Shown here piece by piece: positions 1 to 47,592 of a DNA stretch of 47,592 nucleotides. The notes under the pieces are model-generated. The model saw only the letters and a list, made by a program, of their open reading frames with translations. It searched no databases and was not told the DNA's origin. A program made the translations under genes and the position numbers. Source of the DNA: Bacteroidales bacterium (GTDB lineage: Bacteria; Bacteroidota; Bacteroidia; Bacteroidales; PUMT01); the NCBI GenBank assembly GCA_007133565.1, contig SLMM01000081.1:1-47592 (forward strand). Direction: 5' to 3'. How positions within the stretch are numbered: position 1 is the stretch's first letter; each line of letters starts with the position of its first letter.

Positions 1-1023
1 GACACCCTGTTTATGCATGCCGGCACATATGCTGTCAGTTGCGAGATGGATTTTTTTATCCCTTTAGATGAAGAAATAGAAATTAAGGCAAGCGACACGT
101 CTTTCGTTTTTCACCTGGAGGAAGTTGGGGCAATGCTTTATGTCCAGGAAGACCCTTCAAATGACCTTCTGTTCGTGGCAGACCATAAAGACGGATCTTC
201 GGTTTACTATCACGGCCTGAGGGATCCCGGAAATGATGCTGGAGAAGGCAAATCCTTCAAGAACTCCACCGGAGCATCCATTGTCTATGTTACAATCACG
301 CATGAGGACGGCAGCTATTCGGTAGTGATCTTCAATGACGAATATTACCCCATAAAGTGGATAACAGATGATTATATTATTTCAGTCAGACGAACCAGCG
401 GTGAGGAGTTTGACCCTGAAAAGGCGCGGATTTCTTTTTTTACCAATACCGAAGATACCCTTACCCTTAACATAAAAACAGGTGACCTGAAGGAACTGGT
501 AAACTGGATGGAAAAAGAGACAGGTGATGATTTTCACGGCATCCATGAATTTCTGGCAGAATACTCTGATAATTTTGAGGAAATCAGGCAGATTGCATTG
601 ACAGAAGAATGCGCTGAGGGCCTGTACAACCGGGCGGCCGTGGCTTTCAGCGCTGCTGCTTCAGCAAAGGCTTTTTCAGAATTTGCCGGGGGAACCAAAA
701 AAAGCGTGGTTGCCGGCCAGGTGGTCCCCAAAGCCACCATTCCAGTACCTCCACCGGTACCTATTATCGGCGATTTGTGGCGAAACCTCCTGAATTCAAT
801 AGTGTCGGATCTTCTCACGGATCGCTCGGGCATTACCATACCCATATTTGTTTGCCGGGGCAGCACTAAATGGTATGGGTTTTGCCAGGAGACCTATCAT
901 CTTGGCCCGGCAGTATCCCCCTGCCTTGCCAGATGCGTTGCTTATATGGACTGTTTCGTAGATATATGTAAACCCGATGTTTTGAATATCCAGAAGGCCC
1001 TGGAGTACAAATCAAAATACTGA
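1..1023 (+). CDS. Unknown protein, 5' end cut by window edge
   Basis: The frame is open from base 1, so the gene probably begins outside the window; the first visible ATG is at 13 and would give 336 residues without a signal peptide. I do not recognise the family. The N-terminal two thirds are acidic and rich in beta-prone stretches. Around residues 210-250 there is an Ala-rich segment followed by a Pro-rich linker (PVPPPVP). The last 60 residues hold six cysteines (in FVCRG, GFCQE, SPCLARC, DCFVDIC), which suggests a disulfide-stabilised exported domain. The stop lies three bases before the next ATG (1027), so it is almost certainly co-transcribed with the T9SS propeller protein. Function unknown; export is an inference from the cysteines and the neighbour. 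Confidence 0.75.
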   Translation, partial: DTLFMHAGTYAVSCEMDFFIPLDEEIEIKASDTSFVFHLEEVGAMLYVQEDPSNDLLFVADHKDGSSVYYHGLRDPGNDAGEGKSFKNSTGASIVYVTITHEDGSYSVVIFNDEYYPIKWITDDYIISVRRTSGEEFDPEKARISFFTNTEDTLTLNIKTGDLKELVNWMEKETGDDFHGIHEFLAEYSDNFEEIRQIALTEECAEGLYNRAAVAFSAAASAKAFSEFAGGTKKSVVAGQVVPKATIPVPPPVPIIGDLWRNLLNSIVSDLLTDRSGITIPIFVCRGSTKWYGFCQETYHLGPAVSPCLARCVAYMDCFVDICKPDVLNIQKALEYKSKY

Positions 1024-1026
1024 CAA

Positions 1027-3258
1027 ATGAAAAATGATAAATACATTTCATGGCTGCTGGTATCGGGATTTATGTTTTTCATCCTTTTCCTGTTTTCGGG
1101 ATTATCCCTTACAGGGCAATCGTTAATGCAGCCGGAATGGCTTGTTTTTAACAGAATTACTACCGGGGTTCCCGAAAATAACATTGATGCCATCAGCTTT
1201 GATCAGGATGGGAAATTGTGGGCTGCAACCAGATCCTCAGGACTGGCCGTTTTTGACGGGATCCGCTGGACTGTTCACAATGAAGACAATTCAGGGTTGC
1301 CGGAGGACTGGGTTCGTTCCCTGCTTATCGGTCCTGATCAATCAGTATGGGTAGGTACATGGGGAGGGGGACTTGCACTGTTTGACGGTGAGGAATGGAC
1401 GGTGTTCAACACCTCAAATTCAGATATACCTGGCAACAGAGTTTCCGCAATTGCCATTGACAGCGTTGGTTCTGTGTGGATCGGAACCCAGACAAGAATT
1501 GCTTTTTATGATGGAGATGAATGGATAGAAGTCAGACCCGGTGATATCGGATTGGGTACTGCAACTGTTTATTGCAACCATATCAGTAAGGATGGTAAAG
1601 TCTGGTTTGGTACCAGCGGCGGACTGGCTGTTTATAACGGTGAGGAATGGATGGTTTATAACAGGGATAATTCCATTATGACAAGCAATGCCGTAAATGC
1701 TTTAAAATCTGACCGGGATGGTCAGATGTGGGTGGGTACACAGGAGCAACTGATCCGTATCGATGAAGAGGATGACTGGACAATGTATACCACAGAAAAT
1801 TCGGGACTGGAAAGTAACCGTATCTGGGCCATACACCATGATCCACAGGGAAACATGTGGGTAGGGACAGATGGAGGCGGCCTTACCCGATTTGATGGTG
1901 AGACCTGGACAAGCTATTTAATAAGCAATTCTAACATTTCCTCAAATCGCATAACCTCTATAACACATGATGCCGATAGTTCTATCTGGATGGGCAGCAG
2001 AGCAGGTGGAATTATCAGTTTTGACGGTGAGCAATGGAGTGTATACAATCGCAATAACACCGGTATGTCAGAAAACTATGCAAGGATGATTGCCCATGAC
2101 AGGCAGGGTGATACCTGGGTCGCCACCTATGGCGGTGGTGTTTTCCATATCAGTGAGTTCCCTGACCCGGTTTTTGTTAGTTTTAACCAGGAGAATTCAG
2201 GAATGCCCGATGACCAGGTATGGAGCGTAAGCCTTGATCAGCGCGGCCACAAATGGTTTGGCACCTTGTCTCGAGGGCTGGTGAAATTTGATGGTGAAAA
2301 CTGGGTAATATATAACCGTACAAACTCGGGACTTCCTGACAATGACGTGAGGAATGTTGTAGTTGACGGGAGAAATAATCTCTGGATAGGCACCTGGCAG
2401 GGCGGACTGACCTGCTTCGACGGAGAATCCTGGACAACATATAATACAGGAAACTCAGGGATTCCTGAAAATATAGTTTCTTATATCTCAATTGACAGGG
2501 ATGAAAATATCTGGATAGGGACTTACTACCATGGCCTGGTCAAATATGACGGGTTCAACTGGCATAACTGGAATACAACTAATTCCGGCTTATCACATAA
2601 TTATGTGCGGCGAATAAGGATTGCACCCGATAACAGTTTATGGCTTGCTACCTGGGGCGGGGGACTTGCCCATTTCAAGGGTACAGAATGGACAATATAC
2701 AATATGGAAAACTCCAACATCGGCGATGACGAGATAAGGGGACTGGCAATCGATCCGGACGGAAATATCTGGGCAGGGGGGGTGAATAACGGTCTATTCC
2801 TCTATGATGGCAACGAATGGACTCATTTTCACACCGGTAATTCACCGCTTTCTCACAATTCCATTACAGATATTAAGATCGACGCCCTTGGCAACAAATG
2901 GATTGCAACAAGAAACGGAGGTTTATCGGTGTATAATGAGGGTGGTATTGTAATAAAGGAAAAAATTCCGGTGAGTATTGCAGGTATACCGGTATATGAT
3001 TTTGATATTTATAATTATCCGAACCCTTTCCGGCGGCAGACCAACTTCCGGGTTTCTTTGCAGGCTGGCCGGCAAATCACTCTTGAGGTCTTCGATGTTC
3101 ATGGCCGGTTAGTCACCCAGCTGGCAAACAACAAATATTACCCCGCCGGTGAGCACTACATAAGCTGGGATGCATCAGTTCATGCCGTTGGCATTTACTT
3201 TTACAGGCTGAAAAGCGGAAGTGAACAAAAAACGGGGAGAATGCTGTTAATTCCATGA
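1027..3258 (+). CDS. Beta-propeller (Reg_prop-like) protein with T9SS C-terminal sorting domain
   Basis: 743 residues. An N-terminal hydrophobic signal peptide (about residues 8-30, ending near SLTGQ) is followed by about 14 repeats of roughly 43 residues. Each carries a W-[VIFL]-[GA]-T core (VWVGTWGGG, LWIGTWQGG, IWIGTYYHG) and a FDG..WT.YN edge, the pattern of two-component-regulator propeller (Reg_prop) repeats. Fourteen repeats fit two seven-bladed propellers. From about residue 665 the chain matches a type A T9SS sorting domain: YPNPF, then a beta-sandwich with DVHGRLV, YPAGEHYISWD and GIYFYRL, ending in MLLIP. No transmembrane helix, kinase or DNA-binding domain follows the propellers, so this is a secreted or cell-surface propeller rather than a hybrid sensor. 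Ligand unknown. Confidence 0.9.
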   Translation: MKNDKYISWLLVSGFMFFILFLFSGLSLTGQSLMQPEWLVFNRITTGVPENNIDAISFDQDGKLWAATRSSGLAVFDGIRWTVHNEDNSGLPEDWVRSLLIGPDQSVWVGTWGGGLALFDGEEWTVFNTSNSDIPGNRVSAIAIDSVGSVWIGTQTRIAFYDGDEWIEVRPGDIGLGTATVYCNHISKDGKVWFGTSGGLAVYNGEEWMVYNRDNSIMTSNAVNALKSDRDGQMWVGTQEQLIRIDEEDDWTMYTTENSGLESNRIWAIHHDPQGNMWVGTDGGGLTRFDGETWTSYLISNSNISSNRITSITHDADSSIWMGSRAGGIISFDGEQWSVYNRNNTGMSENYARMIAHDRQGDTWVATYGGGVFHISEFPDPVFVSFNQENSGMPDDQVWSVSLDQRGHKWFGTLSRGLVKFDGENWVIYNRTNSGLPDNDVRNVVVDGRNNLWIGTWQGGLTCFDGESWTTYNTGNSGIPENIVSYISIDRDENIWIGTYYHGLVKYDGFNWHNWNTTNSGLSHNYVRRIRIAPDNSLWLATWGGGLAHFKGTEWTIYNMENSNIGDDEIRGLAIDPDGNIWAGGVNNGLFLYDGNEWTHFHTGNSPLSHNSITDIKIDALGNKWIATRNGGLSVYNEGGIVIKEKIPVSIAGIPVYDFDIYNYPNPFRRQTNFRVSLQAGRQITLEVFDVHGRLVTQLANNKYYPAGEHYISWDASVHAVGIYFYRLKSGSEQKTGRMLLIP

Positions 3259-3309
3259 TTCCCCGAAAAACCTATAGTTAGCAGCTGGAAACCGGATATT
3301 CAACTTTTA

Positions 3310-3335
3310 TTGTTTTCAGATATTTATTAACTTTG
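3310..3335 (+). promoter_or_regulatory. Probable promoter of tRNA-Gln
   Basis: TAACTTTG at 3328-3335 matches the Bacteroidota -7 element TAnnTTTG exactly and ends 11 bases before the tRNA. A TTG at 3310-3312 could be the -33 element, but its 15-base spacing is shorter than usual. Confidence 0.5.
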
Positions 3336-3346
3336 CATTCCTGAAT

Positions 3347-3419
3347 TGTCCTGTGGTGTAATTGGCAACACGTCTGACTCTGGATCAGAAGAGTCCAGGT
3401 TCGACCCCTGGCAGGACAA
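3347..3419 (+). tRNA. tRNA-Gln (anticodon CTG)
   Basis: The 73 bases fold as a full cloverleaf. The acceptor stem TGTCCTG pairs perfectly with CAGGACA, followed by discriminator A. The D stem is GTGT/ACAC. The anticodon stem TCTGA/TCAGA closes the loop CTCTGGA, giving anticodon CTG, which reads CAG. The variable loop has five bases and the T stem CCAGG/CCTGG carries the loop TTCGACC. The 3' CCA is not encoded. It stands alone, with its own promoter and terminator. The cognate synthetase gene glnS is about 16 kb away in the same window. Confidence 0.96.
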
Positions 3420-3432
3420 CAAGATATTCAAA

Positions 3433-3463
3433 AGGTTGCAGCAGAAGGTGTTGCAGCCTTTTT
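3433..3463 (+). terminator. Rho-independent terminator after tRNA-Gln
   Basis: AGGTTGCAGC (3433-3442) pairs over 10 bp, with two G-U pairs, with GTTGCAGCCT (3450-3459) around a 7-base loop, and runs into TTTTT (3459-3463). Confidence 0.8.
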
Positions 3464-3470
3464 GCGTTAG

Positions 3471-3511
3471 CAAAGGAGCAATTACAAAGGAGCAATTACA
3501 AAGGAGTTATA
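3471..3511. repeat. Short tandem repeat, 14-base unit
   Basis: CAAAGGAGCAATTA occurs twice in direct succession (3471-3484, 3485-3498) and is followed by a third, diverged copy (3499-3511). It lies between the tRNA terminator and the 3' end of the convergent permease gene, outside any convincing gene. It is probably a replication-slippage product. Confidence 0.7.
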
Positions 3512-3554
3512 TTTAAGGATCATGATCCATGTGATTTCACCCTGTCAGGGTTCA

Positions 3555-5681
3555 CTACCGGTCCTCCTTATGTATGTACTTTTCAAACAGCGATTTTATC
3601 CCCCTGGGCTCGCCTATTATTGTAATGATATCGCCCTCCTTTAACCTGGTCTCACCTCTCGGGGTAAAGATGTGATCTTTCCTTTGCACCAGGGCTACAA
3701 GAACATCGGTTGGCAAAGATATTTCCCTCAGAGACCTGTCTATCAGGTCTTCCTGTATGGTTCCCCGCTGAAGGTGCAGGGTTATGTACCGGTCGTTATG
3801 CAGCAGGTATTCCTTGAGCTCTCTCTGGTTCTTTATGCATATAATGGTCCCGACGAAACTGTCGCGTTCAACAATATCCATCAGTCTGGAAAGAAGGCGC
3901 AGGCGCTGCTTGGGCTCATCACTCCTACTCAGCATGAAGAAAAAGACCCTGATGTTGTCTTCTGATGATATCTCTCCTTTTCTTACCGGCTTTTTCACTC
4001 CCCGCTCAGAAATAACAACGTGAAGAACCGGGTGCTCAATATTAGCAGCTTCGGCATACAATATCGAAACCCTGGGGATGACGAGTGCAGGGTCAATACC
4101 CGTTACCGCAAGGAACTGTTTTTTCAGGTCTCCCTTGTCGATGCCACTGATATCCTGGGCAAATTTCTTTATAACATCGGTAATAAGCGACCTGAAAGCT
4201 ACCCTCTTTCTTCCCAGGTCGGTTATCCTTGCCTTCACTACCATTTCATTGAAAGGGTCGCCATCGCGTAACCCTTTTTCTTTAAGGATATGCAGAAATT
4301 CATTCTCGAGCGATTTATGCTCTTTCCTGCCAAGTATGGCAAACCAGTGAAAAATAGCACCCTCCCTCCTTATCCTTTTCCTTGCATAGTACCAGTACCA
4401 TGCTACAGCTATTGCCGAAATGCCCATGGTAAACAATCCGGGACCCCATCCAAGGTAAATGATAAGAAAGAAGGAAGTGACTATGCCGAATATCTGCATC
4501 CAGGGATAAAGAGGTGAAAGATATCCGGGGTCATAAGCTTCTATTCTGCTGTTGCGCATTACAATGACCGAGGCATTTACCAGCATGAATATAAGAAGCT
4601 GGAAACTGCTGGCCAGTTTTGCAATATCGCTTTCACTAAGAAATATTATAACCACAAGGAGTATGGCTGTGGTTACCAGTACCGCGACAAAGGGAGTGTT
4701 AAACCTGCCCAGCCTGGCATAGATGCCCGGAAAGAGACCGTCCCTTGCCATGGCCAGGGGGAACCGCGATGCTGTCATCAGTCCTGCATTTCCCGTAGAG
4801 GCAAAAGCGCTCACTGCAGCAAAAACGATGAGCAAAGTGCCCAGACCGGGTGAGACTATTGAAAAAACACGTTTAGAAGCGCTTGACGCAGGAGCCAGAT
4901 CATCCCATAGCTGTTCAGGGGGTATAACCCCGACCATTATAAATACTCCTACTACATATATCACAGATGTAAGGACCAGCGACAATATCATCCCAAGTGG
5001 GATATTGCGCTCGGGATCCTTTATCTCTTCAGACATACTGGCAATCTGTGTAAGTCCCAGATAAGAAACAAACACCAGTCCTGTTGTTGTCATAAGCCCT
5101 TCAAACCCGTGAGGCAGGAAAGGGGTGAAATTGTCAAAGTATCCGGATGTTCCGGCAGTGAAAAATATCTCCCTCAGCCCTTCGGCCATAAAAAAGGCAA
5201 GAATTACAACCAGCATCAATACGAATACCTTCTGTACCCCGGAGGTCTTTCTTACCCCCAGTATGTTCATTAACATAAATACCATGAGAAATACAATGGC
5301 CGTGAGTCTCACGGGAACTTCAAAAAACAGTGCGGCGTAGGCACCAATCCCCACAAGCGCAAATGAGGTTTTCATTATAAGCGCCAGGTAGTTTCCAACC
5401 CCGCCAATTGTACCGAACAACGGCCCGAGACTTCTGTCAATGAAAAAATAGGCCCCTCCTGCCCTGGGTGTTGCGGTGGCAAGTTCAGACATGCTGAACA
5501 TTGCGGGCAGAATCAGGAAGGCCGCAAGGAAATAAGCCAGAAACACCGAAGGCCCTGCCTGCTGTGCGGCAATCCCGGGCAGCAGAAAGAACCCGGCGCT
5601 TATCATTGCACCGGTACTTAAAGCTATTATATCTGCCAACCCAAGCTCCCGGTTCAGCTTTGTCTTTTTTAAAAGGCCCAT
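3555..5681 (-). CDS. APC-family permease with degenerate EIIA-like and TrkA-C domains
   Basis: 708 residues. Residues 1-435 form about 12 membrane helices of the amino acid-polyamine-organocation type, with the GAMISAGFFLLPG motif in TM1 (24-36) and PRAGGAYFFIDR (72-83). A cytoplasmic tail follows. About 475-640 resembles a type 2 PTS EIIA domain (TGIDPALVIPR, then FFFMLSRSDEPKQRLRLLSRL). About 641-705 is a TrkA-C/RCK_C-type ligand-binding domain (LPTDVLVALVQR, LKEGDIITIIG). In active EIIA domains the phosphorylated His is in IPH; here the residue is Arg537 (IPR), so phosphotransfer is unlikely and a sensing or gating role is inferred. The substrate, probably an amino acid or amine, cannot be told. 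The gene converges on the tRNA. Confidence 0.88.
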   Translation of the reverse strand: MGLLKKTKLNRELGLADIIALSTGAMISAGFFLLPGIAAQQAGPSVFLAYFLAAFLILPAMFSMSELATATPRAGGAYFFIDRSLGPLFGTIGGVGNYLALIMKTSFALVGIGAYAALFFEVPVRLTAIVFLMVFMLMNILGVRKTSGVQKVFVLMLVVILAFFMAEGLREIFFTAGTSGYFDNFTPFLPHGFEGLMTTTGLVFVSYLGLTQIASMSEEIKDPERNIPLGMILSLVLTSVIYVVGVFIMVGVIPPEQLWDDLAPASSASKRVFSIVSPGLGTLLIVFAAVSAFASTGNAGLMTASRFPLAMARDGLFPGIYARLGRFNTPFVAVLVTTAILLVVIIFLSESDIAKLASSFQLLIFMLVNASVIVMRNSRIEAYDPGYLSPLYPWMQIFGIVTSFFLIIYLGWGPGLFTMGISAIAVAWYWYYARKRIRREGAIFHWFAILGRKEHKSLENEFLHILKEKGLRDGDPFNEMVVKARITDLGRKRVAFRSLITDVIKKFAQDISGIDKGDLKKQFLAVTGIDPALVIPRVSILYAEAANIEHPVLHVVISERGVKKPVRKGEISSEDNIRVFFFMLSRSDEPKQRLRLLSRLMDIVERDSFVGTIICIKNQRELKEYLLHNDRYITLHLQRGTIQEDLIDRSLREISLPTDVLVALVQRKDHIFTPRGETRLKEGDIITIIGEPRGIKSLFEKYIHKEDR

Positions 5682-5685
5682 GACA

Positions 5686-5693
5686 CAAAGATA
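5686..5693 (-). promoter_or_regulatory. Probable -7 element of the APC permease gene
   Basis: On the minus strand TATCTTTG (TAnnTTTG consensus) ends only four bases before the ATG at 5681. Transcription would then begin at or next to the start codon, implying a leaderless or near-leaderless mRNA. I see no convincing -33 TTG. Confidence 0.45.
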
Positions 5694-5865
5694 GTGTATT
5701 CGTAAAAAGTACAGCCGGCAGATCCGGTGGGACCCTCGTGGTTTTCCTGGTCTGCAGTCGATTTCATTTGCGAATCAATGCATTGACAGCAGAATCTCTC
5801 AGATGTGCAATCAGGGATATTTTTCTGCCGCCTGGAGCCCTGATTCAATTCGGTGTTGTTAGTTA
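5694..5865. promoter_or_regulatory. Divergent intergenic region with two inverted repeats
   Basis: The region between the permease and the TonB operon has no gene. It holds a perfect 12-bp palindrome, TCAATGCATTGA, at 5775-5786. It also holds a separate 8-bp inverted repeat, AATCAGGG (5809-5816) and CCCTGATT (5838-5845), with a 21-base spacer. Both lie 20-90 bp upstream of the operon's -33 box and are candidate binding sites for dimeric regulators. Neither is followed by a T-run, so they are not terminators. Confidence 0.4.
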
Positions 5866-5894
5866 TTGCTTTGCAAAATATTTAACTACCTTTG
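5866..5894 (+). promoter_or_regulatory. Promoter of the TonB/DUF4249 operon
   Basis: TTG (5866-5868), 18 bases, then TACCTTTG (5887-5894) matches the Bacteroidota sigma-ABfr promoter form TTG-N17-20-TAnnTTTG. The expected start near 5900 gives a leader of about 90 bases. That leader contains a small hairpin, CCGGC-TTT-GCCGG. Confidence 0.7.
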
Positions 5895-5990
5895 GCCGTT
5901 TCTAATTTTGTTAAAGGAAAAACCCATTAGCCGGCCGGCTTTGCCGGACGGAATTGCCCCTTTACTAAATCATATATTCTTGTCTCAGCA

Positions 5991-8717
5991 ATGAGCAGCA
6001 TTCTCCTGGAACAGAAAAGACCATTTTTCAGGCTGACTACCTGTATATTCATTATAATGGTGCTGAGTGGCACAGGTATCAGGGCCATGCAGCACAAGGC
6101 CCGCATCGGGCAGGACATCCCCGTAGCAGAAGCAATTGACAGGCTGGCTGAACTGCACTCCGTAAAGATATTCTTTAACAGCGAATGGTTTGGCAATGAC
6201 AGTGTCAACCTTGATATTCTTGATCAACCGCTTGAACCTGCCCTGAAAGACATTATTTCAGGCAGAGGCATGGAAACGGTAAAGCTTCACGGAAATCTTA
6301 TCATCCTTCCGGTTGAAAGGATGGCAGGCCACACTGCGGAGGATCCGGACCGGAGACTGGTGGTCGGTAACCCATACGAATTCGGTAAATACACCAGGGC
6401 CACGGTCAGTGGGAAAGTAACGGACAGGCTGACTGGCGAAGAGCTGATAGGTGTAATTGTGCATGCAGCCGACCTCGGAATTGGTACGACAACAGACAGG
6501 CACGGTCAGTATTCCCTGGAGTTGCCGGTAGGTGAGCACCGTCTGACAATATCATATGTAGGTTATGAACCTGACGAAAAAAGCATACGGCTGGTATCTC
6601 CGGGTGAACTCGATGTTGCGCTTCTCGAAGAGAGCCAGCTTATTGATGAAGTAACAATATTTGCCAGAAGGCATGATACCAATATCTCATCAACGCAGAT
6701 GAGCATGATCAGGCTCGATTCTGAAACGCTCTACAGGTTGCCGGTAAGCATGGGCGAAAGGGATATAATCAGGAACCTGACTCTTTTACCGGGTATCCAG
6801 ACCGTGGGGGAGTTCGGTACAGGCTTTCATGTAAGGGGCGGGAGCGCCGATCAGAATCTTATCCTTATCGAGGGAGTCCCCCTGTTCAACTCTTCACATC
6901 TTTTTGGACTTACCTCGGTCATCAATCCCGACCTGGTTACGGATGTAACTCTGATAAAGGGGGGTATCCCCGCCAGATACGGAGAGAGGTCCTCATCAGT
7001 AACAGATATACGGGTTGGAGGCAGAAATGATGAGGAGTTCCGGCTGAACGGTGGTATAGGCCTTCTAAACAGCCGGCTGAGCATAGAAACCCCTCTTCCT
7101 GTCGATAACGGATATATCGTTGCAGGCGGACGATCCTCCTACTCCAACTGGCTGCTTAACCGTATGCCTGATGAGGATCTGATGAACAGTTCGGCAAGAT
7201 TCTATGACCTGACCGGTATAGCATTCGTGCCCGTTAACAGCAAAAACAACCTCCGGGTTTTTGGTTATTACAGCCATGACGGTTTCGCATTCAGCGAGAA
7301 TGCCGATTACGAATATGCAAGCCTGCTCGGATCAATCCGCTGGAACCGCGTCCTCTCCGGCAGGCTTCTCTCCTCTTTGATGATGGGCCACAGTGGGTAC
7401 AACTATAATGTAAGAGGGAGCAGTTCCCTGAACCCCGGAAACTCATATAACCTGGAGTCCGATATCAGCTACAGCAATTTCAAATGGAACCTCAACTTTT
7501 ATCACAGTCCCGAAAACAGCTTTGAAGCGGGCATAAACGCCATATACTATTCCCTGGAACCCGGCAACCTGACACCTTACGGAACCAGCTCAACAGTCAC
7601 CGAATTCAGCATTGAGCCTCACAGGGCAGTTGAAATGGCAGGTTATGCATCAGGAGATGTAACAATCACCCCAAGAATATCGGCCGAAGCAGGGATCAGG
7701 TACACCAGGTTTGCCCGCCTCGGCCCCGGAGCCTCATATGTCTATGAAGAGGGAGTGCCAAGGTCAGGCCTTAGTATAGTTGATTCAACCGAATACGGAC
7801 GAAATGAGGTAATGGCAGGGTTTGGGGGACTGGAGCCCCGCTTCAGCCTGAGATACCAGTTCAACCCCGAAGCATCGGTAAAAATGAGCCTGAGCAGGAT
7901 TAACCAGTACATCAACGTCGTTTCCAATATGTCGCTCCCAACTCCAGCCGATGTCTGGTACCTGAGCAATAAGCATCAGCCTCCGATGATAAGCGATCAG
8001 GTGGCCGCTGGCTATTTCAGGAACCTTTTCGATAACAGTGTCGAGTTATCTGTTGAAGTCTACTACAAAAGGATGAAAAATATTATCGAGCCCAGGAATA
8101 ATGCTTCCATAATACTGAACTCCCTGCTTGAAACAGAGCTTACCAATGCAAAGGGATACAGCTATGGGGCAGAATTATACCTGAGGCGCCAGACAGGCAT
8201 GCTTAACGGATGGGTAAGCTATACATATTCTGGCTCATACCGGCGAACAACCAGTCCCTTCAGAAGCGAGCAGATAAACAATAACACCTATTTCCCCGCT
8301 GGTTTTGACAGGCCGCATAACCTGGTGCTTAACGCCAATCTGCAGCTCAGCAGGAGATGGAGACTGGGCAGCACCTTCACCTATAATTCAGGCAGGCCCG
8401 AAACTCTTCCAGAACTTACGTTTACTCATGACGGGAAATTACTGACATATTTTTCAGACAGGAACAAGTACAGGCTGCCGGACTACCACAGGCTGGATTT
8501 GTCACTCAGCTTTGACGGTTCCCTACGTACAACAAGAAGCTGGAAAAGCAGCTGGACCATCTCGGTGGTAAATCTATACGGCAGGAAAAACATTTACTCA
8601 ACCTTCTATGAGAGGACACGGCCTTCAGAAGCAACAAACTACCAGAGATACAGCTTGTACAGCCTTTATATCATAGGCCGGCCGCTGCCGACCATTACAT
8701 ATAATTTCACTTTCTAA
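5991..8717 (+). CDS. TonB-dependent outer-membrane receptor with STN domain
   Basis: 908 residues. A signal-anchor-like segment (about 12-32) is followed by a secretin/TonB short N-terminal (STN) domain at about 38-105 (DIPVAEAIDRLAE, LILPVER). Next comes a carboxypeptidase-regulatory-like domain at about 135-215 (SGKVTDRLTGEEL, GQYSLELPVG, ISYVGYEP). The plug follows at about 240-345 (HVRGGSADQNLILIEGVP, GGIPARYG). The rest is a beta-barrel ending in aromatic YNFTF, typical of outer-membrane proteins. An STN domain often means signalling to an anti-sigma factor, but no sigma/anti-sigma pair is visible nearby. It is the first gene of a five-gene operon and is followed after 10 bases by a DUF4249 lipoprotein, a common pairing in Bacteroidota. 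Substrate unknown. Confidence 0.92.
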   Translation: MSSILLEQKRPFFRLTTCIFIIMVLSGTGIRAMQHKARIGQDIPVAEAIDRLAELHSVKIFFNSEWFGNDSVNLDILDQPLEPALKDIISGRGMETVKLHGNLIILPVERMAGHTAEDPDRRLVVGNPYEFGKYTRATVSGKVTDRLTGEELIGVIVHAADLGIGTTTDRHGQYSLELPVGEHRLTISYVGYEPDEKSIRLVSPGELDVALLEESQLIDEVTIFARRHDTNISSTQMSMIRLDSETLYRLPVSMGERDIIRNLTLLPGIQTVGEFGTGFHVRGGSADQNLILIEGVPLFNSSHLFGLTSVINPDLVTDVTLIKGGIPARYGERSSSVTDIRVGGRNDEEFRLNGGIGLLNSRLSIETPLPVDNGYIVAGGRSSYSNWLLNRMPDEDLMNSSARFYDLTGIAFVPVNSKNNLRVFGYYSHDGFAFSENADYEYASLLGSIRWNRVLSGRLLSSLMMGHSGYNYNVRGSSSLNPGNSYNLESDISYSNFKWNLNFYHSPENSFEAGINAIYYSLEPGNLTPYGTSSTVTEFSIEPHRAVEMAGYASGDVTITPRISAEAGIRYTRFARLGPGASYVYEEGVPRSGLSIVDSTEYGRNEVMAGFGGLEPRFSLRYQFNPEASVKMSLSRINQYINVVSNMSLPTPADVWYLSNKHQPPMISDQVAAGYFRNLFDNSVELSVEVYYKRMKNIIEPRNNASIILNSLLETELTNAKGYSYGAELYLRRQTGMLNGWVSYTYSGSYRRTTSPFRSEQINNNTYFPAGFDRPHNLVLNANLQLSRRWRLGSTFTYNSGRPETLPELTFTHDGKLLTYFSDRNKYRLPDYHRLDLSLSFDGSLRTTRSWKSSWTISVVNLYGRKNIYSTFYERTRPSEATNYQRYSLYSLYIIGRPLPTITYNFTF

Positions 8718-8727
8718 TCAACGCATT

Positions 8728-9798
8728 ATGAGCACGGCATTTTTCAGAACTCTATTGATAATTGGTGTTTGCTCACTTTACGGCTGCAAGGAGCTTTACT
8801 ATCCCCAAATTGACCCGCCTCCCGGCGCTTTGTCAGTTGAAGGCCTGATTACCGACCAGCCGGGCCCTTATTATGTGCGGTTGTCTAATACATCGGTGTT
8901 CTTTTCTGATACCCTGCCCGGGCCCGTCATTGATGCCAATGTTTATGTAACCGACAGCAATGATGACATCTACATGTTCACCATGGCCCGCCCGGGAATA
9001 TACCGGTCGCCTTCATGGCTGAGGGGAGAGGTTGGCAATACCTACACGCTTCATATTCAAACCCCTGATGGCAATGAATACAGATCTTATCCCCAGACTA
9101 TACAACCTCCATACGAAATAGAAAGCCTCCTGGCCGACAGCTCTTACCAAACCATTACCAGGGAATCAAATACCGGCAGGGTCATTATCGAGGAGGTCGA
9201 AGGCGTTGATGCCACACTTGTACTGGCAGAAAACAGGAAAAACCGTGCAAACATACGGTTCAAATCGGATGTAAAGGTGCTTTACACATACGAGGGCGGC
9301 TCATTTCTTTCCCCCGAAAGGTATTACTGCTGGAAAGAGATCAGGGGCTTTGAAGGGCTGAACAACATAAACCTGCCTGCAGCCGGCAACCTGCCGGGAG
9401 ACGTTAACAAAAACGTGGTGGCCTTCATGCCTTTTGACAAAAGAAGTTACCAACTGGGACTTTTCGATGTTCTGAGTAACCTGCTGATAAACGTAACGTT
9501 GTACACCATCAATGATGAGATCTACAATTACTATCTGAACATCAACAAACAACTGACTTCCGACGAGACTATCTTTGCACCCGTCCCGTCACAGATTGAC
9601 GGTAACATGTTTTGTGTCTCAGACGAAGATAAAGTGGTAACAGGACTTTTCGAAGCTTCGTCGGTTACCACAGGCTCTTATATACTAAGATTGCCCCCGC
9701 ATGAAAGCAGGGTATTCTTCGAACCTGCCGACGGATATGACCAGATCCCTCAGGCAGGATGCTATGTTGATGAGATGCCGCCTTTTTGGATCAAATGA
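8728..9798 (+). CDS. DUF4249 family lipoprotein
   Basis: 356 residues. The signal peptide ends in a lipobox, SLYGC, with the lipidated cysteine near residue 20. The mature part starts with a beta-rich module (ALSVEGLITDQPGPYYVRLSNT) and contains the DUF4249 pattern INANVYVTDSNDD-like strand plus GNTYTLHIQTPDGNEYRS. DUF4249 proteins are usually encoded directly downstream of a TonB-dependent receptor in Bacteroidota and probably sit on the outer membrane as its partner, in a SusD-like position. That role is an inference from context. The spacing is 10 bases to the receptor and 13 to the next gene, so translation is likely coupled within one operon. Confidence 0.85.
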   Translation: MSTAFFRTLLIIGVCSLYGCKELYYPQIDPPPGALSVEGLITDQPGPYYVRLSNTSVFFSDTLPGPVIDANVYVTDSNDDIYMFTMARPGIYRSPSWLRGEVGNTYTLHIQTPDGNEYRSYPQTIQPPYEIESLLADSSYQTITRESNTGRVIIEEVEGVDATLVLAENRKNRANIRFKSDVKVLYTYEGGSFLSPERYYCWKEIRGFEGLNNINLPAAGNLPGDVNKNVVAFMPFDKRSYQLGLFDVLSNLLINVTLYTINDEIYNYYLNINKQLTSDETIFAPVPSQIDGNMFCVSDEDKVVTGLFEASSVTTGSYILRLPPHESRVFFEPADGYDQIPQAGCYVDEMPPFWIK

Positions 9799-9811
9799 TT
9801 GGTTACTTATT

Positions 9812-11965
9812 ATGAAACAAGTATATATACCATTTCTGCTGCTTCTTTTAGCAATAATCCCGGTCCGGATATCCTACGGCAGCACGGCCCTGCAGGTTGA
9901 TAATATGCCGGCTGAAAACATTCATATCCACACAGACAAAGATATCTACTTTGCAGGTGACATGATTTTTTTCAGGCTGTATCTCAAAACAGGTGAAGAG
10001 GAAAGGCCGGCTCATTCAAGCAGGGTGGCATACCTGTCGGTTAACAGCCGAAACGGGCAAACCCTGGCAAAACATGAAGTTTTAATAAATAACCGCAAGG
10101 CATATGGAGGCATAATGCTGGCCGACACGCTTAGGACAGGCATATTCAGCCTTTCGGCATGGACCAGCAAGATGCTGATAGACGGCACCCCTCCATTCAG
10201 GAAACAGATTGTTGCCATCAACCGTTTCGATGCCGGCACAGCCGGATTCATAAGTGAAAACAGGCCCGGCCCCGGGATACTGTCGCCACCTGCTGCACAA
10301 GGCATGAGAACTGAGTTCACTCCCGCCGAAAACGGCACTTTCGCTGTAACACTTTACTCAGCATATGAGGATATGCCATACATAAAGATGGAAAAACGAA
10401 ATGGAAATATTGTCTTAACAACGGGCCGCGCTGTTCAGGATACCGAAGAAAGGGAGATAACAATTGCCAGGGGCGGCACTATCCTATGGAAGGGAAAAAT
10501 AACGGAAAAAGATGAAGCCGCAACATTTAAAATTAACCCGGCCGACCTGGGGTACGGGCCGCTAACCCTCAAAGTAACAGATGACAGGGGCAACAGCCCG
10601 ATTGAAGCCTGCTGGTTGAATTTGATACCTGAAACCCCGTATGTTGATATTTTCACAGATAAAGTGACATACGGGCAGAGAGAAAGAGTCCGACTGACTT
10701 TTCGGATACAGGAAGGGAGGGCCCGGGGAGCATCGGCATCCGTTTCGGTGGTAAAAACGGAAAGCCTGCTTCATAACCGGCCGGACATTATTCAATCCCT
10801 CCTGCCGATCATTGACGGATGCTGCGATAATGCCTCATGTAACAAATTCATCCTGCAATCCGCGGGTTTTATCGCCGCAGAGCTGATGCCTGTCGCAAAT
10901 GAAATATTTCCTGAACGGCAGCCGGAAATAATGATAGTCCCCGAGCTGCGCGAGCCGGTTATAAGCGGCAGGGTAACAACCACCGGAGACAATGAACCCG
11001 TGGCCGGTGCGACAGTATTCCTTTCAGCGGCAGATACCATTGTTAATCTTCAATACAGCAAAACACGGCAGGACGGCTCATTTTATTTTCAACTCAATGA
11101 CTACTACCGGGATAAAAATTCCTATGTCAACCTTTTCATGTCTGAAGAAGAGGCCGGCAGGTACATGATAACATTGCGTGAAAAGTTTGTGCCATTGCCA
11201 TTTACACCAAAAAGCTTAGTGCCGGATAAGAACATCGGCAACCATATTGAGGAGGCTTCCACAGTAAGACGAGTCATGCAGGCATACAATATCCGGCCCT
11301 ACATAAAAACCGCCGCCAGGCCGGAACATGAACACTATTCTGTTCCGTTCCTCTACAGGGTCCCCACCCACAGGATTAATACAGCCGACTATGTACCGCT
11401 CGACAATATGGCAGAAATTGCCAACGAGATATTGCCCGACCTCAGGATAAGGGGAAGAGGCGACAATATCAGTCCCGTAGTAATTTGCTCTCGAACAAGG
11501 TCGTACATGCCGGGGCCACCCCTGTTTTTCATGAACGGTGTTTATGTGCGGAGTTTTGCCGATATTGCAGACATGTCATCAGAAGAGATTGTTTCGGTTG
11601 AGATACTTAGCGTCCCCTGGTCCTTCGGGAGCCTTAGGCTTAACGGAATTGTCGGATTGTTCGACAACAAAGGCCGGGATGGTATCCCTGCTGACAGGCT
11701 GAGGACCGAAATAGAAACAAGTCCCGAAAAGGAAGGGATTGCATTCAGGAAAATCGAATATAACGGCAACCGACAGGATAACCCGGGCATGCCCGACCTG
11801 AGAGAAACCCTTTTCTGGGATCCCGCAGCGGTAGTTAACGACGGCACCCCTGAAGATATAGTCTTTTACACCGGCGACCTGAAGGGTTCATATACAATAA
11901 TGGTTGAGGGAGTTACTGCTGATGGCTCACCTTTTTCCAACAGAATTGAAATATCAGTCAACTAA
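9812..11965 (+). CDS. Secreted protein with MG2-like, carboxypeptidase-regulatory-like and plug-like segments
   Basis: 717 residues from the ATG at 9812. That start is preferred over an upstream in-frame start at 9701 because it begins a clean signal peptide (KQVYIPFLLLLLAIIPVRISYG) and avoids 98 bases of overlap with the DUF4249 gene. The N-terminal part matches the macroglobulin MG2-like module seen in Bacteroidota surface proteins (NIHIHTDKDIYFAGD, SVNSRNGQTL). About residue 385 onwards there is a carboxypeptidase-regulatory-like fold (ISGRVTTTGDNEPVAGATV, QDGSFYFQL). Near 590-630 a short stretch resembles a TonB receptor plug (PPLFFMNGVYV, EEIVSVEIL), but no barrel follows. The protein probably works in the periplasm or at the surface with the receptor encoded two genes upstream. 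Precise function unknown. Confidence 0.85.
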   Translation: MKQVYIPFLLLLLAIIPVRISYGSTALQVDNMPAENIHIHTDKDIYFAGDMIFFRLYLKTGEEERPAHSSRVAYLSVNSRNGQTLAKHEVLINNRKAYGGIMLADTLRTGIFSLSAWTSKMLIDGTPPFRKQIVAINRFDAGTAGFISENRPGPGILSPPAAQGMRTEFTPAENGTFAVTLYSAYEDMPYIKMEKRNGNIVLTTGRAVQDTEEREITIARGGTILWKGKITEKDEAATFKINPADLGYGPLTLKVTDDRGNSPIEACWLNLIPETPYVDIFTDKVTYGQRERVRLTFRIQEGRARGASASVSVVKTESLLHNRPDIIQSLLPIIDGCCDNASCNKFILQSAGFIAAELMPVANEIFPERQPEIMIVPELREPVISGRVTTTGDNEPVAGATVFLSAADTIVNLQYSKTRQDGSFYFQLNDYYRDKNSYVNLFMSEEEAGRYMITLREKFVPLPFTPKSLVPDKNIGNHIEEASTVRRVMQAYNIRPYIKTAARPEHEHYSVPFLYRVPTHRINTADYVPLDNMAEIANEILPDLRIRGRGDNISPVVICSRTRSYMPGPPLFFMNGVYVRSFADIADMSSEEIVSVEILSVPWSFGSLRLNGIVGLFDNKGRDGIPADRLRTEIETSPEKEGIAFRKIEYNGNRQDNPGMPDLRETLFWDPAAVVNDGTPEDIVFYTGDLKGSYTIMVEGVTADGSPFSNRIEISVN

Positions 11966-11970
11966 TTATC

Positions 11971-12705
11971 ATGACAAAATACTCACAGGCAATATTGTCG
12001 CTGTTAATTGCGCTGTCCACCTGCATTGTCTCCGGCCAGCAGTCCGGAATAAACAGTGTGATCAACGATCTGAACGAGCCGGTCATTTACGGGGAGGTGC
12101 TTAGCCATCACTTCCAGGCAGCAGGGTCACAGTTTTTTATAGACGGATGGTCGGAAGGTAATATATACCACGAAAATGGGGGCGTTTCGCGTAACAAGAT
12201 GTTACAGTACAACGGATATAAAGACCAGCTCTACTGGCTCAACCCCTCAACAGCCGATATAGTGATCGTTGATAAACTCCTTGTCAGTAAATTTACCCTT
12301 AGAATGCCACTCACGCACGACACCGTGACTTTCAAAAGGATAGAGCCCGGCACGAAAAATGATTATGGCCCCGACGGAATATTTGCCCAGGTACTGGCAG
12401 AAGGTGAATATTCCCTTTATGCAATGAGAAAAATAGAGAATACGGGTGAACGCAATATCGTTCAGAACGAGAGGAGAGTGACCCTTCCGGTACTTGAACC
12501 GAGGCCTGTCTACATTATCAGATGCCCCGGCAACCTTTACCACAGATTGCAAAGAATAAGAAGACAGAATTTCATTAATCTTATGCCCGAAATTGGAAAT
12601 GAGCTCAGAGTGGCACTTCAGGAAAGAAGAAACAGGGTCAGGAGCGAAGAGGATCTGATAGAAGCAGTTCTTATTGCCAACCAACTCAAAAAAGATACTA
12701 TATGA
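11971..12705 (+). CDS. Unknown secreted protein
   Basis: 244 residues. A signal peptide (TKYSQAILSLLIALSTCIVSGQ) is followed by a mature domain that is beta-rich in the first half and charged and helical in the last 60 residues (LYHRLQRIRRQNF, ALQERRNRVRSEEDL). I do not recognise a named family. It starts five bases after the MG2-like gene, and its stop overlaps the next gene's ATG in an ATGA junction. It is therefore the fourth cistron of the TonB/DUF4249 operon and may act in the same surface pathway. Confidence 0.8.
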   Translation: MTKYSQAILSLLIALSTCIVSGQQSGINSVINDLNEPVIYGEVLSHHFQAAGSQFFIDGWSEGNIYHENGGVSRNKMLQYNGYKDQLYWLNPSTADIVIVDKLLVSKFTLRMPLTHDTVTFKRIEPGTKNDYGPDGIFAQVLAEGEYSLYAMRKIENTGERNIVQNERRVTLPVLEPRPVYIIRCPGNLYHRLQRIRRQNFINLMPEIGNELRVALQERRNRVRSEEDLIEAVLIANQLKKDTI

Positions 12706-13562
12706 GCAAAAGCCTGGTCAGGGCTGCCATAGCCTACGATTTTGACGGGACATTGTCGCCGGGAAACATGCAGGAGCACTCATTTTTACCCAAGCTGGGC
12801 ATTCCGAAGGAGGAATTCTGGGCCGAATCAAATCGCATTGCCAGGGAGAACGATATGGATGGCATTCTTGCCTACATGCAGCTTATGCTGCAGAAATCGG
12901 CCGAAAAGGGGATCCCGGTGCGGCGCAGCGATTTTATCGGTTATGGTAGAGATATAACCTTCTACCCGGGCGTTGAAAAATACTTTGACCATATCAACAA
13001 GTATGCCGGCGACCAGGGGATACTGCTGGAACATCATATAATATCATCAGGCCTCCGGGAATTCATCGAAGGGACTCCTATATCCCGGCATTTCAGGAAT
13101 ATTTTTGCCTCCGGGTTTAGATACAACGAAAACGGGATAGCAGAATGGGCAGCTCTGGCAATCAACTATACAAACAAGACGCAGTATCTTTTCAGGATAA
13201 ACAAGGGGATCGACAATTCGTGGGACAATGATACTATCAACCGGTTCACCCCGGAAGAGCAGAGACCGGTACCCTTTTCAAGGATGATATACATAGGCGA
13301 TGGAGAAACGGATGTGCCGGCGATGAAAATGCTCAAATACCAGGGGGGTGCGACAATTGCGGTTTACAATCCTGACACGGGGGCCGTCAACGGCAGCAGA
13401 AGCCAGAAAGATGTCTGCCGTGAGCTTATATCGCAGAACCGGGTTGATTATGCCGTTCCGGCAGACTATTCAGAGGGAAGCGATCTGGTATCAACCGTGA
13501 AACTCCTGCTTGACAAGATAAAAACTGAAAGCCTGCTTAAGGGAATGATGCAGGTGAAATAA
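12702..13562 (+). CDS. HAD-superfamily hydrolase
   Basis: 286 residues with no signal peptide, so cytoplasmic. HAD motif I is AYDFDGTL, with nucleophile Asp13 and acid/base Asp15. Motif II is probably the Ser pair in HIISSGL. Motif IV is IGDGETDVPAMK near residue 200, where the acidic residues bind Mg2+. The cap between motifs I and II is helical (C1 type), which fits phosphoserine-phosphatase-like phosphatases. The substrate cannot be read from the sequence. It overlaps the upstream unknown gene by four bases, so it is translated with the TonB operon. A cytoplasmic phosphatase at the end of an uptake operon suggests processing of a phosphorylated intermediate, but this is inference. Confidence 0.88.
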   Translation: MSKSLVRAAIAYDFDGTLSPGNMQEHSFLPKLGIPKEEFWAESNRIARENDMDGILAYMQLMLQKSAEKGIPVRRSDFIGYGRDITFYPGVEKYFDHINKYAGDQGILLEHHIISSGLREFIEGTPISRHFRNIFASGFRYNENGIAEWAALAINYTNKTQYLFRINKGIDNSWDNDTINRFTPEEQRPVPFSRMIYIGDGETDVPAMKMLKYQGGATIAVYNPDTGAVNGSRSQKDVCRELISQNRVDYAVPADYSEGSDLVSTVKLLLDKIKTESLLKGMMQVK

Positions 13563-13584
13563 CCCCCTTCCTGATCAGATGCAA

Positions 13585-13629
13585 TATAAAAGGGGCCGGC
13601 AATCAGTCCCCCGAATCAGGGCCGGCCTC
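13585..13629 (-). terminator. Terminator of the serpin gene
   Basis: GGGGCCGGC (13592-13600) pairs over 9 bp, with one G-U, with GCCGGCCTC (13621-13629) around a 20-base loop. On the minus strand the stem runs into CCTTTTATATT, as expected for the end of the serpin transcript. The plus side has no T-run, so it is weak for the convergent operon. Confidence 0.6.
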
Positions 13630-13646
13630 CCGAAATGTCATCATGG

Positions 13647-14882
13647 TCACGGTTCCATAATCCTGCCGATAAAGACCAGTGAGTTGGTGAACTTTTCTTT
13701 TATGGCAAAAACGAATGGCCGGTCTACATAAAAAACGATAACCTGCGGCTCATCAGGATCATAGCTGACCAGCCTGATATCGACCGAAGTAACTGCAGCA
13801 GCTTCGGTGCCCTCTTCATTCACCTCAACGAACGACTTATGCCGCACCCTCGAAATGAATAGTTCGCGGTTCTTGTTGATACGGGTAAAATCAGCCATTA
13901 CGGGAGCAAATGCATCTTTCATTCCAAGGTTCTTCAGGGACACATTAAGGTTGCTTTCATATTCAACCGTAAACTTTGGCAACCTGAGTAACAGCTTCTG
14001 CTTGTTTGCAAGACTGCCGGGAAGGTCTTTCCAGGTATCTTCATCTATCCGGCTGATCATCTCATTTACCCCGACCTCTTCGTCAGGCAGGAACAGGAGC
14101 ATGCTGTAGTTACCCCTGCCGTAAGGCAACTCTGCAACCCTGTAACCGTCCATCCCGGCATATCCGAAATCGCCTTCGGTTTCCATGGTCATCACATCCT
14201 GTGAACTGCCATCGTAATGAATGAATGGACGTTTTCTGGTGTTTTCGGCAACAAACTCCCTGGCCCACACTCCTTTGAAATATATTGCATTTATCAGGAA
14301 CATGATGTGGTCGGGATCGATCCTGTCGACTATTTCCTTTATCCTGTCATTGGTCTGCCGTGCTACCCAGTCATTGATGATCTCCTTTGCCCCCGGATTG
14401 TCGAAGTTGAGGGGACTGATCTCAGCGCCGAAGTATTTCCTGTTAAGGTCCAGAAAATCCTGCTCAACAGGATATGTGTCACGGTACCAGACAGAGTTGG
14501 CTATGCCGGTTTCTACACTGGTGTCGACTGTTAAGAGGTCCTCTATCAGTTTCCTGATTGCCTCATTGATTGTTTCATCATCATAATCAGGATATCCCAG
14601 TACCTGCATCATCTCCTCCCTTGTTGCACCTTCTGCACCGTTCCATGCCATGGAAAGGGCAAGATGAACGCTCAGGGGAGAAATAAACACATTTTCATTT
14701 TCACCTTCTTGAGAGAGGACCTCACCGAAGAGGTTAAGCCCGAAACGGTTGCTTCCTTCGATCAGTGCAACCTGTTCAGGTGTCAGCTTTATCTCAGCCG
14801 GGCCAAGCCTCGCCTCATCCTTTTCATTGCATGAGATCAGAGGCATTACCAAAAATACGAGTATTGCAAGCATTTTCTTCAT
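13647..14882 (-). CDS. Serpin-family protease inhibitor, lipoprotein
   Basis: 411 residues. The signal peptide ends in lipobox PLISC (Cys18), so it is probably membrane-anchored. The rest is a full-length serpin: FISPLSVHLALSMAWNGAEG in helix B, FLINAIYFKGVWAREF in strand 3A, and the end FVFAIKEKFTNSLVFIGRI. The hinge of the reactive-centre loop is EEGTEAAAVTS, with the small residues needed for loop insertion, so it should be inhibitory. Counting from the hinge Glu as P17 puts P1 near Val in DIRLVSYD; the nearby Arg or Leu could serve if the loop differs. It would trap a serine or cysteine protease outside the cell or in the periplasm; the target is unknown. It appears monocistronic. Confidence 0.95.
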   Translation of the reverse strand: MKKMLAILVFLVMPLISCNEKDEARLGPAEIKLTPEQVALIEGSNRFGLNLFGEVLSQEGENENVFISPLSVHLALSMAWNGAEGATREEMMQVLGYPDYDDETINEAIRKLIEDLLTVDTSVETGIANSVWYRDTYPVEQDFLDLNRKYFGAEISPLNFDNPGAKEIINDWVARQTNDRIKEIVDRIDPDHIMFLINAIYFKGVWAREFVAENTRKRPFIHYDGSSQDVMTMETEGDFGYAGMDGYRVAELPYGRGNYSMLLFLPDEEVGVNEMISRIDEDTWKDLPGSLANKQKLLLRLPKFTVEYESNLNVSLKNLGMKDAFAPVMADFTRINKNRELFISRVRHKSFVEVNEEGTEAAAVTSVDIRLVSYDPDEPQVIVFYVDRPFVFAIKEKFTNSLVFIGRIMEP

Positions 14883-15030
14883 AACTGTTGATGAATTTGG
14901 GTTTACCTTAAAAATCCATCAGGGCTTTAAGGGTTTTTGTATTACAGACGCAAAAAACGTGCCTTTGGTTGGAAGCCTTTTCGGTTTCGTGGTCGAGGGA
15001 GGGGGGTGTATGGAAATGGCTTAATTGAGA

Positions 15031-15444
15031 TCATAGATATTTGTAAAAATTCCAGATCCAGTTCACAACTACAAGCAATACTGCAGGAATGGCCAGCCGC
15101 CTGTTGGCCAGCCGTTTTTCGGCATTAATATAAAAACGGTGAAATGTGCTTTTGCGGCTCAGCAGATCTACGATAATCCATAACGGAATAATGAACATTA
15201 TTGTCGCTATCAGAAACCCGGCAGGATTGCTGTATAAGGCAGCCCCTATATCTCCGCTGATTAGCGATAACACCGACCCGGTAGAACCGCATGAGGGACA
15301 TGGCATGCCTGTTACATGCCTGAACGGACATGTCCCTGCCCACTGACCGTCGCCGGCTACATTGAGGTAATGACTCACACCGAGCCATATATAACCGGCC
15401 AGGCAGGCCAAAACAACTGTTGTGTATAGCTTTTTCCTGCTCAC
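15031..15444 (-). CDS. DUF2752 membrane protein
   Basis: 137 residues with an N-terminal helix (about 8-25), a central helix (about 70-92) and a C-terminal helix (about 116-133). The DUF2752 cysteine signature is present: CPFRHVTGMPCPSCGSTGS, with cysteines near residues 39, 49 and 52. The spacing suggests a metal or redox site at a membrane face, but no function is established. It starts 16 bases after the TM2 gene, and the two form an operon; this pairing recurs in Bacteroidota. Confidence 0.85.
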   Translation of the reverse strand: MSRKKLYTTVVLACLAGYIWLGVSHYLNVAGDGQWAGTCPFRHVTGMPCPSCGSTGSVLSLISGDIGAALYSNPAGFLIATIMFIIPLWIIVDLLSRKSTFHRFYINAEKRLANRRLAIPAVLLVVVNWIWNFYKYL

Positions 15445-15460
15445 CCTTAAGTCTCTGACT

Positions 15461-15796
15461 CTATATGTATTGCTGCAGTTTCTGAATATTCTTTTCCCTT
15501 GTCGCTCCCATTATCAGGAACCAGTCTATTATGGTCCAGATACCAAGTCCGCCACAAGTAAGCAACTTGCCGATGCCAAGCCCTACATCTCCTATCACGA
15601 ACCTGTCAACTCCCAGGTAACCGATCAGAATGGAAATTATCAGCAGCATTGTCGGGTTTTTAAAATCAAGCGACTGGATTAACGACCATTTACTCTCATC
15701 AGCGTTGAGTAGTCTTTCCCTTATCCGGGGAACCATATGGCTCTCAAAATTCTTGCCGTTTGCCATAATGAACATGTCGACTTTATTTTCTTCCAT
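15461..15796 (-). CDS. TM2 domain membrane protein
   Basis: 111 residues from the ATG at 15796. An upstream in-frame start would add 20 basic residues not expected in the family. About 40 hydrophilic residues precede two membrane helices (LLIISILIGYLGVDRFVIG and IWTIIDWFLIMG) joined by the GDVGLGIGKLLT turn. GVDRFVIG and IWTIIDW are the hallmarks of the TM2 domain. No biochemical role is known for bacterial members. It is the first gene of a two-gene unit with the DUF2752 gene. Confidence 0.85.
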   Translation of the reverse strand: MEENKVDMFIMANGKNFESHMVPRIRERLLNADESKWSLIQSLDFKNPTMLLIISILIGYLGVDRFVIGDVGLGIGKLLTCGGLGIWTIIDWFLIMGATREKNIQKLQQYI

Positions 15797-15981
15797 ATTA
15801 ATATTTTTAAAATGCCTACTCTTGTGGCTTTTCGGCAGCCGCCCCTTTTGTTGCAATGGTTTCAGGACTCCAGTTTACTGAAAAAAAAACAAGTTAATTT
15901 TAATTTTTCAATCAGGCAATATTTTTTCTGGATTTTCCCCTTAGAGGCCACGCGGTGCAGAATATACAGTATTTCACCAAT

Positions 15982-16716
15982 TCATTTTTCTGATTTCAGT
16001 ATACCTGCAACCCCACCAAGCAAGGGAATAAAACTGAGATTTTTAAAGCCGGCATTTAAAAGAAGCTTTTTAAGTTCCGAAGCGGTATAATAGTTTATTG
16101 CCGAATGGGAAAGATATTTGTATGCGCCACGATGGCCCGAAACGAATCCCCCGAAAGGGGCCGTAACATGTCTAAGATAGAGGTGGAAAAGCTTGCGCAA
16201 CAGCCGGCTCCGCGGCTGACTGGTCTCAACTGCCACAAAAAGGCCTCCTGGTTTGAGAACACGCAGTATTTCCCTGAGGAAACGGCCACTATCAGGATTA
16301 TTGAAAGTGAGGTTGCGGAATGCAAAGGCAATCCCGATCGAATCAAAGAACCCGTCGCTGAAAGGCATTGCTGCTGCATCGCCATGAATAAACTCAATAT
16401 CATCATACCGGCGGCGGGCGGCCTTGCCGGTTGCCAGGTGAAGCATTGGCTCGCTGAAGTCGAGTGCATAGACTTTGGCAGCCGTTCCGGCCCTTTTTCT
16501 CAATTGAATCGCCAGGTCGCCCGTTCCGCAGCAAAGATCGAGTACCCTGGATGGACGGTTTTCAAAGCAGAGTGAAGCGGCCTTGCTGCGCCAGGCCTGG
16601 TCAAGTCTCAGGGTAAGTATCCTGTTCAGCATATCATAGGAGGGAGGCACTGAGGCAAACATTTTCTGAAGAGGCCGGCCGCTTTCTTCCTTGCCGGAGA
16701 CTGGTGGTATTGTCAT
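15982..16716 (-). CDS. menG/ubiE: Demethylmenaquinone methyltransferase
   Basis: 244 residues, normal for UbiE/MenG. The SAM-binding motif I is VLDLCCGTGDLAI (about 57-69). The family signatures are YDMLNRILTLRLDQAWR near the N-terminus and AFRNLTF plus RVLKPGGLFVAVETSQP in the second half. The enzyme methylates demethylmenaquinone with S-adenosylmethionine, the last step of menaquinone synthesis in most bacteria, and works at the cytoplasmic membrane face. A -7 element lies 20 bases upstream of the ATG. No other menaquinone genes are nearby, which is common. Confidence 0.95.
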   Translation of the reverse strand: MTIPPVSGKEESGRPLQKMFASVPPSYDMLNRILTLRLDQAWRSKAASLCFENRPSRVLDLCCGTGDLAIQLRKRAGTAAKVYALDFSEPMLHLATGKAARRRYDDIEFIHGDAAAMPFSDGFFDSIGIAFAFRNLTFNNPDSGRFLREILRVLKPGGLFVAVETSQPRSRLLRKLFHLYLRHVTAPFGGFVSGHRGAYKYLSHSAINYYTASELKKLLLNAGFKNLSFIPLLGGVAGILKSEK

Positions 16717-16735
16717 CTGTTACCTTTTTTAATAG

Positions 16736-16743
16736 CAAAGTTA
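16736..16743 (-). promoter_or_regulatory. Probable -7 element of menG/ubiE
   Basis: On the minus strand the site reads TAACTTTG, an exact TAnnTTTG match, ending 19 bases before the ATG at 16716. No clear -33 TTG. Confidence 0.45.
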
Positions 16744-16865
16744 ATTCCTGTAATTTGATTTTATTATAAATTTACATATCAAAACTGCCGGTCCGACAGG
16801 CAAGATCATGTAAATACATCTCACCTGTGCGGCATGCAAGGGCACTATTGCAAGTATGTGTTAGG

Positions 16866-18551
16866 ATGATAAAATTCAAGCCGAAACTTTTTCTTCTTCT
16901 GAGGACCTATTCCGGGAAGCAGTTTGTATCTGACCTGGGCGCAGGGGTGATCGTGGGTATTGTGGCCATGCCCATTGCCCTTGCCTATGCAATAGCATCG
17001 GGTGTAACCCCTGATGTGGGGCTGATAACCGCTATTGTTGCTGGATTACTTGTTTCGTTTCTTGGAGGCAGCAGGGTGCAGATCAGTGGCCCCTCGGGGG
17101 CTTTCATAGTGATCGTCTACAGCATAATTGAGCAGCACGGACTGGAGGGATTGCTGATAACCACATTCATGGCGGGGGTTATGCTGGTGCTGATGGGGCT
17201 TTTCCGTATGGGAACGATAATAAGGTTCATGCCATACCCCATAGTGGTTGGGTTTACCAGTGCAATAGCCGCCATAATATTCACCACGCAAATCAGCCCG
17301 TTTTTCGGACTTGAAATACCGGATATGTCTGTCAATTTCACAGGCAAATGGGTGAACTTCTTTCAATACCTGCACACCGCCAATCCCTATGCTGTGGCAC
17401 TGGGAATGACCACCATACTGCTGATCATCTTCCTGCCCAGGATGGGATTAAAAATACCCGGCTCTTTTGTTGCAATAATTATAACAACACTTCTGGTGTA
17501 TCTTTTTGACCTTCCGGTGGAAACTCTCGGAAGCAAATACGGAGAGATATCATCAACACTGCCCAGGCCTTCTTTCCCGGACTTTAGTTTCGAAAAGGTC
17601 AGCATACTGATACAACCTGCGTTTACAATAGCCATGCTCTGTGCTATCGAATCCCTGCTTTCGGCCATGGTGGCTGACGGATATACGGGCGGATCGCACC
17701 GTCCCAACACTGAACTGATTGCACAGGGTACAGCCAACATGGTGGTACCTCTTTTCGGTGGCATTCCGGCTTCAGGACAGATAGCCAAGACAATGACCAA
17801 TATTCGCAGAGGCGCAAAGACACCTGTTGCCGGCATCATACACTCGGCGGTGCTTCTGGTCATACTGCTCTTTTTGGGGAGGTTCGCGGGACTGATACCT
17901 ATTGCGTGCATGGCAGGGATGCTTATTGGAGTTGCCTACAAGATGAGTGAATGGCACACCTTCGTCAACTTCCTGAGGTATCCCAGGAGTGACGGACTGG
18001 TTTTGATAACCACTTTTCTCCTTACCCTGGTCTTCGACCTTTCAATAGCCATACAGGTGGGTATTCTAATGGCCATGGTCATCTTTATCAAAAGGTTTGC
18101 AGAGTCATCTAACATAGAGGTGTTCCGCCGCGACGTAAACGACGAATCGGAGCCCGAGACGCTTTTTGACGAACACCTGGGAACCATAGAAATTCCAAAC
18201 GGAATAGAGATATACGAGATAAACGGGCCTTTTTTCTTCGGGGTAGCCAATAAATTTGATGAGATAGTAAGGGAAAACACCCGTGATATACATGCCAGGA
18301 TACTGAGGCTCAGGAAAGTACCCTTTATCGACTCAACCGGGTTGAATAACCTGGAGAACCTACTCCAGAAATCCAAAGGTGAAAAAATCCAGCTCATCTT
18401 CTCGGGTGTACATCCCGGGGCATTGAAAGCACTTGAACAATCAGGGTTGCTCGACAAAGTAGGAAGGGAAAACGTATTTGACGATATAGCCCCCGCACTG
18501 CTCAGGGCACATGATATTGTTCAGGCAAAGGAGAAGTTGAAACAGGAATGA
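16866..18551 (+). CDS. SulP-family inorganic anion transporter with STAS domain
   Basis: 561 residues from the ATG at 16866, chosen over a start at 16827 because homologues begin with a short MIKFKPKL-like segment. The first 430 residues are hydrophobic, with 10-12 or more helices and the SulP signatures LAYAIASGVTPDVGLITA and SGPSGAF near the N-terminus. A cytoplasmic STAS domain follows (about 440-550) with LRKVPFIDSTGLNNL, the region around the Ser that is phosphorylated in STAS relatives. SulP proteins carry sulfate, bicarbonate or other anions, by symport or exchange. No carbonic anhydrase or sulfur gene is adjacent to decide the substrate. Transcribed away from menG/ubiE. Confidence 0.93.
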   Translation: MIKFKPKLFLLLRTYSGKQFVSDLGAGVIVGIVAMPIALAYAIASGVTPDVGLITAIVAGLLVSFLGGSRVQISGPSGAFIVIVYSIIEQHGLEGLLITTFMAGVMLVLMGLFRMGTIIRFMPYPIVVGFTSAIAAIIFTTQISPFFGLEIPDMSVNFTGKWVNFFQYLHTANPYAVALGMTTILLIIFLPRMGLKIPGSFVAIIITTLLVYLFDLPVETLGSKYGEISSTLPRPSFPDFSFEKVSILIQPAFTIAMLCAIESLLSAMVADGYTGGSHRPNTELIAQGTANMVVPLFGGIPASGQIAKTMTNIRRGAKTPVAGIIHSAVLLVILLFLGRFAGLIPIACMAGMLIGVAYKMSEWHTFVNFLRYPRSDGLVLITTFLLTLVFDLSIAIQVGILMAMVIFIKRFAESSNIEVFRRDVNDESEPETLFDEHLGTIEIPNGIEIYEINGPFFFGVANKFDEIVRENTRDIHARILRLRKVPFIDSTGLNNLENLLQKSKGEKIQLIFSGVHPGALKALEQSGLLDKVGRENVFDDIAPALLRAHDIVQAKEKLKQE

Positions 18552-18604
18552 TCCCGTAACACATGGTTTCTGTCTGTGCCACCCGGCTCAGTCAATTGCC
18601 GTCA

Positions 18605-18955
18605 TCACCTTGTAAATGTAACGCTTACCCGCCCGATCTGCCCCCCCATCGGGGGATTCATCTTGGAGACCTTTACGGTTGCTTTCTCAATGGCGGGAAA
18701 ACTTTCATACAAACTGTCGAGGATGCGCCCTGCCACATTTTCAAGTAAATGACTTTGTATCTCCATCTGCTCCTTTACCAGGTCATATGCGAGCTGGTAA
18801 TTAAGAGTGTCAGCCAGTTTATCTGTTACGGCAGCTCCTTCAATGCCGGTTGATATCTCCAGGTCAACCAGGAACCTGTTGCCGGTGATCCTCTCCTCGT
18901 TATAGCATCCATGGTATGCATGAAATTCCATGTTTTCAATACAGATAATCCCCAT
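18605..18955 (-). CDS. folB: Dihydroneopterin aldolase
   Basis: 116 residues, the usual length. Conserved features include [17 protein letters not shown] near the N-terminus, where the Glu pair (20-21) matches the pterin-binding Glu, and [11 protein letters not shown] with Lys98 matching the catalytic Lys. The enzyme converts 7,8-dihydroneopterin to 6-hydroxymethyl-7,8-dihydropterin and glycolaldehyde in folate synthesis. It also epimerises the substrate in many species. Transcribed divergently from glnS across 135 bases. No other folate gene is in the window. Confidence 0.93.
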
Positions 18956-18971
18956 ATCCCTGTTTTTTCCC

Positions 18972-18979
18972 CAAAAATA
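18972..18979 (-). promoter_or_regulatory. Probable -7 element of folB
   Basis: Minus-strand TATTTTTG (TAnnTTTG) ends 16 bases before the folB ATG. A TTTG 13 bases upstream is too close for a standard -33. Confidence 0.4.
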
Positions 18980-19050
18980 ATGATTCCTGCTACAAACCTG
19001 CCGGTAATAAAAAAAATGGCCGGCTCGCTGCAGTTTTTATTAATTACTTT

Positions 19051-19058
19051 TACTTTTG
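19051..19058 (+). promoter_or_regulatory. Probable -7 element of glnS
   Basis: TACTTTTG matches TAnnTTTG exactly and lies 32 bases before the glnS ATG at 19091. The upstream -33 region is T-rich, without a clear TTG. Confidence 0.45.
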
Positions 19059-19090
19059 TAAACCCTGGTCGTAAACATAAGTTAAAAACA

Positions 19091-20806
19091 ATGAAAAAGA
19101 ACGTTTCCCCCGATAAGGGAAATAAAGAGGAAGAACGCTCCCTCAATTTTATTGAGCAGATTATAATTGAAGATATACGCACGGGCAAGAACGGCGGAAG
19201 AATTCACACCCGATTTCCTCCCGAGCCTAACGGTTATCTGCATATCGGGCACGCAAAGTCCATATGCCTGAATTACGGCCTGGCTATCAAATATAACGGA
19301 CTGTATAACCTGCGTTTTGACGACACCAACCCCCTTACCGAAGAGGTCGAATATGTAGATTCGATAATGGAGGATGTCAGATGGCTGGGATATGACTGGG
19401 AAGACCGGCTGTACTACGCCTCCGACTATTTTGAACAGCTTTATGAATGGGCAGAGAAGCTTGTTATGAAGGGTAAGGCATTTGTTTGTGACCTCAGTGC
19501 AGAAGAGATGAGTACGCATCGGGGGACACCTACCCGGCCCGGTACCGAAAGCCCTTACAGGAACCGCAGCGTTGAAGAGAACCTTGATCTTTTCAGGCGC
19601 ATGCGCGCAGGAGAGTTCGCAAACGGTGAAAAGGTGCTGAGGGCGAAGATCGATATGTCGTCGCCCAACATGCACATGCGCGATCCGGTGCTTTACAGGA
19701 TCATCCATGCATCACATCACAGGACGGGGGACAAATGGTGCATCTACCCCACCTACGATTACGCCCACGGGCAGAGCGACTCCATCGAAGGCATCACCCA
19801 CTCCATATGCACACTTGAGTTCGAGGTGCACAGGCCGTTGTATGACTGGCTGATACGTGAGCTGGAGATCTTCCCGAGCCGACAGATTGAATTCGCCAGG
19901 CTGAACCTGAGCTATACCATCATGAGCAAGCGAAAGCTTCTGCAACTGGTAAAAGAAGGGCATGTCAACGGCTGGGATGACCCGAGAATGCCGACGATTT
20001 GCGGACTTCGCCGCAGGGGCTATACCCCCGGGTCGATAAGGTACTTTGCCGACCGTATCGGCGTGGCAAAGCGCGACAACGTTATTGATGTGGCGCTGCT
20101 GGAGCACAGTGTCAGAGAAGACCTGAACAAAAAAGCGACACGTGTGATGGCGGTGCTCAGCCCCCTGAAAATTGTTATCACCAATTACCCTGAAGGGCAA
20201 TCCGAAGAGATTGATGCTGTTATAAATCCCGAGATGCCGGAGCTGGGCAAGAGGAGTGTGCCGTTCTCCCGCGAACTGCTTATAGAAAGGGATGACTTCA
20301 TGGAAGATCCGCCCAAAAAATTCTTCCGGCTGGCGCCTGGCAGGGAGGTGAGGCTTAAATATGCCTATATCATCAAATGTGAGAAGGCCGTAAAAAATGA
20401 CCTTGGTGAGATAACCGAACTTCACTGCACCTATGACCCGTTGACCAGAAGCGGCCTGCCTGATGCCAACCGCAAGGTTAAAAGCACCATTCACTGGGTA
20501 TCGCAGCCGCATTCACAGGAGGTGGAAGTGAGGCTGTTCGACAGGCTTTTCAGGAAAGAGAACCCGGATGACGCTGAAGAGGGGCAGGACTTCAAATCAA
20601 ACCTCAACCCCGAATCACTTAAGGTTACCAAAGGATACATCACATCGGGAATTGACGGTGCCGGAGCCCTTGATAAGTTCCAGTTCGAGAGGCTGGGATA
20701 TTTCTGTGTTGATCCCGACTCAGTTCCCGGCAGGATGGTCTTTAACCGCACGGTCACCCTCAGGGATGCATGGGCCAGGATAGGACAAAAGAATGCCGCA
20801 CGATAA
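19091..20806 (+). CDS. glnS: Glutaminyl-tRNA synthetase
   Basis: 571 residues from the ATG at 19091. The upstream in-frame start at 18911 is inside folB and precedes the promoter-like site, so it is not used. Class I motifs are clear: HIGH as LHIGH (residues 50-54, in [15 protein letters not shown]) and KMSKS as IMSKRKL. It also has GlnRS-specific stretches ([24 protein letters not shown]) and the C-terminal anticodon-binding beta-barrels. It charges tRNA-Gln directly, and tRNA-Gln(CTG) is in this window at 3347. With a GlnRS the organism does not strictly need the GatCAB route. Confidence 0.97.
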
Positions 20807-20831
20807 TGTATATGCTGCTGCGCCAGGGCCC

Positions 20832-21824
20832 TCAGTAAAGCCTCTCCGAAACGCAACGCAGTGTCATGCCGGTCGATTTGGTATACCGGCTGAAGGCGTA
20901 ATGGAACATCGTACTTGAGCCCCCGTAGAAATAAAGGTATTTGCCGTAACTGTCGCTGTACTGTGACCCGGTCCAGTAAGCCCCGTAAACCCCCCGCCCG
21001 ATAAGAGTCCCGTCATCCGGATCAAGCAGTCCCGCAGCATGCACCCTGAGCTCCGACTCGAAGGCGTGCACGGAACTGTTCCATCCATCTTCCCGGTGCA
21101 CCGTCTCCCACTCCTCTCCCGTCGGGAGGCGCCATCCGTGCCCCAGCAGAAGGGCGCAGGGATCTTCGGTCGACAGCCAGTTCCGGTCCTCTTCAATCCC
21201 GATTATCCATTCCGATCCCGGTTCCGGCAGCGCCCCGGTTACCAGGTATCCCCGCTTGTTGTTGAACTGCCAGTACCAGCCGGCCGCCTCGGGTGAATCA
21301 TCGGCCGGAGATGATGCAGGCCTTTCAGCACCCAGATTTTGTATGATCCAGCACCTGGGCTCACCACTCATGGAGGATTTTATGGTGCGGTAAGTTACAG
21401 TGGTGCTTTCGGGAGCCACATCGCCTGCAGAGTGTGAAACAGTAATATCCTCACACGCCGTTATGAAGCTAACCTCCTCACCGTAGGATGTACCTTCGGA
21501 GTTGACCGCATATGCTCTCACAAAATACTGTACCCTGTACTGCAGCCCTGTCATATAACTCATGAAAGTTCCCAATCCGGGCTCCTCCCCGGTAATACCC
21601 GTATTGTTTTCAATGGACGGACCCGGCGAACTGCTCCATACGATACCCGCTCGGGTTATCTCCCGGTTGCCGTCACCGTAAACGTGACCCCCGCTCCTGG
21701 CTGAGTTCGATGATATTTCCCGTACCTCCAGGGTGACAAGGTTTGGAGGGGCTGTCCTCTCCTCCCTCTCACAGGCAGAAAATGCGGCAATAAAAACCGC
21801 TATGATCAATGCACGTATTTTCAT
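20832..21824 (-). CDS. FISUMP-domain lipoprotein
   Basis: 330 residues. The signal peptide ends in lipobox FSAC (Cys18). A fibronectin-type-III-like domain follows at about 30-125 (VTLEVREISSNSARSGGHV, QYFVRAYAVNSEGTSYGEEVSF). The C-terminal half matches the Fibrobacter succinogenes major paralogous (FISUMP) domain: CWIIQNLG, GWRLPTGEEWE, GAYWTGSQYS and TLRCVSE. Such proteins are surface lipoproteins of unknown function, often in multigene families. It starts 74 bases after the Memo-like gene on the same strand and may share its transcript. A functional link is not evident. Confidence 0.88.
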   Translation of the reverse strand: MKIRALIIAVFIAAFSACEREERTAPPNLVTLEVREISSNSARSGGHVYGDGNREITRAGIVWSSSPGPSIENNTGITGEEPGLGTFMSYMTGLQYRVQYFVRAYAVNSEGTSYGEEVSFITACEDITVSHSAGDVAPESTTVTYRTIKSSMSGEPRCWIIQNLGAERPASSPADDSPEAAGWYWQFNNKRGYLVTGALPEPGSEWIIGIEEDRNWLSTEDPCALLLGHGWRLPTGEEWETVHREDGWNSSVHAFESELRVHAAGLLDPDDGTLIGRGVYGAYWTGSQYSDSYGKYLYFYGGSSTMFHYAFSRYTKSTGMTLRCVSERLY

Positions 21825-21898
21825 AATAATCCAGGTATTACAACTTTTAAGGGTACATCGTCCGGGCCTGCAGGGGTTTCGTCGGCCTGCTCCCGTTA

Positions 21899-22744
21899 TC
21901 AGATGTAAAAAAGGGCCGACACGTAACTTACTACATCAGTGGAGTTCCCGGCCGAACCTGAATCTCCCCTGCTGAGTACCCTGATCCTGTAATCAGGTTC
22001 AACAATTTCCGAGTATTCCATCAGAGCCATTATTGGCCCGCACCCGCAAACGGAAAGGTCGTGATCGACAGCTTTCTCATAAACACCCCTGCTGTCTTTG
22101 TCAAGAATTGCCTTGAGTAAAATGTCGTCCTTATCCCTTGCCTCGGTGCGCGACACAAAATGGGAAAAATCGGAAGAGGCAACCAGCAGTATTCTCCTGC
22201 CGGTCTTTCTTACGGCGGTATGGATTCTTCCTGCTGCCTCAACTGCAGCATCATGTACCTGATCGAGCATGTTCAGGCATACAATCCTGGTTTCCTCAGG
22301 AAAGAAATGTTTAATGTAGGGCACTATCACCTCAGCCGAATGTTCCCTGCGCTGGGCGGCCTGGGAAAAGGGCAGCTTCATCTCCCCGGCAAGTTCAAGA
22401 TCTGTTTCAGCCGTCCCGTTTGAAACCTTCCAGGAGTGGTGATCATCAACCGAGATGGGAGGCCCGAGCCCGTAATGGTTAGGGTGAACTATAACCACCG
22501 TTTCGGCTATGAAAAGGTTGCTCCGTGCCGCTTCAAAGAAATGTACAGCCTGCCTGCCGCAATACTCAATACCGGCATGTGGAACAATTCCGCCAAGCAC
22601 GGCACCGGGTACCGGATTTTTGTCAATATCCGGTTCTTCCTCCCCCAGAAGTCGGTCAAGCAGGCTGTTGACCTCATCCCTGCCGGAAGGGTAGAACATG
22701 CCGGCAACACCGGGGGGCCTGGTATTTGCTTTTTCTGTGGCCAT
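21899..22744 (-). CDS. amrB: AmmeMemoRadiSam system protein B (MEMO1 family)
   Basis: 281 residues, normal for the family. The Memo signatures are present: RPPGVAGMFYPSG at the N-terminus, GIVPHAGIEYCG with the metal-ligand-like His, VHPNHYGLG, SSDFSHF and CGCGPIMALMEY. The fold is related to extradiol dioxygenases. In many prokaryotes this protein is encoded with an AMMECR1-domain protein and a radical SAM enzyme, together named the AmmeMemoRadiSam system, whose reaction is not established. The radical SAM partner is directly upstream here (159-base gap); no AMMECR1 gene is visible in the window. Confidence 0.92.
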   Translation of the reverse strand: MATEKANTRPPGVAGMFYPSGRDEVNSLLDRLLGEEEPDIDKNPVPGAVLGGIVPHAGIEYCGRQAVHFFEAARSNLFIAETVVIVHPNHYGLGPPISVDDHHSWKVSNGTAETDLELAGEMKLPFSQAAQRREHSAEVIVPYIKHFFPEETRIVCLNMLDQVHDAAVEAAGRIHTAVRKTGRRILLVASSDFSHFVSRTEARDKDDILLKAILDKDSRGVYEKAVDHDLSVCGCGPIMALMEYSEIVEPDYRIRVLSRGDSGSAGNSTDVVSYVSALFYI

Positions 22745-22777
22745 TGCAGGTACTGATATCCTGTTCTTAACGCCGGA

Positions 22778-22975
22778 TCATACGTGCAAGTTAATAAAAT
22801 CAAAGCCTATTAACAATATCCTTCGGCATGGATTCCCTGCAACTGCAACCCGGGTGCTGCATTCGCGGCAAACTACCAGCGGGTCAGTGCCAGCGGCCCC
22901 GGCTCACACTGCAACTACAACCCCGGTGCCGCATCTGAGGCAGTTACCATCTTTGCCGGTACCGGAAGCATCGAT
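22778..22975 (-). repeat. 72-bp imperfect tandem duplication across the amrS stop codon
   Basis: The segment starting CTGCAACTGCAACCC at 22837 repeats, with changes, as CTGCAACTACAACCC at 22909, an offset of 72 bases (24 codons). On the coding strand the copy inside amrS encodes CLRCGTGVVVAV, followed by TGA. The copy beyond the stop is in the same frame and encodes CRECSTRVAVAG, with the frame closing at a second TGA (22778-22780). The downstream copy is 41 codons of open frame carrying one more CxxC knuckle. Confidence 0.7.
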
Positions 22976-23914
22976 ACTGTACCCGCTGCGCCTGATAACA
23001 ACTGTACCGCAACCGGCGCACCGGGTATCGCAACTGCCTTTCACGGCAGGCATATTTCCGGTGTAAACATATTTCAGCTTTTCGCCGGCAATTCCGTAAA
23101 ACCTCTCCATCAGGGGCAATGGTGTTGCAGGGGCATTGAAGCGCCAGGAAGGAAAATACCTGGAAATATGGAGCACGGTGCCGGCTCCCAGCTCACCTGC
23201 TATCCACTCTGTCATCTCCCTGAACATCCCTTCATCATCATTCAGCCCCGAAACCACAAGGTGCGTGATCTCAAGGTGCAAACCACGCCTTCGTATCGCC
23301 CTCAGAGTCTTTTTGACCGGGGCAAGCATCCCGCCTGCAACGTCGCGGTAGAATTTATCGCTGAACGATTTAAGGTCTATGTTAAAGGCATCTGCAACCT
23401 CCAGCAGCTCACCGAGGGGCCGGCTGTTGATATAACCGTTGCTTACCACAACATTCTTCAGTCCCCGTTCCCTTGCATGCACGGCAATGTCATACATGTA
23501 CTCGTAATACACCACCGGCTCGTTGTATGTATATGCAATTCCGATGTTCCCGGGTATTTTCCGGGCTTTTTCCGCTACCTGTAACGGACCGGTATACTCC
23601 TGCCGGGGCACGTCGTCAACAGAAGCCTGGGAAATTGTATGATTCTGGCAGAATATGCAACTGAAATTGCACCCCGCCGTCCCTATTGAGAGGATATCCC
23701 TTCCGGGGAAGAAATGGTAGAGGGGCTTTTTCTCAATGGGGTCGGAGGCGAGTGATACAGGGTAACCATATGCAGCCGCCCACAGCCGGCCATCCCTGTT
23801 TATCCGCACCCTGCACTTGCCGCCGGTGCCCTCTTCAATCGTACAGGAATGCGGGCAGAGCAGGCATGTCAACTTGTTGCCGGCACCGGTTTTGTAATAG
23901 CGCGCCTCCTTCAT
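22904..23914 (-). CDS. amrS: AmmeMemoRadiSam system radical SAM enzyme
   Basis: 336 residues from the ATG at 23914. A longer in-frame start at 24031 would overlap gltX and adds sequence foreign to the family. N-terminal cysteines (CLLCPHSC, then GGKCRVR; Cys17, 20, 24, 34) precede the radical SAM motif CNFSCIFC, with Cys82, Cys86 and Cys89 for the 4Fe-4S cluster. SAM-binding stretches include GIAYTYNEP and HLVVSGLND. The C-terminus is a zinc-ribbon pair, CAGCGTVVIRR (299-) and CLRCGTGVV (325-). It resembles pyruvate-formate-lyase activases and is the radical partner of the Memo protein downstream. The native substrate is unknown. A third knuckle lies in frame after the stop. Confidence 0.92.
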   Translation of the reverse strand: MKEARYYKTGAGNKLTCLLCPHSCTIEEGTGGKCRVRINRDGRLWAAAYGYPVSLASDPIEKKPLYHFFPGRDILSIGTAGCNFSCIFCQNHTISQASVDDVPRQEYTGPLQVAEKARKIPGNIGIAYTYNEPVVYYEYMYDIAVHARERGLKNVVVSNGYINSRPLGELLEVADAFNIDLKSFSDKFYRDVAGGMLAPVKKTLRAIRRRGLHLEITHLVVSGLNDDEGMFREMTEWIAGELGAGTVLHISRYFPSWRFNAPATPLPLMERFYGIAGEKLKYVYTGNMPAVKGSCDTRCAGCGTVVIRRSGYSIDASGTGKDGNCLRCGTGVVVAV

Positions 23915-23978
23915 GATTATCCGGTTAGGCCCGGCCTGAATGGCCGGGTATTGCAATTGTAATCCGGCATCCTGGTGC

Positions 23979-25565
23979 TCAAACTGACAGCTTTTCAACA
24001 GCCAGCCTGATCCGCTCAATTGTTTCTTCACGGCCCAGAATCTCCATGATGACGAACAGGTCGGGGCCCTTACCCTCTCCTACAAGGGCAAGCCGTGCCG
24101 GTATCATCATGCTTCCGGGGCCGATCCCTTCCTTCTCAAGGTACCCCTTAACGGTTTCAGAGATATTGCCTGCATGAAAAGGTTCAATATCCTTCAACAA
24201 TTCTGTTAACTTTTCAAGCAGGAGAGGAGTCTCTTCTTTCCATTTTTTCCTTGCCAGTTTTTCGTCATATCTTTCGGGCCTTTCAAAGAAAAACGAGGCC
24301 TGCTCCCATATCTCATGCGCAAAGTCTGCCCTCTCACGCACCAGGCTGCAGATCTGCCCCACGCGTCCGGGGTCGGCTGAATGGCCCTTTTCCTGAAGTA
24401 TATTCATGAACTCTCCGGCCACCCTGCCGGGATCGGCATTCTGCAGGTACTGGTGGTTGAACCAGCGTGCCTTGTCAGGGTCAAAACGTGCGCCTGCCTT
24501 ATGCACCTTTTCCAGTGAGAAATGGCTTATCATCTCCTCCATGCTGAATATCTCCTGCTCAGTGCCGGGGTTCCATCCGAGAAGTGCCAGCAGGTTGACA
24601 AAGGCCTCAGGGAAGTAACCCGCCTCCCTGTATCCCTCAGACACCTCCCCGGTAACGGGATCCTTCCAGCGCAGCGGGAACACCGGGAAACCGAGCCTGT
24701 CACCATCCCTCTTGCTCAGCTTGCCCTGCCCCCCGGGCTTGAGAAGCAACGGCAAATGTGCAAATGCGGGCATGGTTTCACTCCAGCCGAACGCCTCATA
24801 AAGAAGCACGTGAAGAGGCAATGAGGGCAGCCACTCCTCTCCCCTTATCACGTGTGTTATCTCCATAAGGTGGTCGTCGGCAATGTTCGCAAGGTGATAA
24901 GTAGGCATACCGTCTGCCTTGAAAAGCACCTTGTCGTCAAGAGTTGCTGAATTAACCCTGACCTCGCCCCTTATGATATCGTTTATGACAATCTCCCTGT
25001 CGGCTGGTATCCTGAACCGTACGACATAAGGCACGCCTTTTTCAATGAGCTCTTCAACCCTTTCGCGCGAAAGTGCCAGGGAGTTTTTGAGCGATCCCCT
25101 TACCGTATGGTCATACTGGAACACCTCGCCCGACTTCTCCTTCTCCTGCCTCAGCGCCTCCAGTTCCTCAGGGCTGTCGAAGGCCAGGTAAGCATGCCCG
25201 CTGTCGATCAGCTTCATTGCATAATCCCTGTAAATATCCTTCCTTTCACTCTGCCGGTAAGGGGCATAAGGGCCTCCGGGCGGAACACCCTCGTCAATCT
25301 CAATTCCGCACCAACTGAGTGATTCTATGATATACTCCTCTGCCCCACTCACATAACGTTGCCGGTCGGTATCTTCTATCCTCAGTATAAAGGTACCGTT
25401 GTGGCGGCGGGCAAACAGGTAGTTGAACAGGGCGGTGCGCACACCGCCTATGTGAAGGGGACCGGTGGGACTTGGCGCGAATCGTACACGCACCTTCCCT
25501 GAAATTGAAGTTTTTTCAGCCGGCTGGCCTTTTACGTCTCTATTGTGCAGATCTGCTTCAGACAT
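23979..25565 (-). CDS. gltX: Glutamyl-tRNA synthetase
   Basis: 528 residues. Class I motifs: FAPSPTGPLHIGGVRTALFN, with HIGH as HIGG at 38-41, and KLSKRDGDRLGFP as KMSKS. RIEDTDRQR and the downstream IRGEEWLPS are typical of GluRS. The all-helical anticodon-binding C-terminus is complete. It charges tRNA-Glu; with GlnS present it is probably a discriminating enzyme. The start at 25565 is supported by a perfect Shine-Dalgarno AGGAGG five bases upstream. It is first in a possible gltX-amrS-amrB-lipoprotein transcript, with 64 bases to amrS. Confidence 0.97.
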   Translation of the reverse strand: MSEADLHNRDVKGQPAEKTSISGKVRVRFAPSPTGPLHIGGVRTALFNYLFARRHNGTFILRIEDTDRQRYVSGAEEYIIESLSWCGIEIDEGVPPGGPYAPYRQSERKDIYRDYAMKLIDSGHAYLAFDSPEELEALRQEKEKSGEVFQYDHTVRGSLKNSLALSRERVEELIEKGVPYVVRFRIPADREIVINDIIRGEVRVNSATLDDKVLFKADGMPTYHLANIADDHLMEITHVIRGEEWLPSLPLHVLLYEAFGWSETMPAFAHLPLLLKPGGQGKLSKRDGDRLGFPVFPLRWKDPVTGEVSEGYREAGYFPEAFVNLLALLGWNPGTEQEIFSMEEMISHFSLEKVHKAGARFDPDKARWFNHQYLQNADPGRVAGEFMNILQEKGHSADPGRVGQICSLVRERADFAHEIWEQASFFFERPERYDEKLARKKWKEETPLLLEKLTELLKDIEPFHAGNISETVKGYLEKEGIGPGSMMIPARLALVGEGKGPDLFVIMEILGREETIERIRLAVEKLSV

Positions 25566-25570
25566 GGGAA

Positions 25571-25576
25571 CCTCCT
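25571..25576 (-). promoter_or_regulatory. Strong Shine-Dalgarno of gltX
   Basis: The minus strand reads AGGAGG-TTCCC-ATG. A consensus SD is unusual in Bacteroidota, where most genes have A-rich leaders instead; the neighbouring kbl start, for example, is preceded by an A-rich tract. Confidence 0.7.
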
Positions 25577-25628
25577 GTTTTTTTGATAAGGTAAAAATAC
25601 AAAAATTACCGGAGGTCAGCAGCTGGTA

Positions 25629-26591
25629 TCAGATCAGCCCTTTTTCATGTTTCTCCCTGATGGCACTGAGCATATCCCTGGTCATTGCATCAAGGTCATA
25701 TTCAGGTTGCCAGCCCCACTCCTCACGGGCGGCCGAATCGTCAACAGAATTGGGCCAGGAATCTGCGATCTCCTGACGGTTATCAGGTTCATAGGTTATC
25801 TCAAACCCCGGCATATGCTTTTTAACCGAGGCAGCAAGCTCTCCGGCGCTGAAACTCATCGCGCCCACGTTATAGTCGCAAAAGTGCCTCAGCTTGCTGA
25901 AGTCGGCCTGCATAAGGTCGATAGTGGACTTGAGGCAGTCAGGCATGTACATCATCGGCAGCCGGGTATCTTCATTGACAAAACAGGTGTACCTGTTATT
26001 TTTTACGGCTTCGTAATAGATGGCAACGGCGTAATCGGTGGTTCCGCCGCCCGGCAGTGTCTCATGGCTGATTATACCCGGGTACCTCAACCCCCTGACA
26101 TCCATCCCGTAACGCCTCACGTAATAATCCCCCAGCAGTTCCCCTGCAACCTTGGTTACACCGTAAATGGTTGTCGGTTTGAGTATAGTCTCCTGGGGCG
26201 TGTTGTCGACCGGAGTTGAGGGGCCGAAAACCGCAATGGAACTGGGCACGAGGACCTGCTTCATTTTAAACTCCCTTGCTACTTCAAGGACGTTTATCAG
26301 GCCGTTCATATTCACATCCCAGGCCAGCATGGGGTTTTTTTCACCCGTAGCCGAAAGGATTGCAGCCATATTTATTATTGTATCTATCTTGTGCCTTTTT
26401 ACCACCGAAACGAACCCCTCGAGATCGAGAGCATCAACCACCTCGCATGGCCCCGTTTCAGTAAGTTTTTCAGAAGGTTTTGTCTTTCGTATACCCGCTA
26501 TTACGTTTGAGCTGCCATAAATTTCCCTCAGCAGGAGGGTCAGCTCCGAACCTATCTGTCCGGCCGAACCTATTACAAGTATTTTGCTCAT
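25629..26591 (-). CDS. tdh: L-threonine 3-dehydrogenase, SDR/epimerase type
   Basis: 320 residues of the extended short-chain dehydrogenase type. The NAD-binding Rossmann motif is GSAGQIGSEL (8-17). The catalytic set is Ser117/Ser118 (PSSIAVFG), Tyr143 and Lys147 (YGVTK). Segments such as RYPGIISHETLPGGGTTDYAV are characteristic of the epimerase-like threonine dehydrogenases rather than of sugar epimerases. The enzyme oxidises L-threonine to 2-amino-3-ketobutyrate with NAD+. Its partner Kbl is encoded divergently 287 bases away, which is strong context support. The metal-dependent MDR-type Tdh of E. coli is a different family. Confidence 0.92.
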   Translation of the reverse strand: MSKILVIGSAGQIGSELTLLLREIYGSSNVIAGIRKTKPSEKLTETGPCEVVDALDLEGFVSVVKRHKIDTIINMAAILSATGEKNPMLAWDVNMNGLINVLEVAREFKMKQVLVPSSIAVFGPSTPVDNTPQETILKPTTIYGVTKVAGELLGDYYVRRYGMDVRGLRYPGIISHETLPGGGTTDYAVAIYYEAVKNNRYTCFVNEDTRLPMMYMPDCLKSTIDLMQADFSKLRHFCDYNVGAMSFSAGELAASVKKHMPGFEITYEPDNRQEIADSWPNSVDDSAAREEWGWQPEYDLDAMTRDMLSAIREKHEKGLI

Positions 26592-26878
26592 CTGATTTGG
26601 TTTTTAAGCAATATGTTATTAAAATATTTTATTAATTAATCAAAACTAATTAATTTTGGATTAGTAAAAACAAATAAATGTCATGTTTTGATCATCCGCA
26701 GCTGTCCCGGTACAAAGGAACATAAAATCGGCCTTATTGAAGATGATTTTCGTTGTCCGCTTCATCTGTTCTTCAACATAAAGCCGGCTTGTGCGATATG
26801 AGGCCTAAAAAAACTATCTTTGTTTGACACAAAACTGAATACCTGTTATCATTAATTTAACCAATAAAACAAAAAAAT
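26592..26878. promoter_or_regulatory. Divergent promoter region of tdh and kbl
   Basis: This AT-rich spacer holds both promoters. For tdh, the minus strand has TAGTTTTG at 26641-26648, 49 bases before the ATG, with a TTG 22 bases upstream of it. For kbl, TATCTTTG lies at 26815-26822 with a TTG at 26789-26791. Both are exact TAnnTTTG matches. The 170 bases between the two -7 sites could hold shared operators for joint control; I see no clear palindrome. Confidence 0.6.
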
Positions 26879-28069
26879 ATGTACGGAAAGATAAAGGATC
26901 ACCTCCGGAAGGAACTGGAAAGCATAGAATCTGCAGGCCTTTTCAAAAATGAAAGGATAATAGTTTCGGCACAGGATGCAGAAATTACGGTTGAAGGCGG
27001 CAAAAAGGTGCTTAATTTCTGTGCCAATAACTACCTGGGGCTCTCCAACCATCCGGCGCTTATTGAGGCGGCAAAAGAGGGAATGGATTCAAGAGGCTTC
27101 GGCATGTCATCGGTGCGTTTCATCTGCGGCACCCAGGACCTCCATAGGACACTTGAAAAAAAGATCGCTGAATTTTTCGGGACTGAAGATACAATCCTGT
27201 ATGCAGCCTGCTTTGATGCCAACGGAGGTGTTTTTGAACCCCTTCTGACACATGAGGATGCAATAATCTCCGATTCGCTAAACCATGCATCTATCATTGA
27301 TGGCGTAAGGCTCTGCAAGGCACAGCGCTACCGCTACAACAATGCCGATATGGCCGACCTGGAGGAAAAGCTCAAAGAGGCAAAAAACCAGCGCTTTCGC
27401 ATAATCGTTACCGACGGGGTGTTCTCGATGGACGGGAATGTGGCTCCAATGGACAGGATAGTGGAGCTGGCCGAAAAATACGATGCCCTGGTAATGGTAG
27501 ACGAATGCCACTCTGCAGGCGTAGTTGGAGAAACCGGAAGAGGCGTTACCGAACTGTTCAACATACGTGGAGAAGTCGACATTATCACAGGTACTTTAGG
27601 CAAGGCTTTCGGTGGAGCAATAGGCGGATTTACAACCGGCCGGAAAGAGATAATAGAGCTCCTGCGTCAAAGATCCAGGCCATACCTGTTCTCAAACTCG
27701 CTGCCTCCGTCTGTGGTGAATGCGGGAATAAAGATGTTTGATATGATGGCAGAGACACATGAGCTGCAGGATAAGCTGCATAAGAATACCGGGTACTTCA
27801 TGGACAAGATGAAGTCTGCAGGTTTTGATATCAAGCCTACACAGTCGGCCATTATCGCTGTTATGCTGTATGACGCAAAGTTATCGCAGGATTTTGCGGC
27901 AAAGCTTCTTGATGAAGGCATATATGTAATAGGCTTTTACTACCCCGTTGTACCCAAAGAGCAAGCCAGGATAAGGGTTCAGGTATCGGCGGCACATGAT
28001 ACAGAACACCTTGACAAATGCGTGGATGCATTCACCAGGATCGGACGTGAACTCGGGGTGATCAGGTAA
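26879..28069 (+). CDS. kbl: 2-amino-3-ketobutyrate CoA ligase (glycine C-acetyltransferase)
   Basis: 396 residues, the standard length for this alpha-oxoamine synthase. PLP features: NNYLGLSNHP near 50-59, DECHSAGVVGETGRG (208-222) with the cofactor-binding Asp and His, and the Schiff-base Lys242 in TGTLGKAFGGAIGG. It splits 2-amino-3-ketobutyrate with CoA into glycine and acetyl-CoA, completing the threonine pathway begun by the divergent tdh product. Homologues acting in sphingolipid or biotin synthesis (Spt, BioF) share the fold, but the tdh neighbour favours Kbl. An A-rich tract precedes the ATG. Confidence 0.95.
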   Translation: MYGKIKDHLRKELESIESAGLFKNERIIVSAQDAEITVEGGKKVLNFCANNYLGLSNHPALIEAAKEGMDSRGFGMSSVRFICGTQDLHRTLEKKIAEFFGTEDTILYAACFDANGGVFEPLLTHEDAIISDSLNHASIIDGVRLCKAQRYRYNNADMADLEEKLKEAKNQRFRIIVTDGVFSMDGNVAPMDRIVELAEKYDALVMVDECHSAGVVGETGRGVTELFNIRGEVDIITGTLGKAFGGAIGGFTTGRKEIIELLRQRSRPYLFSNSLPPSVVNAGIKMFDMMAETHELQDKLHKNTGYFMDKMKSAGFDIKPTQSAIIAVMLYDAKLSQDFAAKLLDEGIYVIGFYYPVVPKEQARIRVQVSAAHDTEHLDKCVDAFTRIGRELGVIR

Positions 28070-28105
28070 CCCGTGATTGACAGGGGTGTTGCAACTGGAA
28101 CCATT

Positions 28106-28148
28106 AAAAAACAGGTCCCGGGTCATTATGATCCGGGATCTGTTTTTT
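28106..28148. terminator. Bidirectional terminator between kbl and the RNR gene
   Basis: AAAAAACAGGTCCCGGGTCAT pairs with the mirror arm ending in ATCTGTTTTTT across a minimal loop; only two positions are G-U type. A-run on the left and T-run on the right make it work for both convergent transcripts. Confidence 0.9.
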
Positions 28149-28199
28149 ATACAAAGGTAAAACTGAACCATGAAACTGCGGGGCGGTAACCCGCACTCT

Positions 28200-30794
28200 C
28201 TAACCGCATTTTGAATTGCCGCAGTCCTTACAGGTAAGGCAGCCTTCCTGGAACATCAGATTTTTGGAATTGCAGCCGGGACATGCGGTCCCCTTCTTGG
28301 GCTTTGTACCATCGGGGATATACTTGCGCAATGTACGTTCTACACCATTCTTCCAGGTATTTATGTTCTCGCTGTCAAGGCGGAGTGAAGACACCAGGTT
28401 TACCACATCGGGTATGGGCATGCCATGCCTGAGAACCCCCGAGATCAGCCTTGCATAGTTCCAGAACTCTGTGTCGAACGTTCTTGACAAGCCCTCAAAG
28501 GTTGTACCGTACCCGTACCTGTCGACATACCTGAAATCATATCTTTTGGTGCCGTCGGGTTGCCGGCACTTGATTATAAAGCCTTTTTTAACTGTTTTAG
28601 GTATAGGCAGCACATCGCCATCCTCCTTGCCAGTGAATATCTCATAGGGGAGGCCTTCCAGCTTACCGACGAATGCAATCCATTTTTCGTCGCTGTTCAT
28701 AAACCTGACTACATCAGCCTCAAGTACCTCCGGCCGCTTTTTGGGAACCTGCTCTTCTTCCTTATTCTTTTTTCCACTTATAAGCACACCTGAGCGTGAA
28801 CCGTCGCGGTATACCGTTGCACCCTTGCAGCCGCTTTCCCAGGCTGTTATGTAAAGCTTGCCAACCAGGTCCTCATTAACTTTGGCAGGAAGATTGATCG
28901 TAACGCTTATTGAATGGTCAACCCATTTCTGTATAGCCCCCTGCATACGGACCTTGCTGAGCCAGTCCACATCATTGGAAGTTGCTTTGTAATAAGGCGA
29001 TTTTTCTACAATCCTGCTGATATCCTCATCATCATACTCCTTTACCTCTTCAGCATCATAGCCGTTTACCTCAAGCCAGGTAATGAACTTGTGATGGAAT
29101 ACATTATACTCCTCCCATGAATCACCAACTTCATCGACAAAGCTTACAGTGACATTCTTGTCGTTGGGGTTAACCTTCCTGCGCCGCTTGTATACCGGCA
29201 TGAAAACTGGCTCTATACCGGAAGTGGTCTGTGTCATCAGGCTGGTGGTGCCGGTGGGTGCAATTGTAAGCAAGGCTATGTTTCGCCTTCCATAACGCAC
29301 CATGTCGCGGTAAAGCTGCTCGTCTTCCGCTTTTAAACGGTTAATGAACGGATTGTTCTTTTCCCTCTGGGCATCATAGATTGTAAACGGGCCTCTCTCC
29401 CGTGCCATGCTGACTGATGAGCGGTATGCCTCAAGAGCGACCGTTTTGTGTATTTCAGTTGAAAAATCTGTAGCATTGTCAGTTCCGTATGTCAGCCCGA
29501 GGGCGGCCAGCATATCCCCCTCAGCCGTTATTCCGACACCCGTGCGCCTTCCCTCTTCGGCCTTTATCCTGATATTTTCCCACAACTTGCGTTCCACGCG
29601 TTTAATTTCGTCATCCTCCGGATCTTTGTTAATCTTGTCGAGTATCTTATCGATCTTCTCAAGCTCAAGGTCTATAATGTCATCCATAATGCGCTGGGCA
29701 TGCCCTATGTGGTCTTTGAACTTCTCAAAGTTAAACTTGGCATTCTTTTTAAAAGGCTCATCTACATAACTATATAAATTCACGGCAAGCAGCCTGCAAC
29801 TGTCATACGGACAAAGGGGAATTTCACCGCAGGGATTGGTAGAGACCGTCCTGTAGCCCAGGTCGGAATAGGAGTCGGGCACCGACTCACGTGTTACCGT
29901 ATCCCAGAAAAGTATCCCCGGCTCGGCAGATTTCCATGCATTGTGTACGATTTTCTTCCAGAGCTTGCCGGCATCTATTTCCCTCCTCACCGAAGGTTCA
30001 GCGGAGTTAACAGGAAACTGCTGGACATAGGGCTTCTTCTCAATAACGGCCCTCATGAACTCATCGTCTATCTTCACCGACACATTGGCACCCGTGACCT
30101 TCCCGGCCTGAAGCTTTGCATCGATGAATTTTTCGGCATCAGGATGCTTTATTGATATTGTAAGCATCAGGGCGCCCCTGCGGCCATCCTGTGCCACTTC
30201 CCTTGTAGAGTTTGAATATCTTTCCATAAAGGGAACCACCCCTGTTGAGGTGAGCGCCGAATTGAGGACCGGGCTGCCTGATGGCCTTACATGCGAAAGG
30301 TCATGCCCAACACCGCCCCTTCTTTTCATCAGCTGAACCTGCTCCTGGTCAACTTTCATTATGCCGCCGTATGAATCAGCCCCTGAATCACTCCCAATCA
30401 CAAAGCAATTTGAGAGTGATGCAATCTGGAAATCATTTCCTATGCCGGTCATAGGACCTCCCTGTGGCACAATGTATTTGAAATCCCTCATAAGCAGGTA
30501 AACATCCTCCTCGGTCATCGGGTTGGGATATTTTTTCTCAATCCTTGCTATCTCCCTTGCAAGCCGGCGGTGCATATCATCAGGTGTCAGTTCATAAAGG
30601 TTGCCGTGAGAATCCTTGAGCGAGTACTTGTTGACCCATACACGGGCCGCCAGCTCATCACCCCTGAAATACTCAAGCGAGTGTCTGAACGCCTCATCAT
30701 AGGAGTAGCCGCCGGGTTGTACAACCTCCCTGTCTTTTCCCTGCACCGGGGCAACTCCGGTTTTCTTCTGAACTGATATGTCCTTGGCCTGCAT
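28200..30794 (-). CDS. nrdJ: Adenosylcobalamin-dependent (class II) ribonucleotide reductase
   Basis: 864 residues from the ATG at 30794; an upstream in-frame start would add 20 hydrophobic residues and is less likely. Active-site signatures are ASLSNCFVIGSD (Cys130, redox pair) and STNPCGEIPLCPYDSC (Cys322 and Glu324, thiyl radical and general base). Others are GTTSLMTQTTSGIEP and GATVYRDGSRSGVL. The C-terminus ends in a zinc-ribbon/redox tail with CPGC and CLTCKDC. It reduces ribonucleotides to deoxyribonucleotides using a B12-generated thiyl radical, with or without oxygen. No radical-generating small subunit is needed or present. Convergent with kbl. Confidence 0.95.
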   Translation of the reverse strand: MQAKDISVQKKTGVAPVQGKDREVVQPGGYSYDEAFRHSLEYFRGDELAARVWVNKYSLKDSHGNLYELTPDDMHRRLAREIARIEKKYPNPMTEEDVYLLMRDFKYIVPQGGPMTGIGNDFQIASLSNCFVIGSDSGADSYGGIMKVDQEQVQLMKRRGGVGHDLSHVRPSGSPVLNSALTSTGVVPFMERYSNSTREVAQDGRRGALMLTISIKHPDAEKFIDAKLQAGKVTGANVSVKIDDEFMRAVIEKKPYVQQFPVNSAEPSVRREIDAGKLWKKIVHNAWKSAEPGILFWDTVTRESVPDSYSDLGYRTVSTNPCGEIPLCPYDSCRLLAVNLYSYVDEPFKKNAKFNFEKFKDHIGHAQRIMDDIIDLELEKIDKILDKINKDPEDDEIKRVERKLWENIRIKAEEGRRTGVGITAEGDMLAALGLTYGTDNATDFSTEIHKTVALEAYRSSVSMARERGPFTIYDAQREKNNPFINRLKAEDEQLYRDMVRYGRRNIALLTIAPTGTTSLMTQTTSGIEPVFMPVYKRRRKVNPNDKNVTVSFVDEVGDSWEEYNVFHHKFITWLEVNGYDAEEVKEYDDEDISRIVEKSPYYKATSNDVDWLSKVRMQGAIQKWVDHSISVTINLPAKVNEDLVGKLYITAWESGCKGATVYRDGSRSGVLISGKKNKEEEQVPKKRPEVLEADVVRFMNSDEKWIAFVGKLEGLPYEIFTGKEDGDVLPIPKTVKKGFIIKCRQPDGTKRYDFRYVDRYGYGTTFEGLSRTFDTEFWNYARLISGVLRHGMPIPDVVNLVSSLRLDSENINTWKNGVERTLRKYIPDGTKPKKGTACPGCNSKNLMFQEGCLTCKDCGNSKCG

Positions 30795-30861
30795 ATGCTG
30801 AAAAATTAATGATTTATTAATATAACGATAAAAAAAACCAGATAACACTGGCACGGGGTAT

Positions 30862-30869
30862 CAAAATTA
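30862..30869 (-). promoter_or_regulatory. Probable -7 element of nrdJ
   Basis: Minus-strand TAATTTTG (TAnnTTTG) lies 67 bases before the nrdJ ATG, so the leader is about 60 bases, too short for a cobalamin riboswitch. A TTG-like site is 23 bases further upstream. Confidence 0.45.
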
Positions 30870-30908
30870 AATATTGACGCCTGTTTTATTGCCAAATATC
30901 CTTCCCAT

Positions 30909-30938
30909 TTTATTAACAAACCGGCACGGTTTATTAAC
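30909..30938. repeat. Direct repeat with embedded hairpin upstream of nrdJ
   Basis: TTTATTAAC occurs at 30909-30917 and 30930-30938, exactly 21 bp apart (two helical turns). The gap contains a perfect small inverted repeat, AAACCG-GCA-CGGTTT (30918-30932). It sits 40-70 bp upstream of the nrdJ -7 element and is a candidate operator. Confidence 0.4.
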
Positions 30939-31315
30939 GGTGTATTGCGGGCGCTGAAATTCAGACATATCGGTTTAACCTCACATTACTTTTCGATGCC
31001 CGGAGAAAATTTTTATGAACCCTGCCTATGATTTGATGAACCAACCGGGCATAAGGACAAAACGACCGGATTTTTTGGAAATATTCCGCGCCATAGCTGC
31101 CACCGGCCTGGGAAATAAGGGAAAACAGGTGCGAACAGGGGACAAAAACATATTAATGATCTGCTATTCTCAGCATGATGCAATCAGTAAATAAAACCTC
31201 CGGTTTTCTTCAGACCGAATCCCGCGGTTCAATCCTTGCCTTCAGCCGGCAGTTCCTGTCAATCCGGCCCGCTCGGGACTTGCACCCTGCAGGTGAAGAA
31301 CATGCATGGCACACG
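30939..31315. other. Long intergenic region, mostly featureless
   Basis: No recognisable gene, RNA or mobile element apart from one weak small open frame (31015-31194). Directly after that frame's stop there is a small hairpin, AAAACC-TCC-GGTTTT (31193-31207), too weak to be a convincing terminator. The base composition looks like the neighbouring DNA. Confidence 0.4.
31015..31194 (+). CDS. Possible small protein, 59 residues
   Basis: An ATG at 31015 opens a 59-codon frame (starting MNPAYDLMNQPG, ending HDAISK). A GGAG lies about nine bases upstream, and an imperfect -7-like TACTTTTC lies further up. The product would be basic, with no membrane helix or known motif. It fills part of the largest gene-poor gap in the window. 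It may be chance, as no family support can be given. Confidence 0.2.
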   Translation: MNPAYDLMNQPGIRTKRPDFLEIFRAIAATGLGNKGKQVRTGDKNILMICYSQHDAISK

Positions 31316-31345
31316 AAAAAGCCGGCCCCTTAATGGCAGCCGGCT
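31316..31345 (-). terminator. Terminator of the Oar-like receptor gene
   Basis: On the minus strand AGCCGGC (31339-31345) pairs with GCCGGCT (31320-31326) around a 12-base loop and runs into TTTTT (31316-31320). It is about 43 bases past the receptor's stop codon. Confidence 0.75.
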
Positions 31346-31387
31346 CTTCTGAATGGCGACGGGCCTGAATTAACCCGGGATTATATA

Positions 31388-34300
31388 TTAATTGAATGAA
31401 AGCCTAAGCCCGATCTGTGCCGACCAGGTCTGGCTCAATGCGTAAATAGGCCTGTATGTGGTTGTGGGGAATTCGTTTGTCCCGGGAATGGTGTTGATTG
31501 TAAACATGCCGTTCCCGTTAGCATCAATACCCTGGAAGTTCATCAGGTTGTTCTGCACGTCGGTCTGTCCCACACCCCACTCGGAGTTGATAAGGTTCCC
31601 AAAGTTCAGCACGTCCAGATATGCCTGGATCTTGTAACTGTTTGCGCCCGCCCGGACCATGAAATCCTGGGCTATGCGCAAATCTAAACGGTGCTGCCAG
31701 GGGAATTTTGCCCCGTTCCTCTCGGCTACGGTGCCCCTGTTGGCGCTAAGGTAGGGATCCTGGCTGATGAAGGCATCAAGTATTGCCCATTGCTGCGCGG
31801 CAGTCTGCGTTACGGTGCCGTTCTCAACCCTGTCGACCAGGTAAGAATCCTGCTGCGAGTTGGGTATGTACATCAGGCGGGCTGCACCGTCGTTGAATCT
31901 CCCCGAATAGGTGTAGCTGTAACGGCCTCTTTCGCCTCCGTCATAAATGACAGACACATTGGTGTTAAGACGGTTGCCGAGGGCCCTGGTGTTGAGTGTA
32001 AAGTGGGCGACAAGCCTGTTTGGCTGGTCAAACCTGGAGAACCCGATCTCGGGGTTGTTCCTGTCATCAACTACAACATCCGGCCATAGCGAAGCTGCCT
32101 GTGAACCTCCTATCAGTCCGTAATCCTTTGAAACACTCCTTGTGTATGCCACGCGGGCATTGCCGTACTCGCCGAAGCTGCGTGAAAGCTCACCGGTTAT
32201 CGATGCATAGTAACCTTCATTGATATTGGTAAGCAATATCACATCGGTAAACGCTGAGTTGTCATAATATGCAGATGAACTTTCCCAGAAGGGGTACGGA
32301 TGAGGATTGCTCATCCTGCGGGTAGGCTGGGTGGCGTTTATGTTAACCGCAAGGGGGCTGTTGATATCGAGCGAATATATACCCTCAACTGTTGCAACCA
32401 TCTCGTATGGCAGTGCAATGTCGGCCGCAAGGTTTGAACGCCATACCTGGGGAAGCTTGAAGTTCTCATCGGTAATGGCAAGGTTTCGGGAGACCTGCGC
32501 CTCAAGGGTGGCCGGATCGGGACGGTAATATGTCACGTCGGGCTGGAACCCCTGCCACTGCGGATTGCCATCCGTTCCCCACTGGCCTGGTGTCAGTCCG
32601 AATCCTCCGCGTGTCACACCATTGTTGTTTACCTGGTTGGATATCCACACGAACGGGATCCGGCCGCTGAACATGCCCGAACCACCACGCACCTGCAGGC
32701 TCCTGTCGCCAAACACGTCGTAGTTGAAACCGAAACGGGGCGACCATAGTGGCAGCGCCGGTGGAAGCACGCTTACATCGGGGGTGATCCTGTCGCCAGT
32801 GCGGGGGTTTGTGAAGGAAAGATTCATCGCATCCAGGTTCGGATTGCCTGGCAGGTCGATCGGATAATAGGGAAGATCGATCCTGAGGCCGAATGTCAGG
32901 TTAAGCCTGTCGTTTACCTCAAACCTGTCCTGGGCGTAAATACCAAACTGGCCGAATGCGGTCTCGTCGAGCGGAATATCATCCGGGCCCTCGAATGAAT
33001 AGCCCTGGAGGAAAAGGTCAGGCCTTACGTTCGGGTCCCTGTCAATTATAGCTGCAACAAAACTGTCATATGAGTTAAACCTGTACAGGCTGTTCAGGAC
33101 AGGGTTAAACGCATTAGAAAAAGTCATGTACTCGAAGTTCACCCCGAAGGTGAAATTGTGCCTTCCGGCATAGTATGAAAAGTTATTGGTAACATTGAAT
33201 ATGTTGTTGGTAACCTGGTTGCCGACAGAAAAAAGCTCATTACCCATGGTCATGTAATATAGCGGGGTGTCGCCGTCAAATTCCAGCACCTCTATGAACG
33301 GGAAAACCTGACCTCCCGGTATGCTCCTTATCGGGTCCTCGACATTGTTGAAGCCGATACGGAAGTTGTTCGCCATGTTGGCGCTGATGATGGTGTTCAG
33401 CTCTCCAACGACCGAGGTTACATTATTGTCGATCGAGTAATGGCTGTTGCGGAAATTCATCGCCTCAATGTTGAACCGGTTGGTATTCCGGTACCTCAAT
33501 GCACTTGGATTGTAGCGGAGGCTGTTCCCGTTTACGGTAACATCCCTGAATGATTCATACCGGTTGAACCGCACCATCAGGTTGTTGTTCCTGTTGATGT
33601 TGAAATCGATACGGGCATTCAGCCTGAGGCCCTCGTTGCCGAAATCATATCCCTCATAGGGGCCGGTGTTGTAATCATAAAGGTTTTTCATCTGCTCGCG
33701 CACAAAATCCAGTTCGCTGGCCGGCACCCTGGATACGGTCATCCCGTCGGGCTCCAGTCCGGGTCGCGCTGCAACCTTCTGCAAACCGGGATTTGAAGCA
33801 GTTTCCTGTTCAACACTTACGAAGAAGAAAAGCCTGTCCCTTATGATCGGACCGCTGATCGATGTACCCAGGATGCGGGTAAAGGCTTCGGCAGCAGACA
33901 GCTCAACATCACCGATCTTTGTCCCGAGATAACCTTCGTCATTGTAATAGGTATAGACAGCCCCCCTGTACTGGTTGCCTCCCCTGCGGGTAATGGCATT
34001 CACGTTTGCACCTGAGAATCCGCCCTGACGCACGTCATATGGGGCAAGGTTCACCTGCACCTCCTCGATTGCCTCAAGGCTCAGGGGATTTGCGCCGGCA
34101 AACTGTGCCGTACCCAGTCCGAAATTGTTATTATATATTATACCGTCAATGGTATAATTGTTAAACCGGTTGTCGCGGCCTGCAAAGCTTGTACCGCTGC
34201 TCTGCGGGGTGAGCCGTGTCAGGTCGTTTATGCTCCTTGAGATTGTCGGCACCGACCCTATAGATTCGGCATCTATATTCGTGGCAGTGCCGGAACGGCC

Positions 34301-34696
34301 TGAATTGAACACCCTGTCGGTTAATCCGGTTACCACAACCTCCTCCAGGGCTATGTGGTCTTCATAAAGCGTTATGGCAAAGTTCCGGTCCTCGCCCAGG
34401 CTCAGGCGGATACCTGTCACCTCCTCCGACCTGTAACCGATAAAGCTCACAGTAAGAGTATAGGGGCCTCCGGTCTGCACGTTGGGCAGATTGAAACCTC
34501 CATCCAGCCTTGTGGTGGTCCCGTAGATTGTTCCGGTAGGGTTGTGAACTGCCATGACAGTGGCACCAGGAAGAGGTTGGCCCTCGTTATCCAGCACACG
34601 GCCGTTCATCGCGGCAGTGGTCACACCCTGCGAAAGGGCAGCCGTTGAAATACCCGCAAAGGCAATCATTACAGCCAGTTTCTTCAAAATCTTCAT
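31388..34696 (-). CDS. Oar-like TonB-dependent receptor
   Basis: 1102 residues. A signal peptide (KILKKLAVMIAFAGISTAALSQ) is followed by a carboxypeptidase-regulatory-like domain at about 27-115 (MNGRVLDNEGQPLPGATV, SFIGYRSEEVTG). The plug (about 120-240) has EEVVVTGLTDRVF, FNNYTIDGIIYNNNFG and NAITRRGGNQYRG. A very large barrel then has many Asn/Tyr/Arg-rich strands. Length and the plug type match the Oar/adhesion subgroup of TonB receptors, which export or display proteins or take up large ligands; the substrate here is unknown. It has its own promoter-like site and terminator, and no SusD or DUF4249 partner, so it is a stand-alone receptor. Confidence 0.92.
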   Translation of the reverse strand: MKILKKLAVMIAFAGISTAALSQGVTTAAMNGRVLDNEGQPLPGATVMAVHNPTGTIYGTTTRLDGGFNLPNVQTGGPYTLTVSFIGYRSEEVTGIRLSLGEDRNFAITLYEDHIALEEVVVTGLTDRVFNSGRSGTATNIDAESIGSVPTISRSINDLTRLTPQSSGTSFAGRDNRFNNYTIDGIIYNNNFGLGTAQFAGANPLSLEAIEEVQVNLAPYDVRQGGFSGANVNAITRRGGNQYRGAVYTYYNDEGYLGTKIGDVELSAAEAFTRILGTSISGPIIRDRLFFFVSVEQETASNPGLQKVAARPGLEPDGMTVSRVPASELDFVREQMKNLYDYNTGPYEGYDFGNEGLRLNARIDFNINRNNNLMVRFNRYESFRDVTVNGNSLRYNPSALRYRNTNRFNIEAMNFRNSHYSIDNNVTSVVGELNTIISANMANNFRIGFNNVEDPIRSIPGGQVFPFIEVLEFDGDTPLYYMTMGNELFSVGNQVTNNIFNVTNNFSYYAGRHNFTFGVNFEYMTFSNAFNPVLNSLYRFNSYDSFVAAIIDRDPNVRPDLFLQGYSFEGPDDIPLDETAFGQFGIYAQDRFEVNDRLNLTFGLRIDLPYYPIDLPGNPNLDAMNLSFTNPRTGDRITPDVSVLPPALPLWSPRFGFNYDVFGDRSLQVRGGSGMFSGRIPFVWISNQVNNNGVTRGGFGLTPGQWGTDGNPQWQGFQPDVTYYRPDPATLEAQVSRNLAITDENFKLPQVWRSNLAADIALPYEMVATVEGIYSLDINSPLAVNINATQPTRRMSNPHPYPFWESSSAYYDNSAFTDVILLTNINEGYYASITGELSRSFGEYGNARVAYTRSVSKDYGLIGGSQAASLWPDVVVDDRNNPEIGFSRFDQPNRLVAHFTLNTRALGNRLNTNVSVIYDGGERGRYSYTYSGRFNDGAARLMYIPNSQQDSYLVDRVENGTVTQTAAQQWAILDAFISQDPYLSANRGTVAERNGAKFPWQHRLDLRIAQDFMVRAGANSYKIQAYLDVLNFGNLINSEWGVGQTDVQNNLMNFQGIDANGNGMFTINTIPGTNEFPTTTYRPIYALSQTWSAQIGLRLSFN

Positions 34697-34759
34697 AGTT
34701 AAAATTTAAGGGTTAACAATAAATTATAGTAGTTGGTATTAATTCTGAAAAACAGATCA

Positions 34760-34767
34760 CAAAATTA
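34760..34767 (-). promoter_or_regulatory. Probable -7 element of the Oar-like receptor
   Basis: Minus-strand TAATTTTG (TAnnTTTG) is 64 bases before the ATG at 34696, within an AT-rich leader. No exact -33 TTG. Confidence 0.45.
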
Positions 34768-34945
34768 AATCATGACAGAAAAAACCAGGATATCTAAATA
34801 TTAAATTATTGTTAAATAACCCCTGGTATCAATTGCAGGGCAGGAGTCGCAATGCTTTGCATATCAGGCAATTGCAAACAGGGTGCCCAAGCTGCCTAAA
34901 ACAAAGCAAAGAAAAGAAAAATTGGTTTACCTCTGAGATAAAAAA

Positions 34946-36181
34946 TTATTCAAATATCAATATTTTATCAACAATAATCCGCGTTGCGCCGGTTTCCGAT
35001 CTTACATACCCGCCGGCAATGCTTCCTGCCGATTCCCTGATATCCTTGTTTCCGGTCAGCTCATCAACCTTGCCGGAAAAACTATCATAATCACTGACAG
35101 GGAAGGCCCCCCCAAGCCTTACCAGGTCTACAGCTTCCCTGAAATTACGGTATCTGGGGCCGAATATAACAGGTATGCTGTAAACGCAGGCTTCCAGAAT
35201 ATTATGGATGTTCCTGCCAAACCCTCCCCCGATATATGCAAGACTTCCATATGCATAGAGTGAAGAGAGCATCCCTATATTATCTATTATCAATATTCTG
35301 GCAGATCGAAGGTCCGATTCATCCGGCCGGGAGAACCTGGCAACAGGCAGCCTGAACTGCTCCTCCAGGCGATCTATCTCTTCTATGTCAATTTCATGAG
35401 GGGCAATTATCAGTTTAAGGCTGTCCGGTGTCCCGTTCATATACCTCGCCCACAATGAGTGGTCGGGCTGCCAGGTACTCCCGGCGACCACGGTTAAGGC
35501 TCCCCCGGAGAATTCAGCTGCCGCATCTGCACGTGAGGCCGAACGAGCTATTGAAACAACACGATCAAACCGGGTATCGCCCGCTACCGTGACCTCATCA
35601 ATCCCTGCTGAACTTAGAAGCAAGGCAGATTCTTCACCCTGAACAAAAATGTGAGTGAACATCCTGAGCATCCCGGCAAACCAGCGGCCGTACCACCTGA
35701 AAAATATCTGCCCGGGACGGAAGTTGGCAGAGATCAGGTAAAGAGGTATTCCCTTTTTGCTGAGTTCGCTGATATAGTTGTACCAGAATTCATACTTTAC
35801 AAATACTGCGATCGAGGGACTGAAGGTTCTGACAAACCTTCGGGCATTGCCGGGAGTGTCGGCCGGCAGGTAACATACCAGATCGGCACCGGGATAGTCA
35901 CTTCTCACTTCATAGCCGGAAGGTGAGAAGAAGGTGAGCAGGATAAAAACACTGGGGTCCCTTTTCCTGATCTCCTCGATAACAGGCCTCCCCTGTTCAA
36001 ATTCACCAAGAGAGGCGCAGTGAACCCATATGACGCTGCGGCCACGGGTATCGAAACCCTCATATTTACTGAAGAACCCCTTCCTGCCCCTGATCCACAG
36101 TCCCGCCTTCCTGCTGAAAAGCGCAGCAGCCGGGATCAGCAGGCTGTATAGCCTTATTCCCGTATTATAAAGAATTTTCAT
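34946..36181 (-). CDS. waaA/kdtA: 3-deoxy-D-manno-octulosonic acid (Kdo) transferase
   Basis: 411 residues, normal for WaaA. An N-terminal membrane-anchoring helix precedes the Kdo transferase core VHCASLGEFEQGRPV, with the catalytic Glu60. The second half has the GT-B signatures VAGSTWQPDHSLW, APHEIDIEEI, and GGGFGRNIHNILEACVYSIPVIFGP for CMP-Kdo binding. It transfers Kdo from CMP-Kdo to lipid A at the inner membrane, so the cell makes LPS or at least Kdo-lipid A. No other lipid A gene is adjacent. Divergent from the large outer-membrane-like gene. Confidence 0.96.
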   Translation of the reverse strand: MKILYNTGIRLYSLLIPAAALFSRKAGLWIRGRKGFFSKYEGFDTRGRSVIWVHCASLGEFEQGRPVIEEIRKRDPSVFILLTFFSPSGYEVRSDYPGADLVCYLPADTPGNARRFVRTFSPSIAVFVKYEFWYNYISELSKKGIPLYLISANFRPGQIFFRWYGRWFAGMLRMFTHIFVQGEESALLLSSAGIDEVTVAGDTRFDRVVSIARSASRADAAAEFSGGALTVVAGSTWQPDHSLWARYMNGTPDSLKLIIAPHEIDIEEIDRLEEQFRLPVARFSRPDESDLRSARILIIDNIGMLSSLYAYGSLAYIGGGFGRNIHNILEACVYSIPVIFGPRYRNFREAVDLVRLGGAFPVSDYDSFSGKVDELTGNKDIRESAGSIAGGYVRSETGATRIIVDKILIFE

Positions 36182-36208
36182 CGCATGTATGCCGGATTCA
36201 TAATGCGG

Positions 36209-36240
36209 TAAAGGTACTTTTTGAATCTCAATAATTCAAA
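36209..36240 (-). promoter_or_regulatory. Probable promoter of waaA
   Basis: On the minus strand TTTG (36237-36240), 20 bases, then TACCTTTA (36209-36216), one base off TAnnTTTG. It lies 27 bases upstream of the ATG. Confidence 0.45.
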
Positions 36241-36308
36241 GCAGCACTTTGAAACATGTACCTAATTGTTATTATTTTCGTTCTCTAGTAACCCAAAGCC
36301 GCTCCTGT

Positions 36309-39300
36309 TTGAAAAAGTTCATAATTAAAATAGTCATCCTGTCTCTTCCGTACTGCCTGTTTTCCCAGGAGCTTTCGGGGCTTAGGGAGAGGGTTGTAAC
36401 AGCAGGCAACGATACCATAAGGCTTGATACTGTTCCTGTGGTCGCCGGCAGCATAACCCTGACAACCAATACAGGGGTTCTCATCGACAGCGGGCTGTAC
36501 CGGACCGACCCGGTCAACTCGCTGCTTCTCATTGACAAAGACTTCCCCTGGTATGGTGAAGAACTGATCGCATCCTACCGGGTTTTTACGGCAGGGCCGG
36601 ATCTGACACTCAGCAGAAAGGATACTGCCATGATAATCCCCTGGCAAAGGGAGGCCTCAGATGAGGACCCTTTCCGGTACACATACCGGCCTGTCAGCGA
36701 TGACTTCTGGAGAGAAGAGACCCTGATGCGAAGCGGCAGCATCTCCAGGGGCATCACCTTTGGCAACAACCAGGACGTAATTGTGAATTCAAACCTCAAC
36801 CTGCAGCTTTCAGGTAAGCTTGATGATAACCTGAACATTGTGGCCAGCATATCCGACCAGAACATACCGCTGCAGCCCGAAGGCTATTCAATGCAGATAC
36901 ATGAGTTCGACAAGGTTTTCATACAGCTCTACAATGATAACGTTGCAATAACGGCAGGCGATTTCGGGATAGGCGGAGGTGAAGGCATATTCCTTCCTCT
37001 CGACAGGAAAGCCCAGGGTGTGCAGTTTACCGGCAACGTCGAACCGGCAGCGGGCCCGTTTTCAGAGGTCAGAAGCACCTCCTCAGCTGCCATGGCAAAA
37101 GGCCGTTACCACCGTAACAGCTTTACGGGTACTGAGGGCAACCAGGGGCCCTATAAGCTGAAAGGCCCTAACAATGAACTGTTCATCATCGTACTGGCAG
37201 GCAGCGAAAGGGTATTTGTAGACGGACGTCTTCTTGCCCGGGGAGCTGACAGACACTATGTGATCGATTATAACCTTGCCGAAATTACCTTTACCTCAAA
37301 TATGCCCATAACAAGGGACAGGCGTATTCTCGTAGAATTCGAATATTCCGACAGAAACTACGCAAGGTACATGTTCTCAAACACTACCGGCCTTGAAACC
37401 GAAAGTGGCAGCTATTTTGTCAATCTATACTCCGAGCATGATGCAAGGAACCAGCCGCTGCTCCAGGAGCTGAGGGACGAGGATATTGAACTGCTTGCCT
37501 CAATAGGCGACAGCATCAACAAGGCATGGATCCCGCGGGTCGACAGTGTTGAATTCAGGAACGACGTGGTTCTGTATGAAAAAGCCGACACCGTGGTAGA
37601 TGGCATCCAATACAGCATATACAGGCATTCGGCAGATCCTGCAAAAGCCTTCTACCGGCCGGCATTCTCATATCTTGGTGAGCAGAGCGGAAATTACAGG
37701 CAGGTTAAAAGCGCGGCAAACGGCAGGGTATTTGAGTGGACACCCCCGGTAAACGGAGTACCTTCGGGCACCCATGAGCCTGTAACACTCCTTGTTACCC
37801 CTAAAAAACTGCAGATTGCAAGCATGGGAGGCAGCCACAGGATTTCGGTCAACACTGAAGCAACCTTTGAGCTGGCATTAAGCAACAACGACCTTAACAC
37901 CTTTTCTGCTCTTGACAATGAGAATAATACCGGAATGGCTTTCAGGACAGGAATTGATAATCTTTTTCCCCTTGACAGCGAAGGCCACTCTGTTGCCGCG
38001 GGAATAGAGTACGAATTTGCGGGTAACCGGTTTGCCACCACCGAAAGATACAGGCCTCCAGAGTACGAAAGGGACTGGAACCTGTCAGACCTTGCGGGTA
38101 CTGCCGACGAACACAGGCTGGGGTGGTATGCAGGCTACGAAAGAAATAACCGGTTTGCCCGATACATGGGCGAATACCTTGCCCTGCCCGGTATTTTCTC
38201 CGGATTGCTTAACACGCTTGAGGCGTCGGTTCCGGTGGCTGGGTTTGAAGGGAGCCTGGATTTAAGTTACCTCAGCACGGAAACACCGGTGGAGGGCTCC
38301 GGCTTCATAAGGCACACGGCAGAGGTTAGCAGGCCCTTATGGGTCCTTATTCTGGGTGTACGCAGCGAAGGTGAGGATAACAGGAAAGAGTTAGCCGGAT
38401 CAGGCTCGCTCTCACCGTCAAGCTTTGCCTTCCACCAGTGGGAGGTCTTTTTGAGAAACCCCGACACATCGGCATTTCATTTTTTTACCGCCTTCAGTGA
38501 ACGGAATGACAAGCTGCCTTTCAATGACAGGCTTGAGCATTATTCGCTGGCCAGAGAGATATCAGCGGGCTTCAGATCCCGTCTTGCACACGGTAACCGG
38601 CTCTCCGCTACCCTCCACCACCGTATGCTGGAAATGGATGACGCAAGGTTAGATGATCTGCATGCCGGTATAGGGCAAGGCCATGCCGGAATGGGGCAAG
38701 GCCTTGCCGGCATGCCCGATAATTCGCTTAACGGAAGGATCGAGGCGGTGATGGCGGCACCTGGAGGCGCCATTCAGGGCACGCTTTTTTATGAGACAGG
38801 GTCGGGACTAGAAATGATAAGGGATTTTATGTTCATCGAGGTTGCAAGGGGACAGGGTACCCATACGTGGACCGACTACAATGATAATGGTATAAAGGAA
38901 CTGGACGAGTTTGAGCCGGCCGCGTTCCCCGATCAGGCCAACTACATCAGGGTAATGATCCCGTCAGATGAATTTGTGCGTACCAGGAGCGGACAGTTCA
39001 GCCAGACCCTGCGTCTTGGTGCGCCGTCAGCCTGGCACGGCTCGGCAGGCATCAGGGGCTTTGTATCACTTTTTTCTAACAATTCAGCGTTCAGGGCAGC
39101 CCATAAAACGGCCGGCAACAGTGCCAGGGACTTCTCCCCCTTTCACATAAACCTTGCCGACACCAACCTCCTGAACCTGACCTCTTCATTCAGAAACACC
39201 CTCTCCTTCCGCTCACCTGGCCGCAGTTTTTCACTTGAATACCTGCACAGCAGCAACAAGTCACGAAACCTGCTGGTGAACGGACTGGAAACACGTGAAG

Positions 39301-39818
39301 ACCGCTCAGATGCCCTCCATGGCCGTTATGAGCAATCTCCCCGTGTTACCTTCATAAGCAGGGTTGAGAAAGGAGAGAGACAGCATGCCTCGGAATTTTT
39401 CCCCGGAAGGGACTTCAGTATAGACCTGATAGTGGCAAAAGCGGGAATATCAGTGCAACCTGGTCATGCACTCCAGACATCGCTGAATATGGAATACATG
39501 CAGCAAACCAACAGCCCCGGCGGGGAGACAGCTGTACAGCAGAAGCTGGGCACTGAAGTGAGATACACGTTGGTATCAAGAGGCAATATCACGGCAGGGG
39601 CAGATTATTTTCATATCACATACGATGCCCCACCGAACACTCCGCTTGCCTGGGAAATGCTTGGCGGACTCAGGCCCGGAAACAATGTCGTACTCAATGT
39701 CCAGTGGGAACAGACCTTTGCAGGCAATCTTCAGATCAGCCTGAACTACAGCGGCAGGACCTCCTCCGGCACAAATTTCATCCATACAGGAGGCATGCAG
39801 GTGCGCGCATACTTCTGA
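36309..39818 (+). CDS. Large putative outer-membrane protein, function unknown
   Basis: 1169 residues if started at the TTG at 36309, which begins a good signal peptide (KKFIIKIVILSLPYCLFSQ). Another TTG at 36249 is in frame but adds 20 non-signal residues. No ATG is available, so the start is uncertain. The N-terminal part has GSISRGITFGNNQDVIVNS, NIVASISDQNIPLQPEG and EFDKVFIQLYNDNVAI, a signature I recall from large conserved Bacteroidota outer-membrane proteins without a known role. An EF-hand-like loop, DYNDNGIKELDE, is near residue 856. The chain ends in RAYF, a C-terminal Phe as in beta-barrels. A 7-residue tandem repeat (HAGIGQG) lies near residue 785. It is not SprA, which is about twice as long. 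Confidence 0.82.
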   Translation: MKKFIIKIVILSLPYCLFSQELSGLRERVVTAGNDTIRLDTVPVVAGSITLTTNTGVLIDSGLYRTDPVNSLLLIDKDFPWYGEELIASYRVFTAGPDLTLSRKDTAMIIPWQREASDEDPFRYTYRPVSDDFWREETLMRSGSISRGITFGNNQDVIVNSNLNLQLSGKLDDNLNIVASISDQNIPLQPEGYSMQIHEFDKVFIQLYNDNVAITAGDFGIGGGEGIFLPLDRKAQGVQFTGNVEPAAGPFSEVRSTSSAAMAKGRYHRNSFTGTEGNQGPYKLKGPNNELFIIVLAGSERVFVDGRLLARGADRHYVIDYNLAEITFTSNMPITRDRRILVEFEYSDRNYARYMFSNTTGLETESGSYFVNLYSEHDARNQPLLQELRDEDIELLASIGDSINKAWIPRVDSVEFRNDVVLYEKADTVVDGIQYSIYRHSADPAKAFYRPAFSYLGEQSGNYRQVKSAANGRVFEWTPPVNGVPSGTHEPVTLLVTPKKLQIASMGGSHRISVNTEATFELALSNNDLNTFSALDNENNTGMAFRTGIDNLFPLDSEGHSVAAGIEYEFAGNRFATTERYRPPEYERDWNLSDLAGTADEHRLGWYAGYERNNRFARYMGEYLALPGIFSGLLNTLEASVPVAGFEGSLDLSYLSTETPVEGSGFIRHTAEVSRPLWVLILGVRSEGEDNRKELAGSGSLSPSSFAFHQWEVFLRNPDTSAFHFFTAFSERNDKLPFNDRLEHYSLAREISAGFRSRLAHGNRLSATLHHRMLEMDDARLDDLHAGIGQGHAGMGQGLAGMPDNSLNGRIEAVMAAPGGAIQGTLFYETGSGLEMIRDFMFIEVARGQGTHTWTDYNDNGIKELDEFEPAAFPDQANYIRVMIPSDEFVRTRSGQFSQTLRLGAPSAWHGSAGIRGFVSLFSNNSAFRAAHKTAGNSARDFSPFHINLADTNLLNLTSSFRNTLSFRSPGRSFSLEYLHSSNKSRNLLVNGLETREDRSDALHGRYEQSPRVTFISRVEKGERQHASEFFPGRDFSIDLIVAKAGISVQPGHALQTSLNMEYMQQTNSPGGETAVQQKLGTEVRYTLVSRGNITAGADYFHITYDAPPNTPLAWEMLGGLRPGNNVVLNVQWEQTFAGNLQISLNYSGRTSSGTNFIHTGGMQVRAYF
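38661..38723 (+). repeat. 21-base tandem repeat inside the large outer-membrane gene
   Basis: Three in-frame units encode HAGIGQG, HAGMGQG and LAGMPDN. Units one and two (38661-38681, 38682-38702) differ at only two bases; unit three is diverged. Confidence 0.8.
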
Positions 39819-39843
39819 CGCGCAACGGCAATGGTGTGCCGTC

Positions 39844-41067
39844 TCAAAAAGCAGCCATCAGCAGGTCAATATCCTTGCTTGGTATATCGAATAAACGGCC
39901 TATTGAAAGGTTTGTCAGCAAACCGTTATACATGTACACCCCCTTTCTCAGTCCGGGATTTTCAAGCAATGCAGCTTTTATCCCGCCTGTTTCTCCTATT
40001 GAAAGGAGCAGGGGTGCAAAAATATTGCTCAGCGCAATAGTGGCAGTCCTTGCCACCATAGAGGTAATGTTGGGAACACAATAATGGATTACTCCGTGTT
40101 TGGTGAATGCCGGTGAATTATGCGTCCGGCATTCCGATGTTTCAATGCACCCGCCCTGGTCGATGCTCAAATCAACTATCACCGCACCTTTCTTCATCTC
40201 CTTCACCATCTCCTCGGTAATAAGGAACCTGGGCCCCTCTATCCCCAGGTGAATGGCCCCTATCACTGCATCGGCGCTCCTGAGCGCCCTCGAAACAACC
40301 CGCGGATGGTATATGGAGGTATACAGCCTCTGGCCAAGAATATCCTGTAGACGACGCAGCCTGTCGACAGAATGGTCAAAAACCTTTACAAACGCACCCA
40401 GTCCGATAGCTGCCCGTGCAGCTGTTTCGGCAGCCGTGCCGGCACCCAGGATAACAACCTCTGTCGGGGTTATGCCCGAAATTCCGCCCAGCATAACCCC
40501 TTTGCCCTTATTCCGGTTTGAAAGATATTCGGCAGCTATCAGGATGGCAGCGCCCCCGGCAATTTCGCTCATCGACCTGACTACCGGATAGGAGTCGTCA
40601 TTGTTGCGAAGATGCTCAAATGATATGGCAGTCACCTTCTTTTTCATAAGGCGGTAAAAGTAGCTCTTCTCCTGAATGGTATGCCTGAGTGATGATATCA
40701 GCACCTGGTTCGCCTTCATATGATCAACTTCGCCTGCCGCAGGCGGGGCTACCTTAAGAATTATATCGCTCCGTGCAAAGATCTCCTGGTGTTCCTCTAA
40801 AATGAACCCTCCACATTCACTGTAGTCCCTGTCAGTGTAGTTGGCGCCTGCTGCTGCCTTTTTCTCAATGAGCACCTGGTGGCCGTTACCCACCAGCAGC
40901 TCGACGGCCTCCGGGGTAAGGGCCGTGCGGCATTCATCATTTCCGGTCTCCTTTGGAATACCCAGAATAAGTTGTTTTCGTTTCCGGCCTGTTTCAAGGA
41001 CCTCCTCCTGTGGCATAAGGCTTCCCTTTCCAAGGGCCCAGGAATGAGAGAACTTATGATGCTGCAT
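39844..41067 (-). CDS. ald: Alanine dehydrogenase
   Basis: 407 residues, including an N-terminal extension with SLMPQEE that is usual in Bacteroidota members. The family signatures are GIPKETGNDECRTALTPEAV, with the substrate-binding Arg, and IEKKAAAGANYTDRDY. The Rossmann motif GAGTAAETAARAAIGLGAFVKVFD precedes VDLSIDQGGCIETS. It interconverts alanine and pyruvate plus ammonium with NAD(H). It lies downstream of tsaE on the same strand with a 79-base gap, in the order porX-tsaE-ald. A short hairpin, ACGGCA/TGCCGT (39825-39842), follows the stop but has no T-run. Confidence 0.94.
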   Translation of the reverse strand: MQHHKFSHSWALGKGSLMPQEEVLETGRKRKQLILGIPKETGNDECRTALTPEAVELLVGNGHQVLIEKKAAAGANYTDRDYSECGGFILEEHQEIFARSDIILKVAPPAAGEVDHMKANQVLISSLRHTIQEKSYFYRLMKKKVTAISFEHLRNNDDSYPVVRSMSEIAGGAAILIAAEYLSNRNKGKGVMLGGISGITPTEVVILGAGTAAETAARAAIGLGAFVKVFDHSVDRLRRLQDILGQRLYTSIYHPRVVSRALRSADAVIGAIHLGIEGPRFLITEEMVKEMKKGAVIVDLSIDQGGCIETSECRTHNSPAFTKHGVIHYCVPNITSMVARTATIALSNIFAPLLLSIGETGGIKAALLENPGLRKGVYMYNGLLTNLSIGRLFDIPSKDIDLLMAAF

Positions 41068-41146
41068 CCGTTGTGTTTTGATATATCTGAATGAATATTA
41101 CAAGCAAAGCAAGTTAAGGAAAAAGGCAAACAGTTTCAAATCTTTT

Positions 41147-41581
41147 TTACACCTGTGGCATTTCACTCAGCCGCCTTCTGCCGTCTTCAAGAACATCAAG
41201 CCTGAGCCTTACCGTTTCAGGCGGCAGTAAATCTTCCACCTTTTCAGGCCATTCAATAAAGCAGGAGTTGTCGCCATAAAAATAATCTTCGTATCCAAGG
41301 TCCAGTGCCTCCTCAATATTCTCAACCCTGTAAAAATCAAAATGGAAATAACTGTTTCCGCTGCTATTGTCACTATACTCATTTATAAGTGCGAAGGTAG
41401 GACTTGTAATGGTCTGCGCTATGCCGAGCCTCCTGCACAATGCCTTGATAAAGGTGGTTTTGCCTGACCCCAGGTCTCCGTAAAAAGCAAAAATGCGATG
41501 GCCGGCAAATGAGCTCAGCAGCTTGCCGGCTGCACTGTCGATACCCTCTAATTCAAACTCGGTAGAAAAAAATTTCTCCAT
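41147..41581 (-). CDS. tsaE: tRNA threonylcarbamoyladenosine biosynthesis ATPase TsaE
   Basis: 144 residues from the ATG at 41581, the usual family length. An upstream ATG at 41686 would add 35 residues, overlap porX by 17 bases and exceed the family length; both are possible. The Walker A motif is GDLGSGKTT (35-43), followed by SPTFALINEY and HFDFYRVENIEEALDLGYEDYF. With TsaB and TsaD it forms the complex that attaches threonylcarbamoyl to A37 of ANN-reading tRNAs. It follows porX closely, so coupling to that gene's transcript is likely. Confidence 0.93.
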   Translation of the reverse strand: MEKFFSTEFELEGIDSAAGKLLSSFAGHRIFAFYGDLGSGKTTFIKALCRRLGIAQTITSPTFALINEYSDNSSGNSYFHFDFYRVENIEEALDLGYEDYFYGDNSCFIEWPEKVEDLLPPETVRLRLDVLEDGRRRLSEMPQV

Positions 41582-41669
41582 TTCGGTATGATCAACATTT
41601 AACTCGTCTGCAACCGCAGCATTGCCTGACAACTCAACCTCCGGCATGCCGGGCAATGCAACCCGGTCA

Positions 41670-43226
41670 TTATTTTCTCGGTTCAAGGGTTATAAACGGT
41701 ACAAGCATCTCTTCAAGCGAAACCCCCCCATGCTGAAAAGTGTTCTTGTAATAATTAACATAATAATTATAGTTATTGGGATATGCAAAGAAATCCCTGC
41801 CGGTTGCAAAGATATAGGCTGAACTCACATTTGTGCGGGGCAGGTGAACTTTCGAAGGAGACCTGACCTCGAAAACCTGACGTGGATTGTAGTTGAGGTT
41901 TTTGCCCTGTTTATAACGCAGGTTAGTCGTGGTGGAACGGTCGCCTATCACTTTTATGGGGTTGTCCACCTTAACCGATCCGTGATCTGAGGTGATTATC
42001 ACCCTTGCATTCTCGCCGGAAAGCTCCCTTAACAGGTCCAGCAGGTATGAATGTCGGAACCAGGACCTTGTAAGCGACCTGTAGGCGGCATCATCATCGG
42101 CAAGCTCCTTGATAACATCCATCTCGGTGCGTGCATGAGAAAGCATATCGACAAAGTTATACACAAGTACCGTCAGGGGGTTGGTTATAACCGAAGCGAT
42201 ATCTTCCGACAGCTTCTTTCCGTTTGATTTATTCAGCACCTTTTCATAGTAGAACCGGGGCTCCCCTCCAAGCCTCCTGAGCATGTTGCTGAGCAATTCC
42301 TCTTCGTGGGGGTTCTTGCTTCCTTCATCATCCTCATTTATCCACAGCCTGGGGTATAATTTTTCAATATCCCACGGCATAAGTCCACCGAAAATGGCAT
42401 TCCGCGCAAACTGTGTGGCCGTCGGCAATATGCTGCAATAGAGCTCCTCCTTCTCTACCTGGAAGTATTCACTTACATCAGGAAGAATGGCCCTCCACTG
42501 GTCAAATCTGAGGTTGTCAATCAGTATTATCACTACCTTTCGCGACTGGCTTAACATCGGGTATATCCTTGACGGGAAAAGGGTATGTGATAAAACAGGC
42601 CTGCCGTTATCGCCACTTTCAAACCAGAGGGGATATTCCGTCTTGATGAATTTGGCAAATTCGCTGTTTGCTTCCTGTTTCTGGTGCACAATGACCTCGT
42701 TCATGCCGGGATCGTCGGAACTCTCAAGCTCCATCTCCCAGAAGACCAGCCTGCGGTACACATCTGCCCAGTCATTGAATGTTGCAGCGCTGTTGATTGA
42801 TAAGCCAAGCCTGCCGAACTCTGATTGGTACGATGAGGTTATTTTTTTGGTAATCAGTCTCCTGTTATCGACATTTTTCTTCACTGCAAGAAGGATCTGC
42901 TTGGGATGCACCGGTTTTATCAGATAGTCGGATATCTTGGCGCCGATTGCCTCCTCCATGATGTTCTCCTCCTCGCTTTTGGTAATCATTACCACCGGCA
43001 GTGAAGGGAAGGATGATTTTATCTCCTCAAGAGCTTCAAGTCCGCTTTTACCCGGCATGTATTCGTCAAGAAAAACCATGTCGGGGCTCTGCGACCTGAC
43101 CATATCTACGGCATCCTGACCGTTGGTGGCGGTAACCACCTTATAGCCTTTCGATTCAAGGAAAAGTATGTTCGGCTTCAGAAGGTCTATCTCATCATCG
43201 GCCCATAGTATTGTTATCTGCTTCAT
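41670..43226 (-). CDS. porX: T9SS response regulator PorX (receiver plus PglZ domain)
   Basis: 518 residues. Residues 1-120 form a receiver domain with acidic pair Asp10/Asp11, phosphoacceptor Asp54 (VFLDEYMPG), Thr82 and Lys104. Instead of a DNA-binding domain, the rest is a PglZ-type alkaline-phosphatase-like domain: VVIILIDNLRFDQW, LPTATQFARNAIFGG with the likely nucleophile Thr, VYNFVDMLSH and VIITSDHGSV. This architecture is that of PorX, which with the kinase PorY and sigma factor SigP controls T9SS genes. PglZ in PorX is reported to be a zinc phosphodiesterase acting on oligonucleotides. PorY and SigP are not in the window. It is downstream of the porW-like gene. Confidence 0.94.
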   Translation of the reverse strand: MKQITILWADDEIDLLKPNILFLESKGYKVVTATNGQDAVDMVRSQSPDMVFLDEYMPGKSGLEALEEIKSSFPSLPVVMITKSEEENIMEEAIGAKISDYLIKPVHPKQILLAVKKNVDNRRLITKKITSSYQSEFGRLGLSINSAATFNDWADVYRRLVFWEMELESSDDPGMNEVIVHQKQEANSEFAKFIKTEYPLWFESGDNGRPVLSHTLFPSRIYPMLSQSRKVVIILIDNLRFDQWRAILPDVSEYFQVEKEELYCSILPTATQFARNAIFGGLMPWDIEKLYPRLWINEDDEGSKNPHEEELLSNMLRRLGGEPRFYYEKVLNKSNGKKLSEDIASVITNPLTVLVYNFVDMLSHARTEMDVIKELADDDAAYRSLTRSWFRHSYLLDLLRELSGENARVIITSDHGSVKVDNPIKVIGDRSTTTNLRYKQGKNLNYNPRQVFEVRSPSKVHLPRTNVSSAYIFATGRDFFAYPNNYNYYVNYYKNTFQHGGVSLEEMLVPFITLEPRK

Positions 43227-43297
43227 AGGGAACTGTTTAAATTTTATCCTGACCTGACGGGCCCTGCCATGTCAATACTATTGTTGTCAGATGTTTT

Positions 43298-45955
43298 TTA
43301 CCTGTCAAGGTACTCTTCTTCAAAAAAACTGATATAGGACCCAATGTGCCTGTCCTGCAAAAAAATCCCGTAATTATCAGGAGATATGACGAACAGCGGG
43401 TAATCGCTGCGGGGGGTCTCGGCAAAAACCACTTCAGAAGCCGAGAAACGGTTGAGATAATCGAGTGATGAAGGGATGTCAGGCAAGCCCTCCACTCTGA
43501 GAATGTGATAGTTGGTCGTAAACTCCTGGCTGCTTACATTAAGGTTCAGCCTTGCAAAGTGATCTACATTGAAATTAACAATATTGAAGACCATCCTGTT
43601 TATGATTTCCTGGTCATTATCGATAATCAGCACGAAAAAATGTTCTCCTTCCTGCCCGCCGGCATATATATCGGCATCAGCCACATCCTCGGCATACCTT
43701 ACAGCCTCGGCATAATCATCGTCAAGGTATGCCAGGAACTCCCCGGCATTGGCCGCAAGTTCGGTATCAGGCCAGTTATCAATATAATCATTAAGCATCT
43801 GCCTGAATAGGGGTATATTGCCCCTTGAGCCATAGGATAGCGTACGCAGGTATTCGAACCTGGGCAAGAGATCGCTTTCAGGCCATTCTGCCATTGCATA
43901 AAGTGCCCTGTCGGCCACCTCGTTAAACCGCTCTTCCCTGAAAAGGTAAAACGTCTCTTCGTAATAACGTTCTGCCTCACGCATCCTCTGCTCATACTCC
44001 CTGAAATAATCGGGATTGGTGAGAATGGCTGCATACGGGCTGGAGGGATGATCCGAAGTGATCCTCTGCTTGTAACGTTCAGCCGCACCGTGGTCGTTAT
44101 TCTGCAGGCTGAGGTTGTAAAGGTCATACAGGGCAGGCAGCAGATAATCACCTTCCGGGTAACGCCTTAAAAGCTCCTCATATGCCTGCACCGAACGTTC
44201 ATAGTCGCCAAAGTCCTCCTTGTATATAACGCCCATGTTATAAAGCGACTCCTGCAACCTGACATGCGACCTGCGCATCGCCTCTTCAGTCAGGGGTATG
44301 TCTCTCATGTAGAACTCCCTGCTGCCGGTATCTGTAACCTCCTCATCGCCTTCAGGCTCAACCTGATCTTCATAAACAGAATCTGCAAGAAGATGGGTTG
44401 ATATTGTCTGCCTGTCAGACCTTCTCCAGTTATCCTCCAGCCTTCGTTCGCCCCAGAGCGACTCAAACTCGCTCTGTCCAAATGTAACAGCAGAAGGATT
44501 ATAAAAATACCATCCGCCCCCACCTGTCCGTTCAGCCTGGTACCTGGCCGACTGTGCCGTGCGGGCAGCGCTGTACCGGGGTGTTTGCTGCGCAAGCTGC
44601 TCACGTTGTCTTGCGTCGGCTTCCTCCTTCCTGACAGCTGCAATTATATCATCTATCCTCCTGTTTCTTTCAGCTTCACTCAATGAAGCCAGATACTGAA
44701 CACTGTCTTCCAGCCGGTAAACCATTATATTACTGACAAGGGCATCAAGAACGGCACCCTTTGCCTCTATCTCCTGACGGCCGGCAAAACCCTGGTCCAT
44801 ATTTATCAGGGCCGAATCATAGTAGGCCTGCGCCATAATGTAATCCGGACGGCTGAAGTAGATGCCGGCCAGGGCCAGATATGTGAAAGCCTTTTGCGAC
44901 GGGTTCGTTCCCCTTGCTCCGGCTGACAGGCTGTAATGCTTGATGGCATTCTGTTCGTCGCTATCTCTGAAATATATATTTCCCAGGGCATAATATATCT
45001 GGTCGAGGTAGTCCCTGTTCTTTTCATCGCGCAGCATCCTCTCAAGCGTGTTTATCATTCTGCCGGTCTCCCCTGTTCCTGTTTCGATAACCCCTGCCTG
45101 TCTGATACGGGCATTGAAGGCCATCTCGTATGGAGGGCTCATTCTTATGACCCTGGAATAGTAGTCGGAGGCCCTTTCCAGGTTCCCTGTGCTCTCGTTA
45201 AGTTGTGCAAGGATGTAATTAAAGCGGACCCTCCTGCTCTTGTCCCGGGTATCTTCAAGCGCTCTTTCCAGGTTTTCAATGGCCGGTTCCGGCTGCCCCA
45301 GCCTCAGGTGGTAGTCCGCTACCGTGGCATAAAGCTCGCTATGAAGTCCTGACGGGAACTCCGGATCATCAAATATCTGTTCAAAAAGCATCCTGGCCTC
45401 ATTAAACCTTCCGGTTTCTATGTAGGTGCGCGTCAGCCACACTTTCGCTTCATGACGCACATCATTCATCGCATACTCCCTTATAATGAACATGAATGCC
45501 CGGGCGGCCGGCACAAAATCATGCTTGTAAAAATGTGCCTTCCCTGCAAGGAGGTAGCTTTCCCTTACCCACCTGTTGTATTCATTCTGCCTGTAGAAAT
45601 CCTCGTCTCTCCCTAAAAGAAAGCCTCTGCCTTCTTCAGGCCTGGCTGTGATCGACTTGTTTGTGATAACCTTTGACGCCTTGTCTATTGCCCTGTCCAT
45701 CTGCGGAGCGACAGACCTTGCTATATCAGGGTCGGTATAAAGAAAAACGGGCAGAACCTTGTTATAGTCATACCTGAAGTTCCTCTCAACATTTCTGACG
45801 CCCGACCTGAAGCTCTCCCTGCCGTTGAAAAAGGCATTGTATCTGGCGGTAACCTGTTGATATGTCCGCGTCAGAAGGGTATTCTTCTGGGTAGAGCATG
45901 ACGCGACGACCACAATAATAAAAAGGATTGCAAATATCCTGACTCCTGATTGCAT
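43298..45955 (-). CDS. porW/sprE: TPR lipoprotein of the PorW/SprE type
   Basis: 885 residues from the ATG at 45955. An upstream start would add 17 residues before the signal peptide. Lipobox VVASC places the lipidated cysteine at Cys20. The mature N-terminus CSTQKNTLLTRTYQQVTARYNAFFNG matches the PorW/SprE family pattern (CST-KN-----Y---T--YN--FNG). TPR-like helical pairs fill most of the chain (AKVWLTRTYIETGRFNEA, YATVADYHLRLGQPEPA, IYYALGNIYFRDSDEQNA). A basic/Gln-rich linker lies near residues 445-490, and a C-terminal beta-rich part follows. PorW links the T9SS motor ring to the outer-membrane translocon. The adjacent porX supports the assignment, with 71 bases between them. Confidence 0.87.
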   Translation of the reverse strand: MQSGVRIFAILFIIVVVASCSTQKNTLLTRTYQQVTARYNAFFNGRESFRSGVRNVERNFRYDYNKVLPVFLYTDPDIARSVAPQMDRAIDKASKVITNKSITARPEEGRGFLLGRDEDFYRQNEYNRWVRESYLLAGKAHFYKHDFVPAARAFMFIIREYAMNDVRHEAKVWLTRTYIETGRFNEARMLFEQIFDDPEFPSGLHSELYATVADYHLRLGQPEPAIENLERALEDTRDKSRRVRFNYILAQLNESTGNLERASDYYSRVIRMSPPYEMAFNARIRQAGVIETGTGETGRMINTLERMLRDEKNRDYLDQIYYALGNIYFRDSDEQNAIKHYSLSAGARGTNPSQKAFTYLALAGIYFSRPDYIMAQAYYDSALINMDQGFAGRQEIEAKGAVLDALVSNIMVYRLEDSVQYLASLSEAERNRRIDDIIAAVRKEEADARQREQLAQQTPRYSAARTAQSARYQAERTGGGGWYFYNPSAVTFGQSEFESLWGERRLEDNWRRSDRQTISTHLLADSVYEDQVEPEGDEEVTDTGSREFYMRDIPLTEEAMRRSHVRLQESLYNMGVIYKEDFGDYERSVQAYEELLRRYPEGDYLLPALYDLYNLSLQNNDHGAAERYKQRITSDHPSSPYAAILTNPDYFREYEQRMREAERYYEETFYLFREERFNEVADRALYAMAEWPESDLLPRFEYLRTLSYGSRGNIPLFRQMLNDYIDNWPDTELAANAGEFLAYLDDDYAEAVRYAEDVADADIYAGGQEGEHFFVLIIDNDQEIINRMVFNIVNFNVDHFARLNLNVSSQEFTTNYHILRVEGLPDIPSSLDYLNRFSASEVVFAETPRSDYPLFVISPDNYGIFLQDRHIGSYISFFEEEYLDR

Positions 45956-46099
45956 AAATGCAGTTATTATTTTGCAGCCAATCCGGCTGGCCGGAGCTGG
46001 CAACAATATATCTCCCGTTGGAAGCGGTTACTTTTTGTGCTTAATACAATAACTGCTAAATCTCTTACATATTATTTACCCCGAAAAAAAAACGGCAGG

Positions 46100-46336
46100 T
46101 CAGGCGGCAACAACTTCCTTTATTTCGGGAATGTCGTTCTTAATTGCCTGCTCAACACCAGCCTTAAGCGTCTGCATACTGAAAGGGCAGCCATGGCAGG
46201 CACCAGTAAGCCTTACCTTAAGCACATTGTCATCAGTAAGTTCAACGACCTCAATATCTCCTCCATCGGCCTGGAGATAAGGCCTTACCTTATCAAGTGT
46301 TGCAGCAACACGCTCCAATAATTCTTCTTTTGCCAT
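46100..46336 (-). CDS. NifU C-terminal-domain Fe-S scaffold protein
   Basis: 78 residues, consisting only of the NifU C-terminal domain. The N-terminus has RPYLQADGGDIEVVEL and the cluster-binding CxxC is in GACHGCPFSMQTLK (Cys47, Cys50). Such small proteins (Nfu type) hold and deliver a 4Fe-4S cluster to client enzymes. It starts 29 bases after the Mrp ATPase gene, so the pair forms a short Fe-S cluster operon. Confidence 0.92.
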   Translation of the reverse strand: MAKEELLERVAATLDKVRPYLQADGGDIEVVELTDDNVLKVRLTGACHGCPFSMQTLKAGVEQAIKNDIPEIKEVVAA

Positions 46337-46365
46337 GTTATTTAATTTTAAGACGTTATTAATTT

Positions 46366-47466
46366 CTATTTCTTTCTTTTTATTTCCACCTTTTTGGTGG
46401 GTTCCATAGTCCTGTTACGCAGATCAACCGCCCCGACAACCTTTTCGGCCAGCAAACTGAAGGCCGTGGAAGTCTCGTCGCCTTCGAGGGCAACAGGTCT
46501 TCCCCTGTCGCCCCCCTCACTTATGCCCTGCACAAGAGGTATTTGAGCAAGAACAGGAAGGTCAAGCTTTTCGGCAAGCTTTTTGCACCCGTCCCGTCCG
46601 AAAATATAGTAACGGTTACCGGGGAGTTCAGCAGGTGTGAACCATGCCATATTCTCTACCAGTCCCAGCACCGGCACTGCTATATCTTCGCTTCTGAACA
46701 TTGCCACACCCTTTGTGACATCAGCAAGAGCCACATCCTGGGGTGTGCTTACAATAAGTGCACCGGTAACAGGCAGTTCCTGCACAAGAGTCAGGTGTAT
46801 ATCGCTGGTTCCCGGAGGCAGGTCGAATATCATGTAATCAAGCTCTCCCCAGTCAGCGTCACCGATAAGCTGCTTCAGTGCTCCGGTGGCCATGGGGCCT
46901 CTCCATATCAAAGCATTGTCAGCAGGAACGAATAACCCCACAGAAAGGTATTTGACACCGTATTTCTCCTCGGGTATGATTACACTCCTGTCTCCTTCCT
47001 TTTTCACTCCCGGCCGGACATCTCCCGCACCAAGCATTTTAGGCACAGAGGGGCCAAAAATATCGGCGTCAAGCAGACCCACCTTATAGCCCTTCTGTGC
47101 AAGGGCTATTGCCAGGTTAACGGCAACTGTCGATTTACCCACGCCCCCCTTGCCTGAAGCGACTGCAACAACATTCTTTACCCCCGCGAGCACGGGCGGT
47201 GGCGTCTTCTGCCTCGGGGCATCCATAACAACATCAATCTCCAGCCCCGGGCCTTCGCCAAAAACAGACCTCAGTGCCTTCTCACAAGCTATCCTGACAG
47301 CCTTGACAAACGGGTCTCTTTTGCCTCCCGTATCAAGGCTGAATTTTATGTTCTTCTCTTCAACCTCAAGGCCCTTGACCATTGAAAGTGTAACAATATC
47401 CTTGCCCGATCCGGGATGGTTTATCTTTTTCAGTATTTCGACCACCTTCTCTTTTGTCGGTACCAT
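46366..47466 (-). CDS. mrp/apbC: Mrp/NBP35-type P-loop ATPase for Fe-S clusters
   Basis: 366 residues. About 5-80 is an MIP18/DUF59-type domain. The P-loop core has the deviant Walker A SGKGGVGKST (104-113), LLDADIFGPSVPKMLG, and FDLPPGTSDIHLT. It ends in LAQIPLVQGISEGGDRGRP. Many Mrp proteins carry a CxxC after VENM for cluster binding; here that stretch reads ENMAWFTPAELPGNRYY with no CxxC, so a cluster would need other ligands. The predicted role is Fe-S carrier or assembly, with the NifU-domain protein encoded 29 bases downstream. Confidence 0.94.
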   Translation of the reverse strand: MVPTKEKVVEILKKINHPGSGKDIVTLSMVKGLEVEEKNIKFSLDTGGKRDPFVKAVRIACEKALRSVFGEGPGLEIDVVMDAPRQKTPPPVLAGVKNVVAVASGKGGVGKSTVAVNLAIALAQKGYKVGLLDADIFGPSVPKMLGAGDVRPGVKKEGDRSVIIPEEKYGVKYLSVGLFVPADNALIWRGPMATGALKQLIGDADWGELDYMIFDLPPGTSDIHLTLVQELPVTGALIVSTPQDVALADVTKGVAMFRSEDIAVPVLGLVENMAWFTPAELPGNRYYIFGRDGCKKLAEKLDLPVLAQIPLVQGISEGGDRGRPVALEGDETSTAFSLLAEKVVGAVDLRNRTMEPTKKVEIKRKK

Positions 47467-47507
47467 TTGGGTATATTATTATTGCTATTTAAACCAAATA
47501 TTGACTG

Positions 47508-47515
47508 CAAAGATA
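47508..47515 (-). promoter_or_regulatory. Probable -7 element of the mrp-nfu operon
   Basis: Minus-strand TATCTTTG (TAnnTTTG) lies 41 bases before the ATG at 47466. No clear -33 TTG. Confidence 0.45.
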
Positions 47516-47592
47516 TTAATTTTTTCTTCGTGATCTTCTGCCCCCTCTTATCCTGGTTCTGCAGAAGGGTCCCAGTAAAGCCTGTCGAAATC

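Follow-up and report, generated by a model that had tools for sequence, protein, structure and literature searches.

Members of the Bacteroidetes are reported to lack the PTS (PMC2405797), which raises the question of what role a PTS domain can retain when there is no phosphate for it to receive. The question is posed by a gene in a 47,592-nucleotide stretch of DNA from a Bacteroidales bacterium (contig SLMM01000081.1, hereafter the window), whose product joins a permease of the APC superfamily to a cytoplasmic tail resembling EIIA and TrkA-C domains.

Architecture of the transporter and its tail

The open reading frame at 3555-5681 is intact on the minus strand and encodes 708 aa; the same stretch on the plus strand is interrupted by stops. 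Orthologues of about 700 aa are present in more than 100 genomes. The parts of the gene were delimited as follows:

3555..5681, minus strand: complete gene, 708 aa, APC permease with EIIA-like and TrkA_C domains (Pfam and orthologues)
4377..5681, minus strand: APC transporter domain, residues 1-435 (Pfam, structure comparison and helices in the AlphaFold2 model)
4230..4361, minus strand: linker, residues 441-484 (GAIFHWFAILG...EKGLRDGDPF), the most conserved part of the tail (alignment columns and lowest dN/dS)
3792..4229, minus strand: EIIA-Ntr-like (PTS_EIIA_2) domain, residues 485-630, phospho-site lost (Pfam, AlphaFold2 with Foldseek, and a profile bridge to PtsN)
3582..3791, minus strand: TrkA_C / RCK_C domain, residues 631-700, without the c-di-AMP RCK_C signature (Pfam, Foldseek and signature scan)

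The protein is predicted from its sequence to be an amino-acid-type membrane transporter of the APC superfamily. Its AA_permease match covers residues 18-412 (Pfam, E 2e-47), and among solved transporters GkApcT (5oqt/6f34) comes closest. The alignment with the CAT/GkApcT-type permeases (5oqt, 6f34; TIGR00909) runs across the whole transporter domain, 432 residues, but the window protein bears an extra regulatory tail of 268 residues, has Leu157 in place of the TM5 Lys of GkApcT and scores under the TIGR00909 cut-off. KimA also belongs to the APC superfamily, and it is not among the best 60 of the 68 matches of the window protein.

The tail alone matches PTS_EIIA_2 (PF00359) at 1.3e-6 and 28.9 bits and, at residues 646-700, TrkA_C with an E-value of 1e-12 and 48-51 bits, the Pfam cut-off being 27 in both cases; the two families are matched by 55 out of 55 homologous tails (E<=1). 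When an AlphaFold2 model of the tail, built from 55 sequences (pLDDT 80), was compared with the PDB using Foldseek, four PtsN/EIIA-Ntr structures came out on top (2a0j, 3urr, 1a6j and 4gqx; E 1.8e-7 to 4.4e-7, TM 0.64-0.74 on the target), and the end of the model matched the TrkA-C structure 3jxo. Given these PtsN matches and the Pfam matches in every homologous tail, we regard the EIIA fold predicted for the tail as secure. This bears out the first-pass annotation, which had described an EIIA fold and TrkA-C on an APC permease and had proposed a structure prediction of the tail. The likeness to PtsN lies in the fold, the order of its elements and the profile match, the difference in the fusion to a transporter and an RCK_C domain.

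Between the transporter and the EIIA part, columns 441, 442, 445, 451, 461, 469, 470 and 475 of the linker are conserved at 96-100% across 115 sequences, and this segment is probably the coupling element that joins TM12 to a putative gate. No paper describing this domain architecture was located in literature searches, most subscription journals lying outside their reach.

As for the setting of the gene, a tRNA-Gln (ctg) lies directly downstream in convergent orientation (window 3347-3420); within the named collection, Bacteroidales MAGs with sediment-type sample names hold the closest relatives. Other contigs of the same genome encode two APC/SLC12-like proteins of 739-755 aa (L003, 550-2769; L004, 535-2802), whose long soluble C-terminal parts are unlike the EIIA tail.

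The lost active-site histidines

The first-pass annotation had placed the phosphorylated His of the EIIA domain at Arg537, setting I-P-R (535-537) on the I-P-H motif. Searching 296 genomes of the phylum with a profile yielded a far group from other Bacteroidota classes (L036-L064, 29 rows) that shares the APC, EIIA and TrkA_C build. Eleven far tails (alignment A2) were used as a bridge to the PtsN structures: they match PTS_EIIA_2 with at least 62 bits and contain an invariant A-L-P-H, mostly as GVALPH. Aligned to 4gqx, 2a0j, 3urr and 1a6j, their first His falls on the His of the PtsN motif G-[IV]-A-I-P-H and their second, within ...HLRIL, also falls on a PtsN His. We take these PtsN residues to be His73 and His120, the active-site pair, both of which are thus kept in the far subfamily. 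The joint alignment of 115 tails places the first His in column 542, the second in column 593 and the Gly of the motif in column 537. In the window protein, these columns correspond to:

4071..4073, minus strand: Arg537, the Gly of G-V-A-L-P-H and not the phospho-His (alignment)
4056..4058, minus strand: Tyr542, the true phospho-His column, equivalent to PtsN His73 (alignment)
3903..3905, minus strand: Arg593, where PtsN has its second active-site His, His120 (alignment)

The alignment through the far subfamily to the PtsN structures rules out Arg537 as the phospho-site and corrects the tempting but wrong reading of IPR for IPH. Column 537 varies among E, G, R, Q, N and K in relatives, and is not a His-conserved column with a lone substitution in the window. 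Furthermore, the Pfam match of the tail starts at residue 543, which is profile position 64, in agreement with 542 as the His column and in disagreement with 537. The claim of a non-phosphorylatable site survives this correction and holds more strongly through two other residues: judged by the alignment, Tyr542, in the context VSILY and without the phospho-acceptor His of GxAxPH, and Arg593 would leave the domain with no site to phosphorylate. The change runs clade-wide, ruling out a lone substitution or a sequencing error.

Column 542 is H in 25 and Y in 4 of the 29 far proteins, and Y in 45, H in 33, F in 4, N in 3, W in 1 and T in 1 of the 87 near ones, a tally in which the far row L064 still counts as near. 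After L064 was moved to the far group, column 593 is H in 29 out of 29 far proteins, compared with Q78, H4, R2 and K2 in the near group (n=86). To relate these states to descent, we used a tree built from the APC domain alone, which is therefore independent of the EIIA trait. The window gene lies in a clade of 76 rows, mostly Bacteroidia (SH-aLRT 96), in which His593 is never present: column 593 is Q, R or K, and column 542 flips among Y, H, F and N. Over the whole tree, column 542 changed at least 16 times, among Y, H, F, N, W and T, and column 593 four times.

The domain might still be phosphorylated at His542 or Tyr542 by a kinase other than EI/HPr and so work as a phospho-switch, given that column 542 is Y or H in 78 out of 87 near members. 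We consider this very unlikely, as the repeated changes in that column, the disappearance of the second His and of the GxAxPH frame, and the absence of the PTS kinase from the genome all argue against it. That His persists at column 542 in more than a third of near members is also a point against the gate reading developed below.

Outside the 76-row clade, both His survive, though not within GVALPH, in four proteins that branch apart from it (L122, L124, L126 and L129); EI was not found in the genomes of L122, L126 and L129. Second APC-EIIA-TrkA_C paralogues, in which the second His has become Asp, occur in PTS-bearing genomes that also carry an intact copy (L164, L165 and L166); these dead paralogues represent a second, independent loss of the site. 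Two further proteins, L073 (1781-3859, minus strand) and L033, contain APC and TrkA_C domains with no EIIA profile match in the region between, and L073 is the convergent neighbour of a true orthologue.

Presence and absence of the PTS

Profile searches that were positive in control genomes detected neither HPr nor an EI N-terminal domain in the window's genome, nor a second EIIA_2 domain, a further difference from the PtsN setting. HPr and EI were both missing in 12 out of 12 near-type genomes and HPr in 43 out of 45 further ones; overall, HPr was missing in 56 of the 58 near-type genomes examined, isolates included. Both proteins were present in all 39 far-type genomes searched for the pair, and HPr was seen in 51 out of 52 far-type genomes within the 296-genome sample (214 of the 296 having it). 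The exception, G117, has an intact site and no HPr match, and its fusion resembles the antiporter type described below. Among the genomes listed, every one without HPr belongs to the window's own class (62 further HPr-less genomes lie outside that list), which agrees with the lack of a PTS reported for Bacteroidetes (PMC2405797).

The window's genome is 91% complete, so its MAG might merely miss EI and HPr, in which case the domain would be a working PTS target whose site is unusual. Absence in so many genomes rules out an incomplete MAG as the source of the missing HPr and, together with the changed site residues, makes this reading extremely improbable. The earlier suggestion that the domain senses a PTS phospho-signal is weakened likewise, HPr and EI being missing from the genome and its close relatives.

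Since HPr and the state of the motif both follow taxonomic class, the contrast between near and far groups, and with it the correlation between PTS absence and site loss, is close to a single event. We do not claim a many-fold correlation in which PTS loss caused the decay, because HPr follows class and some PTS-bearing genomes carry dead paralogues. HPr and EI are also present in the genome of L128 (Calditrichota), yet its site is dead; they are present, too, in that of L124 (Desulfobacteraceae MAG). The L128 copy is sister to one from a Flavobacteriaceae genome, and both the L128 and L124 copies may reflect horizontal transfer or misbinned contigs. In many far genomes (e.g. G321, G246, G144 and G301), the APC-EIIA gene lies on one contig with ptsH/ptsI, about 15-25 kb away, and in several a hisS-like gene adjoins it.

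A putative gate without phosphorylation

Pairwise dN/dS of the EIIA part ranged from 0.03 to 0.20 in the 11 of 12 pairs that were not saturated, which indicates that the cell still needs the dead domain. The linker had the lowest values, 0-0.06. Near members also share basic positions (K/R591 in 86/86, R599 in 73/86, R606 in 83/86 and R620 in 78/86) that lie on and after the helix following the second His; at these places the far group has mostly G/T, H/Q, E/S and Q, respectively. Low dN/dS combined with new basic positions would fit a changed task better than decay. The main competing explanation is that the EIIA-like domain is a mere spacer or dimerization scaffold that places RCK_C under the transporter, with RCK_C doing all the sensing. 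The lost phospho-site, the lower conservation of the EIIA part relative to the linker, the many transporters gated by RCK_C alone and the L073 paralogue, with no recognizable EIIA, all speak for it. We nevertheless find it rather unlikely, in view of the low dN/dS and the new basic residues, specific to the clade, at the helix of the former active site.

It was also proposed at first that c-di-AMP acts through the TrkA-C domain. Receptors for c-di-AMP are often RCK_C domains (PMC5919688) and a diadenylate cyclase is present in the window's genome, both consistent with gating by this nucleotide as in KtrA, KhtT and CpaA. However, the published RCK_C signature, (I/L)(I/L)x2DxRx5N(I/L)(I/L) (PMC10117811), was found in none of the 115 family members, even when relaxed, although the same scan recovered it in KtrA-type neighbour proteins at three loci, two in strict form. 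The missing signature weakens the proposal despite the cyclase, and c-di-AMP gating now seems most unlikely. Like KimA and the RCK_C-gated K+ transporters (KtrA, KhtT), the family pairs a transporter with a cytoplasmic regulatory domain, whether attached to it or bound by it, and the missing signature sets the family apart from the KtrA/KhtT type. A ligand-gated transporter, as first proposed, is possible, and the reading of the tail as a probable regulatory domain was right.

The neighbourhood of the gene has no conserved operon partner: neighbours are mostly unconserved, with scattered, lineage-bound links to TrkAH, Na+/H+ antiporters and Usp. Of 79 near loci, 13 carry a TrkH, TrkA or Na_H_Exchanger gene at most three genes away, a raw count without background control, and such neighbours are a weak hint of ion or osmotic control. 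In some far genomes, the EIIA-TrkA_C module is also found on a Na+/H+ antiporter. At L160 (318-2906, G089) and L161 (354-2912, G109) it is fused to a cation/proton antiporter, with the motifs GMALPH and GVALAH, respectively; the module can thus move from one type of transporter to another. These two antiporters appear to bear further RCK-like domains.

Known systems offer partial parallels. In E. coli, PtsN that carries no phosphate binds to the K+/H+ antiporter YcgO, which has an RCK domain, and inhibits it (PMC11808508); contact between EIIA and TrkA is cited in PMC4664831. YcgO-PtsN likewise pairs EIIA-Ntr with an RCK_C-bearing transporter, but it does so in trans, the transporter being a CPA1 antiporter and the effect passing via a CorC domain, whereas the window protein is one chain with an APC permease and no phospho-site. 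The cytoplasmic domains of SLC4 proteins (band 3, NBCe1) share the EIIA fold (PMC4664831) and are, similarly, EIIA-fold regulatory domains of transporters outside the PTS; they differ in being N-terminal, on another transporter family and without RCK_C. The SLC4 structure 5jho matched the tail model with an E-value of 1e-5 and a TM of 0.39-0.49. The Band_3_cyto profile was absent from the Pfam matches of the tail (E<=10) and of its 55 relatives (E<=1), so the resemblance is one of fold only.

The protein, then, puts known parts together in a new form, as an APC transporter whose putative cis EIIA-RCK_C gate no longer has its phosphorylation input. On balance, we favour as probable a cis-acting gate that outlived that input. 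The tail would be a built-in regulatory module, EIIA-Ntr (PtsN)-like and then RCK_C, tied to the last TM helix by the near-invariant linker. In PTS-bearing relatives, which keep both His, phosphorylation via EI and HPr probably sets transporter activity, an ancestral model drawn by analogy with free PtsN acting in trans on an RCK-bearing K+ transporter in E. coli. In the window's Bacteroidia branch, with the PTS absent and both His gone, the domain has been kept under strong purifying selection, and most probably it goes on gating the transporter, by its conformation or through protein contacts. The gate would then answer to another signal, via RCK_C and the altered EIIA surface. The analysis establishes the domains, the fold, which residues were lost and how they are distributed, the lack of EI and HPr, and the purifying selection; gating, the direction of its effect and ancestral phospho-control are what we infer from these observations.

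More speculatively, a cis PTS phospho-switch may have become a phosphorylation-independent gate at least twice, in PTS-less Bacteroidia and in the paralogues of PTS-bearing genomes, in parallel to the SLC4 EIIA-fold domain, the helix of the former active site having been rebuilt to bind an anion or ligand; we put this forward only tentatively. The family provides a bacterial comparison for the SLC4 cytoplasmic domains and, as it offers matched intact-site and dead-site versions of one transporter, it makes a switch from phospho-control to another form of control directly testable.
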